Assembly (NCBI GenBank): GCA_029260655.1
Contig: JAJDCU010000021.1
Coordinates: 1-64,000, forward strand
Source: Phycisphaeraceae bacterium
GTDB taxonomy: Bacteria > Planctomycetota > Phycisphaerae > Phycisphaerales > Phycisphaeraceae
Direction of reading: 5' to 3'
DNA: 64,000 bases
The notes under the pieces: model-generated
What the model was told of the DNA's origin: nothing
Databases searched by the model: none
The model's input: the letters and a program-made list of their open reading frames with translations, nothing else
Made by a program: the position numbers and the translations under genes
Shown here: in pieces, positions 1-64,000 of the stretch
Position numbering within the stretch: position 1 is the first letter of the stretch
Layout of the letters: each line of letters begins with the position of its first letter

Positions 1-1349
1 CTGCCCGACCCCGGCTTGCTGTCCACGCTAACACGGCCGCCGTGCGCTTCGGCGATGTGCTTGACGATCGACAGACCCAGCCCCGTGCCGCCGAGCTCCC
101 GGCTGCGAGCTTTGTCCGTCCGGTAGAACCGCTCGAACACACGAGGCAGATGCTTAGGCTCGATCCCCCGGCCCTGATCGGTGACGCTGATCACCGCCTC
201 GCCGTCTGCCACGTCACAACGCACCAAAACGGATGTGTCTGGATCGCTGTACTTCACCGCGTTGTCTATCAGGTTGACGATCGCTTGTGCTAGAAGCTGA
301 TCGCTGATCAGCGCCTGAACACTTCGGTCACCCTCCGCACAGAGATGGATCTGCTTAGCGTCCGCACCTGCCTGGCATGTCTCAATCGCCGCTGCAATCA
401 CCGGCCAAAGCGGCGAGGGACGCGTATCTTTAAGACCCTCATCTCCGGCCTGCTCGATACGTGCCAGGCTCAGAAGGTCGTCCACAATCGCGGCCAATCG
501 ATCGGACTGTCGCGAGATGATCTGAAGAAACCGTTGTGCATCATCGCTGTCGCGGTCCGGCAGATCACTAAGCGTTTCCACTGCGGCCTTGATCGCGCTG
601 ACCGGGGTCTTCACCTCGTGCGATACATTGCCGACAAAGTCCCGGCGGACCGACTCCAGCCGGCGAAGCTGTGTCACGTCATGCAACACCAGCACCAGCC
701 CAATTTGCTGGCCGCCTTCGTCTCGCAAAAGGGCGCTTTGGAGCTGGATCGTACGCTCCACCGGTTCGCCCGGATCTGTGCTCGGCTCGTTGAGTGTCAT
801 CTCGCCCGCGACAGCGGTGTTCTTATCAAGTGTTTGTTGGATCACTTGCTGAAGCTCGACATCCCGCACGGTTTCGTAAATGCTCCGACCGATGGCCGAA
901 GTCACATCCAAAGAAAGCATCGCCGAAGCGGCCCGGTTCAGACTCAGGATGTTTTGCTCACGGTCGATCGCCAGCACACCCTCGACCATCGATCCGTGGA
1001 CCGCGCCCAATTCGTTACGCTGCCGGATCACCGTCGAGAGCCGATCCGCCAACTGCTCCGCCATGATGTTCAAGGACTCGGCCAACGCCGCCAGCTGCAA
1101 AGGCCCTTTCACCGCGATCCGCTTGCTCATGTCACCGCCTGCGAAACGCTCCGCACCCTTGCGCAGTTCGCGGATCGACCTGCTGATCATCACCATGATC
1201 ACCAGCATGACAGCAGCAAATATCGCCGCGCCGATCAATACCGCCACGGTCCCGGCCGAGGTCTCCTGATGAGCGAGTAAGCTGAGTATATCGGTAGATC
1301 GCATGATATAGATCGTACCCGTCCACGTCCCGACGCACAGAACCCTCAA
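1..1349 (-). CDS. phoR: PhoR-like sensor histidine kinase (3' end cut by window)
   Basis: Membrane histidine kinase, probably the partner of the response regulator just upstream. Reading the minus strand: one clear membrane helix near the N-terminus, a HAMP-like linker, a PAS-like region, a HisKA H-box (NVSHEVKTP, phospho-acceptor His), then a HATPase domain with the G1 box DQGRGI, an F box (RFYRTDK) and the G2 box GTGLGLSIVKH. The gene runs off the left edge just after the G2 box, so only the last residues are missing. I chose a TTG start at 1349 because GAGG lies 8 nt upstream (1358-1361) and the previous in-frame codons contain a stop; an ATG at 1304 is the alternative but has no ribosome site. 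It starts 23 nt after the regulator's stop, so the two are very likely co-transcribed. The phosphate-sensing role is inferred from PhoB/PhoR similarity; no pst or phoU gene is in view. Confidence 0.9.
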   Translation of the reverse strand, partial: MRVLCVGTWTGTIYIMRSTDILSLLAHQETSAGTVAVLIGAAIFAAVMLVIMVMISRSIRELRKGAERFAGGDMSKRIAVKGPLQLAALAESLNIMAEQLADRLSTVIRQRNELGAVHGSMVEGVLAIDREQNILSLNRAASAMLSLDVTSAIGRSIYETVRDVELQQVIQQTLDKNTAVAGEMTLNEPSTDPGEPVERTIQLQSALLRDEGGQQIGLVLVLHDVTQLRRLESVRRDFVGNVSHEVKTPVSAIKAAVETLSDLPDRDSDDAQRFLQIISRQSDRLAAIVDDLLSLARIEQAGDEGLKDTRPSPLWPVIAAAIETCQAGADAKQIHLCAEGDRSVQALISDQLLAQAIVNLIDNAVKYSDPDTSVLVRCDVADGEAVISVTDQGRGIEPKHLPRVFERFYRTDKARSRELGGTGLGLSIVKHIAEAHGGRVSVDSKPGSG

Positions 1350-1372
1350 GCGATAAGCCTCAGAACTTCAGC

Positions 1373-2116
1373 TCATTCACCAAAACGGTAGCCCACACCC
1401 CGAACGGTTTGGACCCGCTCGCCCGCAGTACCCAACTTACGCCTCAGGGAAACCACTTGCACATCCACGGACCGATCGGTCACCGCCGCGAAGCCGTCAT
1501 GCAGCGAGTCAATGATCTGTTGCCGTGTATAGACCCGTCCAGGCTTGGTCATCAACAGCTTCAGCAAGCTGAATTCTGTCGCCGTTAGGTCTACACGCTT
1601 GTCGTCGGCCACGACCTCATGACGCTCGGGATTCAACCGGACCCTCCCCACTTCCACGATGCCCTCTCCCACCGATGTCGAGCGGCGCAGCACCGCATGG
1701 ATACGTGCAATCAGAACTTTTGGGCTAAACGGCTTGGTCACATAGTCGTCAGCCCCTGCCTCCAGACCACGAACGATGTCCGCCTCCTCGCCGCGGGCGG
1801 TCAGCATCAAGATCGGGATGTCACGGGTCTTCTCTGTAGACCGGATTGCCCTACAGACCGCCAACCCGTCGATCGTCGGAAGCATCAGGTCCAGCACGAT
1901 CAGATCAGGTCGCTGCTCCCGAACCATGCGGATAGCATCCTCACCGTTAACCGCCGTTCTTACGGAGAAGCCCTCACGCGACAGATTGAAACGCAGTACT
2001 TCCAGCAGATCAAGTTCGTCTTCAACGACCAGCAGGTCTCGCTGTTTATTTGACGGTGGGCTCATGCGGAGGGTCAGATCTACTGTGTTAATCAGAAACG
2101 AGGCTGGGGTACTCAT
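1373..2116 (-). CDS. phoB: PhoB/OmpR-family response regulator
   Basis: Two-domain transcription factor of 247 residues. The receiver domain (about residues 27-143) has the acidic pair in VVEDE, the phospho-acceptor Asp76 in LIVLDLMLP, and the conserved Lys in VTKPFSP. A winged-helix DNA-binding domain follows and ends in the typical RTVRGVGYRFGE. The protein lies upstream of, and in line with, the histidine kinase. The first 17 residues are not conserved in the family; an internal ATG (residue 18, position 2065) is an alternative start, but neither start has a good ribosome site. The tandem element at 2209-2227 upstream suggests autoregulation. The family is certain; the phosphate-starvation role is inferred from the PhoB-type receiver and from the PhoR-like neighbour. 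Confidence 0.93.
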   Translation of the reverse strand: MSTPASFLINTVDLTLRMSPPSNKQRDLLVVEDELDLLEVLRFNLSREGFSVRTAVNGEDAIRMVREQRPDLIVLDLMLPTIDGLAVCRAIRSTEKTRDIPILMLTARGEEADIVRGLEAGADDYVTKPFSPKVLIARIHAVLRRSTSVGEGIVEVGRVRLNPERHEVVADDKRVDLTATEFSLLKLLMTKPGRVYTRQQIIDSLHDGFAAVTDRSVDVQVVSLRRKLGTAGERVQTVRGVGYRFGE

Positions 2117-2208
2117 AGAATGAGCGTAAGGATAACAGAGGGCAAATGAAACCTATCAGGAGGATATCATTATTTGTAAACCAGTTGTATGAGTATGGAA
2201 TGATGATT

Positions 2209-2227
2209 TGGTTAAATTCGGGTTAAT
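2209..2227 (-). promoter_or_regulatory. Tandem TTAACC direct repeat, Pho-box-like
   Basis: On the minus strand, ATTAACCC and TTTAACCA are separated by 3 nt, giving an 11-nt period. This spacing matches OmpR/PhoB-family half-sites and closely resembles the 8-bp-repeat Pho box known from cyanobacteria. It sits about 90-110 nt upstream of the phoB start. Function is inferred from position and pattern only. Confidence 0.5.
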
Positions 2228-2263
2228 TCATAGCCAACACATAACCCTTCTCGACACCAAATA

Positions 2264-2287
2264 GATTGTGAAGTGGTTGTAAGCCAT
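2264..2287 (+). repeat. TTGTRAA...TGGTTGTAA motif, copy 1
   Basis: The sequence GATTGTGAAGTGGTTGTAAG matches the arrangement found at 9583 and 25683: an imperfect TTGTAAA followed by TGGTTGTAA. It marks the left limit of accessory module A, next to the phoB promoter region. An attachment-like or integrase-binding role is inferred. Confidence 0.55.
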
Positions 2288-2301
2288 GGGGGCTCGGCTC
2301 C

Positions 2302-2340
2302 TGCCGCCGTAACCTAAACCCCTAACCCTAACCCTAACCC
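2302..2340. repeat. Telomere-like CCCTAA tract joined to an AACCTAAACC element
   Basis: CCGCCGTAACCTAAACC is followed by about three CCTAAC units. On the minus strand the order is GGTTAG units and then GGTTTAGGTTACGGCGG. The repeat supplies the stop codon of the neighbouring zinc-ribbon gene. It is an internal microsatellite, not a chromosome end. The GGTTTAGGTTRCGG part recurs at 2746, 7624 and 9651, and as a variant at 25544. Confidence 0.6.
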
Positions 2341-2579
2341 TCACCGTCCTCCATCTCCTCGTCATCCTCGCCCAGAACCCAGCGGCCGTCCCGCTCGACG
2401 ATCAGGTTCGAGATCTCCACCTTGTGCCCGCAGGATGGGCAGGTCGCCGTGCTGGCCTCCTCGATGTACGCGTCATCGAAATCGTCCAGCTCCAGGTTGA
2501 TCGAGGCGCGGTACCAGTCCTTGTACGCCTCCCCGCACTCCGGGCACACGACCGTGATCTTCTCTGGTGGCGATGTCAT
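2334..2579 (-). CDS. Small zinc-ribbon protein
   Basis: An 81-residue acidic protein with two CxxC knuckles, CPECGEAY near residue 12 and CPSCGHKV near residue 48, which would bind one zinc ion, and a highly acidic tail. I chose the ATG at 2579 because AGAGGAG precedes it with about 8 nt spacing; a longer reading to 2684 adds only low-complexity sequence. The stop codon lies inside a CCCTAA microsatellite, so the C-terminus may vary between strains. No specific function can be assigned. It may be a chromosomal housekeeping gene rather than part of the mobile block, since its codon use resembles the chromosome and it lies at the block's edge. Confidence 0.72.
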   Translation of the reverse strand: MTSPPEKITVVCPECGEAYKDWYRASINLELDDFDDAYIEEASTATCPSCGHKVEISNLIVERDGRWVLGEDDEEMEDGEG

Positions 2580-3140
2580 GCTCTGATCTCCTCTGGGTGA
2601 AGGCCTGCTCCGGGCGACGAGTTCGAGGTCGATTATGTCGCGAAACCTGGCCCGCGCACACGACGGCGCAGAAATGGGTCCCAAACGCTCATCCTGGACT
2701 CATGTACGAGCCCGGCACGGACTCCGACCACTTGGGCGCCTCGTGGGTTTAGGTTGCGGCGGCAGCGCCCCAGAACCGCAATAAAAACGCGCCCGGGGGC
2801 TTGATTCTGGCACATCTCGACTTTTCTGGATTGAACTTCCGACGACTCATCATGGCTATCAATAGTCATTCCTAAGTGAGACACGCCCCCCAACTTGCAT
2901 CAATTCTGGCTTACTTGCTTATTTTTCACCGGATATAGCCCCCCCAAGCTAGTGCTACCCTACTTAGGGACAAGCGTTATCTAAAGCTTCTTTTCTTCAA
3001 TAAAGGGACATGCAAGCGCGGCGACCTGGCAGACACACTCACTAGGGGCCCCTAAACCTGGTTATAAATAGGCAAGTAGTCCGCAGACGCGGCGAACGTG
3101 GACAGTTTCACTCTAGATTGTCCTCCTCCGGGTTGGGTGA
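2580..3140. other. 560-nt gene-free stretch
   Basis: It contains the ribosome site of the zinc-ribbon gene at its left end, the GGTTTAGGTTGCGG element at 2746-2790, and then AT-richer sequence with short homopolymer runs. I see no RNA gene and no convincing ORF in it. The drop in GC from about 2880 onward suggests the edge of acquired DNA. Confidence 0.5.
2746..2790 (+). repeat. GGTTTAGGTTGCGG element, long form
   Basis: It begins GGTTTAGGTTGCGGCGGCAG and continues with CCCCAGAACCGCAATA. An imperfect copy stands at 25544-25584, where CCCAGAATCAGCAATA follows GGTTTGGGTTGCGGC. Two short forms lie near module boundaries. The function is unknown. Confidence 0.5.
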
Positions 3141-3653
3141 CTATCGCTCATATTTGGCGCCGAACAGTCGGCCCACCAACTCGGATACCGAGTCCAATTG
3201 GTCGAACTTGGCCTTAGGCAGGACGCGGACGCCCTGGCGATCTCCCTTCACACCCGCCGCGTTCGCCCTCGTGTGCTTCGCGATCTTGAGATCATCTTTC
3301 GTCAATCTCGGCTTCTTCCCCGGCGCGCCGCCGAACCAGCGGAACTGCTTGAAGTCGAGCGTGTCGTCGTCGAAGACCATCCACACTACGCAGCCGCAGG
3401 GCTTGTCCAGCAGTTTGGTACTCACAGGGACCCGTGCGGTGGACGACCTGGCGTGGGACGCCTTGAGCTGGACATGCCTGGTAATCTTGCCAAGATCCAG
3501 AACCACGTCGTAGCCGCTGTCGTCCACCGCAGGCCAGAGTACGTCAGGGTATTTCCCTTGCCTCCAGAAGTGGCGGAGTACCTCCCCCACGAACAGGTGG
3601 TTCAGCAGCATCTCGCGGTACGAGGATCTTAGGTTGTGGTCGGATTGGGCCAT
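3141..3653 (-). CDS. PD-(D/E)XK-like predicted nuclease, uncharacterised
   Basis: About 170 residues from the ATG at 3653 (MAQSDHNLRSSYREMLL). The central segment, DDSGYDVVLDLG followed by HVQLKAS, has the D-(x)n-QxK layout of restriction-endonuclease-fold proteins: an Asp in GYDVVLD and a Lys in QLK. The open frame continues upstream to 3986, but that extension is low-complexity and unlike a real N-terminus. There is no strong ribosome site. It is divergent from the gene at 4033 and separated from it by 379 nt. Similar small endonuclease-fold proteins occur as orphan genes in mobile elements and as parts of defence islands; no partner methyltransferase is adjacent. Fold assignment is by motif only. 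Confidence 0.6.
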   Translation of the reverse strand: MAQSDHNLRSSYREMLLNHLFVGEVLRHFWRQGKYPDVLWPAVDDSGYDVVLDLGKITRHVQLKASHARSSTARVPVSTKLLDKPCGCVVWMVFDDDTLDFKQFRWFGGAPGKKPRLTKDDLKIAKHTRANAAGVKGDRQGVRVLPKAKFDQLDSVSELVGRLFGAKYER

Positions 3654-4032
3654 AGCATGAAAAAGGAGCGCCGAACCAAGGCAGCTCCCAGAGCCTCCGC
3701 CAGGAGGCATCAGATCACAGCACATGGCCGACGCCCCATACGGGGCGCGGCTCAAGCACTGCTGATCTGATTCAAGAGCCCTAAGGCTCAAGCTGGCGGA
3801 TTTCTGGAAGACAGCAGCCTGACGCACACGCGTCAAGTTCGATTGTTGTGGCCCGGGTGGGGCCTCAAGGTTCCGATCCTTACTCCATTCTTGAGAATCT
3901 CGTGGCCCGATCCGGCACCGGGCACTGGAGATATCTTCCCGTGAATCTGTAGAATTATCAACGGCCTTAATTGGCCTCGAGGCCACTATTTTTTGTGCCT
4001 AATACTTCAGGACTGCTAGATAGGGAAAAGCA
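3654..4032. other. Divergent intergenic region
   Basis: It lies between the divergent genes at 3653 and 4033. It has several small hairpins, for example GAGCC-CTAA-GGCTC near 3776-3790 and a GC-rich palindromic tract around 3855. I found no tRNA or recognisable ncRNA. It probably carries the promoters of both flanking genes. Confidence 0.4.
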
Positions 4033-4596
4033 ATGACGCCTAAAGACCTTGAAAGCAAGTTTCGCTGGCTCGCCAAGTGGGTTTTCGTTGACGTATCCAA
4101 GAACAAAATTGCTAATGACCTCGACGTAGCACTTGACGCCGTGGACGATCGCTTGGACGACTATAGATCAAAGCTCGATAACAAGTGGCTACCTACCGAA
4201 GATGAAGAGTATGAAATGGATTGTTTTTTTAGAATTCGAAGTCTTCTGGTAAAGCAGAATGGAAGTCGAATTCTAGGAACAGAGTATTACCGAGCTTCGC
4301 CGGAACTGTCATTAGCTCTTATTGCAGGAGCCGATGCCCTATCCGCTCATGCGAGCCGTGACACCTATGAAAACCTATTGAAGAAAGGAGACCTACATGC
4401 CCGCCTGATTGAACTAATGATGGGTCGTGACAAAGTCGCTTTCGAAGATTTACCAGGCTTGATCTGGAAAGACGAGAACAAACCCGTATCGGATCAGTCG
4501 ATAAAGAATGTGGTTACACGCGCCAAAAGACTCGCTAAAACCATGGGGATGCCATTTCAACTCTCAACGCGCGACTCTCATGTCATCAAAGAATAA
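4033..4596 (+). CDS. Hypothetical protein in module A
   Basis: 187 residues, soluble, mostly alpha-helical by composition, with no signal peptide or membrane helix. The start ATG is preceded by AGGGA at suitable spacing. Base composition is clearly lower in GC than the rest of the window, which fits horizontal transfer. No recognised catalytic motif; the segment from about residue 135 (WKDENKPVSDQSIKNVVTRA) reads like a helix-turn-helix or other helical recognition region, but this is weak. It stands alone between two gene-poor stretches. I do not recognise the family. Confidence 0.65.
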   Translation: MTPKDLESKFRWLAKWVFVDVSKNKIANDLDVALDAVDDRLDDYRSKLDNKWLPTEDEEYEMDCFFRIRSLLVKQNGSRILGTEYYRASPELSLALIAGADALSAHASRDTYENLLKKGDLHARLIELMMGRDKVAFEDLPGLIWKDENKPVSDQSIKNVVTRAKRLAKTMGMPFQLSTRDSHVIKE

Positions 4597-5434
4597 GTAA
4601 CGTTACCGTCGCGTTACCACTTCACTTGTAAAATGTGCGTGTTTTCACCGTCGCGATGTTCTTGCAGTAACTCGTGACAGATGTGACATCGCTGCCGCTT
4701 GTCCGGGCCCAGACCGCGCATGGGCTGAAGGCTGTTCTGTGCCCTAGTTTTGCGAGGTTCTAGATGAAACTAATAATTGAACGCCAGCCGCAAGAAGGCG
4801 TATCTGCCTTCAATCGACAACCCCTAAGCATGACCTGGAAGCCAGGGGCGTACCTCACCATTACGCAGGGGTCGACCGAGGTCCCTGATCGGCCCATGTC
4901 GAGTTTTGACATCCCCACGCGCCCTGACCCCCAGGCGCAGACAGTCGGCGCGACACGGGCCAATCAGGACGACCGTGGACGTATCGGGTTACTCAGCCAC
5001 GGGGGCTCCCGGGCTATCTACACCAAAAATTACTACTCCCTCAGGCTCAGCAGCGGACGTCATAGCTATGTGATTCCAGGGCTTATACCCATCATCTGGC
5101 CATGCGGATCTGACATGGACTTCAATGACATCGGCCAAGCACGGCATTCGGCCTTGAGCCACCCGAATTCACCAAGACCAGCGGCGCCAAGGTCTTGTGC
5201 AGATATCGAGCACCAGGAAGACAACCGCGAAACGCCTACAGGGCCAAATCAGCACCGATTAGCCGTTCGCAAACTCCCGCTTACGAGGCGAGATAACCGG
5301 CGTACATTCACAAAATCACAACCGATGAGTTCGCAAAATCACTCCGCCAGGCAGGCCCGCGCGCCGCCACTCTGTTGGGTCACAAAAGCATCGATCTGTG
5401 GAATACATGAACTCAACCCAACAGGAGAACGACG
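4597..5434. other. 838-nt stretch with a doubtful ORF and an integrase relic
   Basis: A short TTGTAAAATG motif (4626) lies among small palindromes such as TAACGTTAC and GATGTGACATC. An ORF at 4764-5438 has a plausible ribosome site, and its stop overlaps the next start. Its product looks non-conserved and low in secondary structure, and the integrase-like relic lies in another frame over its 3' part, so I do not call it as a gene. Confidence 0.4.
5297..5410 (+). pseudogene. Relic of a tyrosine recombinase C-terminus
   Basis: After an in-frame stop, the frame reads a helix (TTDEFAKSLRQAG) and then AATLLGHKSIDLWNT and a stop. LLGHKSID matches the box of tyrosine recombinases that carries the second catalytic His. 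The expected Tyr position is replaced by LWNT and the stop, and nothing upstream in the frame supplies the catalytic Arg. It is probably debris of an earlier integration, about 3 kb from the intact integrase. The match is short, so other explanations remain possible. Confidence 0.4.
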
Positions 5435-5926
5435 TTGAAGAAGAAGGCAAAGAAATCTAGACACCGATTCTACTATTACACGGACAAGTTCCGCGTCATG
5501 CGGACGGATAAGGCGGATGGCTCGAAGACATTCTGCACACAGCACCTGTCGAACGGGCGATGGGTGAAGAAAGCACCACCCAAGCCCTGGCCCCTTTACA
5601 AACCAGACGAAGTCGTGGGCGAGGACACGGTGATCGTGGCCGAAGGCGAGAAGTGCGCGGAGGTCTTGCGAGACCACGGATTCTGTGCGACCACGTCCGC
5701 AACAGGATCCTCGTCGCCCCAGCACACGGACTGGTCGCCTCTGGCGGGCAAGACCGTCATCATCATCCCGGACAACGACGATCCCGGTCGCGTGTACCGC
5801 GACAAAGTCGCGAACCTGCTCGCCAAGCTCGATCCCCCGGTCGATATCAAAGCAGTCGATACATCGTCGTGGGTTGATGGACACGACATTGCCGACATCG
5901 TGGCAGATGCGGGAGGTGCAGAATGA
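5435..5926 (+). CDS. Toprim-domain protein (phage/plasmid primase-type)
   Basis: 163 residues. Toprim core: VIVAEGEKCAEVL with the catalytic Glu70, then IIIPDNDDPGRVY with the DxD-type acidic triad at 113-116. This nucleotidyl-transfer/hydrolysis domain occurs in DnaG-type primases and topoisomerases. The short N-terminal part (YTDKFRVMRTDKADGSKTF) resembles the linker between a CHC2-type zinc domain and Toprim in mobile-element primases; the zinc domain itself is absent. The start is TTG, supported by AGGAG 7 nt upstream. Its stop overlaps the next start by 4 nt (ATGA), so it is translationally coupled to the DUF3987 protein. The pair probably forms the replication-initiation unit of module A. 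Confidence 0.82.
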   Translation: MKKKAKKSRHRFYYYTDKFRVMRTDKADGSKTFCTQHLSNGRWVKKAPPKPWPLYKPDEVVGEDTVIVAEGEKCAEVLRDHGFCATTSATGSSSPQHTDWSPLAGKTVIIIPDNDDPGRVYRDKVANLLAKLDPPVDIKAVDTSSWVDGHDIADIVADAGGAE

Positions 5927-7743
5927 AGAATTTCCGCGTTAAGAAAAAGATCAGACAGATATTGTCTACGGCCTCTACATTCAAGCCACCCAAGTCGACG
6001 CACATAGAGAAAGTCGGCGGCCGCAACAATCGACTCGCCAGCGAGGCGGGTAGGCTGAGGGCTATGGGTTACGACGGCGAGGCACTGGCCGACAAACTCC
6101 TTGCTCTCAACGCAGAATTGTCCAAGAAACCGCTGGGTGAAGACGAGGTTCGAGCGATTGCACTCAGCATATCGAAGTACCCACCGGGCATGGCACCAAA
6201 AACGGCGGAGGCCTACGTGTCGCTCCCACTGGACGCGCTGCCAGAACCGGTGAGGTCTTACGTCGTTGAATGCGCCCGGGCGCTCGGCTGCGACCCGGCC
6301 ATGGTCGCGGTCCCGCTGCTGGTCGCGCTGGCGTCGGCCATCGGCAACACGACCCGCATCAGGCTCAAAGACACGTGGATCGAACCGGCCATCCTGTGGG
6401 CGGCGGTCGTGGGCGGGAGCGGGGAACTGAAGTCGCCTGCCATTGAGCACGCCCTGAAGTTCGTCAATCTCGCCGAGAAGTGTGAAAGAGAAGCGCATCG
6501 CAAAGCGATGGCGGCGTACGAGGATGCCAAGAAGAAGTACGACGTCGAGTTTGATGCTTGGAAGAAGGCCAAGTCCAGGTCTAAGCCCCCGAAAGAACCC
6601 AGAGTCCCCAAGCAGAAGCGGTACACCTGCTCGGACGTGACGATGGAGGCACTGGCGGTCCTACTTATGGAGCAAGCCCGGGGCTTGTTGCTGTATCGCG
6701 ACGAACTAGCTGGTTGGATCGATACGTTCGACAGGTACGCGAGCGGCAGCGGAGACGTCGCCCACTGGCTGGCTCTCTTCGGCGGCAGGACACTGGTGGT
6801 CGACCGGAAGACCGGTGAGACCAAATCGATCACCGTCCCCACGGCATCGGTCTGTGTCACGGGTGGTATCCAGCCGGAGACCTTTCGTCGTGTGATCGGG
6901 AAGAAGCACATCGAAAACGGGCTGTTGGCCCGCATACTTGTGACGAGCCCGCCGCCCAGGAGGAAACGCTGGACGGAGGCCGTGGTCGACTGCCGCACCA
7001 ACCAGGCGATGGCAGAGGTGTTCGAGGGCCTGTACGCGATCCGCATGCGGATGGACAAGCAAGGTGAGCCAGAGCACAACATCATTGATTTTACGAAGAG
7101 TGGCAAAGACGTTTGGGTCGAGTTCTACAACGAACACGCAGACGAGTCGTTCTTGCTGACGGGGGACGAGGGCAAGGCCGCTGCGAAGCTGGAGGGTTAC
7201 GTCGCCCGCCTGGCGCTGACGATCCACATGGTCAGGCGCGTCTCTACCCCCGAACTCCTTGAGGCTCCTGACGCGGTCGACGCCAAGAGCGTCAACGCCG
7301 CGGTCGAGTTTGCGAAGTGGTTCCAGCACGAGGCACGCCGCGTCTACGCGATGATGAAGGAATCCGATGACGAGCGCGACACGCGCCAGCACATTGAGAC
7401 AATCCAGCGCAATGAAGGCAGGATCACCGCCAACGAACTGTGCCGTAGCACCCGAAAGTTCGAAGAGAGCGAGGATGCCGAGGCATTCCTTAACCGCCTT
7501 GAACAAGCTGGTCTTGGCGAGTGGAAGAAAAAGAAAATGACCGCGAAGGGTGGCCGCCCCACGCGCGTGTTCATACTCAAGGAAGACGTCTCCGTAACCC
7601 AAACCCATGACGAGACGGACGGTTTAGGTTACGGCAGCGCCCACGCCACCCAACCGGGAGAACCCCTACCCATCGGTGACATGTGGCGATCAGCCATGAA
7701 TTACAACCGCCGCTGGGGCTACATCCATAAGAAAGGGGCCTGA
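5923..7743 (+). CDS. DUF3987-family protein, mobile-element replication helicase/primase-associated
   Basis: 606 residues. The DUF3987 core begins near residue 95 (LPEPVRSYVVECARALGCDP), with LALASAIGNTTRI-like text and the glycine-rich GGSGELKSPA at about 164-173 in the place of a Walker A/KSP motif. A Lys/Arg-rich coiled-coil insertion follows (residues 185-230), then LLLYRDELAGWID, a Walker B-like acidic segment. The C-terminal ~130 residues look like winged helices (RITANELCRSTRKF). DUF3987 proteins follow Toprim proteins in many phages and satellites and are thought to act in element replication. It overlaps the Toprim gene by 4 nt. The GGTTTAGGTTACGGCAGC element occurs inside its coding sequence near 7624, which is probably a chance or co-opted copy. 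Confidence 0.82.
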   Translation: MKNFRVKKKIRQILSTASTFKPPKSTHIEKVGGRNNRLASEAGRLRAMGYDGEALADKLLALNAELSKKPLGEDEVRAIALSISKYPPGMAPKTAEAYVSLPLDALPEPVRSYVVECARALGCDPAMVAVPLLVALASAIGNTTRIRLKDTWIEPAILWAAVVGGSGELKSPAIEHALKFVNLAEKCEREAHRKAMAAYEDAKKKYDVEFDAWKKAKSRSKPPKEPRVPKQKRYTCSDVTMEALAVLLMEQARGLLLYRDELAGWIDTFDRYASGSGDVAHWLALFGGRTLVVDRKTGETKSITVPTASVCVTGGIQPETFRRVIGKKHIENGLLARILVTSPPPRRKRWTEAVVDCRTNQAMAEVFEGLYAIRMRMDKQGEPEHNIIDFTKSGKDVWVEFYNEHADESFLLTGDEGKAAAKLEGYVARLALTIHMVRRVSTPELLEAPDAVDAKSVNAAVEFAKWFQHEARRVYAMMKESDDERDTRQHIETIQRNEGRITANELCRSTRKFEESEDAEAFLNRLEQAGLGEWKKKKMTAKGGRPTRVFILKEDVSVTQTHDETDGLGYGSAHATQPGEPLPIGDMWRSAMNYNRRWGYIHKKGA

Positions 7744-7800
7744 AGATGACCGACAGACGACCTACGGGTGGCCAAATGTTTATACGCGCGGGAGACAATC

Positions 7801-8295
7801 ATGAGTGACGAAATCACCCACAAACTGGCGCGGGCCATGACGGAGATCGCGGACATGCTGGAGGTCGGCCCCATCACGTCCTCGGTCCAGGAGATGGCCA
7901 GGGACGCGGTGTGTTCCTCGAGGGTGCTCCGCGAGGACGCCGAGGGCAGGACGAGGTACTACGCCTGGGCCGCGTACGACCACCTCGCAGACCTGGGCTG
8001 GGATCGGCCCGCGCACCGCGAGCCGATGCCCGAACTGGCGAACACCTTGCGACTGCTCGCTGAAAGGATCACGCCAGCCCGGGCGCGCGAACCGAACGAC
8101 GAATCCCCCGTGCTCACGCCGCGCGAGGCGGCGGACTATCTGGGCCTTGGCAAGCTTGGCGTGAGACAGCCCGCTGAAAGGGTCCGCTACCTGGTGAAGC
8201 GCAAGAGATTGCGGTCGATCAACGTCCTCGGCCGCACGGCGTTCCAGCGATCAGACCTCGATGAATACCTGATCAAACACACAGGAAGGAGTTAA
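7801..8295 (+). CDS. Excisionase-like helix-turn-helix protein
   Basis: 164 residues from the ATG at 7801, preceded by GGGAG at proper spacing; the longer frame from 7768 is not supported. The N-terminal ~90 residues are helical and unassigned. The C-terminal ~60 residues form an HTH_17/MerR-like domain: LTPREAADYLGLGKLG, then VRYLVKRKRLRSINVLGRTAFQRSDLDEYL. This layout (Leu-Thr-Pro start, recognition helix, wing, LDEYL end) is typical of Xis and AlpA-type proteins. It lies 5 nt upstream of the integrase in the same operon, so a directionality-factor role is likely. It may also regulate the integrase operon. Confidence 0.78.
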   Translation: MSDEITHKLARAMTEIADMLEVGPITSSVQEMARDAVCSSRVLREDAEGRTRYYAWAAYDHLADLGWDRPAHREPMPELANTLRLLAERITPARAREPNDESPVLTPREAADYLGLGKLGVRQPAERVRYLVKRKRLRSINVLGRTAFQRSDLDEYLIKHTGRS

Positions 8296-8300
8296 TAGAT

Positions 8301-9458
8301 ATGGCAACGCACGAACTGAGCCCAATGACCATAAACAAGGGCTACTGGATGTCCAGCTGGTACGACCGGCGTGGCAAGCGACGCTGGAAGTCGTTCGGCA
8401 ACATGAAGAAGGTCACCAAGCGCGAGGCCGACCAGCGAAGAAAGGACTTCTGCAGGGAATGGTACGCATCAAGCCAGATCCGCGACAAGGTCGACTCGAT
8501 CGGACTGACCATCAGCGAACTGGCCGATCGCTACTACGTCTTCGCCAGGGAGCACTATCGGAAGCGTGACGGTACGCCCAGCGGGCAGGCGGCGAACATG
8601 CTCCACGCCATGAGGGAACTCACGGATCTGTGCGGCGATACGAAGGTCGCGGACCTGATGGCCATGGATGTGCGGGAGTGCCGCGAGATGATGATCGAGA
8701 AGGACCTGTCCCGGACCACGGTCAACGGCAGGATCAACCGCATCCGCCACATTTTCAAGTGGGGGGCGGGTCGCGACATCGTGCCACCGGACATCTTTAA
8801 CAAGCTAAGGGCGATTGAGCCCCTGAGGGCGGGCCGGTCGAAGGCCAGGGAACCCAAGAGGCGACGACCACTCGACAGATCAGTCATCGATCGCACCCTA
8901 CCGCACCTGCCTGCACCTGTGGCGGCGATGGTCGAGCTCCAGTGGCTGACCGGCATGAGGCCTGGTGAAGTAATGAGGATGCGAGGCTGCGACCTGGACA
9001 CATCAAACAAGGTCTGGGTCTACACACCGGACGGCCACAAGACCGAGCACTACGGCAAGGAGCGGACGATCTACCTCGGCCCCGGTGCCAAGGCGATCGT
9101 CGAGCGGTTCCTCAAGCGCGGTATGACCGAACACTTGTTCAGTCCCAGAGAAGCGGTCGCGGCGATGCACGGATCGCGCGGCGGCAAGCGGAAGAAGAAG
9201 GCGTCGGATTACACGTGGCACTGCGAGCGGTACCGGGCCAACTTCTACCGCCAGGCGATCCACAGGGCCTGCGCCAAGGCCGGGATCGACCGGTGGACGC
9301 CCTACGACCTGCGGCACACTGCAGCCACACGCCTGCGTCGCGAGCACGGCGAGGAGGTCGCCCGGATCATTCTGGGGCACTCGAGGATCGACACGACCCA
9401 GATGTACGGCGAGGTCGACCGCGGCAAGGCGATCTCGGTGGCCGCCGAGAGTTGCTGA
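8301..9458 (+). CDS. int: Tyrosine recombinase/integrase
   Basis: 385 residues, full length. The N-terminal part resembles an arm-binding AP2-like domain (GYWMSSWYDRRGKRRWKSFG), followed by a SAM-like core-binding domain (about 65-170) and the catalytic domain. Catalytic residues seen: Arg220 in LTGMRPGEV, Arg338-His339 in YDLRHTAAT (the usual first His is Tyr335), His360 in ILGHSRIDTT and the nucleophile Tyr369 in TQMYGEV. The beta-hairpin Lys is probably Lys247 in DGHKTEH. The ribosome site AAGGAG lies 9 nt upstream. It ends module A and is followed by a strong hairpin and, about 125 nt on, motif copy 2, as expected for an integrase beside its attachment site. Confidence 0.95.
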   Translation: MATHELSPMTINKGYWMSSWYDRRGKRRWKSFGNMKKVTKREADQRRKDFCREWYASSQIRDKVDSIGLTISELADRYYVFAREHYRKRDGTPSGQAANMLHAMRELTDLCGDTKVADLMAMDVRECREMMIEKDLSRTTVNGRINRIRHIFKWGAGRDIVPPDIFNKLRAIEPLRAGRSKAREPKRRRPLDRSVIDRTLPHLPAPVAAMVELQWLTGMRPGEVMRMRGCDLDTSNKVWVYTPDGHKTEHYGKERTIYLGPGAKAIVERFLKRGMTEHLFSPREAVAAMHGSRGGKRKKKASDYTWHCERYRANFYRQAIHRACAKAGIDRWTPYDLRHTAATRLRREHGEEVARIILGHSRIDTTQMYGEVDRGKAISVAAESC

Positions 9459-9464
9459 TCACAG

Positions 9465-9518
9465 GCGGGCGGGGTCGCGGGGCGCTAGGCAGACATAGCC
9501 GCCCCGGGCCCCGCCCGC
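9465..9518 (+). terminator. GC-rich hairpin after the integrase
   Basis: GCGGGCGGGG (9465-9474) pairs with CCCCGCCCGC (9509-9518), and GGGGCG (9479-9484) pairs with CGCCCC (9500-9505). A pyrimidine/AT-rich tail, TTCCTTATATAG, follows. It begins 6 nt after the integrase stop. It is a likely transcription terminator, although the U-tract is imperfect. Confidence 0.7.
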
Positions 9519-9582
9519 TTCCTTATATAGTTCGCGAATCGAGGGGGTTAGCCTGATCCCGGCGCCGGGCGTGGGGATTTCA

Positions 9583-9612
9583 GTTGTAAAATGGTTGTAA
9601 TGCTGCCAAGGG
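9583..9612 (+). repeat. TTGTAAAATGGTTGTAA motif, copy 2
   Basis: GTTGTAAAATGGTTGTAATG matches the copies at 2264, 19148 and 25683. It lies about 125 nt downstream of the integrase stop, the usual place for attR/attL of an integrase-next-to-att element. Downstream context, GCTGCCAAGGG, resembles GCC..TGG(G) after the other copies. Confidence 0.55.
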
Positions 9613-9650
9613 ATGGGACTTCCTAGCCCAGCACAAGCACCCTAAGCACA

Positions 9651-9666
9651 GGTTTAGGTTACGGTT
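9651..9666 (+). repeat. GGTTTAGGTTACGG element, short form
   Basis: GGTTTAGGTTACGGTT lies about 40 nt to the right of motif copy 2. It matches the minus-strand copy beside motif copy 1 (2302-2320) over 14 bases. The repeated association of the two motifs at module ends is the main point of interest. Confidence 0.45.
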
Positions 9667-9755
9667 ACGTCATGATCGCTCAACTGGCACGACTGGCAGA
9701 GTGTCAGCTTACTGAGATGATGCTCTATAAGTGAGCCATCTGATGCAGCCCAAAG

Positions 9756-10130
9756 TCAGCTGCCTTTGAACGCATCACCCTTACGTGCACGTGTTGAAAC
9801 TGTTGTGACGATATGCTCTACGAGACGATCGCGGGACTTCCACTTCATTGCAAGCCTAGCCTGATCCATCCCGTACTCTGCAATAACGTCCTTGAGTTGT
9901 TCTTCGTGCAAGGGCGCCAGAGCTTCTCTGAGTTTCTCTTCACTCGTTGTATAACTTTCATACGGATCGATAACAGGCCGGCTTCGACGATTAGCTCTGT
10001 TAGTCTTGGCTCGCTGCGTTCTTAAACGATCGCCCAACGCCCCCTCGATACGTTTTGCGAATTGCGGATTCGTCTTAAGTTCAACAATGACCTCTTTGAA
10101 TACCGCACGAAGTATTTTTTCTACGCTCAT
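9756..10130 (-). CDS. Small partner of the ParA-like protein, uncharacterised
   Basis: 124 residues, basic and helical, no membrane segment. The C-terminal half has a recognisable pattern of a conserved family found beside ParA-like genes in islands: LREALAPLHEEQLKDVIAEYGMD, then AMKWKSRDRLVEHIV and KGDAF near the end. The start overlaps the upstream ParA stop by 4 nt, so the two are translationally coupled. The C-terminal region could be a DNA-binding or protein-binding SAP-like fold (the LKxxxxxxxGxxxxKxxxRxxLIxxI pattern), which would suit a ParB-like or adaptor role. That role is inferred from context only. Confidence 0.75.
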   Translation of the reverse strand: MSVEKILRAVFKEVIVELKTNPQFAKRIEGALGDRLRTQRAKTNRANRRSRPVIDPYESYTTSEEKLREALAPLHEEQLKDVIAEYGMDQARLAMKWKSRDRLVEHIVTTVSTRARKGDAFKGS

Positions 10131-11167
10131 GCATACTCCACTTCCACGACGTCTATTACTTCCCGAGTAAGCGCCTTGAATATGTCGAACTGCCCCGCAT
10201 AGCCGTATTTTTGTCTTAACGTTCCAAGCTCTTTGAACTCAGCCGATTCAGCAATCTGGTTATTCTCCGGGATCATCGACTCAAAAACAGGTATGTCACA
10301 CTCTTTTTTAAGCCTACGCACTGTGTTCCTGTGTACCTTCGACTGTGCTCGGTATTTTGAGATGACAATACCAATCGGGTCGATGTCCTCGGATATCGCA
10401 TCGGAAAAAGCCCCTACTCGAGTTGTGATCTGAGGAATACCATAGGTGGAAAGCACATCTGGGATCGTTGGAATCAGGTATCCGGTTGAAATCCGAAGCC
10501 CATTAAGTGTAATAATCCCAAGATTAGGAGGGCAATCAATAAGAACATAATCATACTCGTCTAAAACGGGCTTTACAGCACGGCGGAGAATGTCGGTAGG
10601 CCGGTCTGAGTAAAATCGACCACTCGGCATCGAACCGAGCCTGTCCTGCACATCGATAAGATCGAGGCTTGACGGCAGAAGATCGACTCGAGGAACATCA
10701 CGAACATTGGAAACGCGGCGCTGAAGTGCTGATTCTAGATCAAAGTGACGTTTATCATCATCTTCAAGGGCATCTTTAAAAAGCCGGGCTAGTGTGTTCT
10801 CTTTCTTGTTAATTTCCGCCCAACGATCCTCCCCAATAAGCATGACAGTTGCGTTTGTTTGAGGATCAAGATCAATTACCAGGACCCGTTTGCCAAACTC
10901 TCCAGACAGCATGTCTGCAATAGCCACGGTAGTGGTTGACTTAGCAACCCCACCCTTAAGATTAATCGTAGATAATACTGTTGCCATTGGAACCCTCTTT
11001 CTTTTCAGCCATCTCCGTACATGATCACGTTGAAATACTGGACCAGACCGCAACTCCGCGACCGGCTCGGGAAAGTCATCTCTTCTAGCACGCCAATTCG
11101 CGACTGCACCACGAGTTACCCCGGCCATCTGTGCGATCTCAAAAAGCCCTACAAACTCGCTATTCAT
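10127..11167 (-). CDS. parA: ParA-family ATPase fused to an N-terminal HTH domain
   Basis: 346 residues from the ATG at 11167. Residues about 5-58 form a MerR/AlpA-like helix-turn-helix (FEIAQMAGVTRGAVANWRAR, ending HVRRWLKRKR). The P-loop ATPase follows: deviant Walker A KGGVAKSTT at 71-79, VLVIDLDPQTNATV, and DYVLIDCPPNLG as Walker B. A GTG at 11218 would extend the frame, but it lies inside the promoter (the -10 element overlaps that stretch), so ATG 11167 is preferred. ParA ATPases move DNA or cargo; fusion to a DNA-binding domain is seen in plasmid partition ParAs that autoregulate. The perfect palindrome over its promoter supports autoregulation. In an integrated island it may stabilise an excised form or control the divergent mod operon. 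Confidence 0.88.
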   Translation of the reverse strand: MNSEFVGLFEIAQMAGVTRGAVANWRARRDDFPEPVAELRSGPVFQRDHVRRWLKRKRVPMATVLSTINLKGGVAKSTTTVAIADMLSGEFGKRVLVIDLDPQTNATVMLIGEDRWAEINKKENTLARLFKDALEDDDKRHFDLESALQRRVSNVRDVPRVDLLPSSLDLIDVQDRLGSMPSGRFYSDRPTDILRRAVKPVLDEYDYVLIDCPPNLGIITLNGLRISTGYLIPTIPDVLSTYGIPQITTRVGAFSDAISEDIDPIGIVISKYRAQSKVHRNTVRRLKKECDIPVFESMIPENNQIAESAEFKELGTLRQKYGYAGQFDIFKALTREVIDVVEVEYA

Positions 11168-11183
11168 GAAAATTTCAACCTGA

Positions 11184-11229
11184 CTGTGAACAACGCTTTC
11201 ATTGTAAGCGGCGTTCACAGTGCTGTCAA
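11184..11229 (-). promoter_or_regulatory. parA promoter with overlapping palindromic operator
   Basis: Minus strand: -35 TTGACA (11224-11229), 17-nt spacer, -10 TACAAT (11201-11206). An inverted repeat surrounds the -10: CTGTGAACGC on the promoter side (11211-11220) and its complement, with two extra bases, at 11184-11196 (CTGTGAACAACGC on the plus strand). A protein bound here would block RNA polymerase. The HTH domain of the ParA fusion is the obvious candidate repressor; this is inferred. Confidence 0.75.
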
Positions 11230-11315
11230 GCTCTAATCAATTTTAAATTTGGAGCCCAAGGTGCCCGTACCACAGATGCCGGTAGCACCCGCCCAGGATT
11301 CCACTAAGCCACGAC

Positions 11316-11344
11316 TTCACTTACAGGTCGGAGTACTCTATCTT
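11316..11344 (+). promoter_or_regulatory. Possible promoter of the mod-DAC-res operon
   Basis: TTCACT (11316-11321), 17-nt spacer, TATCTT (11339-11344), about 95 nt upstream of the chosen mod start. Each hexamer matches the sigma-70 consensus at four of six positions. Moderate to weak support. Confidence 0.35.
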
Positions 11345-11439
11345 AATGTGCACAATCCCATCCGCCTATGTATGCGACCGGGGCATCTACAGCCTCAATC
11401 TCGCAATGCCTCTCGGGCGACAATGCAAAGGTTCTCTGT

Positions 11440-14400
11440 ATGGCGAGGAAAAATAAAGACAACTCTAAAGACCTACAGATAACCAACTTCCGTCACTCTG
11501 ATGCCAAGCGGAAGAACAATCCCCCGGCAAAGATCGCCGCCGAGGGAACCGTCCCTGTTATACCCAAGGCCAAGTACCGCTACTCCCCTCGCCTTGATCC
11601 TAGGCTGCGCTTTGATCCCACCGGATCATCCGGGGGCGATCGCATCCTCGAACTCATCGCCAAAGCCCAGACCAACGAACCACTCACCGATGAAGAAGCG
11701 CAGCTCCTTCGCGACGCGCTGTCTATGCATGAGCCTTGGCTGGAATGGGCCAACAAGCAAGAGGAGCACCAGCGTCTGTTCCGGGGCGGCGGCTTCGCGG
11801 TCGATCCGGTCGCCCTGCACATCCACGAGCGGGTCAGCGCTCAGGCCATCCTCAAAATCGCTGCACGGCAGGACGTCGAGCGATCGCTCTTCGCCGACCC
11901 CCAGCAGTCGTACAACGAAGCCGTGCAGTTCTACAAACACGACATCGACTGGACCAACCGCCTTATCCTCGGTGACTCACTGCAGGTCATGTCCTCGCTG
12001 GCCCGACGTGAAGACCTCGCTGGCAAGGTCCAGATGATCTACTTTGACCCACCGTACGGGATTAGGTTTGCATCGAACTTCCAGCCCGAAGTTGGACAAC
12101 GTGATGTAAAAGATCGAGAGGCTGACCTCACCCGCGAGCCGGAGATGGTCAAGGCTTATCGTGATACTTGGCACCTTGGTGTTCACAGTTACCTCTCATA
12201 CCTACGAGATCGTCTATTCGTGGCGAAAGAACTGATGACAGATAGTGGCAGCATTTTTGTTCAGATAAGCGAAGAAAATCTGCACCGTGTGCGAACGATA
12301 TTAGACGAGGTATTTGGTCCAGAAAACGCGATTGTTACAATTCTCATCAAGAAAAAGGGTGGCCAGAAAGGCGCGTTGCTAGAGGCAGTAAATGATTACG
12401 TGGTGTGGTACACCAAGGATCGCGATCGGGCAAGCGAATCGTACACCCAGCTCTTTGTAGAATCAGGACTGAGCAAGGATCTAACTCGTACATTCCGCTG
12501 GGTCGAGATGCGCGACGGTAGCGTAGTCACATTGTCACAACTGGCCGCCGCAACTGGAATCGATTATTCCCGAAATCCCCAACGACTTGCGCGTGATTAT
12601 CCAGGGGCTCGTCTATTTAAGTGCGAAAATAGTACTTCGGGTGGGTTTCGACGAAATCAAAGCCTTCCCTTCGCATTTGAGGGTCAACAGTTCGATCCTG
12701 GCGTACGAAGAGGTAGTTGCTGGAAGCACACTGCAAATACCGAGAATGATGGCGAACTCTGTGGAATGGAGCGAATGGCCCAGGCCGGGAGGCTCTATGT
12801 GGGTGGCCGGCAGATTGCCTTTAGGCGTTACGCCGATGACTTTGGCCAGAAGGAGCTTACCAACTGGTGGGATGGCCTTGGTGGAGCATCCAGTCCGGTT
12901 TATGTTGTTCAGACCAATGAACGTATAGTAGAAAGATGCGTGCTCATGACGACACGCCCCGGCGATCTCGTTCTCGACCCAACCTGTGGTAGCGGTACAA
13001 CTGCGGTCGTTGCCGAACGGTGGGGGCGGCGATGGATGACTATTGATACTAGCAGAGTCGCACTATCGATCGCAAGACAGCGATTGATGACGACGCCATT
13101 TGAACGATATCAAATAGAAGGAGAGGGCTCCGAGAAACTCAAGAACGGATCTGGTGTCGATCCTGTAGCTGGGTTTAGATATAAGAAGGCTCGACATGTT
13201 ACCAGTTCAGCGATAGCAAACAACTCATACCTTGACCCTATTTTTGTGAAATATCAAAAAGACCTTGATGATGCGCTTAACACATGCAACATTGGGTTAA
13301 GAATGGTAACGACGGATATGCGGGTGAAGCTGGAACGTAAGTTGTTGGCAAAGCAAAAAGACAAGGGCAAGCGAGCGATTACGGATGCCGACCAACGACT
13401 TTGGCATCTGCCCAAAGATAAGTTCGAGCATTGGACAGTGCCAAACCAGACAGATCCTGACTGGCCGGAGGCTTTAATCACTTCAGTTACGACATATCGC
13501 AAGACATGGCGTGCGAAGATGGATGAGATCCATGAAGCGATCGACAAAAATGCTACACCAGTTGACTTAATAAATGAGCCCGAGCGTGTTCCAAGTATTT
13601 TGCGTGTAAGCGGTCCGTTCACGGTGGAGGCGGTGCAGCCGCCGGAGATGTCTCTGGGCGAACCGACGACAACCGATATGCAAGCCGATCCGGATGGCAT
13701 GTTTGGCGGCGAGCCGGATCGGATGCAGACGTGGGAGGTGCGTGAGGTTGAGCCGCTGAACGAGATGGAGGTTAAGAACGTCGAGGCGTACCTGGACAAG
13801 ATGGTGCGTCTATTGCGGATGGACGGAGTGCGCTTCCCGAACAACCGCCAGATGATGTTCAGCCGGCTCGAAGCAGTATATGAAGCGGGCAGTAGCTCTG
13901 GCTTCCACGCCGAGGGCCGATGGGTGTCGGCCGGGGACCAGGACGACGATCCCGAAGGGCCGGTGACGGTGGTCGTGGTAATCGGCCCACAGTATGGCCC
14001 GGTGACCAGCCCACTGATCGTTGAGGCGATGCGGACCGCTTTCCGTCGTGGATACACAGATGTGGTCTTCGCCGGTTTCAGTTTCGACGCCGCAGCCCAG
14101 AGCGAGATTGAGGAGTACAAAGACACGAAGGTTAAACCGCACCTGGCACACATCCGCCCGGATGTGAACCCGGAGATGGAGCCCCTTCTCAAAGAACAGC
14201 CCGGCAATCAACTCTTCACGGTATTCGGCCTGCCACGTATCAGCGTTTCGCCGCCAAATGAGGATAGCGAATTCCAAGTCACGATGGAAGGCGTGGACAT
14301 CTACAATCCGGTGGACAATTCGATCCAGAGCACTGGCGCGAATAAGGTGGCCGCTTGGTTCCTGGATAGCGATTACGACGGCCAGACATTCTGCATCACC

Positions 14401-14637
14401 CAAGCCTTCTTCCCTAACCGCTCGGCTTGGGACAAGCTGGCGAGGGCTCTCAAGGGCGTGGTCGACGAAGACGCATTCGAGGCCTTGAGCGGCACAACGA
14501 GCCTGCCATTCCCGCCAGGCAAGTATAAGCGCCTAGCGGTGAAGGTCATTGATCCACGTGGTAATGAGGTTATGGCAGTACAGGAGGTTGGCCAAGCAGC
14601 GGAGCAATCGAAGAAGAATGGGAGCAAGAAGCGATGA
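11440..14637 (+). CDS. mod: Type III-like DNA adenine methyltransferase (Mod) with a long C-terminal extension
   Basis: 1065 residues from the ATG at 11440 (AAAGG upstream); the frame remains open to 11368. The N6-adenine methyltransferase has motif IV first, IYFDPPYG at about 201-207, and motif I later, DPTCGSGTT at 513-521, which is the beta-class order used by type III Mod subunits. The ~300 residues between them should hold the target-recognition region. After about residue 690, a further ~350-residue acidic region contains TVVVVIGPQYGPVTSPLIVEAM and FAGFSFDA, as seen in a subgroup of large Mod proteins paired with ~1000-residue Res proteins. It would modify DNA and act with Res. The next gene overlaps by 4 nt. 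GC varies along the gene (low near 12100-13300), which hints that the specificity part was exchanged. Confidence 0.93.
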   Translation: MARKNKDNSKDLQITNFRHSDAKRKNNPPAKIAAEGTVPVIPKAKYRYSPRLDPRLRFDPTGSSGGDRILELIAKAQTNEPLTDEEAQLLRDALSMHEPWLEWANKQEEHQRLFRGGGFAVDPVALHIHERVSAQAILKIAARQDVERSLFADPQQSYNEAVQFYKHDIDWTNRLILGDSLQVMSSLARREDLAGKVQMIYFDPPYGIRFASNFQPEVGQRDVKDREADLTREPEMVKAYRDTWHLGVHSYLSYLRDRLFVAKELMTDSGSIFVQISEENLHRVRTILDEVFGPENAIVTILIKKKGGQKGALLEAVNDYVVWYTKDRDRASESYTQLFVESGLSKDLTRTFRWVEMRDGSVVTLSQLAAATGIDYSRNPQRLARDYPGARLFKCENSTSGGFRRNQSLPFAFEGQQFDPGVRRGSCWKHTANTENDGELCGMERMAQAGRLYVGGRQIAFRRYADDFGQKELTNWWDGLGGASSPVYVVQTNERIVERCVLMTTRPGDLVLDPTCGSGTTAVVAERWGRRWMTIDTSRVALSIARQRLMTTPFERYQIEGEGSEKLKNGSGVDPVAGFRYKKARHVTSSAIANNSYLDPIFVKYQKDLDDALNTCNIGLRMVTTDMRVKLERKLLAKQKDKGKRAITDADQRLWHLPKDKFEHWTVPNQTDPDWPEALITSVTTYRKTWRAKMDEIHEAIDKNATPVDLINEPERVPSILRVSGPFTVEAVQPPEMSLGEPTTTDMQADPDGMFGGEPDRMQTWEVREVEPLNEMEVKNVEAYLDKMVRLLRMDGVRFPNNRQMMFSRLEAVYEAGSSSGFHAEGRWVSAGDQDDDPEGPVTVVVVIGPQYGPVTSPLIVEAMRTAFRRGYTDVVFAGFSFDAAAQSEIEEYKDTKVKPHLAHIRPDVNPEMEPLLKEQPGNQLFTVFGLPRISVSPPNEDSEFQVTMEGVDIYNPVDNSIQSTGANKVAAWFLDSDYDGQTFCITQAFFPNRSAWDKLARALKGVVDEDAFEALSGTTSLPFPPGKYKRLAVKVIDPRGNEVMAVQEVGQAAEQSKKNGSKKR

Positions 14638-15938
14638 GCCGTGCTTCAGCTTCAACGCAGCCACCGCCACTTGCCAGCGAAGATGTGGTCAAGCAGATTA
14701 TCCAGCAGGGGTTACTACCGATGCTTTGTGGCGCCACTCTGGGTGACACGGTCGATGCGGTTTCAACTAATAGCGTAAAGGGTTCAAACACTTGTATCCT
14801 GTCAGTGCGGCCGGGCCGTAAATACCCCCATACATTCGCCATCAAACGTAGGCAAAAATTCTCACCATCTGAGGCAGGTCTAGCTCGAGCATTCATGGAT
14901 GAGCTAGAATCAATCTTACCATCTCACCAGCACAAGTATTTTAGTGATTTGGTCACTTCGTCAGTACGGCGTGCAATCGTACGCAGCTTGGGGCATTCCG
15001 ACGATGAGCTGCTGCTAAGGGTGATTGACGAGTTCGTTCGCCTATCTGCTCAAACCTATGAAGGCCAGCGCATCAGTGCCGCAATAGGACTTAATGACAT
15101 TGCTCGAGATACAGGTGTGAAGCTTACTGATATTTGGAGGGAAGACTTCAGCAAAGTCCTCACGAGTGGCGTTGACACTATGCTCACGGTCTCAAGTGAT
15201 GGTAATGTCTATCAATATGAAGCGATCGATAGAAGTGAACATGTGCCATGGGCACCATATCACTTTCGATTAATAGCCGATTGGACGACACCAGAACGTA
15301 TAGGTGTTGTTCTTAATCGAAATGGTGAAATACTAATCTTTAAAAATAAGCGACTATGCTTCGCACACCGACGCGGCGGGTGGGTCCACCTTGTTCACGA
15401 GCCAATACTTAAACAGATGGGCAAGATCGGTAAAATTAAACTCCGCCAGGCTGTGTATGAAACATGCTTAGACGTGTCATTTGCGAGGACTGGTGGGTGT
15501 ATCGGTATAATAAAAAGTACTAAAGCAAGCGCATTGCGTAAAGCGAATAAATCCAATGATGACAACAAGCCCTTTATATCACCTGACGACCTACTAGCGA
15601 CAGAGAAGTCATGTAAATCTAAAACCATCAACTGGCTTGTGAATAAATCTGGCAATTTTACAGTACCGACCTTCCAGGAACTTCCTCGCCGATTTCGACA
15701 AGAACTCGCAGGCATTGATGGAGCAACGATCATTGACCACGAGGGCAATATTCTCGCGGTAGGTGCAATTGTGAGATGTGACGGTGGAAGCAATGCTGGT
15801 GCTCGCAAGGCCGCAGCCAAGGCCTTGTCCCACTATGGGTTGGGGATCAAAGTGTCGGCCGATGGCGAGGTTAACGGCTTTACACATCAAGACGGAATTG
15901 CAGACAAGGATCTTGAACCAATCTTCACGATCGGATAG
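14634..15938 (+). CDS. Sensor protein with a divergent C-terminal DAC (diadenylate cyclase-like) domain
   Basis: 434 residues, soluble. The C-terminal ~90 residues read as a DisA_N/DAC fold: AGIDGATIIDHEGNILAVGA has the DGA motif (362-364), followed by GGSNAGARKAAAKALSHYG where GARKAAA (389-395) stands where cyclases have GTRHRxA, and then IKVSADGEV, the typical final strand. In DisA and CdaA the DGA and RHR motifs bind and cyclise two ATP to c-di-AMP; here His and the second Arg of RHR are replaced by Lys and Ala, so activity may be lost or altered. Residues 1-340 match nothing I recognise and may be the sensor. The gene is coupled to mod (4-nt overlap) and lies 11 nt before res, so it is part of the restriction-modification operon. 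GC is lower than in its neighbours. Confidence 0.72.
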   Translation: MSRASASTQPPPLASEDVVKQIIQQGLLPMLCGATLGDTVDAVSTNSVKGSNTCILSVRPGRKYPHTFAIKRRQKFSPSEAGLARAFMDELESILPSHQHKYFSDLVTSSVRRAIVRSLGHSDDELLLRVIDEFVRLSAQTYEGQRISAAIGLNDIARDTGVKLTDIWREDFSKVLTSGVDTMLTVSSDGNVYQYEAIDRSEHVPWAPYHFRLIADWTTPERIGVVLNRNGEILIFKNKRLCFAHRRGGWVHLVHEPILKQMGKIGKIKLRQAVYETCLDVSFARTGGCIGIIKSTKASALRKANKSNDDNKPFISPDDLLATEKSCKSKTINWLVNKSGNFTVPTFQELPRRFRQELAGIDGATIIDHEGNILAVGAIVRCDGGSNAGARKAAAKALSHYGLGIKVSADGEVNGFTHQDGIADKDLEPIFTIG

Positions 15939-15949
15939 GTCAAAGGCCA

Positions 15950-18900
15950 ATGGCAGAGAATAAAGGCATTCCAGTCCAGCCCGTCGACAAACCGATTATC
16001 TGCGCGCCATATATCGAGCCAGATGATCACTGGCTGTACGACCGCGAAACGGGCATTGCTAATCGGGCGGGGTTCCGGCGTCCGGCGGGTTACTGGTACA
16101 AGACAGACAAGGTGGGTGAGTCTCAACAGCGTTTGTTTTTAGAAGAGGAACGCGACGACCTAGTGCTGGTGAACCGGCTACGTGAGGATGTACGCCGTTG
16201 GCGTGAAGCGGACTACCGAGGTGCAACAAACGTCACCAAGGACCTGTTGCGCTATTGGACACGGGAAGACCGATTCCGTCGACTGTTTTTCTGCCAACGA
16301 GAAGCGGTCGAGACGATCATCTATTTAGCAGAGCTTCGTTTCCCCGATCTGAAGCGGCGAGGTCGCTCAAAGACTGGGTTCGAGAATTTCAAGGTAGGTG
16401 ACAATGACCTGCGGAATATGCTCAAGGGCGATAAGCCTGGCTTTGACCTTTCACAAACAACGGTGTATCCGACCCTGACGGACTTGCCGTACGACGACGG
16501 GCTTATCCCACTAAATCGGATGGGCTGCAAGATGGCGACTGGCGCGGGCAAGACGGTCGTTATGGCGATGTTAATCTCCTGGGCGTTCTGCAACCGCGCC
16601 CGGAATCCACTAAGCACTGAATATCCAAATGCTGTGCTAGTGTGTTGTCCAAATATTACGGTTAGGGAACGCCTGCAGGTGCTTCGTCCCGAAGTAGAGG
16701 GTAATTATTTTGATGACTTCGACATACTCCCGCCGAAGTACCGGCCACTGCTCAACACTGGCAAGGTGCTGGTGACGAACTGGCACGCATTTGCGCAGCC
16801 AGACCGTGAGGGACAAGACGGCTACACAGGCGTGAGGAATCGTGGGCCTGAGACGGCTGAAGATGTGGCACGTCGTGTGCTTGGTGAGATGTTCGACCGT
16901 GCGCCGATCATGGTACTCAACGATGAGGGGCACCACTGCTGGCGTCCGGCACCCGCTGAAGAAAAGCTGGAAGCCCAGGAGCGTCAGGAACTGGAGGAAG
17001 AAAAGCGGGAGGCCACCGTCTGGGTCGAGGGGCTAGACAGGATCAACAATGCCGCAGGACCGGAGAAGCGTGGCATCTCATTGTGCATCGACTTGTCAGC
17101 TACACCCTTCTACATTAAGGGCAGCGGACATCCTGAAGGGCGGCCGTTCCCCTGGTTGGTTAGCGACTTTGGCCTCGTAGACGCGATCGAATGCGGGATC
17201 ACCAAGATTCCACGGTTGCCCGTGCAAGATACAACCGGACGACCGGAGCCAAAATACTTCAAGCTGTGGGAAGCAATTCGCGATGAGCTACAGCCCGCGG
17301 AATTTCTGCCCGGTCGGGCGAAGAAGCCAAAACCCGAGGTCATTTGGAGGGACGCAGAAGACGCACTACAGCAGCTCGCCGGCCAGTGGGTCGAGCGTTT
17401 CAAGTATCTGCATGATGCCAAGCCCGGCGAAGAACATATTCCGCCGGTACTGATCGTGGTATGTGATAACACGGACATAGCTGAGGTCTTCTACCGCAAT
17501 ATCAGTGGTGAGCGCGAAGAAGAGGTGGTCTCAGAGGAAGATATTGTGGAGGCGTCAGGCAAGACACAGAAAGGCCGGCGTCGAGGGAAAGGAAAGAGTG
17601 AGACGCAGACCACTTATGGCGAAGGGCTGGTTCAGGCGCAGTATTTTTCCAATCGACCCAGCGAGTCGAAGCGAACGATTCGGATTGATTCGAAGCTGCT
17701 TGCTCAGGCCGAAACGGATGGCCTAACCGGTTCGCGAGCGGATGCAGCGGAGCAACTTCGAAGGGTGGTGGCAACAGTAGGCAAACCCGGCTCGCCCGGA
17801 GAGCACGTCCGTTGCGTTGTCTCGGTTGCTATGCTGACTGAGGGCTGGGATGCGAACAACGTCACGCACATCCTTGGACTTCGTGCTTTCGGCAGCCAGT
17901 TGCTCTGCGAACAGGTAGTGGGTCGTGGCTTACGTCGCATGGACTACACCCCGGATCCGGAGACGGGGCTGCTAACGGAGGAATATGTGGATGTCTATGG
18001 CATCCCGTTCTCGGTGATCCCATTCAAGGGCAGAACATCGAAACAATCAGCACCTGAAGACAAGCCCAAGCACCACATTAGAGCAATGGATGAGCGGGTG
18101 GGGATGGAGATGCGGTTCCCGGTCGTAGAAGGCTATGCGTTTGCTCTACGCAAAGGAGCGATCCAATGCGATGTCGATTCGATGGAGCCATTGATCATAG
18201 AACCGAACCGTACACCAACGGCTACGTTCGTAATGCCAACGGTAGGTTATCAGGAAGGATCACCGTCCGAGCACGGCGGTCGCTTCCTCTTCGAGGAGCA
18301 GAACCGAGATACTTACTATCAGCAGACTCACCCACAGGCTATCCAGTTCCAGATCACTCGGATGATCGTGGATAGGCTCGCCACACATGCTGATCTTGAA
18401 CGAGATGCAAAACGAAGAGTTTTGCGATTACAGTCACGACATCAACTCTTCCCGCAGGTACTTGCGTTCGTTCGAGACTACGTGAATAAGAAGATCGATT
18501 TCCAAGATTGTCATCCTTGCGAGCTTGGACTTAGCAAGTATGTACAGCGCCTTGTTGAACGTTTCGGAGACGCGATTGAACCTGATGCAAGCGAGGGAGA
18601 AACACCCATTTTGCCGGTATTGAATTCCCACACGGCGATCGGCACAACATCTGACGTCAACTTTAAAACTACTCGCCCGTGTCATATGACAGAGAAGAGT
18701 CACATCAATCAGGTTGTTCTCGACACACAGACATGGGAAAAATCTGCCGCTTTCCGTCTTGAGCAATCATGTGATGTGCTGTTCTACGCCAGAAATGATC
18801 ACATGGGTCTAGTTATACCCTACGAATATCAAGGTGTTGATCACAGCTATGAACCTGACTTCCTGGTCCGCCTGACTACCGGTATCACACTGCTGCTAGA

Positions 18901-19087
18901 GATTAAGGGTTATGAGGACGATCAGACTCGTGCGAAGCACGGTGCTGCGAGACGTTGGGTAGCTGCTACAAATAACTGGGGGCAAATGGGACAATGGTAT
19001 TTTCATCCCTGCCGAAATCCACAACAGCTCGAACGCGAGCTGGCAAACATGCGGGAACGGGTCCGAAACCCTGTAGTAGCCGGGTAA
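15950..19087 (+). CDS. res: Type III-like restriction helicase-endonuclease (Res)
   Basis: 1045 residues. SF2 helicase: Walker A KMATGAGKT (Lys201), Walker B NDEGHH (Asp325-Glu326), motif III DLSATPFY, and motif VI QVVGRGLRRMDY preceded by MLTEGWDANNVTHI. A ~40-residue Lys/Glu-rich linker lies between the RecA lobes (about 515-550). The C-terminal PD-(D/E)XK endonuclease has YEPDFLVRL (Asp970) and LLLEIKGYE (Glu984, Lys986). All expected catalytic residues are present, so the enzyme looks active. Known type III Res proteins translocate or slide on DNA with Mod and cut beside the recognition site. It is the last gene of the operon, 11 nt after the DAC gene. Confidence 0.94.
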   Translation: MAENKGIPVQPVDKPIICAPYIEPDDHWLYDRETGIANRAGFRRPAGYWYKTDKVGESQQRLFLEEERDDLVLVNRLREDVRRWREADYRGATNVTKDLLRYWTREDRFRRLFFCQREAVETIIYLAELRFPDLKRRGRSKTGFENFKVGDNDLRNMLKGDKPGFDLSQTTVYPTLTDLPYDDGLIPLNRMGCKMATGAGKTVVMAMLISWAFCNRARNPLSTEYPNAVLVCCPNITVRERLQVLRPEVEGNYFDDFDILPPKYRPLLNTGKVLVTNWHAFAQPDREGQDGYTGVRNRGPETAEDVARRVLGEMFDRAPIMVLNDEGHHCWRPAPAEEKLEAQERQELEEEKREATVWVEGLDRINNAAGPEKRGISLCIDLSATPFYIKGSGHPEGRPFPWLVSDFGLVDAIECGITKIPRLPVQDTTGRPEPKYFKLWEAIRDELQPAEFLPGRAKKPKPEVIWRDAEDALQQLAGQWVERFKYLHDAKPGEEHIPPVLIVVCDNTDIAEVFYRNISGEREEEVVSEEDIVEASGKTQKGRRRGKGKSETQTTYGEGLVQAQYFSNRPSESKRTIRIDSKLLAQAETDGLTGSRADAAEQLRRVVATVGKPGSPGEHVRCVVSVAMLTEGWDANNVTHILGLRAFGSQLLCEQVVGRGLRRMDYTPDPETGLLTEEYVDVYGIPFSVIPFKGRTSKQSAPEDKPKHHIRAMDERVGMEMRFPVVEGYAFALRKGAIQCDVDSMEPLIIEPNRTPTATFVMPTVGYQEGSPSEHGGRFLFEEQNRDTYYQQTHPQAIQFQITRMIVDRLATHADLERDAKRRVLRLQSRHQLFPQVLAFVRDYVNKKIDFQDCHPCELGLSKYVQRLVERFGDAIEPDASEGETPILPVLNSHTAIGTTSDVNFKTTRPCHMTEKSHINQVVLDTQTWEKSAAFRLEQSCDVLFYARNDHMGLVIPYEYQGVDHSYEPDFLVRLTTGITLLLEIKGYEDDQTRAKHGAARRWVAATNNWGQMGQWYFHPCRNPQQLERELANMRERVRNPVVAG

Positions 19088-19147
19088 TTGTTAGCCTATG
19101 GCCGAATCTAGTAGGTTATTGCACAGTAGTAGAGAAGTTATGAAACT

Positions 19148-19266
19148 TGGTTGTAAAGGCTCTGGGAGGCCAGGCTCGGACGGTTGATCACCCCCTCGTA
19201 AGCCCTTAAACTACAAGCGTTAGCAACACACCCCGCGGGTGTAACTCAATGGTAGAGTGTCAGCCT
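19148..19266 (+). repeat. Left copy of a ~119-bp direct repeat (motif copy 3, promoter and tRNA-Gly 5' part)
   Basis: It matches 25695-25812 at roughly four-fifths of positions by eye, and exactly over the tRNA-derived end except for one base before it. It contains TGGTTGTAAAG, a TTGATC-17-TAAACT promoter-like pair (19184-19212) and the first 32 nt of tRNA-Gly. It forms the left boundary of module C. The divergence of the copies suggests an old event. Confidence 0.8.
19235..19266 (+). pseudogene. Truncated tRNA-Gly (5' 32 nt)
   Basis: It is identical to the intact tRNA-Gly at 25781 through the acceptor 5' strand, D-arm and first anticodon-stem strand (to CAGCCT), then diverges before the anticodon. 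No T-arm or acceptor 3' strand follows. The break is followed by TGACACTC (19274-19281), which pairs perfectly with GAGTGTCA (19255-19262). Confidence 0.85.
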
Positions 19267-19329
19267 AACAGGATGACACTCAGCTTGCCGATGGAGTGTG
19301 TGTTGGGTGTACCGTGACCCTAATATGAC

Positions 19330-19743
19330 ATGGATAACCTTGCACCGGCACAACGACGCGCAACGATGACCGCCATCCGGTCTCGCGACACGAAACCGGA
19401 GCTTGTCGTTCGGCGTATTACCCACCGACTAGGCTACCGCTTTCGCCTCCACCGAAGCGACTTACCCGGCCAACCCGACCTGACATTCCCAGGGCGTCGT
19501 AAAATCATATTTGTACACGGATGTTTCTGGCATCGTCATCGCTGCAAAGCCGGCCGGTCAATGCCAAAATGCCGCACAGAATTTTGGAAACAGAAGTTCG
19601 ACAATAACGTCGCCCGAGATAAGATCAATTTGCGTCGTTTACGGCGGCAAGGCTGGAAAGTATTAGTTGTCTGGGAGTGTCAAACTAAACTCGCAGATTC
19701 GCCGAGGTTGGAGCAACGACTTAGTGACTTTCTTGTCTCCTAA
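19330..19743 (+). CDS. vsr: Very short patch repair endonuclease (Vsr)
   Basis: 137 residues, normal length for the family. Motifs: RSRDTKPELVVRR near the N-terminus, then GQPDLTFPGRRKIIFVHGCFWH with the catalytic Asp and the zinc/active-site His, and the Cys residues (HRC, PKC) of the structural zinc site. Vsr nicks DNA 5' of T in T:G mismatches that arise when 5-methylcytosine deaminates, and it usually accompanies a C5-cytosine methyltransferase. Such a gene lies in the same module, on the other strand. The start has no clear ribosome site. The duplicated tRNA-Gly promoter about 120 nt upstream could drive it. The gene converges on the helicase (21-nt gap). Confidence 0.93.
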   Translation: MDNLAPAQRRATMTAIRSRDTKPELVVRRITHRLGYRFRLHRSDLPGQPDLTFPGRRKIIFVHGCFWHRHRCKAGRSMPKCRTEFWKQKFDNNVARDKINLRRLRRQGWKVLVVWECQTKLADSPRLEQRLSDFLVS

Positions 19744-19764
19744 GGTCGTTTCATACACACCATA

Positions 19765-22700
19765 TTACTTAAGACCTCTGGCCTTCCTGGCGTCCGGCCT
19801 ACTGCAGATACTGAGGAAGTCGCACTCCTGACACCGACTTTCTTTTTCGCGATCCTTTGCTTTAGCAATTGGGCCTGCTTGAAACTTTCGATCTCGAATA
19901 TTCGCAGCCAAGGTGATCACTTTCTTACGCGCTTGGTCAACAGCGGCGTCGTTTAGATCAACGTCCAATTCGCTGCCCCCCTCATCTAGGTATCTAACCA
20001 GACCGCGTTCTGGCTCGTACTCTAATTCCTTCTTTGCCGCCATGGCATAAATGCTCACTTGTAGCCGCATCCCCTCTTCATCTAACTTGGAACTTACATC
20101 TGACTCCTTGTGTCCTGACTTGAAATCGACTAATGTCACGCGAGGTGGATCATCCAGGCGAATGACATCTATTGCGCCAGATATCAATATTTGCTCCTCT
20201 TCAATAAGGCTTTCAAATGCCTTTTCCGGCTCGAACGCGAGAGTGTCTAACTCAGATGCATATCGCCTCACATAATCTGCAATAATGCGCTTCGCCTTCT
20301 TTTGCATGTTCTCCAAAGGCTCGCCTGTTGTGTAGCGAAGATACATGAGTCCGCGCTGAATCAGAGCGTCTAGTGCTGCATTGAGGGCCTTGGGGTCTCC
20401 AGCTAACTTGGCCCAATCTTTTGGATCCGTGTGGATCGCTCTCATGATGTTGTGAACGCCGCGACCGTAACCGAATGCCTGATCTATAGTTGGGGTGAAA
20501 CCAAGTACCTTACGTAGATAGAAGTCATGTGGGCACTCAAGGTAGTAGCGAAGATCTGAAAACGACGTTACGAGACGTATATCCTTTCGGTATACCGTCT
20601 TTAAGTGCCTGATCTTGCCGGGCACCTCAGCTGGTTTGCGTCGAACAGCAAGTCCAGACGCAGACGCCATAGCCGAGACTTCACGAAAGAACCTAGATAC
20701 TTGAGCGCTGCCATGTGAGACAAATAGATACCTTTCGGCGCGCGTCAGAGCCACATACATAAGACGACGCTCATCGTCGTAGTTGTCATTATCGGAAAGA
20801 GTACTAGGGGTGATAGTCTTAAGGATCTTCCCGTCAAATGGCAACGTCGGTGTTGTCCGCGCTCGATTACTTGGGAATCGTCTCGCAGATACATCCGCTA
20901 AGAACACCGCCGCAAACTCCAATCCTTTAACACCGTGTATGGTACTAATCGTTACAGCATCAGGCGGCACTAAGAATGGCGCTTCGGCACTTCGTGCGTT
21001 TGACGTGCCCCATAGAGCAAGAGCAATTAATTGGTATTTGAAATCACTGGGGCTATTCCATCCAGGAGCCTCAATTCCCTTGACCAAAGTGCTTAGTTGT
21101 CCTAAATGAAATAGTGCGGCTTCTGTGCGTGAATCACTCATGCCCCAGTCGGCCACGCCGGCTTCCTCTAAGATTAAGTGGTAAAGAGTCTGTGGAAATA
21201 CCCGGCGAATCGGTTTTGTCTTCATGACCCATTTCGCGAGCTCAGCACATTTCAATTTCTTTCGGTCGGATGCGCGTATTACTGTTCCACTCAAGCGATC
21301 TTGTATGAGCTTGGAAGCTAACAACATCCTTGTGTTTAAGTCGTCCGCGACCGCTATACCATCCGCCTTGAGCATCCTGACGGCCGCCGTTATGACTGCC
21401 TTAGTGGTTGGCTTGCACCTAAGAGTTGTGTTGATCCTACCTGGCAGACTCGTAGGCTGCGGACCACCCCAGAACTCTTCAATGCCTGCGGATCGTGCAA
21501 ACGCAGCCAGAAATAGTAGAACTTCGGGCTGCGAGAATAGATCCGGACCAGCGCGGACTACTGCAGGAATTCCGGCCTTCTGAAGAGATTTCATATACAG
21601 ACGTGCATCAGTGGAGCTTCTCAGGAGTACCGCAATATCGCCATACGCAATACCGCGTTCGACGTCCGCAGTGTCATGGAATGCACCTCTTCGCTTTGAT
21701 GCATTGACGAGGTGGTTAATACTCTCTGCAATCCACTTGGCCTCTCCTGACCGAGTCGTGAACTGCATAACCGCAGTATGTGATTGCTCTTCATCGAGTC
21801 GGCGTTTGTTACCATGCTCCATATCTGGGTTAGTGAGACCTGGAATTGCCCCGATAGTCTGAGACCACTTGTTCGCTAGCGTAATGATCTTTGGAGTTGA
21901 GCGATAGTTGAACGTGAGGTCTCTCACATCTGAGTCATGCGCCTTTCTCATGGATTCAGCTAAACGAGCCATCAATTCGACGCGGCTCCCTCGGAAGCGA
22001 TAGATCCCTTGACGATGATCCCCGACCGCCGTAAGACTTCCAGACGATCCGACTAAAAGGCTAATCAATCGCTCCTGTACGGGGTTTATATCCTGCACCT
22101 CGTCGACGACGATGCGACTATACCTGCTATTCAAGCTAACAAGACTTGCCTTGTCTTTCTCAAGAAGTCGAACGAGCTCGCTCTGTGACGTGCTAAAATC
22201 CAAGAACCTTCTACATCGAAGATATGCGTAAAGACGAGCAGCTGAAGTTGCAAATGACTTGGCAAGATCGTCGATGCCTACCTTAGTCTTTAACCTCGCC
22301 TCCTTACACCATTCTTTCTCTTCTTCAAGTCGATAAGGCGGATCATCAGAGGGAAGCTTGACATCGAGCTCACAATACTCATTGAGAAGATCATAGGCTT
22401 TCAAGAATGTGATTAGAGACGCATGTTGACCTAGCCCGAGTTCTGTTTGAAATCCCCGTAAACCCAAAATTGGATTGTACCCCCGTTGAACGAGTGCCAA
22501 TCGTGCTCCCTCATCCAGAATGTCGTAATTGTGATATGCATCGGGGCGCAGTTCTCTTAGCATCTGTAGGCAAAAACCGTGTATGGTGCCTACATACATG
22601 CCGCCCAAAGTAACGTCTTCATCACTAGGCGTGACAGCCACAAGATGCCGCCTGATTCTGAATTTCATCTCCTCCGCTGCGCGCTCTGTAAACGTAAACG

Positions 22701-22887
22701 CCACAACCTTAGATCGGTCGATATCTTCGACGCCAACCCACCACGCGATTCGGCGTGCCATCACTTCAGTCTTTCCAGAGCCAGCACCTGCTATGACTAA
22801 TAACCGACGTAGATCTGCTTGAACAATTCCACGCTGCTTATCATTTAATCCATCGAGTAACTGCGTCTTCAGCTTTGATCGCGCCAT
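19765..22887 (-). CDS. UvrD/AddA-like helicase with C-terminal RecB/Cas4-type nuclease
   Basis: 1040 residues from the ATG at 22887 (GGGA 8 nt upstream); an ATG at 22923, inside the methyltransferase gene, is the alternative. SF1A helicase: Walker A AGAGSGKT (Lys39), motif Ia AFTFTERAAEE, Walker B VVDEVQD (262-266), GDHRQGIYRFRG, TIHGVKGLEF and LMYVALTRAER. The C-terminal PD-(D/E)XK nuclease shows TLVDFKSGHKE, followed by the cysteines of an iron-sulphur-type cluster (SRCQECDFLSIC; the first Cys lies far upstream or is missing). The layout is that of one-piece AddA/RecB-like enzymes and of several phage-defence helicase-nucleases. It probably processes or degrades DNA ends in concert with the methyltransferase-marked self/non-self state; this link is inferred from the overlapping operon. 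Confidence 0.88.
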   Translation of the reverse strand: MARSKLKTQLLDGLNDKQRGIVQADLRRLLVIAGAGSGKTEVMARRIAWWVGVEDIDRSKVVAFTFTERAAEEMKFRIRRHLVAVTPSDEDVTLGGMYVGTIHGFCLQMLRELRPDAYHNYDILDEGARLALVQRGYNPILGLRGFQTELGLGQHASLITFLKAYDLLNEYCELDVKLPSDDPPYRLEEEKEWCKEARLKTKVGIDDLAKSFATSAARLYAYLRCRRFLDFSTSQSELVRLLEKDKASLVSLNSRYSRIVVDEVQDINPVQERLISLLVGSSGSLTAVGDHRQGIYRFRGSRVELMARLAESMRKAHDSDVRDLTFNYRSTPKIITLANKWSQTIGAIPGLTNPDMEHGNKRRLDEEQSHTAVMQFTTRSGEAKWIAESINHLVNASKRRGAFHDTADVERGIAYGDIAVLLRSSTDARLYMKSLQKAGIPAVVRAGPDLFSQPEVLLFLAAFARSAGIEEFWGGPQPTSLPGRINTTLRCKPTTKAVITAAVRMLKADGIAVADDLNTRMLLASKLIQDRLSGTVIRASDRKKLKCAELAKWVMKTKPIRRVFPQTLYHLILEEAGVADWGMSDSRTEAALFHLGQLSTLVKGIEAPGWNSPSDFKYQLIALALWGTSNARSAEAPFLVPPDAVTISTIHGVKGLEFAAVFLADVSARRFPSNRARTTPTLPFDGKILKTITPSTLSDNDNYDDERRLMYVALTRAERYLFVSHGSAQVSRFFREVSAMASASGLAVRRKPAEVPGKIRHLKTVYRKDIRLVTSFSDLRYYLECPHDFYLRKVLGFTPTIDQAFGYGRGVHNIMRAIHTDPKDWAKLAGDPKALNAALDALIQRGLMYLRYTTGEPLENMQKKAKRIIADYVRRYASELDTLAFEPEKAFESLIEEEQILISGAIDVIRLDDPPRVTLVDFKSGHKESDVSSKLDEEGMRLQVSIYAMAAKKELEYEPERGLVRYLDEGGSELDVDLNDAAVDQARKKVITLAANIRDRKFQAGPIAKAKDREKESRCQECDFLSICSRPDARKARGLK

Positions 22888-22903
22888 AATTGTTGTCCCG
22901 GAC

Positions 22904-23986
22904 TCATGAGATGAGGTGTTCATCTAAATGTGATCGAATGGCTTTCGCATGACTAATGGCAAATGCTGGAGGCAGAGCATTTCCAATCATCCTGGCAATA
23001 GGCTCCTTGCCGGTGTTCTCGAGAAAGCGGTATTTGCGTGGGAATGTCTGAAGTAGGCCAGCTTCACGCATTGTAATGGCGCGATTAGCGCTAGGATGGA
23101 GGAATCGCCCTTTCGACGGGTTGAAGCATCCGCCGGTTATAGTTGGCGATACTTTGTCCCACGCCATACGGCCATAGACATCTTTGAATCCATCACAGTC
23201 TCTGTGGCACCGCAACTGACGTCGTTTGCCAAGGGCGCTCCGACTACCACCGTCGCGGGGTATCGAAGCAATTAAACGACGAATCTTTAGCGATCTATTC
23301 TCTGGAAGGTCATGAAGATGATCACCGCTCTTCCCTGCTAGTGGCAGGCCGCCGATCGCATCCCTTACAGTTGAAATGCGCTGGTTAGGAATAGGAAGTC
23401 GAGGCTTATCAAAAACACTGGCAAACAACACGAGCCTTCGCCGTCGTTGAGGCACACCAAAGCCTGCAACATCAACTATACTCCATGACATGCGGTATTT
23501 CAGGCGTGTAAGGTGATTTTGGAACCGGCGGAATCTATTATCCTGAGCGAGCCCAGGAACATTCTCCATCATCACAGTCTTAGGACGCAATGCCTCAATA
23601 AAGCGAAGGAAATCGAAAATCAAATCGTTACGATTGTCGATGACTCGGAACGAGCCGTTAAGTGTACGTACTTTCGAAAAACCCTGACACGGTGGGCATC
23701 CAGCTAGTAAGTCCAGCTCAAAAGGAGCGATCTCTTCAAACTCCATAAACTCATCACATTCGACATCCTCTATCGCATCATCCCAGATGCTTGTATCCCG
23801 ATGGTTAAGTGCGTAAGTAGCTGCTGCCTGTGGATCTTTTTCTATTGCCGCGAGGACGTTAAATCCTGCTCGCTGCAAACCCACAGATAAACCGCCGCAT
23901 CCGGCGAATAGATCAACCGCAGTGAATTGGCCCGGACCCGAGTGGCCTAGCCCCCAAGCCAAACTCGATTTGTGTCTTACACTCAT
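22904..23986 (-). CDS. dcm: DNA (cytosine-5) methyltransferase
   Basis: 360 residues, complete. Motif I VDLFAGCGGLSVG (24-36), motif IV with the catalytic Cys100 in GCPPCQGFSK, motif VI ENVPGL (141-146), motif VIII PQRRRRLVLFAS, and motifs IX-X near the end (REAGLLQTFP, IARMIGNALPPAFA). The target-recognition stretch between VIII and IX is short (~90 residues), so it recognises one short sequence. It is paired with Vsr and overlaps the helicase-nuclease, which makes it the protective half of the module. The start at 23986 is 57 nt from the divergent DUF3883 gene, so they share a regulatory region. Confidence 0.95.
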   Translation of the reverse strand: MSVRHKSSLAWGLGHSGPGQFTAVDLFAGCGGLSVGLQRAGFNVLAAIEKDPQAAATYALNHRDTSIWDDAIEDVECDEFMEFEEIAPFELDLLAGCPPCQGFSKVRTLNGSFRVIDNRNDLIFDFLRFIEALRPKTVMMENVPGLAQDNRFRRFQNHLTRLKYRMSWSIVDVAGFGVPQRRRRLVLFASVFDKPRLPIPNQRISTVRDAIGGLPLAGKSGDHLHDLPENRSLKIRRLIASIPRDGGSRSALGKRRQLRCHRDCDGFKDVYGRMAWDKVSPTITGGCFNPSKGRFLHPSANRAITMREAGLLQTFPRKYRFLENTGKEPIARMIGNALPPAFAISHAKAIRSHLDEHLIS

Positions 23987-24043
23987 AGCATGAAGACCTC
24001 AGATATTCGACCAACATGGTAGCATGTAGAAGCGAGGAACGCT

Positions 24044-24925
24044 ATGAGAGGTCAGACGAAAGCATGGTCTGAGAGGGAAGTTGGCCTAATTGTCGCTAAT
24101 CATATGTTTATGCTGGCCGCTGATATGCGTGGTGAGCCTGTAAACAAGTCTGAACAGCGTCGGATTCTCAAAATACAACTGGATAATCGATCTGATGGTT
24201 CGATCGAATTCAAGCATCAGAATCTTAGCGCAGCTCTCGTTAGCATGGGCCTCCCATACATCAAAGGCTACAAGCCTCGCTGTAATTACCAACACTTATT
24301 GTTGGATGAGGTAACCGACTACCTTGCCCAGCACCCCAACTACTTGAATGAGCTTGCCAAAGCACCAGTAGCTGATCCTCTACAGCCATCGCTAGACTCA
24401 GATATCCGCATCGAAGATGTTTTTGTACCTCCGCCTGACCTGATCGAATTTCCATCACAACCTCAGAAGCCCTGGTTAACTAAGCGGGTGGTCAAAATTG
24501 ACTTTGCCCGGCGCGATGCGAATAACCGCGGGCTTGGAAAACTCGGGGAGAAATTCGTTGTTGATGTGGAGAAACGCCGACTTACTGGTACTGGTCGCAG
24601 GGACTTGGCCAAGAAGATCGAGTGGGTTTCAGATTCGATTGGAGATGGTCTAGGTTACGACATCTTGTCATTCAATGAGACCGACGATTCGGAACGGTTG
24701 ATTGAGGTTAAGACTACAGGTCTCGGTAGATTTTTCCCCTTCTATGTCAGTAAAACAGAATTGCGGTGCTCCGAGGATATGTGCCACGCCTATCACCTGT
24801 ATAGGGTTTTTGAGTTCTCTTCATCACCCAAACTCTTCGTCTTGGAAGGAGCGCTATCTAAATCCTGCCACTTAGAGCCCACTCAATATCAAGCAAGAGC
24901 TGGACAGATGGGTACTGACGACTGA
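24044..24925 (+). CDS. DUF3883 (PD-(D/E)XK nuclease-like) protein, possible restriction enzyme
   Basis: 293 residues; ribosome site GAGGA before the ATG. The N-terminal ~110 residues (ARG-rich helices, SEREVGLIVANHMFML) resemble the recognition part of Dpn/ScoMcrA-type HTH or SRA-less specificity domains. The C-terminal DUF3883 domain runs from about residue 155: GLGKLGEKFVVDVEK, GDGLGYDILSFNE and RLIEVKTTG, giving the E...D...ExK active site. DUF3883 proteins are recurrent parts of defence and restriction systems. Here the protein is divergent from the C5-methyltransferase, and it is the best candidate for the cognate endonuclease. It could alternatively be a modification-dependent nuclease. 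Confidence 0.75.
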   Translation: MRGQTKAWSEREVGLIVANHMFMLAADMRGEPVNKSEQRRILKIQLDNRSDGSIEFKHQNLSAALVSMGLPYIKGYKPRCNYQHLLLDEVTDYLAQHPNYLNELAKAPVADPLQPSLDSDIRIEDVFVPPPDLIEFPSQPQKPWLTKRVVKIDFARRDANNRGLGKLGEKFVVDVEKRRLTGTGRRDLAKKIEWVSDSIGDGLGYDILSFNETDDSERLIEVKTTGLGRFFPFYVSKTELRCSEDMCHAYHLYRVFEFSSSPKLFVLEGALSKSCHLEPTQYQARAGQMGTDD

Positions 24926-24978
24926 CTCGGATACTGCCCCAAGAGACGCAATGGCAACTGAGACAGATAGGTGTAAGT

Positions 24979-25362
24979 ATGGATGATGACCAATACAAAC
25001 GCACCCAAGAAGCCGCAAGTCGGGCTCGTGACCGTAGACTGCGACGCATTACACTTGAAGCGATCAATCGAGAGAAAATCAACGAACATGGGGGCTGGGT
25101 ATCCGGGACAATGTTGTTGGAATTCGTACGAGCATCGGTCTCAGACACCGATTCACCAAGTACAGACGAGCACATGCTCAGCCTGCTACGCGATCTTGTG
25201 ATTAAGGGCTATGCAGAGGAACAGGACCGGCGTACAGACAGATCGCAGCAATTTCGCCTGGAGTTCCTAGTGTATCGAATCACCGGGAAAGGGATCAGCC
25301 TCGTGAATTACTCAGCAGCCGTCGATGCAGACGTAGAGGACCCTCGGATTTGCAAAAATTGA
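24979..25362 (+). CDS. Small winged-helix-like protein, hypothetical
   Basis: 127 residues, ribosome site AGGTG upstream. A basic N-terminal helix (RARDRRLRRITLEAI) is followed by a winged-helix-like pattern: GGWVSGTMLLEFVR, MLSLLRDLVIKGYAEE, LEFLVYRITGKGISLV. This succession (recognition helix, wing, IT-x-KG end) resembles small regulators of Mu-like phages. It lies 53 nt after the DUF3883 gene, and the two may be co-transcribed. A role as a regulator or control protein of the restriction module is possible but unproven. Confidence 0.6.
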   Translation: MDDDQYKRTQEAASRARDRRLRRITLEAINREKINEHGGWVSGTMLLEFVRASVSDTDSPSTDEHMLSLLRDLVIKGYAEEQDRRTDRSQQFRLEFLVYRITGKGISLVNYSAAVDADVEDPRICKN

Positions 25363-25463
25363 GCTGCAGGTTCCTAAGATTATGACGACATCCTTCAGAG
25401 AAACCTGATACAGGCTTTATAAGAGAACCAAGCCAGCCGTAGATCGGGAAGGATTCCTCTATT

Positions 25464-25538
25464 AAGAAGCGGCACCGTGCAGAACAGTTCGTGACCAAAC
25501 TGCGTCAGGCGAGCGTAGAGCAGATGATCGCACTCTGA
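25464..25538 (+). pseudogene. IS3-family OrfA remnant
   Basis: The frame reads KKRHRAEQFVTKLRQASVEQ and stops. This matches the conserved N-terminus of IS3-type OrfA transposases ([KR]RH-x-EQI-x-KLRQA). Nothing further of OrfA or OrfB is present. It is debris of an insertion sequence at the right end of module C. Confidence 0.6.
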
Positions 25539-25543
25539 GGCAA

Positions 25544-25584
25544 GGTTTGGGTTGCGGCAACAGGCCCAGAATCAGCAATAGATG
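25544..25584 (+). repeat. GGTTTGGGTTGCGG element, variant long form
   Basis: GGTTTGGGTTGCGGCAACAG followed by CCCAGAATCAGCAATAG. It aligns with 2746-2790 over about 40 bases with a few mismatches and small gaps. It lies immediately after the IS3 remnant. Confidence 0.45.
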
Positions 25585-25681
25585 TAGATATGAGGTCAAG
25601 ACCAGTCACCAGTCGGTCACCCACTGGTCACCTCTAGGCACTCGCGCCCTCTGGTGATAGAATTACACCTGATCGGTGCTC

Positions 25682-25717
25682 ATGGTTGTAAAAGTGGTTG
25701 TAAAGCCCCTGGAGGTC
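25682..25717 (+). repeat. TTGTAAAAGTGGTTGTAA motif, copy 4
   Basis: ATGGTTGTAAAAGTGGTTGT continues with AAAGCCCCTGGAGGTC. The best-formed tandem of the four copies: two TGGTTGTAAA units 12-13 nt apart. It overlaps the start of the right direct repeat of module C. Confidence 0.6.
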
Positions 25718-25812
25718 AAGCTGAGACGGTTGAACGAGCGATCACAAGCTCTTAGAATACAAGCATTAGCAACACACCCTGCGGGTGTAACTCAATGGTA
25801 GAGTGTCAGCCT
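25695..25812 (+). repeat. Right copy of the ~119-bp direct repeat
   Basis: It is the counterpart of 19148-19266. It carries motif copy 4, the tRNA-Gly promoter and the first 32 nt of the intact tRNA-Gly gene. Divergence is confined to the upstream part; the tRNA-derived end is identical. Confidence 0.8.
25730..25758 (+). promoter_or_regulatory. tRNA-Gly promoter
   Basis: TTGAAC (25730-25735), 17-nt spacer, TAGAAT (25753-25758), 22 nt before the mature tRNA. Spacing and hexamers fit sigma-70. The pair is conserved, as TTGATC-17-TAAACT, in the duplicated copy at 19184. Confidence 0.7.
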
Positions 25813-25852
25813 TCCAAGCTGAATGTTGAGGGTTCGAGTCCCTTCACCCGCT
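25781..25852 (+). tRNA. tRNA-Gly(UCC)
   Basis: 72 nt without encoded CCA. The acceptor stem GCGGGTG pairs with CACCCGC; the D-stem is ACTC/GAGT, the anticodon stem TCAGC/GCTGA with loop CTTCCAA (anticodon TCC), and the T-stem GAGGG/CCCTT around TTCGAGT. All arms close. A strong terminator follows 8 nt later, so it is a single-gene transcript. Confidence 0.96.
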
Positions 25853-26202
25853 TTCGCTTAAACGGCCCGCAAGGGCCGTTTTTCAATAGGGGTTTCATCA
25901 CACGCATCCGTTCCGGTCGAACGTCGATTCTCGCCCCGAGTCGCTTGAAATCGCTTGGCTACCCCCCCCGCGCATGGATCGGATCGGGCGGGCCATATGG
26001 AGTGTCTGTACGGCATGGCGCAATAGGCTAATTTCACTGATATCACAAAGTCGCACGGCGATACTCCTCCCTAAAAGCCTGACCCCCTCGGGTTCTTTGG
26101 TCCAGATGTTATGAGAGAGTCAGTGGTGATTGGGCGGAGTTGAGCCGCCGGGGTCGGTCCGCCGCCGATCCGCGGCAGTCCCCGTGTGCCTCTGGTACAA
26201 CA
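25853..26202. other. 350-nt gap between tRNA-Gly and the epimerase gene
   Basis: It holds the tRNA terminator and then chromosomal-type high-GC sequence with a C8 run near 25964. An inverted repeat GGTACA-ACAA-TGTACC (26194-26209) overlaps the start of the next gene and could be an operator. Nothing else is recognised. Confidence 0.45.
25860..25883 (+). terminator. Rho-independent terminator of tRNA-Gly
   Basis: AAACGGCCC, loop GCAA, GGGCCGTTT, continuing into T residues. A perfect 9-bp stem with a U-tract, 8 nt after the tRNA. Confidence 0.93.
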
Positions 26203-27069
26203 ATGTACCGCATGGCCGAACTTTCCCAACGTATTGGTGTGTGTAGCTGGTCTTTAAAGCCTCAAGACGGCCAGTCCCTGGTGGCAGCTCTCCGGGCCCT
26301 GTCCATCGGCAAGGTGCAACTGGCGATGACCCCGCTGGTGGAACAGCCCGACCTGTGGGACGGTGTCGTTGAAGCGCTTCGGGCCCAGGCGGTCGAGGTG
26401 GTCAGCGGGATGTTCGAAACGATCGGCGAAGACTACAGCACGCTCGACGCTATACGGCTGACAGGCGGGGTCGTGCCCGACGAACACTGGCCGGGCAACC
26501 TCGATCGAGCGGGGAAGATTGCACGAACCTGCGGGGCGCTGGGCATAAAGAGGGTCACCTTCCACGCGGGGTTCATCCCTCACGATCTGTCGGCGCCCGG
26601 ACACGCCAAGCTCTGCGGGAGGTTGGCGTCTCTGGCGGATATCTTCGCCGACGCCGGGTGCACGCTGCTGCTGGAAACCGGGCAGGAGACCGCCGAAGAC
26701 CTGCTGGGGGCGCTCGATGCGGTCGGCCGAGACAACATGGCGATCAACTTCGACCCGGCGAACATGATCCTCTACGACAAGGGCGACCCCGTCGACGCGC
26801 TGCGCCGCCTGGTCGGCCGGGTGAAGCAGGTGCATATCAAGGACGCGGTCAAGACGACGACGCCCGGGCAGTGGGGCACGGAGGTTCCGGTCGGGCGCGG
26901 GGAGGTGGATTGGCCGGCATTCTTCCAGGTGCTTGGGGACGTGGGCTATGGCGGGGACTATATCATCGAACGAGAGGCCGACGATGACAGGGCCCAGGAC
27001 GTGGCGCTGGCGCGCAACCTGATCGTCGGGCATCTCGGAGGCGAGACCCGTCCCGGAGCAGAGTGTTAG
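26203..27069 (+). CDS. Sugar phosphate isomerase/epimerase (TIM barrel)
   Basis: About 288 residues of the AP-endonuclease-2-like TIM-barrel superfamily. The start IGVCSWSL is typical, then RVTFHAGFIPHD (metal-ligand His), TLLLETGQETAEDL (metal-ligand Glu), INFDPANMILYD (Asp) and KQVHIKDA (His). VPVGRGEVDWPAFFQVLGDVGY near the end is the hallmark of this family. The four metal ligands are all present, so it is likely an active sugar isomerase or epimerase. The start is uncertain: ATG 26203 or 26212; the frame extends to 26140 without support. It is followed 54 nt later by a Gfo/Idh/MocA oxidoreductase, with which it probably acts in the breakdown of a sugar or inositol derivative. Confidence 0.88.
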   Translation: MYRMAELSQRIGVCSWSLKPQDGQSLVAALRALSIGKVQLAMTPLVEQPDLWDGVVEALRAQAVEVVSGMFETIGEDYSTLDAIRLTGGVVPDEHWPGNLDRAGKIARTCGALGIKRVTFHAGFIPHDLSAPGHAKLCGRLASLADIFADAGCTLLLETGQETAEDLLGALDAVGRDNMAINFDPANMILYDKGDPVDALRRLVGRVKQVHIKDAVKTTTPGQWGTEVPVGRGEVDWPAFFQVLGDVGYGGDYIIEREADDDRAQDVALARNLIVGHLGGETRPGAEC

Positions 27070-27123
27070 TTTCGGCCACCGCGTTTGAGGGTCAAAGAAG
27101 CGGCGGTTGTACAGGAGGTCGTG

Positions 27124-28146
27124 ATGGTCAAGGTTGGCGTCGTGGGATTGGGGATGATGGGGCTGACACATCTGGACGCCTACCAGGGCGTGTCCGGCGC
27201 ACGCGTGGTCGCGGTGGCGGATAAGGACGACGCCCGACTCGCCGGGCAGGTCAATGCGCGGGGCAACATCCCCGGCCAGTCCCGCGGGGGCTACGACCTG
27301 ACCGACGCCGCACGCTATAGCGACGGCATGGATCTGATCCGCGACTCCAATGTAGATATGGTGGACCTGTGCCTGGTCACCCCGCTGCACGCCCGGTTCG
27401 CGGTGGCGGCGCTTGAGGCCGGCAAGCACATCCTGATCGAAAAGCCCCTGGCGCGGACATCCGATCAGGCGCGGCAGATCCTCGACGCTCAGGCAAAGTC
27501 GTCGGGGCTGGCGATGTGCGCCCAGTGCATGCGTTTCTGGCCCGGGTGGCCCTGGCTTAAGCAGGCGGTGGATTCGCGGCGCTACGGCCCCGTGCGGTCG
27601 GCTACGTTCCTCCGCATCGGCGAGACGCCCGACGGGCCTTTCTACCACGACAGCCCCAGCAGCGGAGGCGCGGCGCTGGACCTGCACATCCACGACACCG
27701 ACTTCATCCACCACCTGTTCGGCATGCCGACCCAAGTCACCAGCGTCGGCCGCACGAAGGCCGACGGGGGCGTCGACCATATCACGACCCTCTATCGTTA
27801 CGACACCGTGCCCCATGTCGTCGCCGAGGGAGGCTGGGTGCCGCAGAAGGGGTACGGGTTCAAGATGCAATACACCGTGATGTTCGAGCGTGCGATCGCA
27901 TTGTTCGACCTCGCACACAAACCAGCGCTGAGGCTGATCGAAGATGGCAAGGAGCCCGTCGCCATCGACCTGGACCCGGGCATGGGCTACGAATATGAGA
28001 TCGCCTACTTCATCGACTGTATCGCCGCCGGCCGAGAACCTGAGCGGTCATCGATACGTGACGCCGCACAATCGTTGTGTATCCTCGAAGCCGAACTCGA
28101 AAGCGTTGCCTCGGGCCGGCCTCAGTTTGTGGCGGATATTACTTAG
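27124..28146 (+). CDS. Gfo/Idh/MocA-family oxidoreductase
   Basis: 340 residues from the ATG at 27124, preceded by AGGAGG at 5 nt; the frame from 27085 adds an unsupported 13 residues. The N-terminal Rossmann fold has VGVVGLGMMGLTH (NAD(P)-binding GxGxxG) and the catalytic EKPLA box (HILIEKPLA). The C-terminal alpha/beta domain has SSGGAALDLHIHDTDFIHHLFG, where the GGG-D-H pattern holds the catalytic His/Asp. A substrate such as a sugar or inositol derivative is likely but not definable from sequence. It is in an operon with the upstream isomerase and converges with the gene at 28261. Confidence 0.92.
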   Translation: MVKVGVVGLGMMGLTHLDAYQGVSGARVVAVADKDDARLAGQVNARGNIPGQSRGGYDLTDAARYSDGMDLIRDSNVDMVDLCLVTPLHARFAVAALEAGKHILIEKPLARTSDQARQILDAQAKSSGLAMCAQCMRFWPGWPWLKQAVDSRRYGPVRSATFLRIGETPDGPFYHDSPSSGGAALDLHIHDTDFIHHLFGMPTQVTSVGRTKADGGVDHITTLYRYDTVPHVVAEGGWVPQKGYGFKMQYTVMFERAIALFDLAHKPALRLIEDGKEPVAIDLDPGMGYEYEIAYFIDCIAAGREPERSSIRDAAQSLCILEAELESVASGRPQFVADIT

Positions 28147-28260
28147 CACACGACCGGCGACCCCTGGTCTTCACACCCGTAATCATGACTCACCCCGCTA
28201 ACCAGGCTTGTTCCTGTGTTAGCGATCTGGACACGGGCTCGCCCCTGTATCATCGCGGTG

Positions 28261-28827
28261 TCAGCATGCCCCGCCCGCGCTGTCTGGGGTTTGGAGTCGA
28301 TACGTTTCAAGCCAGTCCTGGATTCGTTTTACGATACCGGGGTACTGTCCGGCGTCTCGTAACGTGGGCAGGATCGCCTCAAGCGCGGCCCGCACACGTC
28401 GGTTCATCTGCTCGGGCACATCCGCCCGCCCCGGTTCGATCAGCCAGGACAACGCCGAGGCCCAGGCCGCCAAAGCATGTACCCCCATATCTTGCGCTTC
28501 GGTCAACGACAGGATGTATCCGATCGCCGTTTCGTCGGCCTGCCCGGCGGACCAGTACCCCGCGAGGAACACGCAGGCGATTTCAGAACCGCACCGGCTG
28601 CCGGATGACCGGACCCACGCCACAACATCTCGATCCAGTCCATGTGGCTGTGTTTGAGTGATAAGCAGACCGGCGGTTCCGATCGGGTCCCAGTCGATCA
28701 CACTATGACCCTCGAACCCCGCAAGCCAATCAACAACCGTTTGCCCGATCTTCACAGAGTCCATCCCCGCGTCGATAACGAGGCCTCGCTCACTGAGCCG
28801 ATCGAAGATGCGTGGGTCGGTCGTCAT
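28261..28827 (-). CDS. Hypothetical cytosolic protein, possible immunity partner
   Basis: 188 residues, no signal peptide, acidic to neutral, alpha-helical after residue 60. It starts 12 nt after the stop of the 1786-residue exported protein (AGGTG close to the ATG), so it is co-transcribed as the last gene of the run. Tail-end small genes behind toxin-like C-termini are usually immunity proteins. No Imm family motif is recognised. Its first part (GTAGLLITQTQPHGLDRDVV) has a compact beta pattern. The immunity role rests only on position and on the toxin-like end of the neighbour. Confidence 0.6.
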   Translation of the reverse strand: MTTDPRIFDRLSERGLVIDAGMDSVKIGQTVVDWLAGFEGHSVIDWDPIGTAGLLITQTQPHGLDRDVVAWVRSSGSRCGSEIACVFLAGYWSAGQADETAIGYILSLTEAQDMGVHALAAWASALSWLIEPGRADVPEQMNRRVRAALEAILPTLRDAGQYPGIVKRIQDWLETYRLQTPDSAGGAC

Positions 28828-28839
28828 ATCACCTGTTCT

Positions 28840-31800
28840 TTACCGAATCGGGTAGTATTCCACGTTGACGGGGAGGCCGGATTGTTCAAACAGGTCGGCG
28901 ACGTTTCGCATCTGCTCGTAACCCCGGTCGGCATGGCCGACGTTGTAGCGCCCGGACAGGTTGTTGATCACCCATCGGCCTCTATTCCTATCCCATTTCA
29001 ATTCGCCGGAAATCCTTGACGGTCGCCCGCCGGTCAACGTCGGGTGGCCAAGCCGAAGCGGTTGTCCCTCCACAACACTCACCGGGGTTTCGACCCCAAG
29101 CATCAGCCGGCCCTGCTCGTCCACGCTCCAGATGTACGGGGCTTGCGGATGGACCTCCGGCATACGGCCGGGCGTGACCTCCACGAGCTTTGGGTTCTGA
29201 ATAATCGGGGCGTCGGCCTGACTCCCCACGCGCTCGAAGGGTTTGACAAAGGTAGGCTCTCGGAGGCCGCCGAAGCGCTCGTCAAGATTTTGTGACACCG
29301 CCGGTTGGCGCGGCGGCTCGACGGTCGGTCGTGCACGCAGCGCCGGGTCCGACGCCGTCGTGGTCGATCGTGGCCGAAGCGCGGGGGTGTCCGGTGACGC
29401 GCGTCCGATCATACTCCGCACCTCATCCGGTGAGGGCTTGGGACCGTTGTGCTTGCCGAAGTAATAGTTCGCGATGTAGTCGGCGCGGCTGGCCGGGTCT
29501 TTCATGTGGATCGCGTCACGCAGATAGACATCGAGCTTCGCGGCGATCTGATCGTCGCTGAGCCCGAATGCTCGGCCAAGCTCCGCCGGCGGCACGTCGC
29601 TGTGCATCGCGGCCCCTGCTAGCGCGGCGTGGGCGTCGTTGGCGGCAATGTCCTTGACAGACCTGGCGCGCGACCGGGCCGACGCCGGATCGACTTTCAT
29701 CCGCTGCAATGCCTGGGCGATCTCGTCTTCGTTGGCGACGGCCGCGGTGCCTGACCGGGGGATGCGCCACGCCGCGTCGGGCGGTCGGTACGAGCCCTCT
29801 ATGAACTGATCCGCGATCTCGGCGCGCTTCGCCGGGTCGGTGACGCCCCGCCCGTAATGAAGATAGTCGTCTACGTGTCGGCGCAGTTGATCCGGGCTCA
29901 GACCGCGCCGGGCCATCAACTGTGTCGCGCTGATCGAGTCGTCCATCGCCGTGCCGACGACGGCGGCCTCGACCTCCAGGCCGTCCCACACAAGCTCGGG
30001 CTGGGTCCGGGTCACCCCCAGGTCGCGCAGCGCCTGATCGGCGCGTTCGGCGCGGGCATTAAATACCCGTGAGATCGGCGCATCGTCGGCGCCACCGCCT
30101 AGGTACCCCGCCAACTCACGCGCCCGTCGCCCGGCCGGCATGAATGGGAGCATCGCCTCGTCGTATCGGTCCAGTTCGGCGGCCAGGGTCTTCGGCGACG
30201 CATCCAATGCGCTGGCCACCTGACCCGGCTCGACGCCCAACTCACGCGCTGCGCCGGCAGCCACGGCCCGGGGGTTCATCCCCACCCGGTCGATCACGTC
30301 ATCCAGCCGCATAGACTCGGCTGTGCCACGGTCGATCCCCATCCGCTCCAGCGCGTCAACGACCTCGTCTTTGACCGCTTGGCGCGAAGGCGCGGGCCCG
30401 TCCAGACCGCCGTAACCGGCCCGGTTAGTCCGAGGCGTCGGCGGCGGCAGGGTTGTGTTCCCCGTGCCCCCGATCTGGGTCTCGATGGTTTCACTTTTTA
30501 TGTAGTCGTCAATGAGCTCCCCACGACGAACGCGGTTGGGTTCCCAGCGGACGCGCTTGTGATATCGGCCAAGCGCTGCGCGGAGTTCGTCTTGCGTCAT
30601 CCCCAGGCTCTCCATCACCTTGGCGGGCGAGATCCCCTGGCTCATCGCGACACCCGCGGCGGCGTCACGGGGCGTCACCCCGGCGGCGGCTGGCACGGCT
30701 GCGGCCATGTGTGCCTGAGACGCCTCCATGTCCATCCCGCGCAGGACCGCGGCAATCCGCTCCTGGCTGGTACGGGTGCTATGGGTAACGTCCGTAGGAT
30801 CTGTTACCGGCCGGGCGGGTTGTTTGTTGGCAGGCAACGGCAGCGTCGTGTCCGAGCCGCCCCTTGGACGGCCCTCCAGTCGACCCGACCACCCTTTGGC
30901 ACGGCCCAGCGCCGCCTGCGCGTTGAGTTCGGAGATGTTCGCCGCCGCAGCCAGCTCGGCCGGGGTGATGTCCGCACGGTTCCACTGGGCGATCCGCATC
31001 GCCAGCTCTTCGGGGTCGATCGCCTCGAACAGCCCCGCCGCCGTGCCGCGCTCGGCCTTCGCCTGTAGCGCGATCATCCGTGCCGCAGCGCCCTCGTCCA
31101 TGTTGGCGAGCTTGGGATTTGTCCTACGAAGACGGTCGAGGATCTCCATCGCTTCGCGTGCCCGGCCCTGCTCGGCCGGGGTCAGCTTCAGGAACATCTC
31201 TTCGGCCGCCTCGAGCGCTTCCTGCTTGGCCCGCGCACCTGCGGTGGAAGCCCCCTCAAGGCCCTCGTACCACCGACGCATAACCGGGTTGGACGATTGC
31301 TCCGGCGCCGCGTGGCGCACGTCGATCACAAAATCGTCGACCGTCGATAGCGCAGCACGTTCGGCCTGCTCGCTAAGCACCGGCAAGCCGACGGACGTGT
31401 CCCTTATCGGCAGAGTATTAGTGGACGCACCGACCCCCAGACGCGTCGCAACGTCCGGCGGGAACCCGTCTGGGTACGCCGCCGCCAGCGCACGGCGCTC
31501 CAGGTCCGTCAGCGAGTCAAACCCCTCCTTCATCGCGCGGTACTCGGCCTTGCCCCGCAGATACTCAAACGAGGTGCGCGTGCCCTCGCGCAGATTTTGA
31601 GCACCCCGCCGGCTGGCAATTTCCACCGCTTCCTCCATCGCCTCCATGGACGGCCTCAAGCCGTATTCCACCGCCTTCATGAAAAACGGCGTGCCTACCG
31701 CGATCCCGCCGTTCATCAGCGCCGACAGCAACGCGGCGTCGGCCTCGGCTTTCATCTGGCGGTAGGCGTCGGTCCCGGAGACCACCGCGTGGCCCCGGGC

Positions 31801-34200
31801 CAGCTCTGCCTGCGCGCTGCCTTGTTCCCACTCGAGCATGTCGTGGGCGACCAACCCCATGTTGGCCAGCTCCAGCGCGGTCAACGCTGTCCGCGCCGCC
31901 CCCCACGTCCCGGCGGCGGCTTCGGCCCCGGCGATCGGCGCGATGAGGTAAATCGACGGCAGTGCTACGATGACCGTGTACAGCCTCACCGCGCTGCCGT
32001 AGGTCTCATCCGCCTTCACCGCCATCGCCAATTCGCGGATACCCTCGACCGCTGCGCGTCCGGCCTTGTCGGGCACCCAACGCGGATAGAATGGCTCACC
32101 CTCGGCGGGCCTGGAAACACGGATCAGGTCATAGAGTAGATTCGCCGCGACTCGCTCGTAGCCAAGGCCCAACTCTTTAAGCAGCTCGGTCGGTTCAGAG
32201 GGGTCCATCCCCAGCAGTTGGACATACGCCTGCCCGGCCTTGTCGATGGCCTGGCCCTGTGCCGACGCCACCACGGAGAGGAGATACCCCTGATACGCCT
32301 GCTGTTTCGCTTCATCTGTTTCGCCGGCGAAGTTTTCAAGGGTGTACTTCACTAACGCTTCATCCAACGGCAACGACTCCGATCCGTCCGGGCTGCTTAC
32401 TTCATAAAGGAACAGGACGTGGTCGTCGGAATCGTCGGCGAGCCGGACCAACCCGTTGGCGAAGGCCTTGAGCCTCGATTGATACTGCTCGTGTTTTTCA
32501 CCGCCGGGCAGTTGGTCCGCAGTCAGCGAAGCGGTCGCGTTGTCCACGTAACCCTTGAGTTGCTTACTTAGCTCCTGATGCAACAGGATCAACGCGGCGT
32601 GGTCTTGCACCGTGATGTACGTGCTTCGGGTCGTGACCAGAAGCCACCGTTCGGCCTCGTACCGCTCCCGATCGGGGTAGCGTTTTCGGAACATCGTGGC
32701 CTGCTGAAGCGCAACCCTGTACCGCTCCCACGGCAGCCCGTCGATTTCAACTTCGCCCCAGATACGGTCGCCGTTTGGCCGCTGCGCATCGGCGGCGGTG
32801 GACTTGAGGACCGTCCCCCCCTTGACCCGTAGCGCCGCCTCTATCCCGGGATGCAGGCTGTCTGGGTCCTTCGGATCCCACAGCCGCTGGTCCGGCTTGT
32901 CCGGGTCGTCCTGGTTTAGCGGCAGGTCGTCTTCATCCAACAGCACAAACGGTTTGGAACGGAAAACAAACGGATCGGACGACAGCTTCTCAATCCTGTA
33001 GACGACCGGCTCGTTACTTTGCCCGGTGGTCTGGAAGTACCGATCGGTGTAGAACGGCCGGGAGGGGAACTCGACCTCCAGGTAATAAACCTCGCCGGGG
33101 TACATCTTGCCCGTTTGCTCGAACTGCCCGTCGCGGATCTTGCGCATGTACCGGATCGCCTTGGGCTCAAGCCCGGGGAAATCGAACTCCCAGGTGCCCT
33201 TCGCCCCGTTGAGCGTGAACGGCTTGCGCCCCGGTTGCATGTCGAACGCCAACGACACCTGGATCTGTAGCGCTTCGGGGTCGTCGGGGTCGGGTCGGAC
33301 AGCGCCCTGGCCGAGCCATTGGATGTTCTTGTCGTCGAAGATCACGCTGGTGACTTTCTCACCGGGATGCACAGGGAGTTCTTTCCCCTCGATCCGAAGC
33401 CAGACGGCCTTGGTCAGCGGTTCGCTGTGGTCCCGGGTGTCTCGGCCGTACTGAAGCACCCCGAACGGCTTCATCCACGCGATCGTGACCCGGTCGATCC
33501 TCGGGCCCTTGCGCGACCACACCTCGTCGTCTCGCATGACGTGGACTTGCTTATGCAGCGCACCGCGGTCGACGCGCTTGTCAAAGTTCACACCGCTTCG
33601 GAGCCCCTGGAACCCGCTGCGCCAGTCCTTCTCGACCTCCCATCGGCCGTCAAGGTAATCCGTCAACGGGCGCGCGGGATTAATCGGAAAGCGGATCGTG
33701 TGTGTGACCGAAGAAGGTTGTGTGCCGCCGACCTCGGCCTCGGCGTCGGCCGACCGCAGTTCCGCTTTCAAAGGCGTGCCCGGCGTAGCCTGAATGATCT
33801 GGACACCCGGGGGCGTATGGCCCGCCGGCTTGCCGTCCGGGGTGACCGCGCCGCTTGGCGAGATGCCAAACAGCTTGATCACCAGGTCGCGGCCTTCGAT
33901 CTTGACCGAGGTCCCGCCTAGTTCGTATTGCTTGCCGGTCCTCGGGTCGGTGACGACGTAGTAGTGAAGCCTCGGCTCTTGCTGACCCGGGTAAACGGTC
34001 ACGACGGCGTATCCTTCAACATCGCCCAGCAGCCGATCGTGGTAGGAGACGCTCCAGTTCCCATGCATCCAGGACAGATCGACGGGCTCTTCATCCTCCG
34101 CACGCACCGTCCCGGCGAACAAGCCCAGTAGCACAAAGACGGCCGGGAGTATGTGGATCAGCGTCCTATACAGGGCATGGCTTATCGGTGTGTATCGCAT
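28840..34200 (-). CDS. Giant exported multidomain protein with four repeats and a toxin-like C-terminus
   Basis: 1786 residues. Signal peptide about 1-34 (hydrophobic stretch ILPAVFVLLGLFAGTVRA). Residues 35-420 are beta-rich with two Trp-containing lipocalin-like halves (MHGNWSVSYHDR, LDGRWEVEKDW). Residues 500-730 are helical. A hydrophobic segment at about 745-800 (YTVIVALPSIYLIAPIAGAE) recalls the pre-toxin membrane region of polymorphic toxins. Four tandem ~90-residue repeats span 1142-1582. A Pro-rich linker leads to a C-terminal domain (about 1685-1786) with GHPTLTGG, SGELKW, WVINNLSGRYNVG and FEQSGLPV. That last pattern (GEL, INN.SGRY, late GLPV) resembles the SGHY-type C-terminal domains of polymorphic toxins. 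A small downstream gene could encode immunity. No secretion-system marker such as PAAR, VgrG or Rhs repeats is seen, so a structural or enzymatic surface role is the alternative. Confidence 0.75.
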   Translation of the reverse strand: MRYTPISHALYRTLIHILPAVFVLLGLFAGTVRAEDEEPVDLSWMHGNWSVSYHDRLLGDVEGYAVVTVYPGQQEPRLHYYVVTDPRTGKQYELGGTSVKIEGRDLVIKLFGISPSGAVTPDGKPAGHTPPGVQIIQATPGTPLKAELRSADAEAEVGGTQPSSVTHTIRFPINPARPLTDYLDGRWEVEKDWRSGFQGLRSGVNFDKRVDRGALHKQVHVMRDDEVWSRKGPRIDRVTIAWMKPFGVLQYGRDTRDHSEPLTKAVWLRIEGKELPVHPGEKVTSVIFDDKNIQWLGQGAVRPDPDDPEALQIQVSLAFDMQPGRKPFTLNGAKGTWEFDFPGLEPKAIRYMRKIRDGQFEQTGKMYPGEVYYLEVEFPSRPFYTDRYFQTTGQSNEPVVYRIEKLSSDPFVFRSKPFVLLDEDDLPLNQDDPDKPDQRLWDPKDPDSLHPGIEAALRVKGGTVLKSTAADAQRPNGDRIWGEVEIDGLPWERYRVALQQATMFRKRYPDRERYEAERWLLVTTRSTYITVQDHAALILLHQELSKQLKGYVDNATASLTADQLPGGEKHEQYQSRLKAFANGLVRLADDSDDHVLFLYEVSSPDGSESLPLDEALVKYTLENFAGETDEAKQQAYQGYLLSVVASAQGQAIDKAGQAYVQLLGMDPSEPTELLKELGLGYERVAANLLYDLIRVSRPAEGEPFYPRWVPDKAGRAAVEGIRELAMAVKADETYGSAVRLYTVIVALPSIYLIAPIAGAEAAAGTWGAARTALTALELANMGLVAHDMLEWEQGSAQAELARGHAVVSGTDAYRQMKAEADAALLSALMNGGIAVGTPFFMKAVEYGLRPSMEAMEEAVEIASRRGAQNLREGTRTSFEYLRGKAEYRAMKEGFDSLTDLERRALAAAYPDGFPPDVATRLGVGASTNTLPIRDTSVGLPVLSEQAERAALSTVDDFVIDVRHAAPEQSSNPVMRRWYEGLEGASTAGARAKQEALEAAEEMFLKLTPAEQGRAREAMEILDRLRRTNPKLANMDEGAAARMIALQAKAERGTAAGLFEAIDPEELAMRIAQWNRADITPAELAAAANISELNAQAALGRAKGWSGRLEGRPRGGSDTTLPLPANKQPARPVTDPTDVTHSTRTSQERIAAVLRGMDMEASQAHMAAAVPAAAGVTPRDAAAGVAMSQGISPAKVMESLGMTQDELRAALGRYHKRVRWEPNRVRRGELIDDYIKSETIETQIGGTGNTTLPPPTPRTNRAGYGGLDGPAPSRQAVKDEVVDALERMGIDRGTAESMRLDDVIDRVGMNPRAVAAGAARELGVEPGQVASALDASPKTLAAELDRYDEAMLPFMPAGRRARELAGYLGGGADDAPISRVFNARAERADQALRDLGVTRTQPELVWDGLEVEAAVVGTAMDDSISATQLMARRGLSPDQLRRHVDDYLHYGRGVTDPAKRAEIADQFIEGSYRPPDAAWRIPRSGTAAVANEDEIAQALQRMKVDPASARSRARSVKDIAANDAHAALAGAAMHSDVPPAELGRAFGLSDDQIAAKLDVYLRDAIHMKDPASRADYIANYYFGKHNGPKPSPDEVRSMIGRASPDTPALRPRSTTTASDPALRARPTVEPPRQPAVSQNLDERFGGLREPTFVKPFERVGSQADAPIIQNPKLVEVTPGRMPEVHPQAPYIWSVDEQGRLMLGVETPVSVVEGQPLRLGHPTLTGGRPSRISGELKWDRNRGRWVINNLSGRYNVGHADRGYEQMRNVADLFEQSGLPVNVEYYPIR
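29455..30777 (-). repeat. Four tandem ~90-residue repeats within the giant protein
   Basis: Units at about residues 1142-1233, 1272-1367, 1384-1470 and 1490-1582, joined by Pro/Gly-rich linkers. Shared pattern: xALxxMG(I/V), 15-20 variable residues, AAAxGAAxxxG(V/I)xPxxLxxxLGLSxDxLxxxLDxY, ~8 residues, then a basic turn and an I/L-rich end (IDDYI, LAGYL, IADQF, IANYY). The two middle helices look like a helix-turn-helix. A half unit occurs before the first (about 1090-1130, DITPAELAAAANIS). Confidence 0.7.
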
Positions 34201-34249
34201 CGTCCTGTTGCCTCGTTAGATGTTATGATCGTTGTCGTGTGCCGCCGTC

Positions 34250-35110
34250 TTACTGCGCCGTCGATTCGTCGCTGATTTCTTCGGGAGGCGGCGAGAGGTA
34301 TAGTTCACCGCTTCGGTATATCTTTGGGTCTTCGGCGGTCTGCCGGACCACGACTTGCTGCGTGTTGAGCGTCACCACCTCTTCCCCGACCTCTGGCGGC
34401 GTCTCATACCGGGCTTCGACGTAGAACGCTTCGTACAGAAGCACGAGATGTATCGGGACAAACCCCGAGTCCTCGGTCTTGCGCATGAACCGTATATCAC
34501 GGACCTCCACGGTCTCTTCGTGGCGCACCGTAACCATGATCGTGTCCGGGCCGGTCCATGTTTGTAAGGCGTCCATCGGCCCCACCACTTCGACGTCCAG
34601 CGAGCCGAGTTCCCTAAGCTGCTGGGCGTCCTCTTCGGAGAGGTCTTTGTGCCATTCATCAAGCAGCGACATCATGAAGTCGGCTTCTGCGCCCAGGTTC
34701 GGCGCTTGCTGGATGTCGTTGCCGATGTGGCGTTCGGACTGGCCCAGGATGAGGCTGACCCGCCAGGGGGCGTCCTTGTTGATTTGAACTTTGGCCGATA
34801 CCGACACGCGGAAGAAGGCGGTCAGCGGCGCCGCAACTTCGCCGGCGAAGATGCTGTTGATCACGCCGATCATCCCACCGCCGCGGTAAAACTCCGGCGG
34901 CTCCACGTCTTCGGTGTACACAAGCAGGACCGGCGTATCGCCAACGTCTATCGTATCCATGGGCACGGCCGGGCCCGGGAGGGTGTCATCGGCCGACGCG
35001 GCGGGCGGCCCCGGCATCCAGGCAACCGCGGTCGCCAGCACCAGTACGATCCCCGCAAATGCACGCTGACTCATCCGCGCCGAGGTGATCGACTCATTTA
35101 GATCTCGCAT
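34250..35110 (-). CDS. Exported protein of the secretory run, uncharacterised
   Basis: 286 residues from the ATG at 35110 (GGAG 7 nt upstream); an open frame to 35185 would overlap the previous gene. Signal peptide with a late hydrophobic core (FAGIVLVLATAVAWMPG, cleavage near ASADD). The mature part is mixed alpha/beta, with no cysteine and no recognised motif; the ends of strands (VEVRDIRFMRK, LYEAFYVEARYE) suggest a beta-sandwich. It is placed between the beta-helix protein and the giant protein, spaced 49 nt from the latter, so it is likely co-expressed with both. A chaperone or adaptor role for the giant protein is only a guess from order. Confidence 0.7.
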   Translation of the reverse strand: MRDLNESITSARMSQRAFAGIVLVLATAVAWMPGPPAASADDTLPGPAVPMDTIDVGDTPVLLVYTEDVEPPEFYRGGGMIGVINSIFAGEVAAPLTAFFRVSVSAKVQINKDAPWRVSLILGQSERHIGNDIQQAPNLGAEADFMMSLLDEWHKDLSEEDAQQLRELGSLDVEVVGPMDALQTWTGPDTIMVTVRHEETVEVRDIRFMRKTEDSGFVPIHLVLLYEAFYVEARYETPPEVGEEVVTLNTQQVVVRQTAEDPKIYRSGELYLSPPPEEISDESTAQ

Positions 35111-35175
35111 CGAGTGGCTCCAGATGGGTAAGGGGGCCTCTTGTCTGTCGAACTCAATAACCCGTAGTGGCTCGC

Positions 35176-38100
35176 TCACGGCCACGCCATGCGCAGCCTT
35201 CGGGCGCTCTCGCCGGAAAACAGACGGTACGTGAGTGTAAACGTCTGATCCATGAAACGCATATTAACATCAAGGTACCAGCCGGCGGGGTCGGATGTGG
35301 GCAACGTTGTATTGATAGCTAAGAACCCGCCGCCGTCCGGCTCGGTATCCGGGATCGGCACGGAGATCGTCTGTCCGAGTTTGCGCAGGTTGACGCTATC
35401 GATCAGCGCCCGCCCGCCGTCGATCATATATTGGTGATGCTCATAATGCTCCGGTGGTGAGACGTCGATAAATGACGTGGCTTGATACAGCGCCGCCTGC
35501 CGAAGCCGTAGCTTGATGTCTATCAGATTGCCGTCTCGTTCGTAGAGCATCTCCGCGACGCCGCTGATCCCGCCGTTGCTGCCGCCGTGGTGACGCAGCA
35601 CATAAGCCCGGCGTTGCAGGCCCACCGGGTAGTGGTCGTGGCGGTTGGTATAGGCCCGGGTGCTGATCTTGTGGGCGGCCATGAACAAGTCGTATGCGTA
35701 GGGCTTGTCGCCGCCACGGGCATCAACGCTTTGGGCGAGTTGCCCGTGGTCGACGTAGTCCAGTTGTCGCTCGAAGGACCGGATGCCCTTCGACCACCAG
35801 TCGATGTATCGATCGAGGAACCCGGTCTCGACGAACCAGGGCGTCTGCTCAAAGAGGTTGGGCATGTGCCCTCGCTCATCGAGCTGCGGCTCGAACGGTG
35901 TGACCCTGCCGAACTTGCCATAGAAACGGACCGCGGTCTGATTCGGCATGTAGAAGGAACAGAACAGGCTGCTGGTGTTAAGCGAGTTCTGGAACGGTCT
36001 GCCGCGGTAGTGGCCGGACCGGGTCCGTCTAGAGGCGCTGTGCGTTGCGACCGCGCGGAGCAGCCGGGTATACAGCGCGTCCGCTTCATCCTCGGGCCGA
36101 TCAAGAAACCCCAGGCCAAGCTCCAGTGAGCCGTTTCGATACAGCCCGCGGGCGTGTGGGATCAAAGCCTTGGCCGCCGACAAAGGGTCCCGGCACAGGT
36201 GCGAGAGATAAAACAAGTGGGTCGGTCCGAATTCAACCTCGGCGACGCGCCGCCAATCGTCCAGTGAGCCGTAAGCCAGCAGATACAGCGCCGGCGCGAT
36301 CGACGCCGAAGACGGTTCCGAGGCAGCATCGTCTGTTTGCGTTGTTATGACACGATCCAGCACCGCCCGCATCGCGTCGAGCGTGTCTTGCGCGGGTGAA
36401 TCAAGCAGCGTGAACGCCGGTACTATCGTGGAAGACAGGTCGTCGCTGTCCCGCAGGTGAGCCCGAAGCAGGTCGTCGCCGGCGGACAGGCCGTGACGGT
36501 GAATCTGTATCGCGGCGGCGAGGGCCCAGGTCTGATCCGGCTGGGTCGTAAGCCCCATGAGCGTGCCCGTCTCAAGAAGCCCCAGCCGGGCCTCGATCTC
36601 ACCGATCAGCCCCGCCCAACGGGTCTTCTCTCGCAGCGTCAATACACCCGGCCGATCTTCGGATTGACATGCGTCAAGGATCGTTTGCGTGTCCTGCGAT
36701 TGCCCCGCCACGGAAAGGATGCGCATCACATAGTCTTGCACAGCGCCGCGGTTAAGCGCGCTACCCGCCCCCGCTTCGCCGGCTTGAGACAACGCCGCCA
36801 ACGCCAGACGGCGCGCCTTGGCCAAGTCGTCCGGGGACGCGCCGGGACGCAACAAGGCGAAGCTGCTTAAGTTTTCACCGGGCCGACGAACCCACCCAAG
36901 CGCCCGGCGCATCTCGTCAGCCGGTCGCGCTGAAAACAAGAACCACCTCTTGGGCAGATCAGATCGCATGCGGATCGGGACCCACGCAGATCGCTCGGCG
37001 CTGGTGCGCACCTCGGACTTCTCACCCCGTTTAAGGGTGACGACCTCGCGATGGAACCGGTCCGATGACGCCACCAACCAGTACTTGCCCGGCGGGAGGT
37101 GGGCCCAGCCCTCGGGATCGACAACCTCCGCAACCGCGCGGGACCTGGCCAGTTGATACGGGTAAACCCCCTCGATCAGCAGACGATTCACCAGGTGAAG
37201 CTGCCTTGCATTGCGCGAGTTTTTCAGATCGGCCGGGGAGAGCGACGACACCCGCTCGAGCATCGCCAGGGTTTCATCATCGAGCTTGATCCCCGTGAAG
37301 CGATTCTCATCAAATAGTAGCGGGCCTTCTATCAGACGATTCAACTCAATCGCGATCACCCGGCGTACATCTTGACCCACCGGCCCGGATGGGTCTGCGT
37401 GATCGATCTGCGTACGTATTTCCTCGGATGCCGACTCCATCAGGTACGAGCCTAGCGCGGTCGATCGGCCTTGCAGGCTGTCGAGCAGGCCGCGCGCGTC
37501 TTTGAGGTCGCCCGCCCAGTAGGTGATCGACCCAACCGTCGGACTCGTCCCGTCGTAAGCCTCGAAGGGGGATGAGATCGACCGGTCAAGCGAGTCTTCA
37601 AACGCCAGCCGTGTCGACGCGAGCCCGTCCAATTCATCCTCGGCCTTGCCGACGGCGTCACGTAGCGACTCGATCGGCTCGTCCAACACCGACCGTGCGT
37701 CGATCTGCAGCGTGGCGAGCTGATTAAGGACGGCCGACGATGCTTGGTGAAGACGGGCCCCGCTGCGTGTAAGTAACAATATGGTGTCGCGCGATCCCCC
37801 GTCCAGCCTTGTCGGCTGACTTTCCCCGACAGAGATCGGGTCCAAAAGCCATTCGCCGTGCAACACCGTTTCGTTTTCGGAGGTGTTGAACAGGTTGAGA
37901 CTGGCATTGGGCCCGGCGAGCAGGTTCCCTGTCAGGTCGGCCCGTGCCCCATCCTGGATCGACACGGCGGCGGCGTTCCCCGAGAGGATTATGTTGGAAT
38001 CCATCGTGACGTGGGTCTCGCCGTCAACCACAAGGCCGTTGCCGGTGAGGGTAAAAACCGTGTTGGATGACAGGCGTGCCGATGCGCCCCCGTCTTGGGT

Positions 38101-39141
38101 CGGCCGGTGGATGAACACGCCGTTGTCCGTGGTGCTCACCAACCGGTTGTCCACGAGTTCCACCCCAGACGAGCCGCCGCCGGTCACGGAGATCCCCGCC
38201 GCCCCGCCGACAACCGTGTTCGTGCTGATCGACACGGCACCCCCGCCGTCAACCGCGATGCTTTGCCCATCGGCGGGTACACCGTTGATCAGGTTGCCGG
38301 TGACCGTGACCGGACCTTTCGCCTGGGCGACATGTACCGCGCTTCGGCAACCACGGAAGACGTTGTCTTTCACCACGACCGACTCCACCGATTGCGTAGC
38401 GATGGCGTCTTGTCCGCAATCGAGGAATTCGGACTGTTGGATATCGATCGTCATGGCCCCGGACACGGCGATCGCGTTCTGTATGATGTCGATGAATCGG
38501 CTGCCGTGCACGGACAAGCTCTCGGCCCCCTGCAGGTGCAGTGCGCTTTGCGAGCACCGCTGGAAAACGCAATCGGTAAGCTCAACGGCGGTGTCTTCCG
38601 CTGCGATGACCCCCGGCTGTTGAAGATCGGTGAATCGGCATCCGGTGAGCGACAGCGCGCCCGCCGATTTAGCGTAGCAGGCGTAACCCGTGGGCGATGC
38701 GAACGAGCAATTAGTCAGGTCCGCCCGTGCGGCGCTGACATACACGCCGACCTGGCCTTGGGCGCTAAACTTAAACTGTACATCGCGCAGCACCAGCTCG
38801 CCGCCATCAGCCACCTGGACGATCGCGCTGCGCGCTTTCGCCGGGCCCAGGACGGTCGTCCCGCCCTGAGGGTCACCCAGGATCGTGACGCGGCCCTGGC
38901 GGACGACGATCGGGCCGAGATATTCCCCCGCTAAAAGAACGATCGTGTCGCCGTCGCTGGCGTTTCGGGTGATTTGTGCGAGATCGGACCCCGGCGGTGG
39001 ACGTGTCGCATCGGGTGGCGCCGGCTGAGCATCAGTGAGATGGGCTCCGGCTGCCAAGAGCATCAAGACCGCCACAACCCACGCGCCGACCCGCGCCAAT
39101 TCATGGGTGCGCCGGGTTGCTCGCCAGGTGTGATCGGTCAC
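35176..39141 (-). CDS. Large exported right-handed beta-helix protein
   Basis: About 1321 residues from the GTG at 39141 (GAGGTG upstream); an ATG at 39219 overlapping the previous gene is possible but has poor spacing. Signal peptide around AWVVAVLMLLAAGAHLTDA. A NosD/pectate-lyase-like beta-helix of parallel PbH1 turns follows: repeated L-x-x-C-x-F and V-x-x-N-x-F steps (LTNCSFAS, LTDCVFQR, VKDNVFRG, VELVDNRLVS), about 14 turns up to residue ~410. The C-terminal ~850 residues are helical repeats (residues ~480-1080) and then a beta-rich end with YEHHQYMIDGG. Beta-helices bind polysaccharides or form long passenger domains. No autotransporter barrel is visible. It belongs to the six-gene run, downstream of the coiled-coil gene. 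Confidence 0.78.
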   Translation of the reverse strand: MTDHTWRATRRTHELARVGAWVVAVLMLLAAGAHLTDAQPAPPDATRPPPGSDLAQITRNASDGDTIVLLAGEYLGPIVVRQGRVTILGDPQGGTTVLGPAKARSAIVQVADGGELVLRDVQFKFSAQGQVGVYVSAARADLTNCSFASPTGYACYAKSAGALSLTGCRFTDLQQPGVIAAEDTAVELTDCVFQRCSQSALHLQGAESLSVHGSRFIDIIQNAIAVSGAMTIDIQQSEFLDCGQDAIATQSVESVVVKDNVFRGCRSAVHVAQAKGPVTVTGNLINGVPADGQSIAVDGGGAVSISTNTVVGGAAGISVTGGGSSGVELVDNRLVSTTDNGVFIHRPTQDGGASARLSSNTVFTLTGNGLVVDGETHVTMDSNIILSGNAAAVSIQDGARADLTGNLLAGPNASLNLFNTSENETVLHGEWLLDPISVGESQPTRLDGGSRDTILLLTRSGARLHQASSAVLNQLATLQIDARSVLDEPIESLRDAVGKAEDELDGLASTRLAFEDSLDRSISSPFEAYDGTSPTVGSITYWAGDLKDARGLLDSLQGRSTALGSYLMESASEEIRTQIDHADPSGPVGQDVRRVIAIELNRLIEGPLLFDENRFTGIKLDDETLAMLERVSSLSPADLKNSRNARQLHLVNRLLIEGVYPYQLARSRAVAEVVDPEGWAHLPPGKYWLVASSDRFHREVVTLKRGEKSEVRTSAERSAWVPIRMRSDLPKRWFLFSARPADEMRRALGWVRRPGENLSSFALLRPGASPDDLAKARRLALAALSQAGEAGAGSALNRGAVQDYVMRILSVAGQSQDTQTILDACQSEDRPGVLTLREKTRWAGLIGEIEARLGLLETGTLMGLTTQPDQTWALAAAIQIHRHGLSAGDDLLRAHLRDSDDLSSTIVPAFTLLDSPAQDTLDAMRAVLDRVITTQTDDAASEPSSASIAPALYLLAYGSLDDWRRVAEVEFGPTHLFYLSHLCRDPLSAAKALIPHARGLYRNGSLELGLGFLDRPEDEADALYTRLLRAVATHSASRRTRSGHYRGRPFQNSLNTSSLFCSFYMPNQTAVRFYGKFGRVTPFEPQLDERGHMPNLFEQTPWFVETGFLDRYIDWWSKGIRSFERQLDYVDHGQLAQSVDARGGDKPYAYDLFMAAHKISTRAYTNRHDHYPVGLQRRAYVLRHHGGSNGGISGVAEMLYERDGNLIDIKLRLRQAALYQATSFIDVSPPEHYEHHQYMIDGGRALIDSVNLRKLGQTISVPIPDTEPDGGGFLAINTTLPTSDPAGWYLDVNMRFMDQTFTLTYRLFSGESARRLRMAWP

Positions 39142-39202
39142 GGGCCCCACCTCATGGGTCAAGTCGACGTTTGAGCTGCTACAGCGACCTCGCCGGACAA
39201 CC

Positions 39203-40846
39203 CTACGGGCTCTGGGCATCCTCCGGCGCGGCTTCTCCGGCCGGCGGATCGACCGGGTCCGGCTCGATCTCGTTCAGGCGTTTCATCTCGTCGGCGACCT
39301 GACCGCGCAGAAATTCGATCCGTGGCTGGTATTTATCCGTCAGCTCGCCGATCCGTTTGGGCCTTGAGTCGAGAAGTTCTTTCGCCAGCTCGAAGAGTTT
39401 CTTACGGCGCAGCTCGATGGCCGACGGATCGGTCAGACGCAACCGAAGCCGGTCCGCGGACTCCAACTCGAATTGACGCATCCGAAGCCTGAGGGCGTCG
39501 CGTCGTTCGACGGACCGCTCCGCTTTATCGACTTTGGCCTCCAGCCGAGACAACTGCGCCCGAAGGTAACGCAGCTTGGCTTCGATCCGGTCCTTGTACC
39601 CGGGGGTCCCGGTCCATTCCGGATACTTCAGACCGTCTTCAACAAGCGCCGGTGACTCAGGAGGTTGGCCGTGGCCCGACAGGTCCATCTCACGCGCAAC
39701 TTTTTCAAGCGCCTTGCGCGCTTTATCGTACGCCCCGCCGAGCCCTTCGCCAATCACTTCGTCCTTACGCCCGGTTACTTCGCCGTTGCGCTCGCGCTCT
39801 AACGCCTCGGCTTCTTTCAGACGGCGGCGCTCCGCGGCCAGACGCTCCTGGTGGAGACGCCAGGCGATTGCCTTCTCCATGAAGCGTCGGTCTTCGGGGC
39901 TGAGCTTGTCGTCGGCTTCGGCGAGCTTATCGACGAGTTCTTCGGCCCGGCGCACGGCCTCATCCATCGGTCTGGACTGATTGGATCGGCGTTTGTTTCG
40001 ACGGCCATCGCTCAGGGCTTCGGATTCGGCAAGATCGGCAAGGTCACGGTCGAACGTGTCACCCAGCCGTGCCCAGTCGGCCTCGCTGATCCCCGAGGGC
40101 TTCTCCCCCTTGTTTATTTTCTCCGCCAGAGCGGCGATGTCGTCAGACATCTTTCTTGTCGGGGTCTTGGTCGGAGAATTGTTGGGCCCCGGCCCCTTGC
40201 CTCGATTGGGGTTTAACCCGGCGGCATCGAGCACGTCGTCACGCATGCCGCTTCCACGTGTCGGATCGACGTTTGCCGGCTCACGCGGCGGACGATTCAC
40301 AGGGGACGCGCCGTCTTTCAACGCGCCGTTCACCGCCTCATTCAGACCCTCCGAATCTGAGCCGTCGGCGACCGCTTCGGCCGCGGGACGCCAACGGTCG
40401 TTGAACCGCTGCCATCGCCGATCCGTTTCCGCCTTCGCCGCTCGGCGGGCACGGTCCAGATCGGCGGCCCTCGCCGCTCGGCGGGCACGAAGACGCTCCA
40501 TCTCCGCCCTCGCCCTGTCCCGTATCGAGACGGGCCTGACGTCCGAAGAATCAACCCCGCTGAGCCTTTCCACTTCCTCGCGCCGACCATCAAGGTCCAG
40601 GTCGAGCTCCGGCAGTGAACCGATATCGACATCGCGAAAGTCCGGAGCGTCGCTTCGGTGCGATCGACGCCACGCATCGAATTCTTCTGGGGTCATCTCG
40701 TCGAGCTGCGTGTTGGAGAGCACGCCGGTCATGCCCAGACGTTCCTTCCTGGGTTCGTCGTCTGCCAAACAAGGCGCGGTCAAAATCGTGGCCACGATCG
40801 CGGCGACCAGAGCCCGGCTCAAATGGTGGCGGGTGTGTCTCATCAT
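39203..40846 (-). CDS. Exported coiled-coil protein
   Basis: 547 residues with a signal peptide (RALVAAIVATILTAPCLA). The mature part is dominated by charged heptads: RARAEMERLRARRAARAADL near 110-145, ERLAAERRRLKEAEALERER near 330, and a long C-terminal coil (IEAKLRYLRAQLSRLEAKVD). A Pro/Asn/Gly-rich linker separates the coils. There is no catalytic motif. It overlaps the TPR gene by 4 nt and the next reading frame starts close by, so it is within the same transcript. A rod or scaffold in the envelope is likely; exact function unknown. Confidence 0.75.
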   Translation of the reverse strand: MMRHTRHHLSRALVAAIVATILTAPCLADDEPRKERLGMTGVLSNTQLDEMTPEEFDAWRRSHRSDAPDFRDVDIGSLPELDLDLDGRREEVERLSGVDSSDVRPVSIRDRARAEMERLRARRAARAADLDRARRAAKAETDRRWQRFNDRWRPAAEAVADGSDSEGLNEAVNGALKDGASPVNRPPREPANVDPTRGSGMRDDVLDAAGLNPNRGKGPGPNNSPTKTPTRKMSDDIAALAEKINKGEKPSGISEADWARLGDTFDRDLADLAESEALSDGRRNKRRSNQSRPMDEAVRRAEELVDKLAEADDKLSPEDRRFMEKAIAWRLHQERLAAERRRLKEAEALERERNGEVTGRKDEVIGEGLGGAYDKARKALEKVAREMDLSGHGQPPESPALVEDGLKYPEWTGTPGYKDRIEAKLRYLRAQLSRLEAKVDKAERSVERRDALRLRMRQFELESADRLRLRLTDPSAIELRRKKLFELAKELLDSRPKRIGELTDKYQPRIEFLRGQVADEMKRLNEIEPDPVDPPAGEAAPEDAQSP

Positions 40847-43017
40847 TCGTCCGCCCCTTGTTCAACCGCGTCGGGCTGGCCCGGCTTATCCAGTTGACGC
40901 AGTTCCGTCACGACATCAAGGAATCTGACCTGGACATAAAAAAACTGAGAGCCGCGCCGAAGATGAACCGTCACCGGCCCGTTCCACAGGTCGTCGTTGC
41001 TCAATAGGCTGTGTATCGCCTCGTAGTTGTCCACCTCGGTGACACCAATTTTTAACAGCACATCCATCGGGCGGACCTTGACCGGGCTTTGGTCCAGCAG
41101 CGAGCCCGGCAGGATCGCGCGGACGATCAGGCCCCTGTTCCACTTCTGTTCGCTGAACTCCCACCCCACGACACCCAGCAGTGTAAACGGGTCCGACATT
41201 TTCCACGCCTCGCGGTCGCCCACCGCCACGCCCGCCCACAGAATGCAGGCATCCCGCACCGGGAAAAGATTTATGTTTTTTATCATCGAAAGGGCCTTGT
41301 CGGCCTCCCCCGCCTTGCCTTGGAGGATAAGCGTAGTCGCACCGCCTAAGTATCCGATCTCACGCAAAGGGCGTTTGTCGTGTTGACTCAAGTCCCGAAA
41401 CGAATTCAATGCGCCTTGAAAGTCGCCGGCTGCGAGTTTGACCCACCCCGCGTCCCGGAGCTGGTGTTTGCCTTCAAGCCTGCCCAGCTTGCGGTACCAC
41501 CCAACCGCCTCGCGGAACCGGTGCCCCCCGTAGGCGATCTTCGCCATCGCCCTCTCCCCCTCGACGGTGTGAGGCGCACGGTGCCCGGCCGCCAGGTCTC
41601 TGAACCTCGGCCTGGGCCAGGTCTTCAATACGTATGCAATCCCGTCCATCGCCACGTCCGGGTAGCCCTTCTCGGCGAGCTTCTCACAGACCTCGATCGC
41701 GCCGTACGGGTCATCCGTCATCATGTAAGCCTTGAACGCCCACCGCGCGTAAATCAGGTTGTCAGGCTTGGCGTTGAAGGCCTTGACCAGTGCCTCTTTC
41801 GCCTCTGGACGCTTATTCAAGCCCAACTGCGCTCGTCCCAGATAGTAATTCCATGAGATGGGATGGCCCCTAATGGAGGCCCAGAAATCAGCGCTATGGT
41901 GATCTCGAGAATCGTCGTATTCCTTGATTGCCTGGCTGATCAACAGCTCCGCGTCTTCATAGTTGCCAAGTTCGTACTGACACCGACCGACCCCGTACAG
42001 CGAATCGATACTGCCGTCCAGCGCCCGGCTTTCCTTGAACGCCCACAGCGCCAGGTAATAGTCCTTGGCGTTCAGCGCCGCTTCGCCAAGCCGGTACCGG
42101 ACCTCATCGTGGCCGAAGTCCAACACCATGACTTGCTTGTAGGCTTGGACCGCCTCGTGGTACTCACCCGCCAGGTTGAGCAACTCGCCGCCCTTGAGCA
42201 ACAGGCCGACCCGCTGTGGTTGCGGGGCCAGCTCGCTGGCACGCAGGTACGCCTGTGCCGCCTGCAGGGGCGCGTGGAGTTCTTCGTAACACTCCCCCGC
42301 AAGCGTGTGCGCCTCCCAGCCCACCGGGCCCAGGGCGATCGCCTGATTGATGCTCCTCAGGGCATGCTCCCAGCGGTAACGATCCCCCGTTAACGTCTGA
42401 GTCTCCCAACCCTCCAGACCCAGGGCGATCGACTGAAGGGTGCCACTGAGGACACGCTCCCAGCCGTAACTCTTCTTATATGCGAAGGCCAACCATCGGT
42501 AGGCCTCGGCGGACTGGTCGTCAATAGCAGTCGACCTCTCGAGCCAGGTGATCGCGTTCATTTGATGTAACGGATAGTTGCTTTGGTCTCGCGGGGTGGC
42601 ACGGGCGAACTCCTGTATCAAGGTCTTGCCCGCGCTGAACGTGGTCTGGGCGTCGGTCGGGAACCGCTTGGCCAGCGCCACCGCCGCAGCGCTGTCGGCA
42701 AGATCCTCGTAACACCGTGCAAGGTACCTGGCGGTGGGGATCGAGTCCGGGCTCAGCTCTAATGCGTGATTAAGATGAGCGACGGCCCCCCCGGCGTCGC
42801 CTAACTCGTACCGCGCCACGCCGTACCAGTAGCTGACGGCTTCGTCCGGGGCCTCGGCGAGATGCGGCTCCAATAGCTCGACGACCTGCTGCCACTGTCC
42901 GGCACTCACCGCGTCGTCGATGAGCGCGTGGACATCGACCTGCTGGGGGTAGGCGAAACTTGGCAACAACAGAACCAGTATGGCGATGCTCGTGATTCGA
43001 CCACATGCAATAGACAT
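40843..43017 (-). CDS. Exported TPR protein with a C-terminal PDZ-like domain
   Basis: 724 residues from the ATG at 43017 (AGGG 8 nt upstream); the frame to 43317 is an unsupported extension. Signal peptide SIAILVLLLPSFAYPQQ. About ten TPR units follow (YWYGVARYELGDAGGAVAHL, YLARCYEDLADSAAAVAL, YGVGRCQYELGNYEDAELL), interrupted by a helical linker. The last ~85 residues are PDZ-like: IVRAILPGSLLDQSPVKVRP, MDVLLKIGVTEVDNYEAIHSL and VTVHLRRGSQFFYVQVRF. TPR-PDZ pairs organise protein complexes in the periplasm. It is the first gene of the leftward run and so may act as the assembly platform for the other exported proteins. Confidence 0.83.
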   Translation of the reverse strand: MSIACGRITSIAILVLLLPSFAYPQQVDVHALIDDAVSAGQWQQVVELLEPHLAEAPDEAVSYWYGVARYELGDAGGAVAHLNHALELSPDSIPTARYLARCYEDLADSAAAVALAKRFPTDAQTTFSAGKTLIQEFARATPRDQSNYPLHQMNAITWLERSTAIDDQSAEAYRWLAFAYKKSYGWERVLSGTLQSIALGLEGWETQTLTGDRYRWEHALRSINQAIALGPVGWEAHTLAGECYEELHAPLQAAQAYLRASELAPQPQRVGLLLKGGELLNLAGEYHEAVQAYKQVMVLDFGHDEVRYRLGEAALNAKDYYLALWAFKESRALDGSIDSLYGVGRCQYELGNYEDAELLISQAIKEYDDSRDHHSADFWASIRGHPISWNYYLGRAQLGLNKRPEAKEALVKAFNAKPDNLIYARWAFKAYMMTDDPYGAIEVCEKLAEKGYPDVAMDGIAYVLKTWPRPRFRDLAAGHRAPHTVEGERAMAKIAYGGHRFREAVGWYRKLGRLEGKHQLRDAGWVKLAAGDFQGALNSFRDLSQHDKRPLREIGYLGGATTLILQGKAGEADKALSMIKNINLFPVRDACILWAGVAVGDREAWKMSDPFTLLGVVGWEFSEQKWNRGLIVRAILPGSLLDQSPVKVRPMDVLLKIGVTEVDNYEAIHSLLSNDDLWNGPVTVHLRRGSQFFYVQVRFLDVVTELRQLDKPGQPDAVEQGADE

Positions 43018-43351
43018 GACTGTCGCCCTGATAGAAATGACAGTGTCGTAAATAACGAAGTTAATTCTACTTGACGAAGCTCGAATCCGCCAGCACGGAG
43101 ATGAATTACGTGGGTTGAGAGGAGCCGGCATGGTGTCAGGACCGAGTTCCCCGGTTATGTGCCCCGGTCGCTTCAGCAGGAAGCGTCCGGGGAGTTGCTG
43201 GGCCTGTGGGGCGGGGCCGTTTAAGGGGGCGAAATCCATACCAACGACATTTGTAGCCGATAGCTCGAAGCCGGTGGCCGGCCGAGTGTTCCGCGTTAGC
43301 GATGGCGTCCAGGTCACGGCACCTCTCGTGGAAACGCACTAGACTTTACGC
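43018..43351. other. Divergent intergenic region of the secretory run and exonuclease gene
   Basis: 334 nt carrying both promoters. The left half is AT-rich (minus-strand TCGTTATTTACG near the TPR gene). The right half contains a strong hairpin at 43162-43192 and GC-rich sequence. No coding signal is convincing. Confidence 0.5.
43162..43192. promoter_or_regulatory. Strong hairpin in the divergent region
   Basis: CCCCGGTCGCTTC (43162-43174) is followed by AGCAG and then GAAGCGTCCGGGG (43180-43192): 13-nt arms with one T-T mismatch and a 5-nt loop. No U-tract on either side, so it is not a classic terminator. It could be an operator, an mRNA leader structure or a terminator for a short transcript. 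Confidence 0.5.
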
Positions 43352-44125
43352 ATGCGTATCACAGCCTGGAACGTCAACGGCCTGCGCGCGGCGCTGCGTA
43401 AGGGTTTTTCTGAGCATCTTGATCGGATCGGGCCGGATGTGCTTTTGCTCCAGGAGGTGCGTGCGTTGCCCGAGCAGCTGCCGATGCCTTGGGCCGCGCC
43501 CGACGGCTGGCACGTCCACTGGCACCCGGCGAAGAAGAAGGGCTACGCCGGGGTCGCGGTGTGGTCACGCAAACCGATGCGGGTGTTGGGCACGGGGCTA
43601 GACGACGGCGATGAAGACCCCGAGGGCCGGGTGCTGCGTGTGAAAATCGACGGCATGCAACTGGTCAGCATCTACCTGCCTTCCGGGTCCAGCGGCGACC
43701 ACCGGCAGGCCGAGAAAGAAAAATGGATGGCGCGGTTCATGCCCTGGGCGAAGAAGCTCGCCAAGTCGCGCGTCCCGACCGTGTTCGGCGGCGACTTCAA
43801 CATCGCCCACACCGAGCGCGATATCTTCTACGCCAAATCCAACGAAAATACCTCCGGCTTCCTCCCCCACGAACGCACCTGGTTCGGTGACCTGCTGGAT
43901 GCAGGCTGGCGTGACCTGATCCGCGAGCAGGCCGGGGACGTGCAGGGGCCCTACTCCTGGTGGAGCAACCGCGGCCAGGCCCGTGCGCTGGACCGTGGCT
44001 GGCGGATCGATTACCTGCTGGCTAACCGCGCTGCAGCCAAACGGTTCCGATCCGCCGACATCGACCGCGAGGCCGGGCTCGCCTGCTCCGACCACGCACC
44101 GGTCTCGGTTGATTTAGTGGATTGA
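43352..44125 (+). CDS. xthA: Exodeoxyribonuclease III
   Basis: 257 residues, typical length. Exonuclease-endonuclease-phosphatase fold: WNVNG at 6-10, LQE with catalytic Glu35, GGDFNIA (Asp and Asn that bind and activate), WRIDYLLA and SDHAPVSVDL at the end (Asp-His pair). The AP endonuclease and 3'-exonuclease roles are well known for this family. It starts 334 nt from the divergent TPR gene and stands alone in front of the acylation operon. The usual Trp-Ser-rich pocket (PYSWWSNRGQARALDRGWRID) is present, so it is functional. Confidence 0.95.
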   Translation: MRITAWNVNGLRAALRKGFSEHLDRIGPDVLLLQEVRALPEQLPMPWAAPDGWHVHWHPAKKKGYAGVAVWSRKPMRVLGTGLDDGDEDPEGRVLRVKIDGMQLVSIYLPSGSSGDHRQAEKEKWMARFMPWAKKLAKSRVPTVFGGDFNIAHTERDIFYAKSNENTSGFLPHERTWFGDLLDAGWRDLIREQAGDVQGPYSWWSNRGQARALDRGWRIDYLLANRAAAKRFRSADIDREAGLACSDHAPVSVDLVD

Positions 44126-44196
44126 CCAGGTAATTGCGGCCTGATTCGCATTGCCTTATTCTGACCTAAACACACGATGAACGGGAACCCACACAC

Positions 44197-44433
44197 ATGA
44201 GTCAGACGCTCGAACAGCTCAACGAAGTCTTCCAGGAGGTCTTCGAAGACGACGACCTTCAGGTTCAACCGAAGACCAGCGCCAAGGACATCGACGAGTG
44301 GGACTCGCTGATGCACGTGAACCTGGTCCTGGCGGTCGAGAGCAGGTTTAACGTGCGGTTCACCAGCACCGAGGTCGCGGCGCTTAAGGATGTGGGCGAA
44401 CTGACCGACCTGGTCGAGAAGAAGCGCGCCTGA
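44197..44433 (+). CDS. Acyl carrier protein
   Basis: 78 residues. The phosphopantetheine attachment site is DSL, Ser37, in DEWDSLMHVNLVLAVE. Hydrophobic helices II and III follow. The protein starts the Dlt-like operon and its stop overlaps the methyltransferase start (TGATG). Carrier proteins of this kind hold a small acyl group (for example a glyceryl or other hydroxy-acyl unit) for transfer by an MBOAT. It is DltC-like in context, although the sequence is not close enough to call DltC. Confidence 0.93.
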   Translation: MSQTLEQLNEVFQEVFEDDDLQVQPKTSAKDIDEWDSLMHVNLVLAVESRFNVRFTSTEVAALKDVGELTDLVEKKRA

Positions 44434-45368
44434 TGACTACCACCCAGGCTAAAGCAGACACCGCGACCGCCGCCCCGCTGCTGGACCGGTTATTCGATTA
44501 CGTTGCCGAATCACACCCCCGTTCGCTGCGCGGGCTGCGGGAGGCGCAGGGCCAGGACCCCAAACGTTTCGCCGAGGTCGCCGAGCTCTACCTGCGTTGG
44601 CTGACCGAGGCCCGTGGCGAGTCCGGCATCGAAGCCGCCGCCGACGCTTTCGCGCAGTTCAGCACCGATGTCAACCTCGCACAGGCGCACTACGAGCGCG
44701 ACGGCGCTTACGCCAACAAGACCTTCGCCGATGTCTACAAAGACCACTACAGCGACGCCGAGACGATGGACGGCTACCTCTGGGGGATCTACCTGACCAA
44801 CTTCCTCTGGGCCCACCACTTCCAGATCATGATGTTCTTCCAGGACCGGTTCATGCCCCGGCTCGACGACAAGGCCCACCTCATCGAGATCGCGCCCGGA
44901 CACGGGGGGTGGGGCGCTTGGGCGCTGGCGCACATGTCCCAAGCCACGCTGGAGGGCTACGATATCAGCCCGCAGTCGATCCAGATCGCTACCGGTATCG
45001 CCCAAGCGGCCGGGGTCGGGAACCGGGCCCGCTACGTCGAGAAAGATGCGCTGGACCTCACGAAGGTTGAGGCCGAGTCGGCTGACGGCTGTATCTGTAG
45101 CTTCTTAGTCGAACACCTGGAGGACCCCCAGCACCTCTACAAGGTCCTCGCGCATTTACTAAAGCCCGGCGGCTTAGCTTTCATTACCGGGGCGCTGACC
45201 GCGGCGCAGGTCGATCATATCTACGAGTACCGCTACGAATCCGAGCTGGTCAAGATGTGTGAGATCGCCGGCCTGCGTGTGCTGGAAACCCTCTCGGCGA
45301 ACCCGCTTAGGACGCTGCCCCGGGCGAAGTTCATGCCCCGGTCCATGGCCCTGCTGGTGCAAAAGTGA
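44433..45368 (+). CDS. SAM-dependent methyltransferase
   Basis: 311 residues. A helical N-terminal ~140-residue part precedes a class I fold: IEIAPGHGGWGAWALA (151-166), GYDISPQSIQIA as motif II, ARYVEKDALDL, CSFLVEHLEDPQHL as motif post-I, and LLKPGGLAFITG. It sits between the acyl carrier and FkbH genes, so the substrate is probably the carrier-bound acyl group or its acceptor. The N-terminal part (YHFLWAHHFQIMMFFQDRF-like text, residues 118-140) has an aromatic cluster that may recognise the carrier. Methylation of the loaded group, as in methoxymalonyl-type unit synthesis, is the most plausible role. Confidence 0.85.
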   Translation: MTTTQAKADTATAAPLLDRLFDYVAESHPRSLRGLREAQGQDPKRFAEVAELYLRWLTEARGESGIEAAADAFAQFSTDVNLAQAHYERDGAYANKTFADVYKDHYSDAETMDGYLWGIYLTNFLWAHHFQIMMFFQDRFMPRLDDKAHLIEIAPGHGGWGAWALAHMSQATLEGYDISPQSIQIATGIAQAAGVGNRARYVEKDALDLTKVEAESADGCICSFLVEHLEDPQHLYKVLAHLLKPGGLAFITGALTAAQVDHIYEYRYESELVKMCEIAGLRVLETLSANPLRTLPRAKFMPRSMALLVQK

Positions 45369-45432
45369 AAGAACGATATATATTGATCGGCTGACACAAG
45401 TCCCAAACGGACCCCGTCACCCGGACCCCGCC

Positions 45433-47280
45433 ATGCCGATCACCGCACTGCTTAAACAATGCTCCAGGCTCCGCAAGGCCGGCCAAGCCGATCAGGCCAT
45501 GCCGCTGTTGCGCGATGCGCTTAGACGCGGCGGGTTCAACGGCGAGCAGGTCGGCCGGGCCGGACGCTTCCTGAATCGCGAACTTGAGCAAGACCCAGGC
45601 GCTCAGCGCGTGTTGATCCTCGGACAGTGCACCACGACCTGGCTGGGGCAGGCCCTGACCGCGCACGCCTTTGGACGGGGGATGGACCTGGCGGTCCGTG
45701 ACGGGGAATACGACAACGTGATGCAGGAACTGATGGCGTCGGCGTCCGATGACCGGCCCGTTGATGCCGTGGTCTTCGTCCCGTGGAACCAGCGGCTTCT
45801 AGGCGAGGCCGACCGTCAGCCTGAACAGCGCATCGAAGACGAGTTGGCGTTCTGGCGTCAGGCGTGGTCGATCGCCAAAGACCAACTCAAGGCCAGGATC
45901 ATCCAGGTCGGTTACGACTGTGACGCCTTCGGGGCGCTTGGGGTGAACCTGGCGGGCGCTCACGACGGTCAGGTCGGCCTGGCACGTCAGGCGAACCAGA
46001 CGCTGCGCGAGCAACTGCCGGGGGGCGCGTACTATGTCGACCTGGACCAAGCCGCCGGTCGGATGGGGCGCGACCGGTTCTACGACCCGCGCCGGTACCA
46101 CTGGACCAAGCAGCCGTTCAGTGAAGAAGGCACGTCGCTGCTTGGCGGGCACCTCGCCGCGGCCGTGCGCGCGGTGACGACCGGGCCCAAGAAGGTGTTG
46201 GTGCTGGACCTGGATAACACCCTCTGGGGCGGGGTGGTCGGGGAGACCGGGCCGCTTGATATCACGCTGGGGGAATCACCCGACGGCGAAGCCTTCCGCG
46301 CGTTTCAGCAGCACGTCAAGCAGCTTGCCCAGCGCGGCGTGGTGCTGGCGGTGTGCTCGAAGAATAACCCGGAAGATGCGCGTGAGCCGTTCGAGAAAAA
46401 CCCGGACATGGCGCTTTCGCTAAACGACTTTGCGGCGTTTGAAGCGAACTGGGACCCCAAGCCGGCTGCGATCGAACGGATCGCTAAGACGCTGAAGCTG
46501 GGGCTGGATAGCTTCGTGTTTTTCGATGACAACCCCGCCGAGCGCGAGCACGTCCGCCAGACGCTTGCCGAGGTGGAGGTGGTCGAGGTCCCGGACGACC
46601 CGTCGGGGTATGTCCGGGCGCTGGAATCGGGGCTCTGGTTCGAGGCGACGCAGGTGACTGGCGCGGACCGTCAGCGCAGCAAGCAGTACGCCACCGAACG
46701 GAAGCGCCGGGACGCCGAGCAGACGTTTGGCTCGATTGAGGACTACTTAGGTTCGCTGGAGATGCTGGGGGACGTCCGCGAGGTCGACGAGGCCGACATG
46801 CAGCGGGTGGTTCAACTGCTGGGCAAGACCAACCAGTTCAACCTGACGACCCGCCGACACACCGCCGAGCAGGTCCGTGAGATGTTGCGTGATCCCGGCG
46901 CGATCGGGCTGACACTTCGGATGAGCGACAAGTTCGGCGACCACGGGCTGGTGTCCCTGGTGCTGGCGGTCCCGGACGTTCAGGAAAAAGGAACGCTACG
47001 GGTTGACACCTGGCTGATGAGTTGCCGGGTGATCAGCCGGACGGCCGAGGCGTTTATGTTTGATGCGCTGCTGACCCGGGCCCGGGAGCGGGGGTACACC
47101 AGGATCATCGGCGAGTACATCCCGACACAGAAGAACAAACTTGTCGCCGGCTTGTACGAGTCGATGGGCTTTGACCGTCTGACAACGCACGATGACGGCC
47201 GGGCCGAGTATGCCCTGGACACGGGCTCTGCCGAGCCGCCGAAAACATATATCCAACTCGCCGGGGCGGTCCACGGATGA
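45433..47280 (+). CDS. FkbH-like HAD-family glyceryl-ACP synthase
   Basis: 615 residues from the ATG at 45433; no clear ribosome site, and upstream in-frame sequence overlaps the methyltransferase. The N-terminal ~150 residues are a GDSL-like FkbH extension (RVLILGQCTTTWLG). The HAD core has DLDNTLWGG at 259-267 (nucleophile Asp259), VLAVCSKNNPEDA and FVFFDDNPAEREHV. A C-terminal GNAT-like domain (SDKFGDHGLVSLVLAV, YEEYIPTQKNK-like region) ends the protein. Known FkbH enzymes take 1,3-bisphosphoglycerate and load a glyceryl unit on an acyl carrier protein, normally the neighbouring one. In this operon FkbH stands where DltA would be, so the transferred group is probably derived from glycerate. 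Confidence 0.92.
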   Translation: MPITALLKQCSRLRKAGQADQAMPLLRDALRRGGFNGEQVGRAGRFLNRELEQDPGAQRVLILGQCTTTWLGQALTAHAFGRGMDLAVRDGEYDNVMQELMASASDDRPVDAVVFVPWNQRLLGEADRQPEQRIEDELAFWRQAWSIAKDQLKARIIQVGYDCDAFGALGVNLAGAHDGQVGLARQANQTLREQLPGGAYYVDLDQAAGRMGRDRFYDPRRYHWTKQPFSEEGTSLLGGHLAAAVRAVTTGPKKVLVLDLDNTLWGGVVGETGPLDITLGESPDGEAFRAFQQHVKQLAQRGVVLAVCSKNNPEDAREPFEKNPDMALSLNDFAAFEANWDPKPAAIERIAKTLKLGLDSFVFFDDNPAEREHVRQTLAEVEVVEVPDDPSGYVRALESGLWFEATQVTGADRQRSKQYATERKRRDAEQTFGSIEDYLGSLEMLGDVREVDEADMQRVVQLLGKTNQFNLTTRRHTAEQVREMLRDPGAIGLTLRMSDKFGDHGLVSLVLAVPDVQEKGTLRVDTWLMSCRVISRTAEAFMFDALLTRARERGYTRIIGEYIPTQKNKLVAGLYESMGFDRLTTHDDGRAEYALDTGSAEPPKTYIQLAGAVHG

Positions 47281-48455
47281 CCCCGACGATCGACCTGACC
47301 ACATCGGGCTTCTGGTTCATCTTCCTGCTGGCGCTGGCGGTCTTAACGCCGATCACGCACGGGGCGCTGAGGCGGTGGGTGTGGGCGGGGGTCAACCTGC
47401 TGTTTATCAACTGGCTTCTGGGCGGCGACGCATCCTCCATGATGGCGATCCTGTCGGCCGTGGTGGCGGCGCACCTGGCGCTTCAGTTGCTACGTTGCCG
47501 GGGCTGGCGGGCCCTGGTTGCGGCGCTGGGGCTCGCCTGCGCGTTGGGCCTGTTCGTGATGCATAAATTGCCGGGGCTGTCACAACAGTTCGGTACGGGC
47601 GTGGTCAACCCGCTGCTGCTGGCGGTGGGGTTCTCGTATGTGTTCTTACGTCTGATCGACGCCGGAAGGGTGATCTACGAAGGCGGCCGCCCCCCGCCGG
47701 ACCTGCCGTCGACCGTGAACTATCTGCTGCCCTTTCACATGCTCGCCGCCGGACCGATCCAGTCCTACGAGCAGTTCGTCGATCAGCCGGCGGTGCCCGC
47801 GCCGCTTTCACCGCGCGACGTGATGGGGGGTGTCGAACGGATCGCGCTTGGGCTGTTCAAGAAGTTCGTCGTCGCCTACGCCATCCGCGAAGTGTTCCTG
47901 ACCGGTTTCCATGCGCCCGGGTCGTACGTCCTGTTTGAAACGCAGATGAACTACCTGTGGATCTACCTGGACTTCTCGGCCTACAGCGACATCGCGGTGG
48001 GGATCGGCCGGTTGATGGGCGCGGCGACCCCGGAGAACTTCGACCGCCCGTACCTCGCGCGGAACCTGATCGATTTCTGGGATCGATGGCACATCTCGTT
48101 GTCGCAGTGGATCCGGCGGAATCTGTTCATCCCGATACAGCTTAGCCTGGCACGCAAAACCCGGGGCAAACGTGCGATGTTGATCGCGACGTTTGCGTTT
48201 ACGGTGTCGTTTCTACTCTGCGGCTTGTGGCACGGGATCAGTTGGCCGTTCTTCGCCTGGGGCGCGATGCACGCCCTGGGCCTGGTCGTGACCAATACCT
48301 ACCGCGAGCTGCTAACCCGCCGACTTGGCAGGAAGGGCGTCAAGGCGTACAAACAGAAGTGGGGCTACAAGCTGACCGCTCAGTTTATTACGTTCCAATA
48401 CGTCGCGTTTTCATTGCTGGTTATCAGCTACCCCTGGAAGGAGCTTTGGGCATGA
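47277..48455 (+). CDS. MBOAT-family O-acyltransferase (DltB/AlgI-like)
   Basis: 392 residues with about ten membrane helices. The MBOAT signature is present: RRNLFIPIQLSLAR, then GLWHGISWPFFAWGAMHALG with the catalytic His319. DFSAYSDIAVGIGRLMG is the typical DltB/AlgI segment. It starts 4 nt before the FkbH stop and ends 4 nt after the start of the microprotein, so the three are coupled. It would take the acyl group from the carrier protein and move it across the membrane to an outside acceptor such as a polysaccharide. Confidence 0.95.
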   Translation: MTPTIDLTTSGFWFIFLLALAVLTPITHGALRRWVWAGVNLLFINWLLGGDASSMMAILSAVVAAHLALQLLRCRGWRALVAALGLACALGLFVMHKLPGLSQQFGTGVVNPLLLAVGFSYVFLRLIDAGRVIYEGGRPPPDLPSTVNYLLPFHMLAAGPIQSYEQFVDQPAVPAPLSPRDVMGGVERIALGLFKKFVVAYAIREVFLTGFHAPGSYVLFETQMNYLWIYLDFSAYSDIAVGIGRLMGAATPENFDRPYLARNLIDFWDRWHISLSQWIRRNLFIPIQLSLARKTRGKRAMLIATFAFTVSFLLCGLWHGISWPFFAWGAMHALGLVVTNTYRELLTRRLGRKGVKAYKQKWGYKLTAQFITFQYVAFSLLVISYPWKELWA

Positions 48456-48604
48456 CAGACCACACGGACAGGCCAACCTCCAATGGCTTTAACACCCGGG
48501 TGTTTGGTTGGTGGGCATGCCGGCTTGTATATGTCGCGGCGATGCTGATCCTGGCGTACTGGCTTTCCCGGACCGGGGACGCGTTCTTCTATCAGGGGTT
48601 TTAA
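48452..48604 (+). CDS. DltX-like membrane microprotein
   Basis: 50 residues, reading MTDHTDRPTSNGFNTRVFGW and then a single membrane helix (RLVYVAAMLILAYWL), a short linker (SRTGDAF) and the C-terminal FFYQGF. It overlaps the MBOAT stop by 4 nt (ATGA). DltX microproteins of Gram-positive dlt operons have the same size, one helix and a C-terminal F-I-Y-N-x-F motif whose Tyr serves as acyl relay to MBOAT DltB. The FFYQGF end matches this motif. Homology is not provable from length alone, but the position (between MBOAT and SGNH genes) and the motif agree. Confidence 0.75.
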   Translation: MTDHTDRPTSNGFNTRVFGWWACRLVYVAAMLILAYWLSRTGDAFFYQGF

Positions 48605-48613
48605 GGCTAGCAC

Positions 48614-49687
48614 ATGATCGACCTGCGCCGATACAACGGGTTGTTGGCCGTGGCCTTGGGGCTTGCGGCGGTCGGTGCGCTGCTTAATCTGCTGCTGCTG
48701 GCCGCTTTTGGCAGCGACCCGGCGGTGTTCTCCGATCCCGATCGGCAACTGGCGTGGAACCAGCTAAAACGCCTGGGCTCGCAGGTCGCGGGCGTCGAGG
48801 CGCAGATGCGCCGACGGGGCCTGGACAACCAGCCGCCGTTCGCCATCGCCATCGGCCAGTCCACCACGCTTCGGGGGATCGACCCCGACACCCTCAAGGA
48901 GCACGCCCAGCCAAACATGCGCTGGCTGGTGCTCAACGGGTTCGGCAGCAGCTTCGTCAAGCTCCACTACTACGCCCAGCCGCTGCTGGCCAGCGAGCTG
49001 CGCCCGCAGACGGTCGTGCTTGGGCTGCACGTGTCGATGCTGGTCGGACAGAACCGCGGCAACGACTTTAACTCTGATGAGCAGGCGTCCCCCCAGCCGG
49101 CCAAGACCCGGTCCGTCAAATGGAACTGGGTCCGCCGGCAGCGCGCCAACGTCAGCCACTTCACCAGCATGTTCCTGTTCGAACGGCGACTGGAACTGAA
49201 CCGTTGGCTGAACACCGGCGCGGTAGGCCTGTTCCCCCCCACCAACCGGCCATGGAAGAGCTCGGCCCGCAAGCCCCTGCCGCCACGCCGCGAAGACAAG
49301 TTCCTGCTTCGACAGAAAAACGGCTGGCGCGACTTCGGTTGGTACACCCCCCGGGCCTACGACACCGCTAACCAGCACGCCGAGGCCTTCCGCAACTTGG
49401 TTGCTGGCTGCGACGACCTGGGCGCCAAGCGGATTGTCATCCTGCTGCTGCCGGTTACCTCCGACCTACGCGGCTGGCTGCCGCCGCAAGCCCAGACACG
49501 GATGCAGGAACTGATCGACCAAGTGAAGGCCACACACCCCGTCACGGTGATCGATATGCAGGACGCGATGCCCGACGACGCCTTCGCCGACTACGCTCAC
49601 CTCAACCCCGCCGGCCGAGCGGTTTTCAGCCGGATGCTGGCCGACCGGCTGACAGCGCTAGGGGCCGATCAACCCCACGAGCCTTAG
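48614..49687 (+). CDS. SGNH-hydrolase-like, DltD/AlgX-like membrane-anchored protein
   Basis: 357 residues; AAGG precedes the ATG by 7 nt. One N-terminal membrane anchor (GLLAVALGLAAVGALLNLLLLA). Periplasmic SGNH fold: FAIAIGQSTTLRGID with the candidate nucleophile Ser83, TVVLGLHVSMLVG, and near the end DYAHLNPAGR with Asp326 and His329 as the catalytic Asp-x-x-His. DltD and AlgX/AlgJ proteins complete acyl transfer outside the membrane. It closes the operon, with 9 nt after the microprotein stop. Confidence 0.88.
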   Translation: MIDLRRYNGLLAVALGLAAVGALLNLLLLAAFGSDPAVFSDPDRQLAWNQLKRLGSQVAGVEAQMRRRGLDNQPPFAIAIGQSTTLRGIDPDTLKEHAQPNMRWLVLNGFGSSFVKLHYYAQPLLASELRPQTVVLGLHVSMLVGQNRGNDFNSDEQASPQPAKTRSVKWNWVRRQRANVSHFTSMFLFERRLELNRWLNTGAVGLFPPTNRPWKSSARKPLPPRREDKFLLRQKNGWRDFGWYTPRAYDTANQHAEAFRNLVAGCDDLGAKRIVILLLPVTSDLRGWLPPQAQTRMQELIDQVKATHPVTVIDMQDAMPDDAFADYAHLNPAGRAVFSRMLADRLTALGADQPHEP

Positions 49688-49863
49688 CCCGTCACAGCCG
49701 GCCCCGGGCTTGAACCTATTTTTTCTGCCCCGCGTATGAAACGAATGGCCGCCGGCGTCGTCTACCTGTATGGGGCTGCGTCGCCGGATCGCCAGGGGGT
49801 CCGGGTGTCGCAAAGATGGGGTATCGTGTGGGGTTTTTTCTCGGCCTGGGCGTAGCGGGCCGG

Positions 49864-49869
49864 TATAAT
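49864..49869 (+). promoter_or_regulatory. Possible -10 of the MoxR operon
   Basis: A perfect TATAAT in GGCCGGTATAATGG, about 115 nt upstream of the MoxR start. No good -35 at 17 nt (TCGGCC), so the promoter may be activated or use another upstream box. Confidence 0.4.
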
Positions 49870-49983
49870 GGCCTTGGGTGGTGGGGTTTCGGCAGGTCCG
49901 TTCCGGGGGGACCTCCCGCGACTGCTTTCTTTCGCAGTGCGGGCACCTCACGCCCCGCTTACAATCTGTGTCAGGAGCCCGCC

Positions 49984-51006
49984 GTGAGCGATCAGACACA
50001 ACAGCTCCCGGGGGACGATGTCGCCTTACTCAACGAGGCGTCGGAAGGTTTCAAACAGCTTGAGGCCCGGATCGCACAGGTCATCATCGGACAGAAGCAG
50101 GTCGTGCGCGCCCTGCTCGCCGCGATCTTCTGTGAGGGGCACGTACTCCTGGTCGGCGTGCCCGGGCTTGCCAAGACACTGCTGGTCAAGACACTGTCGC
50201 AGGCGCTGGGCTGGGAGTTTCGGCGGATCCAGTTCACCCCGGACATGATGCCCGCCGACATCATCGGGATGCAGCTATTGCAAGAGGACGCGTCGGGCGG
50301 GCGAGAGATGACGTTCGTCCCCGGGCCGGTCTTCGCCAACATCATCCTCGCCGACGAGATCAACCGCACGCCGCCTAAGACACAGTCGGCCCTGCTGGAA
50401 GCGATGCAGGAGTTGCAGGTCACCAGCATGGGCACGCGCCACACGCTTGACCGCCCGTTCATCGTCGTCGCCACGCAGAACCCAATCGAGCAGGAAGGGA
50501 CGTACCCGCTGCCCGAGGCGCAGCTAGACCGGTTCATGTTCAGCCTGTGGATGGATTACCCCGATGTGGAAGACGAAGAGCGGATCGTAATGGAGACGAC
50601 CGCGCCCAAGCCGACCGATCTTGAGCCTGTCTTCACCAAACAGCAGTTGATGCGATTCCAGGGGCTTGTCCACCGACTACCGGTAAGCCGACACGTCGTC
50701 AGCTACGCGGTGGCGATCGCGCGTGCGACCCGGCCGGGCGCCGGGGCGTGCAGTGAATTGGCGACGCGCTATCTGCGGTGGGGCGCCGGCCCCCGCGCCG
50801 GGCAGCATATGGTCCTGGCGGGCAAGGCGCTGGCGGTGCTCGACGGGGCCCCGGCTGTGAGCGCCAACCACATCCGTCAGGCTGCGCCCCACGTCCTGCG
50901 CCACCGTATATTGCTCAACTACCAGGCCGCCGGCGAGGGGATGACCCCGGCCGAGCTCGTCGAGCAGATCGTCGGCGAGATCAGCGAACCGCAATACACC
51001 CCGTAG
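49984..51006 (+). CDS. MoxR-type AAA+ ATPase
   Basis: 340 residues from the GTG at 49984 (AGGAG 6 nt upstream); the longer frame to 49816 is not supported. Walker [12 protein letters not shown] (Lys64), Walker [21 protein letters not shown], sensor 1 [20 protein letters not shown] and the C-terminal lid ([20 protein letters not shown]) are standard for MoxR. MoxR ATPases act as chaperones for the DUF58/VWA proteins encoded beside them. It is the first of six genes in a membrane cluster typical of planctomycetes. Confidence 0.95.
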
Positions 51007-51029
51007 CCGACCGATTGGGGTTTGTTCCC

Positions 51030-52028
51030 TTGCCCAACGACCCGTCCACCGACGCCGCCTTGCCCCCCACCCGCCGTTACCTGCGTATCCAGGAATTAGC
51101 GCCGCTACGCAACGCGCTGTTCGCCAGCCGCCGACCCGTGCGCGGGGTGTACGCCGGCCGACACGCCTCTCGCCAGCGAGGCCACTGCGCCGAGTTCAAC
51201 GACTACCGAGAATACACCCCGGGCGATGAAGCCAGCGACATCGACTGGAAAGTGTTCGGCAGAAGCGACCGGATGTTCATCAAGCTCTTCGAGCACCAGA
51301 CCGACATGACCGTGACGCTGCTGGTCGACGCCTCGGCCTCGATGGGCTTCGCCGGGGTGGATGGTTCGCACACCCGATCCGACAAAAACGATCAGCTGGC
51401 CGACACGCCACGCGATCCAACAGCCTTGATCCACCCAAGCAAGTACGACTACGCCTGCCTGATGGCCGGTGCGATCGCCTTCCTGACCGTCAGACAACAG
51501 GACCGGATCGGTTTCGCCGCGGCACAGCAAGGCTTGCACACCTGCCTGCCGCCACGGGGCGGGTTTTCGCACCTCGACCAGCTGCTGAGGTTGATGGAGC
51601 AGATGAACCCCGCCGACAGAGCACACCTGCCCGAGGCGCTTCACGGCCTAGCGGCGCAGCGCACCGGCCGGCGCGGTCTGCTGGTGGTGCTATCTGACCT
51701 GCATGAAGACCGAGGTGAGATACTCGATGAGCTGGGGGCGTTCACGTCCGTCGGTGGCGAGGCGGTGGTCTTCCATGTTTTGCATGCCGAAGAATGGCGC
51801 CTCCCGGACCTTGCCCAGGCGGTCTTCATCGACAGCGAGACCGGCCGGCGTGTGCGTGTGGACACCCAAGAGCTCCGTGCGGACTACGAACAACAGGTGC
51901 GCGGCGCGACCGAAGCCTGGCGGTCGGCGCTGAACGCCCGCGGCATCGACTACAGGCCCGTCTCGACCGCTACCGTTTATCACCAGGCCTTGTCCGACTA
52001 CCTGTTCACCCGCTCGGGGGTGATGTAG
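51030..52028 (+). CDS. DUF58-domain protein
   Basis: About 332 residues. The hallmark segment (RHCAEFNDYREYTPGDEASDIDWK region, residues 50-75) is followed by a VWA-like part with DASASMGF as a MIDAS-type DxSxS. No ATG exists upstream of the conserved part, so I chose a TTG at 51030 (another TTG at 51014 is possible); the frame remains open far into moxR, which is not meaningful. No membrane helix is seen at either end, so it is soluble, unlike some DUF58 proteins. It is a client or partner of MoxR. Confidence 0.88.
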   Translation: MPNDPSTDAALPPTRRYLRIQELAPLRNALFASRRPVRGVYAGRHASRQRGHCAEFNDYREYTPGDEASDIDWKVFGRSDRMFIKLFEHQTDMTVTLLVDASASMGFAGVDGSHTRSDKNDQLADTPRDPTALIHPSKYDYACLMAGAIAFLTVRQQDRIGFAAAQQGLHTCLPPRGGFSHLDQLLRLMEQMNPADRAHLPEALHGLAAQRTGRRGLLVVLSDLHEDRGEILDELGAFTSVGGEAVVFHVLHAEEWRLPDLAQAVFIDSETGRRVRVDTQELRADYEQQVRGATEAWRSALNARGIDYRPVSTATVYHQALSDYLFTRSGVM

Positions 52029-52109
52029 CGCCTGCCAGCGTGCCGCGTGGAGCGTGTGCTGTCTACCCGTAGAGCCGCCGAAGACCCGCCAGCCTTGACT
52101 TAACCGGCC

Positions 52110-54266
52110 ATGACTAATCTCTCGGTCATCACGCTCACCGCCCCCGCCATGCTCTTAGGCTTGGGGCTGGTCGCCCTGCCGGTGGCGGCGCACCTGCTTC
52201 ACCGAAGGGCGCGCAAGCGGGTGGTGTTCCCGAGCATCGATCTGCTTGTCGCATCGTCGGCCGGTCAGTCGTCGCTACTGAAGCTGCGTCGGTGGCTCTT
52301 GCTCTTACTTAGGTGCCTGATCATCGCCGCGATCGCGGCAGCTTTCGCTCAGCCTATCTGGCTTGATGCACGGGCGGCAGACGCTGGAGGAAATACCGGG
52401 GCCGAGGGCGTTTCGGTGGTGCTTGTGGTGGACCAAAGCGCCTCAGCCGGACAGCTATCCCAGGGGGTGTCAACGATCCACTCACTGCGCGCAATAGCTA
52501 TACGCGAGCTCGACAAGCTCAGACCCGCCGTCGACCACGTCAACATCGTTTACCCCGCGCCTCGGCCCCAGCAGGCGTTCCCCGCGATGACATCCAACCT
52601 ACGCGCCGCGCGCGATGAACTGGATGCGCTCAAGCCGACCACCCAGCGCGGTGATGTCGGCGGAGCACTGGCGTTAGCGGGAGGGCTTCTGGCAGACAGG
52701 CCCGGGCCGCGCCGCCTGATCATCCTGACCGACATGCAGGCGAGCCAGTGGGAGGACACACTTGAACAGACATCGCACCGCAAGCCCCTGCCCGAAAACA
52801 CACGGGTGACTATCGTTCCATCCGGCACCCCCCCACCGACGAACCTGGCGCTGCACGACCCGCTTGTCGGCCCGGGCACACCGCGCGTGGGCAGACCAAT
52901 GAGCCTGTCGGTCAATCTCACCAACCACAGCGACCAACAGGAAGCCGCGACCATCGAGATGCAGATAGACGGTCGGCCTGGCGGCTCGCAGCCGCTTACG
53001 ATCGGACCCCGCAGCCAAAAGCAGGTCGTTTTCAGCGCCGAGTCCAACCGCTTAGGCACACACCGGATCGTGTTCACCCTGCCCGGAGACGGGCTTGCGA
53101 TCGACAACCGATGTTACCTATCGGTGAACGTGGCCGACCGCGCGACGGTCCTGCTGATCACCGACGACGACACGGATGCGCCCGGGACCGGCGGGTATTT
53201 CATGCTCCGGGCGCTCGCCCCGCACGACGATGCGCGCGACCCTTACCAAGTCCGTGCTGTGGCAAGCGGTCAGGCATCTGAGTGTGATCTGGAAGACGCC
53301 GACGCGGTATTCGTCGGCCAAGTCGGGGAACTGTCCAACCCGCTACTCAAGGCACTGCACAACTACATAGACCGCGGTGGCGGAGTGGTCATATTCTTGG
53401 GCGGCGGACCCGTCCAGGGCAACCTCGCCCACCTCGATGCACTAGACCCCGGCGGGCTGCTTCCTTGGATGCCCACCGAGCCACGCGACAGCACAACCTC
53501 CGGCAATCCGCTGACGATCACACAAGGCGACTGGCGCTCATCGCTGCTTAGGCGTTTCGATCAAGCCGGCCAGCAGGTGATCGCCCAAACCCGCTTCTTC
53601 AAAACATGGCAGGCCGACACGACCGACCGCGGGGCTCACACGCTATTGGCTTTCTCCGACGGTACACCTGCGCTTACCTGGCGGGCGATCGGTGCGGGCC
53701 GGCTGGTCATGGCCAACTTCAGCCCGGATCTGTCCCACAGCGACCTGGGCAAGCAGGGCTGGTTCGTCGCGCTGATGCAGGGGCTGGTCGAAGACCTGCA
53801 ACCCGTGCGTTCGCCTCACGTAGCCGCCGTGGTCGGGCAATCGGTCATGCTGACGGTTACGACCTTGATCGACCCCGCCGGCCCACCGCCGATCGTGACC
53901 GGGCCCGAGGGTGAGCCCGTGGCAGAAACCTCGTTCACCATCGACGAGAACCGATCAACGATCACGATCCACCACCCGACGCAGCCGGGGTTCTACACCG
54001 CGGCGCAGGGGGAAACGTTCCTGGGAACCTCGGCGATAAACATCGATCCGCGTGAGAGCGACCTTAGCCGGTTGCCGAAGGAGTTTTTGCAACAGGCGCT
54101 CATAGCCCCAGGCGATGAAACCCAGGCCCACCCACATGCCGAAAGCGAAACAGGGTTGACCCCGGATACTTCCCCGAATGGCCGGGCCCTGTGGGGCTGG
54201 TTGCTGGCGACAGCGCTGCTGGCCATGGGGATCGAACTGGTTCTTCTGGGATACCCCAAACGATGA
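52110..54266 (+). CDS. BatA-type membrane protein with VWA-like domain
   Basis: 718 residues. The N-terminus is a BatA/aerotolerance-type two-helix segment: LLGLGLVALPVAAHLLHRRARKRV, then LRRWLLLLLRCLIIAAIAAAFAQP. The following domain has VVLVVDQSASAG (VWA MIDAS) and ILTDMQASQWED; a beta-sandwich and a GATase-like part (VFVGQVGELSNPLL, GGGVVIFLGGGPV) come next, and a C-terminal membrane helix (LLATALLAMGIELVLLG) ends it. The Bat-type operons of planctomycetes act in the envelope; the exact process is not known. It overlaps the next gene by 4 nt. Confidence 0.88.
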   Translation: MTNLSVITLTAPAMLLGLGLVALPVAAHLLHRRARKRVVFPSIDLLVASSAGQSSLLKLRRWLLLLLRCLIIAAIAAAFAQPIWLDARAADAGGNTGAEGVSVVLVVDQSASAGQLSQGVSTIHSLRAIAIRELDKLRPAVDHVNIVYPAPRPQQAFPAMTSNLRAARDELDALKPTTQRGDVGGALALAGGLLADRPGPRRLIILTDMQASQWEDTLEQTSHRKPLPENTRVTIVPSGTPPPTNLALHDPLVGPGTPRVGRPMSLSVNLTNHSDQQEAATIEMQIDGRPGGSQPLTIGPRSQKQVVFSAESNRLGTHRIVFTLPGDGLAIDNRCYLSVNVADRATVLLITDDDTDAPGTGGYFMLRALAPHDDARDPYQVRAVASGQASECDLEDADAVFVGQVGELSNPLLKALHNYIDRGGGVVIFLGGGPVQGNLAHLDALDPGGLLPWMPTEPRDSTTSGNPLTITQGDWRSSLLRRFDQAGQQVIAQTRFFKTWQADTTDRGAHTLLAFSDGTPALTWRAIGAGRLVMANFSPDLSHSDLGKQGWFVALMQGLVEDLQPVRSPHVAAVVGQSVMLTVTTLIDPAGPPPIVTGPEGEPVAETSFTIDENRSTITIHHPTQPGFYTAAQGETFLGTSAINIDPRESDLSRLPKEFLQQALIAPGDETQAHPHAESETGLTPDTSPNGRALWGWLLATALLAMGIELVLLGYPKR

Positions 54267-56554
54267 TGATGGACACCGCGACAACACTTTCCCTTGCCTG
54301 GCGGCCGTACTTCCCGCCCGCCGTGGTGATCGCGGGCCTGGCGTTGTTGTTGGGTTTGGCGGCGCTTGTTTGTGTTCGTGCATTCAGGGCGCATCCGATA
54401 CTAAGCACGACATCGCTGCTGATGCGATCGGCATGGCTGACGATGATCGGCCTGCTTCTGATGGGACCCAGCACGGTTGGCCCCGCTTCAATAAACGTGG
54501 ACCGGCCCAGCCTCACCGTCATGCTGGACAGCTCCGCATCGATGCAGACACGCGACATGGACAGCGCATCTCGCTACGACTTCGCGGTCGAGCACTGGCT
54601 CGATCCGGCATACCTGTTGTCGCTAAGAAACCGGTACAAAGTCGAGCTGGTCACGTTCGACCAGGCGCCACGGGTTACAAGCGAGGAATCGCTGCGTCAG
54701 TCTGCCGAAAGTGCGGCGGACGCCCCGGTCTCAAACGTCGCGCGCAGCGTGTCCGAGGTTGTTTCAAGACTTGCCGCTTCGCGCTCGCCTGACCAGACAG
54801 GCTCGGCTGTGGTGGTTCTCTCCGACGGCCGTGACACGCTTAGCGAGCCGATGCGCGCGGTGGGCCAACTGGCACACAATAGATCGGTCCCGATCTACAC
54901 GGTGACGCTGGGCGGCCCGAGCCTGATAAAGGACGTGGCGCTGGTCGCTGTGCCGCAGCAGCCTTACCTGTTTGTCGACGAGCCCGGCCGGATCAACGTG
55001 CGCGTGGCGCAGTCCGGCGCCGGGCGAAGCCGGACCACTTTACATGTCGAAAATCAGGGCGGACACCAGACCTACCCGATCGATTTCGACGCACGTGACT
55101 CGGTCACCGTAGAGATCCCTGTCCGTCACGACGAACCGGGAACCTACGCCTACCGCGTGTGGGTAGACCCGATCCCCGGCGAAGCCGAGCGAGCCAACAA
55201 TGCTCAACCTGTGTTCCTGGAGGTGACTGCCAAGCGCCTGCGGGTGCTGATGCTGGAGGGTAGGCCGTACTGGGATACTAAGTTCCTCGCGCAGTCGTTG
55301 CGCAAAGACAGCCGATTGGAACTGACGCAAATCACACAGATCTCGCCGAGCAAGCGCGAGACGATCGTCTCGCAACCAGCCGCCCGCGAAGAACTGCCGC
55401 AGGCCCTTGGTGACCTTGCGTATTACGACGTAATCATCCTCGGCAAGGGGATCAATCACGTCTTGCCGATCGAAGTGATTGAGCTTCTCCCCGATTATGT
55501 GTCGGGGCACGGCGGGCGTGTGGTGTTTGCGCGTGGGCGGGCGTACGACATCGACGCGCCGGAGGGCGAGCGGGCCAGCCAGGCGCTGTCTGTGATCGAA
55601 CCGGTGGTCTTTGGCGTCGGCCAGCGGCATCGGCAACAGGTCGTGTTCGACCACGCCTGGCCAACCCGCCCGGGGATGAGCCCCAGCGCGGGGCTAGCCG
55701 GTGACAACACAGCGGATCAACCGTTAAGTCCGCCGCCCTCCCTGTTGAGCCTACCGGTTGTCACGAAAGAAAAGGCCTCGGCCAAGGTGTTGGCGCGCAC
55801 GCGGGCGCTGAGCGCGGACGGGTCGCCCGGTCAGCCGGCGATCGTCTCGATGCCCTACGGCCGGGGGGAAGTCGTCGCCGTGTTGGGAGAGGGCCTGTGG
55901 ACATGGGGCCTGCGACCAGGCCGCGCGGAGGGTCCCGGTGAAATCAAGGAACGACTTGGCTGGTTCGACCGATTCTGGTCGGACACGGTTATGCGTCTGG
56001 CGCTGGGCAGCGGGTACCAGCCGGGGCGGGTTGTCTCGCTCAGGTTGTCTCGCTTGAGCGTGCAGGCCGGGGACACACTGAGCCTTGACCTGATCAGCCG
56101 CGTACGATTCGATGCCTTGGATGCGCGCGTGTACGTCGTCGGTCCCGGGGGCGATCGGTACGAACTGTCTGCCAAGCCGATCGACGATAGCACAACGCGC
56201 TACCGCGCCGTGCTGACCCCGCGCACGCCGGGCGTCCACCGTGTCGTGGTCGAGACCCCGTTATCGCCGGGCAAGCCGATCGAAACCCGGTTCAACAGCT
56301 ACGATGTGGACCTCGAACGTCTGCAAAGCGCCGCCAACCCCTCGGCGATGCGTGCGCTGTCCGACTCAAGCGGCGGCCGGTGCCTGCCTCCCGATGACCC
56401 CGAAACGCTCATAGGGTTGCTTGATCGATACCGCGCGTCGGTGAAGACGCCCGCGCAGCCGAAATACGTCTGGGGTCGTGCATGGGTGATGATATTGGTG
56501 CTGGGTTTGACCGGGGGCGAGTGGGTTCTGCGTCGATCGGGAGGGCTTGCATGA
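54263..56554 (+). CDS. VWA/glutamine-amidotransferase-like membrane protein
   Basis: 763 residues from the first of three consecutive ATGs (54263), overlapping the BatA stop by 4 nt. Two N-terminal helices (AVVIAGLALLLGLAALV, SAWLTMIGLLLMGP), a VWA domain with VMLDSSASMQT (MIDAS) and VVVLSDGRDTL, then Ig-like domains, and a GATase1-like domain (RVLMLEGRPYWDTKFLAQSL, VIILGKGINHVLPIEVIELL). One C-terminal helix (AWVMILVLGLTGGEWVL). The class is a regular member of the planctomycete MoxR cluster. The GATase-like domain lacks a visible catalytic Cys, so it is likely a binding fold. Confidence 0.85.
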   Translation: MMMDTATTLSLAWRPYFPPAVVIAGLALLLGLAALVCVRAFRAHPILSTTSLLMRSAWLTMIGLLLMGPSTVGPASINVDRPSLTVMLDSSASMQTRDMDSASRYDFAVEHWLDPAYLLSLRNRYKVELVTFDQAPRVTSEESLRQSAESAADAPVSNVARSVSEVVSRLAASRSPDQTGSAVVVLSDGRDTLSEPMRAVGQLAHNRSVPIYTVTLGGPSLIKDVALVAVPQQPYLFVDEPGRINVRVAQSGAGRSRTTLHVENQGGHQTYPIDFDARDSVTVEIPVRHDEPGTYAYRVWVDPIPGEAERANNAQPVFLEVTAKRLRVLMLEGRPYWDTKFLAQSLRKDSRLELTQITQISPSKRETIVSQPAAREELPQALGDLAYYDVIILGKGINHVLPIEVIELLPDYVSGHGGRVVFARGRAYDIDAPEGERASQALSVIEPVVFGVGQRHRQQVVFDHAWPTRPGMSPSAGLAGDNTADQPLSPPPSLLSLPVVTKEKASAKVLARTRALSADGSPGQPAIVSMPYGRGEVVAVLGEGLWTWGLRPGRAEGPGEIKERLGWFDRFWSDTVMRLALGSGYQPGRVVSLRLSRLSVQAGDTLSLDLISRVRFDALDARVYVVGPGGDRYELSAKPIDDSTTRYRAVLTPRTPGVHRVVVETPLSPGKPIETRFNSYDVDLERLQSAANPSAMRALSDSSGGRCLPPDDPETLIGLLDRYRASVKTPAQPKYVWGRAWVMILVLGLTGGEWVLRRSGGLA

Positions 56555-58485
56555 CGCACAGCGAACTGGACAAGCTGCTGAGAAGCGCCAACCGGGCGAT
56601 GGTCGTAGCGGACCTGGTCAAGGTGTTGGCACGCGCGATCGTTGTGCTGGGGATCGCGCTGCTGACGGCGGTCGTGATCGACGCGGGGCTGTCGCTACAC
56701 CGATACGGATTAGCCGTCCTGGATACGGTACTGCTTGCACTGTTCGTATGGATGGCCTGGCGGATAGCGTTGGTGATCGTCCGGGGCAGGTTCCACGCCC
56801 GGCGGGTGGCCGTCGCGGTCGAGTGTCGTTTGAAGATCAACGATAGCCGACTGATCAATGCCGTCGACCTCGCCGAACACGCCCAGACCGGCGCAAGCTC
56901 CGCGCTGCTCAATCAAGCGATCACCCAGGGCCAGGCACTGGCGGGGACGATCTCAGACCGGGATATCACAGATCGCGCCGCGAATCGCCGTCAACTTAAA
57001 CCCGCGGTGATCGCGTCGGCGTTGCTTGTGCTGGCGTACCTGCTCATGCCGGGCCCGTTCCACGCGGCGCTACCGCGCCTGTTGTCGCCATGGGCGGACC
57101 ACCCGCCGTTTACTCTTGTCCGGTTCGATGTCCGCACCGATCCCGGCACCGTCTACTACGCCAGGCCGGCGACGATCACCGCCAGGCTGTCAGGCCCGAC
57201 GCTCCCCGGCCGAGCCCAGATCGTGTTCGTAGACGACGGCGAAAAAGCTCAGCCCCTGGCGATGCGGCCTGCCGCCGTGCCGGGCAACCTGGCAACACCC
57301 CCGACGCCTGACGGTCAGGCAACAGCGATCTTTAGTTTCCCCATCGACCGCGCCGAGCAGACGCGCCGCTTCTACATCGCCACGCCGCGCGGGCGAAGCA
57401 GGCTATACACGTTCAGCGTCGACACCTCGCCCCAGCTTGAGCGGGCGCACATCATCTACGACTACCCCGCCGACACAGGCCGTCCCGACAGCACGTCGGC
57501 GGTGTCGACAGAAGGTGTCCGCGCCCCGGCCGGGACCCAGGTTACGATCCGGGTCACCAGCAACGTCCCGCTGGGCGGGGGCGAACTCAGACTCACCCCG
57601 GCCGGTCCATCACCGGAGCGTGACATCAAGCCCCTGGCCTTAAGCCCAGACCCGACCGACCCGAAAACCGCGTCCGTAGACTTCACGCTCAGCGACCCCG
57701 GGCGATTCGAGCTGTCGCTTCTGGGCGCAGACGGCCAGCCAGGCCTAAAAACGCTAACCGGCCAAATCGAACCCGTCCCCGAACTGGCGGACGTGGATGA
57801 CCTAAGCATCCTCAAGCAAGGCTGGGCGTCCTACCAACAGCCATTGAACGGCCTTGAATCTCAGCGCCACGCGCTTCTGGAAAAACTCAAAGCTCTCCAG
57901 GACATGCTCCGCTCCGGCACAAGGACGGCCGAGCAACAACACAAAGATATCCGAGGTCTGGCATCGGCACTGGACCGGTACACCGACCAGGCACGGGGCC
58001 TGATCCAGTCGCTGCACGATCGGCTTGCACAAGAGCCGCCCCGCCCCGCCCAGGGCGCGGTCAAGCGGATCCTTGGAAGCCTCATCGCCGGGCTTGAATC
58101 CCAGGCGCAAGCGGCGTCGGCATTGCATACGTCCCTTACCCGGTTGCTTGATGACGATAACGGCGACAACCGCCAAGCTTTTTCGGTCAACCGGCAAGGT
58201 TTTGCAGACCTGCGGGAGCCGTTCTCCGATGACACCCTGCGTCAACTCGTTCAAAGCGGGCAAGGACCAACGCCGCAGCGCCAGACGGTTGGCCAGCGTA
58301 GCACCCCCCCAGGGGAGCACGATCCAAGCCAGGCCAAGGCGCAAGCGGGCAATACAACCGAAACGATCGACGCCGGGAGCCGCCAGCATCAAGACTCAGC
58401 CCTCGTAGTCTTGCCGGGGGTCCCGGCCGAGTACCGCGACCAGGCCCAAGCGTACTTCAAACGGATCGCCGAGGAAAGCAGGTAG
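56551..58485 (+). CDS. Membrane protein with coiled coil, DUF4175-like
   Basis: 644 residues; the start overlaps the previous stop by 4 nt. Two N-terminal membrane helices (VVLGIALLTAVVIDAGLSL, LDTVLLALFVWMAWRIALVI), a third (AVIASALLVLAYLLMPGPF), then a large Ig-like beta region (LVRFDVRTDPGTVYYARP) and, from about 430, coiled-coil helices (LNGLESQRHALLEKLKALQD). DUF4175-like proteins occupy this position in MoxR/Bat clusters. The C-terminus is low-complexity (Gln/Pro/Ser). The function is unknown; the domains fit a periplasmic sensor or scaffold for the VWA proteins. Confidence 0.78.
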   Translation: MTHSELDKLLRSANRAMVVADLVKVLARAIVVLGIALLTAVVIDAGLSLHRYGLAVLDTVLLALFVWMAWRIALVIVRGRFHARRVAVAVECRLKINDSRLINAVDLAEHAQTGASSALLNQAITQGQALAGTISDRDITDRAANRRQLKPAVIASALLVLAYLLMPGPFHAALPRLLSPWADHPPFTLVRFDVRTDPGTVYYARPATITARLSGPTLPGRAQIVFVDDGEKAQPLAMRPAAVPGNLATPPTPDGQATAIFSFPIDRAEQTRRFYIATPRGRSRLYTFSVDTSPQLERAHIIYDYPADTGRPDSTSAVSTEGVRAPAGTQVTIRVTSNVPLGGGELRLTPAGPSPERDIKPLALSPDPTDPKTASVDFTLSDPGRFELSLLGADGQPGLKTLTGQIEPVPELADVDDLSILKQGWASYQQPLNGLESQRHALLEKLKALQDMLRSGTRTAEQQHKDIRGLASALDRYTDQARGLIQSLHDRLAQEPPRPAQGAVKRILGSLIAGLESQAQAASALHTSLTRLLDDDNGDNRQAFSVNRQGFADLREPFSDDTLRQLVQSGQGPTPQRQTVGQRSTPPGEHDPSQAKAQAGNTTETIDAGSRQHQDSALVVLPGVPAEYRDQAQAYFKRIAEESR

Positions 58486-58518
58486 AATACGGCAGACCCT
58501 AGCCGCGGGAAGACTTCT

Positions 58519-59280
58519 ATGAACATGCGACAAACCAACATGACGACCACCGGTTTGCTTTGCTGGGCAATCACCTTGATCCTTTCCGCCAGCCTCTTGG
58601 CCGACGGTGCTGACGGTGGCGGTGGCGAGAGTGCAGACAATACTCCGGCGGCGGCCGACGCTAACGCCGGCAGCGAAACCGAGGCAGACCAGGCCGAGGT
58701 CACCTGCGCGAACCTGGTCTACGCCGTGGAAAAATCTTCGGTCTGCTTCTCCGACAGGTTCCTCGCCCAGGCCCGGGAAGACACCCATATCGTCACCCAC
58801 CCGGCGTTCGAACAGGTCGAACTCGCGTCACAACAGATGTTTGACTACCCGTTCGCAGTGATGACCGGCGAGGGGGCGTTCGAACTCACCGACGATCAGC
58901 GTCAGAACCTGCGTGACTACCTCACCGGCGGCGGGTTCCTGGTCGCCTCGGCCGGGTGCAGCAGCGAATTCTGGATGGAGAGTTTCCGCGGCGAGTTGCA
59001 AGAGGTCTTCCCGGATACGCAGACGGTCATGCTGGAGGCCGACCACCCGGTCTTCCACAGCGTCTACGACATCACCTCGTCGCGGTTCAAAACCGGAGGT
59101 CCGAGGCTGCCTCACCTCGAAGGGCTCACGATCGACGGCCGGGTCGTCTTGATCCTGTCGCCCGACGGACTGAACGACACCGACAACGCCGGGGACGACT
59201 GCTGTTGCTGCGGCGGCAACGAGGCCCGGTCGGCCAGGAATCTCAACGTTAACATCCTGGCCTACGCGCTGACGCACTGA
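58519..59280 (+). CDS. DUF4159-domain protein
   Basis: 253 residues. Signal peptide (LLCWAITLILSASLLADG), an acidic Gly/Ala linker, then DUF4159: CANLVYAVEKSSVCFSDRFL, FDYPFAVMTGEGAFELTDDQ, LRDYLTGGGFLVASAGCSSE. Near the end is a four-Cys run (DDCCCCGG) followed by NLNVNILAYALTH. DUF4159 is usually the last gene of the MoxR/DUF58 cluster, in keeping with its position here. The cysteine run could bind metal; this is not recorded for the family as far as I know. The gap to the previous gene is 33 nt. Confidence 0.86.
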   Translation: MNMRQTNMTTTGLLCWAITLILSASLLADGADGGGGESADNTPAAADANAGSETEADQAEVTCANLVYAVEKSSVCFSDRFLAQAREDTHIVTHPAFEQVELASQQMFDYPFAVMTGEGAFELTDDQRQNLRDYLTGGGFLVASAGCSSEFWMESFRGELQEVFPDTQTVMLEADHPVFHSVYDITSSRFKTGGPRLPHLEGLTIDGRVVLILSPDGLNDTDNAGDDCCCCGGNEARSARNLNVNILAYALTH

Positions 59281-59348
59281 CCGCCCCGCCAACCTGCGAC
59301 CATCCGTGTCAAGCAGATCGCCTCGGCTCATGCGCCGCGGTCGATAGC

Positions 59349-59388
59349 TATAATGGCGGCACACATCGACCCAACGCGCGTTAGGAGG
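59349..59388 (+). promoter_or_regulatory. TATAAT -10 and AGGAGG ribosome site of the C45 peptidase gene
   Basis: TATAAT at 59349-59354 (no good -35), and AGGAGG at 59383-59388, 6 nt before the TTG at 59395. The ribosome site decides the start in favour of TTG 59395 over ATG 59353, which overlaps the -10. Confidence 0.6.
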
Positions 59389-59394
59389 CCCGTC

Positions 59395-60504
59395 TTGCCA
59401 CCGCTGAGAACACTGACCGTCGCAGGCGATCCGTACCGGATGGGATATGAGCACGGCCAGGCCTACGCCAAAGCGATCGGTGAGCTGACCGAGGAGCGTC
59501 TGCGCCTGTGCGCCAGCGACGACTGGGCCCGCGCCGGGGTTCACCCGCTGGTCATCACCGAATTAGCCGGGCGGTGCATGCCCTACCACCACCGATTTGA
59601 TGAGTCGTTATGCGCCGAGCTCGAGGGGCTCGCCGACGGCTCGGGCGTGCCGATGGTCGAGCTGTTGATCATGAACGGATTCACGGACTTCGTAGACGTG
59701 CTGCATCAGCACGTGGTCGACGACCCCGGGGGCTGCACCGCGTTTATGACCTCGCCCGACCAATCCCCGGACGGGCGGGGGTATCTGGGCCAGACCTGGG
59801 ACATGCACACGACCGCCACCCCGTACGTTCTGATGCTGGACATCCGCCCCAGCGGCAAGCCGGCGGCGCTGATGTTCACGCTCACCGGCTGCGTGGGGAT
59901 GATCGGGTTGAACGAAGCGGGGATCGCGGTGGGGATCAACAACCTGTTCACCACCGAGGGGCGCAAGGGCGTGACCTGGCCGTTCGTCGTGCGGAAGATG
60001 CTGGCGCAGAGCGACCTGGACGCGGCGATGAACGTGCTTGAGAGCGCGGACCTGGCCGGGGCGCACAACTACCTGGTGATGGGGCCCGACGGCCGGGGGT
60101 ACAACGTCGAGGCCGTCCCGAGCCTGCGTTCCGTGACGCCGCTCGAATCGACGATCGTACACACCAACCACTGCCAGGAGACTGCTCTGGTGAGCCTTGA
60201 ACGCCAGCGCTCCGAAGCATCACGGCAGAGCACCGTCACCCGGCTGGACCAGGCGCAACGGTTTCTCAGCGACCACGCCGGTCGGGTGGATGTGGACGCA
60301 CTGATCGGGCTGACCCGGCTGCGCGAGGGCAATGGTTTCTCGGTGTGTCAGACGCCGGCTCAGGGTTACGACGTCGAGTCGTCCGGGGCTTGTGTGATGT
60401 CTCCCAGTACCCGGGAGATGTGGGCGGTCTGGGGCCTGCCGTCCGAGAACGACTACCAGCGCTTCACCCCCGGGGGCCTGCGAGCCGATACGGTAAGTAC
60501 CTAG
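59395..60504 (+). CDS. C45-family peptidase (acyl-CoA:6-aminopenicillanic acid acyltransferase-like)
   Basis: 369 residues from TTG 59395. Family C45 Ntn-hydrolase: the N-terminal pro-part (RMGYEHGQAYAKAIGELT), then DPGGCTAFMTS with the nucleophile Cys114 at the autocleavage site Gly-Cys, followed by GRGYLGQTWDMHTTATPYVL and GCVGMIGLNEAGIAVGINNL. These match the hallmark of autocatalytic N-terminal-nucleophile amidohydrolases. The native substrate is unknown; amide or peptide hydrolysis is expected. The next gene (class III aminotransferase) follows 13 nt later, so the two probably share a catabolic pathway. Confidence 0.9.
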   Translation: MPPLRTLTVAGDPYRMGYEHGQAYAKAIGELTEERLRLCASDDWARAGVHPLVITELAGRCMPYHHRFDESLCAELEGLADGSGVPMVELLIMNGFTDFVDVLHQHVVDDPGGCTAFMTSPDQSPDGRGYLGQTWDMHTTATPYVLMLDIRPSGKPAALMFTLTGCVGMIGLNEAGIAVGINNLFTTEGRKGVTWPFVVRKMLAQSDLDAAMNVLESADLAGAHNYLVMGPDGRGYNVEAVPSLRSVTPLESTIVHTNHCQETALVSLERQRSEASRQSTVTRLDQAQRFLSDHAGRVDVDALIGLTRLREGNGFSVCQTPAQGYDVESSGACVMSPSTREMWAVWGLPSENDYQRFTPGGLRADTVST

Positions 60505-60517
60505 AGGTGCTTACCCA

Positions 60518-61888
60518 ATGACTCAGCCCCCCGCCAAGACAATAGACATCAAAACCGAGCTGCCCGGCCCCAAGGCGCGGGCGGTGCTGGCCCGCCGTGA
60601 TGCGTCCGTGGTCCGCGGGCTGTACCGGTCCTGCCCGATCGTCGCCGAGACCGCCCGGGGCGCGGCGGTGACGGATGTGGACGGCAACACGTTCATCGAC
60701 CTGAACGCCGGGATCGGCGCGCTCAACTGCGGGCACTGCCCGGACAAGGTCACCGACGCGATCCACAAGCAGGCCGACAAACTCCTGCACCTGTGCGCGA
60801 TCGTCGGGACGTACGAGCCGTACGTTGAATTATGTGAGAAGCTCAACGAGCTGGCCCCGATCAAGGGCGAGAAGAAGACACTGCTTTGCAACACCGGGGT
60901 CGAGGCCGGGGAAAACGCGGTGAAGATCGCGCGCTACGCGACCGGCCGACAGGCGATCATCGTCTTCGAGGGCGCGTTCCACGGCCGATCTCTTCTGGGC
61001 ATGACGATGACTAGCAAGTACGACCTCTACAAACGCGGCTTCGGCCCGTTCGCGCCGGAGGTCTACCGTGTGCCGTTCCCCTACGAATACCGGGAAAAGC
61101 CGGAGGGTATGAATAGCCGCGACTACGACGACTACGCCATTGGGCAGTTCAAGAAGGCACTGGTCGCACAGGTCGACCCGACCTCGGTCGCGGCGGTCAT
61201 CATCGAGCCGGTGCAGGGCGAGGGCGGGTTTATCACCGCCTCGACCAGGTACCTGCGCAAGCTCCGTTCGATTTGCCGTGAGCACGGGATCCTGTTCGTC
61301 GCCGACGAGGTGCAGTCGGGGTTCTGCCGAACCGGAAAGATGTTCGCGATCGAGTCAAGCGGCGTTGAGCCGGACATGCTGCTGACCGCCAAGTCGATCG
61401 CCAGCGGGATGCCCATCGCCGCGGTCACCGGCAAGGCCGAGATCATGGACGCGCCCCACGTCGGCGGGCTGGGCTCGACCTACGGCGGCAACCCGGTCGC
61501 CTGCGCCTCGGCCATAGCGTCGATCGACACCATGATCGAACACGATCTGGCCACCCGCGCCCTGGAGATCGGCAAGATCACGATGGGATACTTCATGCAG
61601 TGGAAAGATAAGCACCCGATCATCGGCGACATCCGCTGCGATGGCGCGATGTGCGCGATCGAGTTCGTCAACGATCGCAAGACCAAGGAGCCAAACAAGA
61701 CTGCGCCCGCGCGCGTGGTCGAGGAGGGATTCCAGCGGGGGCTGATCATGATCCGGGCCGGGCTGTATTCCAGTTGCGTCCGTACGCTGGCGCCCCTGAC
61801 GATCACGGACGACCAACTCCACGAAGCGATGTCGGCCCTGGGCGAGGCGATCGCGGTCGCCGACGGCGAACACGCCAAGGCCGCGTGA
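60518..61888 (+). CDS. Class III aminotransferase (4-aminobutyrate/ornithine-type)
   Basis: 456 residues, PLP fold type I. The PLP lysine is Lys292 in LTAKSIASGMPIAAVTG; upstream are NTGVEAGENAVKIARYATG, HGRSLLGMTMTSKYDLYK and EPVQGEGGF, then FVADEVQSGFCRTG with the PLP-binding Asp. GAGGTG lies 8 nt before the ATG. The sequence fits the GABA/putrescine/diaminobutyrate group; which one is not clear from sequence. The neighbouring agmatine deiminase and carbamoylputrescine amidase suggest putrescine or GABA as substrate. Confidence 0.92.
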   Translation: MTQPPAKTIDIKTELPGPKARAVLARRDASVVRGLYRSCPIVAETARGAAVTDVDGNTFIDLNAGIGALNCGHCPDKVTDAIHKQADKLLHLCAIVGTYEPYVELCEKLNELAPIKGEKKTLLCNTGVEAGENAVKIARYATGRQAIIVFEGAFHGRSLLGMTMTSKYDLYKRGFGPFAPEVYRVPFPYEYREKPEGMNSRDYDDYAIGQFKKALVAQVDPTSVAAVIIEPVQGEGGFITASTRYLRKLRSICREHGILFVADEVQSGFCRTGKMFAIESSGVEPDMLLTAKSIASGMPIAAVTGKAEIMDAPHVGGLGSTYGGNPVACASAIASIDTMIEHDLATRALEIGKITMGYFMQWKDKHPIIGDIRCDGAMCAIEFVNDRKTKEPNKTAPARVVEEGFQRGLIMIRAGLYSSCVRTLAPLTITDDQLHEAMSALGEAIAVADGEHAKAA

Positions 61889-61892
61889 CGCG

Positions 61893-62537
61893 ATGGGTGG
61901 TACCTCCTCAATCACGATCAGGACGATCCAGCCTGGGGACTTCGCGCTCCTTGAGCAGCTCCAGCGCGACTGCTACCCGACCCTCGACGCCAAAGAACTG
62001 ATGCGGGTCGAACACTTTGAGAGCCAATACAAGGTTTTCCCCGAGGGCCAGTTCATCGCGCTGGACGGTAGTCGGGGGGAAAGAATCGTCGGCCAGGGAT
62101 CGGGGTTCTTCACCGATTTCGATCTAACTAGCCCAAAGCACACGTTCCTGGAAGTCTGCGCAGGGCTGTATTTCACCCGCCACGACCCGGACGGCGACTA
62201 CTACTACGGCGCGGACATCAGCGTCCACCCCGACGCGCGAGGCAAGGGGATCGGCCGGCTGCTGTACAAGTCCCGGCAGGACCTGGCGATGCGCCGCAAC
62301 CGTAAGGGCATCGTCGCCGGAGGGCTGATCCCGGGCTACGCCGAACACAAGCAGACACTCACGCCACAGCAGTACGTCGAGAAGGTCATCGCCGGGGAAC
62401 TGTTCGACGGGACGCTGAGCTTTCAACTCAAGAACGGCTTCGTGGTCCGGGGCCTGATCCGGGATTACCTGGAAGACGCCGCCAGCGACAACTGGGCGAC
62501 GCTGATCGAGTGGACGAATCCGAAATACAAACCGTAA
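61893..62537 (+). CDS. GNAT-family N-acetyltransferase
   Basis: 214 residues. The GNAT acetyl-CoA loop is ISVHPDARGKGIGRLLY (R/Q-x-x-G-x-G/A at 116-121). The ends (LQRDCYPTLDAKELMR, YVEKVIAGELFDGTLSFQLK, NWATLIEWTNPKY) match the N-terminal half of the bifunctional GNAT/carbon-nitrogen hydrolase proteins; here the hydrolase half is absent, and a separate one lies on the other strand near the window end. It begins 4 nt after the aminotransferase stop. Acetylation of a polyamine or amino-acid substrate is likely. Confidence 0.9.
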   Translation: MGGTSSITIRTIQPGDFALLEQLQRDCYPTLDAKELMRVEHFESQYKVFPEGQFIALDGSRGERIVGQGSGFFTDFDLTSPKHTFLEVCAGLYFTRHDPDGDYYYGADISVHPDARGKGIGRLLYKSRQDLAMRRNRKGIVAGGLIPGYAEHKQTLTPQQYVEKVIAGELFDGTLSFQLKNGFVVRGLIRDYLEDAASDNWATLIEWTNPKYKP

Positions 62538-62557
62538 GAAGAAGACTAACAAGAGTC

Positions 62558-62632
62558 ATCCGCAGATTACGCAGATTGAAAGTCAGACAGACAACACTGT
62601 CTTAATCTGCGCAATCTCCGTAATCTGTGGAT
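62558..62632. repeat. REP-like imperfect inverted repeat between convergent genes
   Basis: ATCCGCAGATTACGCAGATT (62558-62577) and the complement of the same theme, AATCTGCGCAATCTCCGTAA followed by TCTGTGGAT (62604-62632), around a GACAGACAACACTGTC centre. This CCGCAGATTACGCAGATT theme is a widespread intergenic repeat type in bacteria. It may act as a bidirectional terminator here. Confidence 0.75.
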
Positions 62633-62648
62633 ACTTCCCTGTCCGCCT

Positions 62649-63704
62649 TTACTCTTTGCTTTCAAGTATCGCCGGCTGCTGTTGGCTCAAACAGTGCAGC
62701 GCCCCGCGGCCGACGACGATCCACTCGGCGCGGATCGGCACGACGGTCATGCCCGGCGTGGCGTCGTCGATGATTTTCAGCGCCTCGTCGTCGGTGCGCT
62801 GGCCGAACACGGGGACAAAAACCGCGCCGTTACTGATCAGGAAGTTGGCGTAGCTGGCGGGCAGGTGGTAGGTGCCGCGTTCGATCTGCCTGTTCGGCGG
62901 AAAATCGTAGGTGATCGGCTCAGGGACGGGCAATGGAACAATGTTCAAAGGCTGGCCGTCCTGATCGCGAGCGTCGGCGAGTATCTGCCAGTCTTTCTTG
63001 AGGATGTCGTGGTCCGGGTGGCCGTCCGGAGCGCGGACCGCGACGATGGTATCGGGGGAAACGAATCGTGCGATGTCGTCCATGTGCCCGTCGGTGTCGT
63101 CGCCCTCCAAGCCGCCGGCCATCCAGATGACGTGGCTCGTGCCCAGGGTCACATGCAACTGCTGTTCGATCTGGTTGCGCGACAGCGTTGGGTTCCGGTT
63201 GTCCTGAAGCAGGCAACTCTCGGTGGTCAACAGCGTGCCCTTGCCGTTGACCCCGATCGACCCGCCCTCGAGGACCATGTCGTGACGCCACAACGGGACT
63301 TTCAGGTGCGCCGCGATCTTGTGTGGGACCGAGTTATCCCTGTCCCAGGGGTCGTACTTACGCCCCCAGGCGTTGAAGCGGAAGCTGTGACAACCCAAGC
63401 CACCACGGTCGTCCACGACGAAGATCGGGCCGTAGTCGCGTATCCACGAGTCATCGGTCTTGATGCTAAGGCCCTGGGTCGTCTGGACCTTCACGAACCT
63501 GCTCATCTGCGCGATCCACGTCTCGTACTGGGCCTGCGCCTTCTCCAGACAGCCCGGCCAGGTGTCTGTGTTGTGCGGGGTGGTCAGCCAGATCCGGTCG
63601 TGTGGCTCCCACTCGGCGGGCATGCGGTAGCCAAGCTCGGCGGTGGTCGGGAAGCCTGAGAAGACCCCCGACTCTTCGGAGGGGTTGTTTTTTTCAGCGG
63701 GCAT
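62649..63704 (-). CDS. aguA: Agmatine deiminase
   Basis: 351 residues of the porphyromonas-type peptidyl-arginine deiminase family. Motifs: SWIRDYGPIFVVDD (89-93 RDYGP), DMVLEGGSIGVNG, WMAGGLEGDDTDGHMDD (the His-Asp of the active site), and the nucleophile Cys338 in ALHCLSQQQP near the end. It hydrolyses agmatine to N-carbamoylputrescine and ammonia. The partial carbon-nitrogen hydrolase 68 nt upstream would be the next enzyme (carbamoylputrescine to putrescine). The start is ATG 63704, with no strong ribosome site. Confidence 0.95.
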   Translation of the reverse strand: MPAEKNNPSEESGVFSGFPTTAELGYRMPAEWEPHDRIWLTTPHNTDTWPGCLEKAQAQYETWIAQMSRFVKVQTTQGLSIKTDDSWIRDYGPIFVVDDRGGLGCHSFRFNAWGRKYDPWDRDNSVPHKIAAHLKVPLWRHDMVLEGGSIGVNGKGTLLTTESCLLQDNRNPTLSRNQIEQQLHVTLGTSHVIWMAGGLEGDDTDGHMDDIARFVSPDTIVAVRAPDGHPDHDILKKDWQILADARDQDGQPLNIVPLPVPEPITYDFPPNRQIERGTYHLPASYANFLISNGAVFVPVFGQRTDDEALKIIDDATPGMTVVPIRAEWIVVGRGALHCLSQQQPAILESKE

Positions 63705-63772
63705 GGATCGCGTAACCGGATAGGGGTGATAGGTCTAAGATCGGACGATTCACCATTTTTCTTGACCGCCGG

Positions 63773-64000
63773 TCAGCCCCCGTCCAGCATCCGCTGCAAG
63801 AGCCCGCCGTAGGCGTCGACCCGCCGGTCGCGCAGGAAAGGCCAGCCGCGGCGCGTCTGCTCGATTAAGGAGAGGTCGCACTCGGCGATCAACACTTCTT
63901 CCTGATCCGCCGATGCCTGGGCGATCACCTGCCCGCCGGGGTCGACCACGAATGAGCTGCCCCAGAAGGTCAGGTCGTCCTCGACGCCGACGCGGTTGAT
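63773..64000 (-). CDS. aguB: Carbon-nitrogen hydrolase, probable N-carbamoylputrescine amidase (5' part beyond window)
   Basis: Only the C-terminal ~75 residues are visible: VEDDLTFWGSSFVVDPGGQV, then EEVLIAECDLSLIEQTRRGW and PFLRDRRVDAYGGLLQR before the stop. This is the typical nitrilase-superfamily tail, and WPFLRDRRxDAYG is shared by carbamoylputrescine amidases. Its position directly upstream of agmatine deiminase, same strand, supports the assignment. The catalytic Cys lies outside the window. Confidence 0.88.
   Translation of the reverse strand: MNRVGVEDDLTFWGSSFVVDPGGQVIAQASADQEEVLIAECDLSLIEQTRRGWPFLRDRRVDAYGGLLQRMLDGG

What the first reader, a model, noticed from the sequence alone, without database searches (positions are those of the whole stretch)
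11440..19087. Three-gene operon: type III-like Mod, divergent DAC-domain protein, Res
Seen: mod (DPPY, CGSGTT), a 434-residue gene ending in a DGA...GARKAAA DAC-like domain, and res (helicase plus PD-ExK) are coupled (4-nt overlap and 11-nt gap). Known: DAC domains make c-di-AMP through DGA and RHR motifs; type III restriction normally needs only Mod and Res. Inferred: the middle protein may sense infection, or control Res, through a nucleotide signal or by binding ATP. Its RHR motif is altered (R-K-A), which suggests a new product or a sensor-only role.
Basis: partly seen in the sequence, partly recalled or inferred. Interest (0 to 1): 0.9.

Follow-up and report, generated by a model that had tools for sequence, protein, structure and literature searches.

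The report
DAC-like cargo gene in restriction operon
Between the two genes of a bacterial DNA-restriction system sits a third gene whose protein is a distant, altered relative of enzymes that make the signal molecule c-di-AMP; it looks like one of many swappable anti-phage extras that this kind of restriction operon carries, and its nearest tested relatives are needed for phage defence.

Summary
The operon is real: mod (11440-14637), a 434-aa gene (14634-15938, 4-nt overlap), res (15950-19087, 11-nt gap). The middle protein (here DACL) does end in a divergent diadenylate-cyclase (DAC) domain. Single-sequence Pfam evidence is sub-threshold (E 0.004), but a 19-member family profile matches DACs at 97% (E 1.4e-10) and DS-2-like, CBASS-linked DACs over 254 columns (96%, E 6e-9). 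DGA is invariant. RHR is altered family-wide (R-T/K-x), followed by a new K-[IV]-S-x-D-G motif. Structure prediction failed (one sequence, pLDDT 34). DACL is not a fixed restriction part. In 51 mod-res pairs of this type III-like branch, 34 carry intervening genes: TIR, GmrSD, PIN, SIR2, OLD-type, kinase and others. Only the window's pair holds DACL inside; a second has it just downstream, and a third genome has DACL abutting a mod remnant. Other relatives end a BREX operon, lie beside CBASS, or stand alone on plasmids. Best reading: an exchangeable defence cargo module, probably a PrrC-style guard or effector using ATP or a related nucleotide. Catalysis and product are unproven. New variant of a known kind.

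The parts
11440..14637 (+). mod: type III-like DNA methyltransferase, 1065 aa (DPPY at residue 203, CGSGTT at 516)
   Evidence: Pfam N6_N4_Mtase 7e-27; PADLOC MTase_III 2.7e-137
14634..15938 (+). DACL: 434-aa middle gene, ATGA overlap with mod; GC 48.0% and GC3 44.8% against 54% and 58-60% for mod and res
   Evidence: family of relatives
15441..15935 (+). C-terminal DAC-like domain of DACL (about residues 270-434)
   Evidence: Pfam DAC sub-threshold E 0.0041; hhalign 96.9%, E 1.4e-10 against a DAC profile
15057..15065 (+). Y-E-G motif (residues 142-144) of the N-terminal part; its YE is shared with DS2_3-like proteins
15717..15725 (+). DGA motif (residues 362-364), invariant in the family
15804..15812 (+). 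R-K-A (residues 391-393) in place of RHR; the first R is conserved
15849..15866 (+). K-V-S-A-D-G (residues 406-411), family signature K-[IV]-S-x-D-G
15950..19087 (+). res: SF2 helicase plus PD-(D/E)XK nuclease, 1045 aa, BPTD_3080 family
   Evidence: NCBIfam NF046055, 917 bits over cut-off 800; motifs

Best explanation
DACL is an exchangeable anti-phage cargo module that sits in an accessory slot between mod and res of a BPTD_3080-type type III-like restriction operon. It has an N-terminal part (shared 'YE' motif) joined to a C-terminal divergent DAC domain. Translational coupling links its expression to that of Mod and Res. Shown here: homology, operon structure, slot exchange, recurrence at restriction, BREX and CBASS loci. 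Inferred: when infection occurs or when phage blocks restriction, the N-terminal part triggers the DAC-like domain to bind or convert ATP or a related nucleotide, which stops growth as a second line of defence, in the manner of PrrC inside the EcoprrI restriction locus but with nucleotide chemistry instead of tRNA cleavage.
For: Homology to DACs and to DS2_3-like DACs over both the N-terminal part and the DAC domain. DGA, the first R of RHR, K406, S408 and D410-G411 conserved in at least 90% of 19 diverse sequences, so the pocket is under selection and not decaying. Slot exchange: 34 of 51 mod-res pairs have an intervening same-strand ORF of at least 140 aa, 27 of at least 250 aa, with TIR/SEFIR, GmrSD+HNH, PIN, SIR2, DUF3800, subtilase, protein kinase, OLD-like ATPase, AAA_16, GHKL and HNH domains; the nearest mod-res pairs carry a TIR or GmrSD+PIN there. 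DACL recurs at defence loci: RES-BroN-MOD-DACL-GHKL-OLD-UvrD (L075), mod remnant plus DACL (L076), PglZ-BrxL-DACL (L034), convergent with patatin/CD-NTase/E1-E2/JAB CBASS (L008). Solo copies on plasmids argue it can work alone. GC3 of DACL (0.448) differs from mod and res (0.602, 0.576). Literature: DS-2 DAC validated in defence (PMC13092281); PrrC and RM-coupled suicide genes (PMC12707154).
Against: No function of any DACL member has been tested. No structure could be obtained. RHR is needed for ATP binding and catalysis in M. tuberculosis DacA (PMC3328451), and DACL has R-K-A. Several relatives have no defence gene nearby (L032, L077), and one planctomycete family has up to three DACL-like hits per genome, so the wider family may have housekeeping roles. 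Guard behaviour is analogy only.
Confidence: 0.5

Rival explanations
1. Dedicated regulator: DACL binds or makes a nucleotide that switches Res (or Mod) on or off, so the three genes form one obligate system.
For: Tight translational coupling mod-DACL-res; recurrence next to mod in G489 and, as a remnant, in G491.
Against: Only 1 of 51 surveyed pairs has DACL between mod and res; close pairs have other genes there or none. DACL occurs without mod-res.
Confidence: 0.17
2. Signal synthase: DACL makes a cyclic or linear di-nucleotide for a receptor encoded elsewhere, a CBASS-like pathway split from its effector, or one that disturbs host c-di-AMP signalling.
For: DAC homology; DS-2 pairs a DAC with CBASS and 15 of 30 DS-2 DAC homologues lie with CBASS (PMC13092281); A. 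vitis DACL adjoins CBASS; the host has its own CdaA-type enzyme, so c-di-AMP signalling is probably present.
Against: No SMODS CD-NTase or SAVED receptor found in the host genome; no receptor in the operon; H and last R of RHR missing.
Confidence: 0.18
3. Non-catalytic sensor: the DAC-like domain only binds a nucleotide (ATP, c-di-AMP or a phage-altered nucleotide) and reports it by shape change.
For: RHR altered in all family members that hold the motif; RHR to AAA abolished ATP binding and activity in M. tuberculosis DacA (PMC3328451).
Against: DGA and the first R strictly kept; related DS2_3-like proteins also lack RHR, and DS-2 defence needs predicted catalytic DAC residues (PMC13092281).
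Confidence: 0.12

Closest known systems
DS-2 system DAC (NCBIfam NF053872 DS2_3_antiphage; DefensePredictor, PMC13092281)
   Same: DAC domain after an N-terminal region with a conserved YE motif; DGA kept, RHR lost (R-F/Y/L-N in DS2_3-like proteins read here); tied to defence loci; 7 of 10 DACL members hit the model weakly, best E 2.9e-5; profile match 95.9%.
   Different: The window protein scores 10.9 bits against a cut-off of 630; it is shorter (434 aa against 576 model positions), separated by a long branch, and lies inside a restriction operon, not CBASS.
Canonical diadenylate cyclases (DisA, CdaA, CdaS; Pfam PF02457)
   Same: Same domain by profile-profile match; DGA and the first R of RHR.
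   Different: H and last R of RHR missing; extra K-[IV]-S-x-D-G; different N-terminal part; no solved relative better than E 0.006.
Type III restriction-modification (EcoP15I type; m4C type III group, PMC8259958)
   Same: Mod with DPPY and an AdoMet motif; Res with helicase and C-terminal PD-(D/E)XK.
   Different: BPTD_3080 branch with an accessory slot between mod and res; the m4C group's extra gene is a helicase-like ATPase 5' of mod.
PrrC inside EcoprrI (type IC locus), PMC12707154
   Same: Accessory gene embedded in a restriction locus; slot logic.
   Different: PrrC is a tRNA anticodon nuclease; DACL has a nucleotide-cyclase-like domain; guard behaviour untested.

Membership tests
Diadenylate cyclase (PF02457 DAC) | Sequence homology to the DAC domain | tested here: met
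   hhalign 96.9%, E 1.4e-10; single-sequence Pfam only 17.1 bits against gathering 27
Diadenylate cyclase (PF02457 DAC) | DGA motif | tested here: met
   Residues 362-364; invariant in 19 of 19
Diadenylate cyclase (PF02457 DAC) | RHR motif needed for ATP binding and c-di-AMP synthesis | tested here: not met
   R-K-A; no family member has RHR; requirement from PMC3328451
Diadenylate cyclase (PF02457 DAC) | DAC fold in a structural model | tested here: inconclusive
   Single-sequence models pLDDT 34.5 and 32.1
Diadenylate cyclase (PF02457 DAC) | Makes c-di-AMP | not testable with these tools
   Needs a biochemical assay
DS-2 DAC (NF053872) | Score over the curated cut-off | tested here: not met
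   10.9 bits against 630
DS-2 / CBASS | CD-NTase and phospholipase in the same operon | tested here: not met
   None among the genes around the operon; no SMODS or SAVED hit in the genome
Type III restriction-modification | Adjacent Mod (beta-class MTase motifs) and Res (helicase plus PD-ExK) | tested here: met
Type III restriction-modification | ATP-dependent cleavage and site-specific methylation | not testable with these tools
   Needs a biochemical assay
PrrC-like guard | Accessory gene inside the restriction operon | tested here: met
PrrC-like guard | Activated when restriction is inhibited | not testable with these tools
   Needs a phage or anti-restriction assay

The most novel reading that the evidence does not exclude
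A family of DAC-derived proteins with a rewritten second motif (R-T/K-x ... K-[IV]-S-x-D-G) makes a nucleotide product other than c-di-AMP and acts as a self-contained immune module that plugs into restriction, BREX and CBASS loci; the mod-res gap of BPTD_3080-type systems is a general docking slot for such guards.
Probability: 0.25. Interest if true: 0.85.

Novelty: new variant of a known kind. Interest (0 to 1): 0.62.

Why it matters
In the papers found here, DAC domains have been tied to phage defence only through CBASS (DS-2; PMC13092281). DACL extends this to restriction and BREX loci with an altered active site, and it points to a naturally variable slot in a widespread restriction family that can be mined for further defence genes.

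Tried and rejected
Two genome-contig scans and four viral-contig scans for relatives found none; whole-genome, plasmid and phage searches did. A profile of ten members was too divergent for the contig search. PDB hits of P0001 alone (synaptotagmin, E 0.06) were rejected as chance. PADLOC has no model for DACL. The Galperin 2023 paper on DACs is not held. Idea rejected: DACL as a conserved third subunit of type III systems (1 of 51 pairs). Idea not settled: a single origin of the mod-DACL link (tree unresolved).

Full report
Observation. Mod starts at 11440 (1065 aa) and ends at 14637; the middle gene runs 14634-15938 (434 aa) with an ATGA overlap; res runs 15950-19087 (1045 aa) after an 11-nt gap. 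Mod has DPPY and CGSGTT, and Res has a Walker A motif, DEGH and a C-terminal PD...EIK. Mod is a type III methyltransferase by PADLOC (2.7e-137), and Res is a member of NCBIfam's BPTD_3080 restriction endonuclease family, over its cut-off.

The middle protein (DACL). On its own it hits Pfam DAC only at E 0.004, below the gathering score. Relatives were found in genomes of the same phylum (planctomycete-like by gene content, my inference), on Agrobacterium vitis, Paracoccus and Vescimonas plasmids, and on a gut contig labelled as phage. Five of ten relatives hit DAC, best 3.3e-6, and seven of ten hit NF053872, the DAC of the DS-2 anti-phage system, best 2.9e-5. A profile of 19 members matches a profile of nine DACs from the same class of bacteria at 96.9%, E 1.4e-10; the latter match solved diadenylate cyclases. 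It matches a profile of seven DS2_3-like proteins at 95.9%, E 6e-9, over 254 columns that include the N-terminal YE motif. So the C-terminus is a DAC domain by descent, and the whole architecture is related to DS-2 DACs. The DS2_3-like proteins used are below NF053872's own cut-off where scored, so 'DS2_3-like' is the right term.

Motifs. DGA is invariant. Of RHR only the first R is kept: R-K-A in the window, R-T-A/T/L/K and others elsewhere, never RHR. A motif K-[IV]-S-x-D-G is nearly invariant in DACL. DS2_3-like proteins have R-F/Y/L-N and S-E-D-G, and the nine DACs of the class mostly R-H-x. In M. tuberculosis DacA, RHR to AAA abolishes ATP binding and synthesis (PMC3328451), so canonical c-di-AMP synthesis by DACL is doubtful. 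But DS-2 defence is lost when two predicted catalytic residues of its DAC are mutated (PMC13092281), so loss of RHR does not prove inactivity. The host genome has its own CdaA-type enzyme and no SMODS CD-NTase or SAVED domain.

Is it part of the restriction system? I fetched 56 further regions with Res of this family in the phylum plus seven close relatives and called ORFs. Of 51 mod-res pairs on one strand, 34 have an intervening same-strand ORF of at least 140 aa and 27 one of at least 250 aa. ORF calling was mechanical, so small ones may be spurious, but Pfam confirms TIR/SEFIR, DUF3800, HNH, SIR2, subtilase, protein kinase, PIN, GmrSD+HNH, Bro-N, KilA-N, OLD-like ATPase, AAA_16, GHKL and a deaminase-like domain with HATPase_c_4. 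The two closest pairs to the window (Res about 60%, Mod about 50% identical) hold a TIR protein, or GmrSD and PIN proteins, in the place of DACL. DACL was found between mod and res only in the window, and downstream of mod (gap of about 400 bp) in G489. In G491 it directly follows a 41-residue remnant of a mod C-terminus (63% identical). DACL's GC3 (0.448) differs from mod and res (0.602, 0.576). I conclude that the gap is an accessory slot and DACL one of its cargoes.

Other contexts. In L034 a DACL relative is the last gene after PglZ and BrxL of a BREX operon (BrxL_ATPase 2.9e-128; PglZ 2.2e-4, weak). In A. vitis it is convergent with a patatin/CD-NTase/ThiF/JAB CBASS operon. In Paracoccus it lies between insertion sequences. 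In G385 and G649 no defence gene is evident. A tree puts the window protein in a fully supported clade of nine that mixes restriction-linked, CBASS-adjacent and solo members; order inside is unresolved.

Mechanism. The best account is a swappable guard or effector: coupled expression with Mod and Res, sensing by the N-terminal part, nucleotide chemistry or binding by the DAC-like domain, and growth arrest as a back-up when restriction fails. This follows the logic of PrrC in EcoprrI and the proposal that restriction loci are coupled to suicide genes (PMC12707154). Homology, slot and recurrence are shown; trigger, product and outcome are inferred.

Limits. No usable structure. The neighbourhood sample is one phylum plus plasmid and phage records. 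No enrichment test against random operon gaps was made.

Noticed in passing
19148-19266 and 25695-25812: A 119-bp direct repeat (83% identical) whose last 32 nt are the exact 5' part of tRNA-Gly(tcc) (25781-25852) flanks the Vsr / UvrD-PDDEXK / Dcm / NOV_C block, an att-like sign of an island inserted at the tRNA 5' end.
   Followed up: partly
9694-9708: A 15-nt near-match (14/15) to the tRNA-Gly core lies just after the integrase (8301-9458) and could be the left end of the unit that holds mod-DACL-res; the score is only slightly above background.
   Followed up: partly
19330-24925: Neighbouring defence genes: Vsr endonuclease, UvrD helicase fused to PD-(D/E)XK, Dcm-like C5 methyltransferase, and a NOV_C protein that matches PADLOC PDC-S36 (3e-98).
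   Followed up: no
L190 (G000:C34), ORF 886-1995 +: The host's own CdaA-type diadenylate cyclase reads HDMG where HDGA is usual, with RHR intact.
   Followed up: no
L137, 10182-11657 +: A mod-res slot gene that Pfam reads as a deaminase domain plus HATPase_c_4.
   Followed up: no
L160, 10367-13917 -: An AAA-type ATPase (by eye) and a subtilase sit as a pair in the mod-res slot.
   Followed up: no
L100-L128 (genomes of one family, f99): DACL-like proteins of about 470-560 aa occur in up to three copies per genome in this family, hinting at a non-defence or expanded role.
   Followed up: no
G045:C2:46850-47998: A Res-like match reported inside an open frame of 24589 residues, either a giant gene or an effect of masked sequence.
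   Followed up: no
L032, 7938-8255 -: The solo DACL gene of G385 lies near a divergent LexA-like (winged-helix) 105-aa ORF, judged by eye.
   Followed up: no
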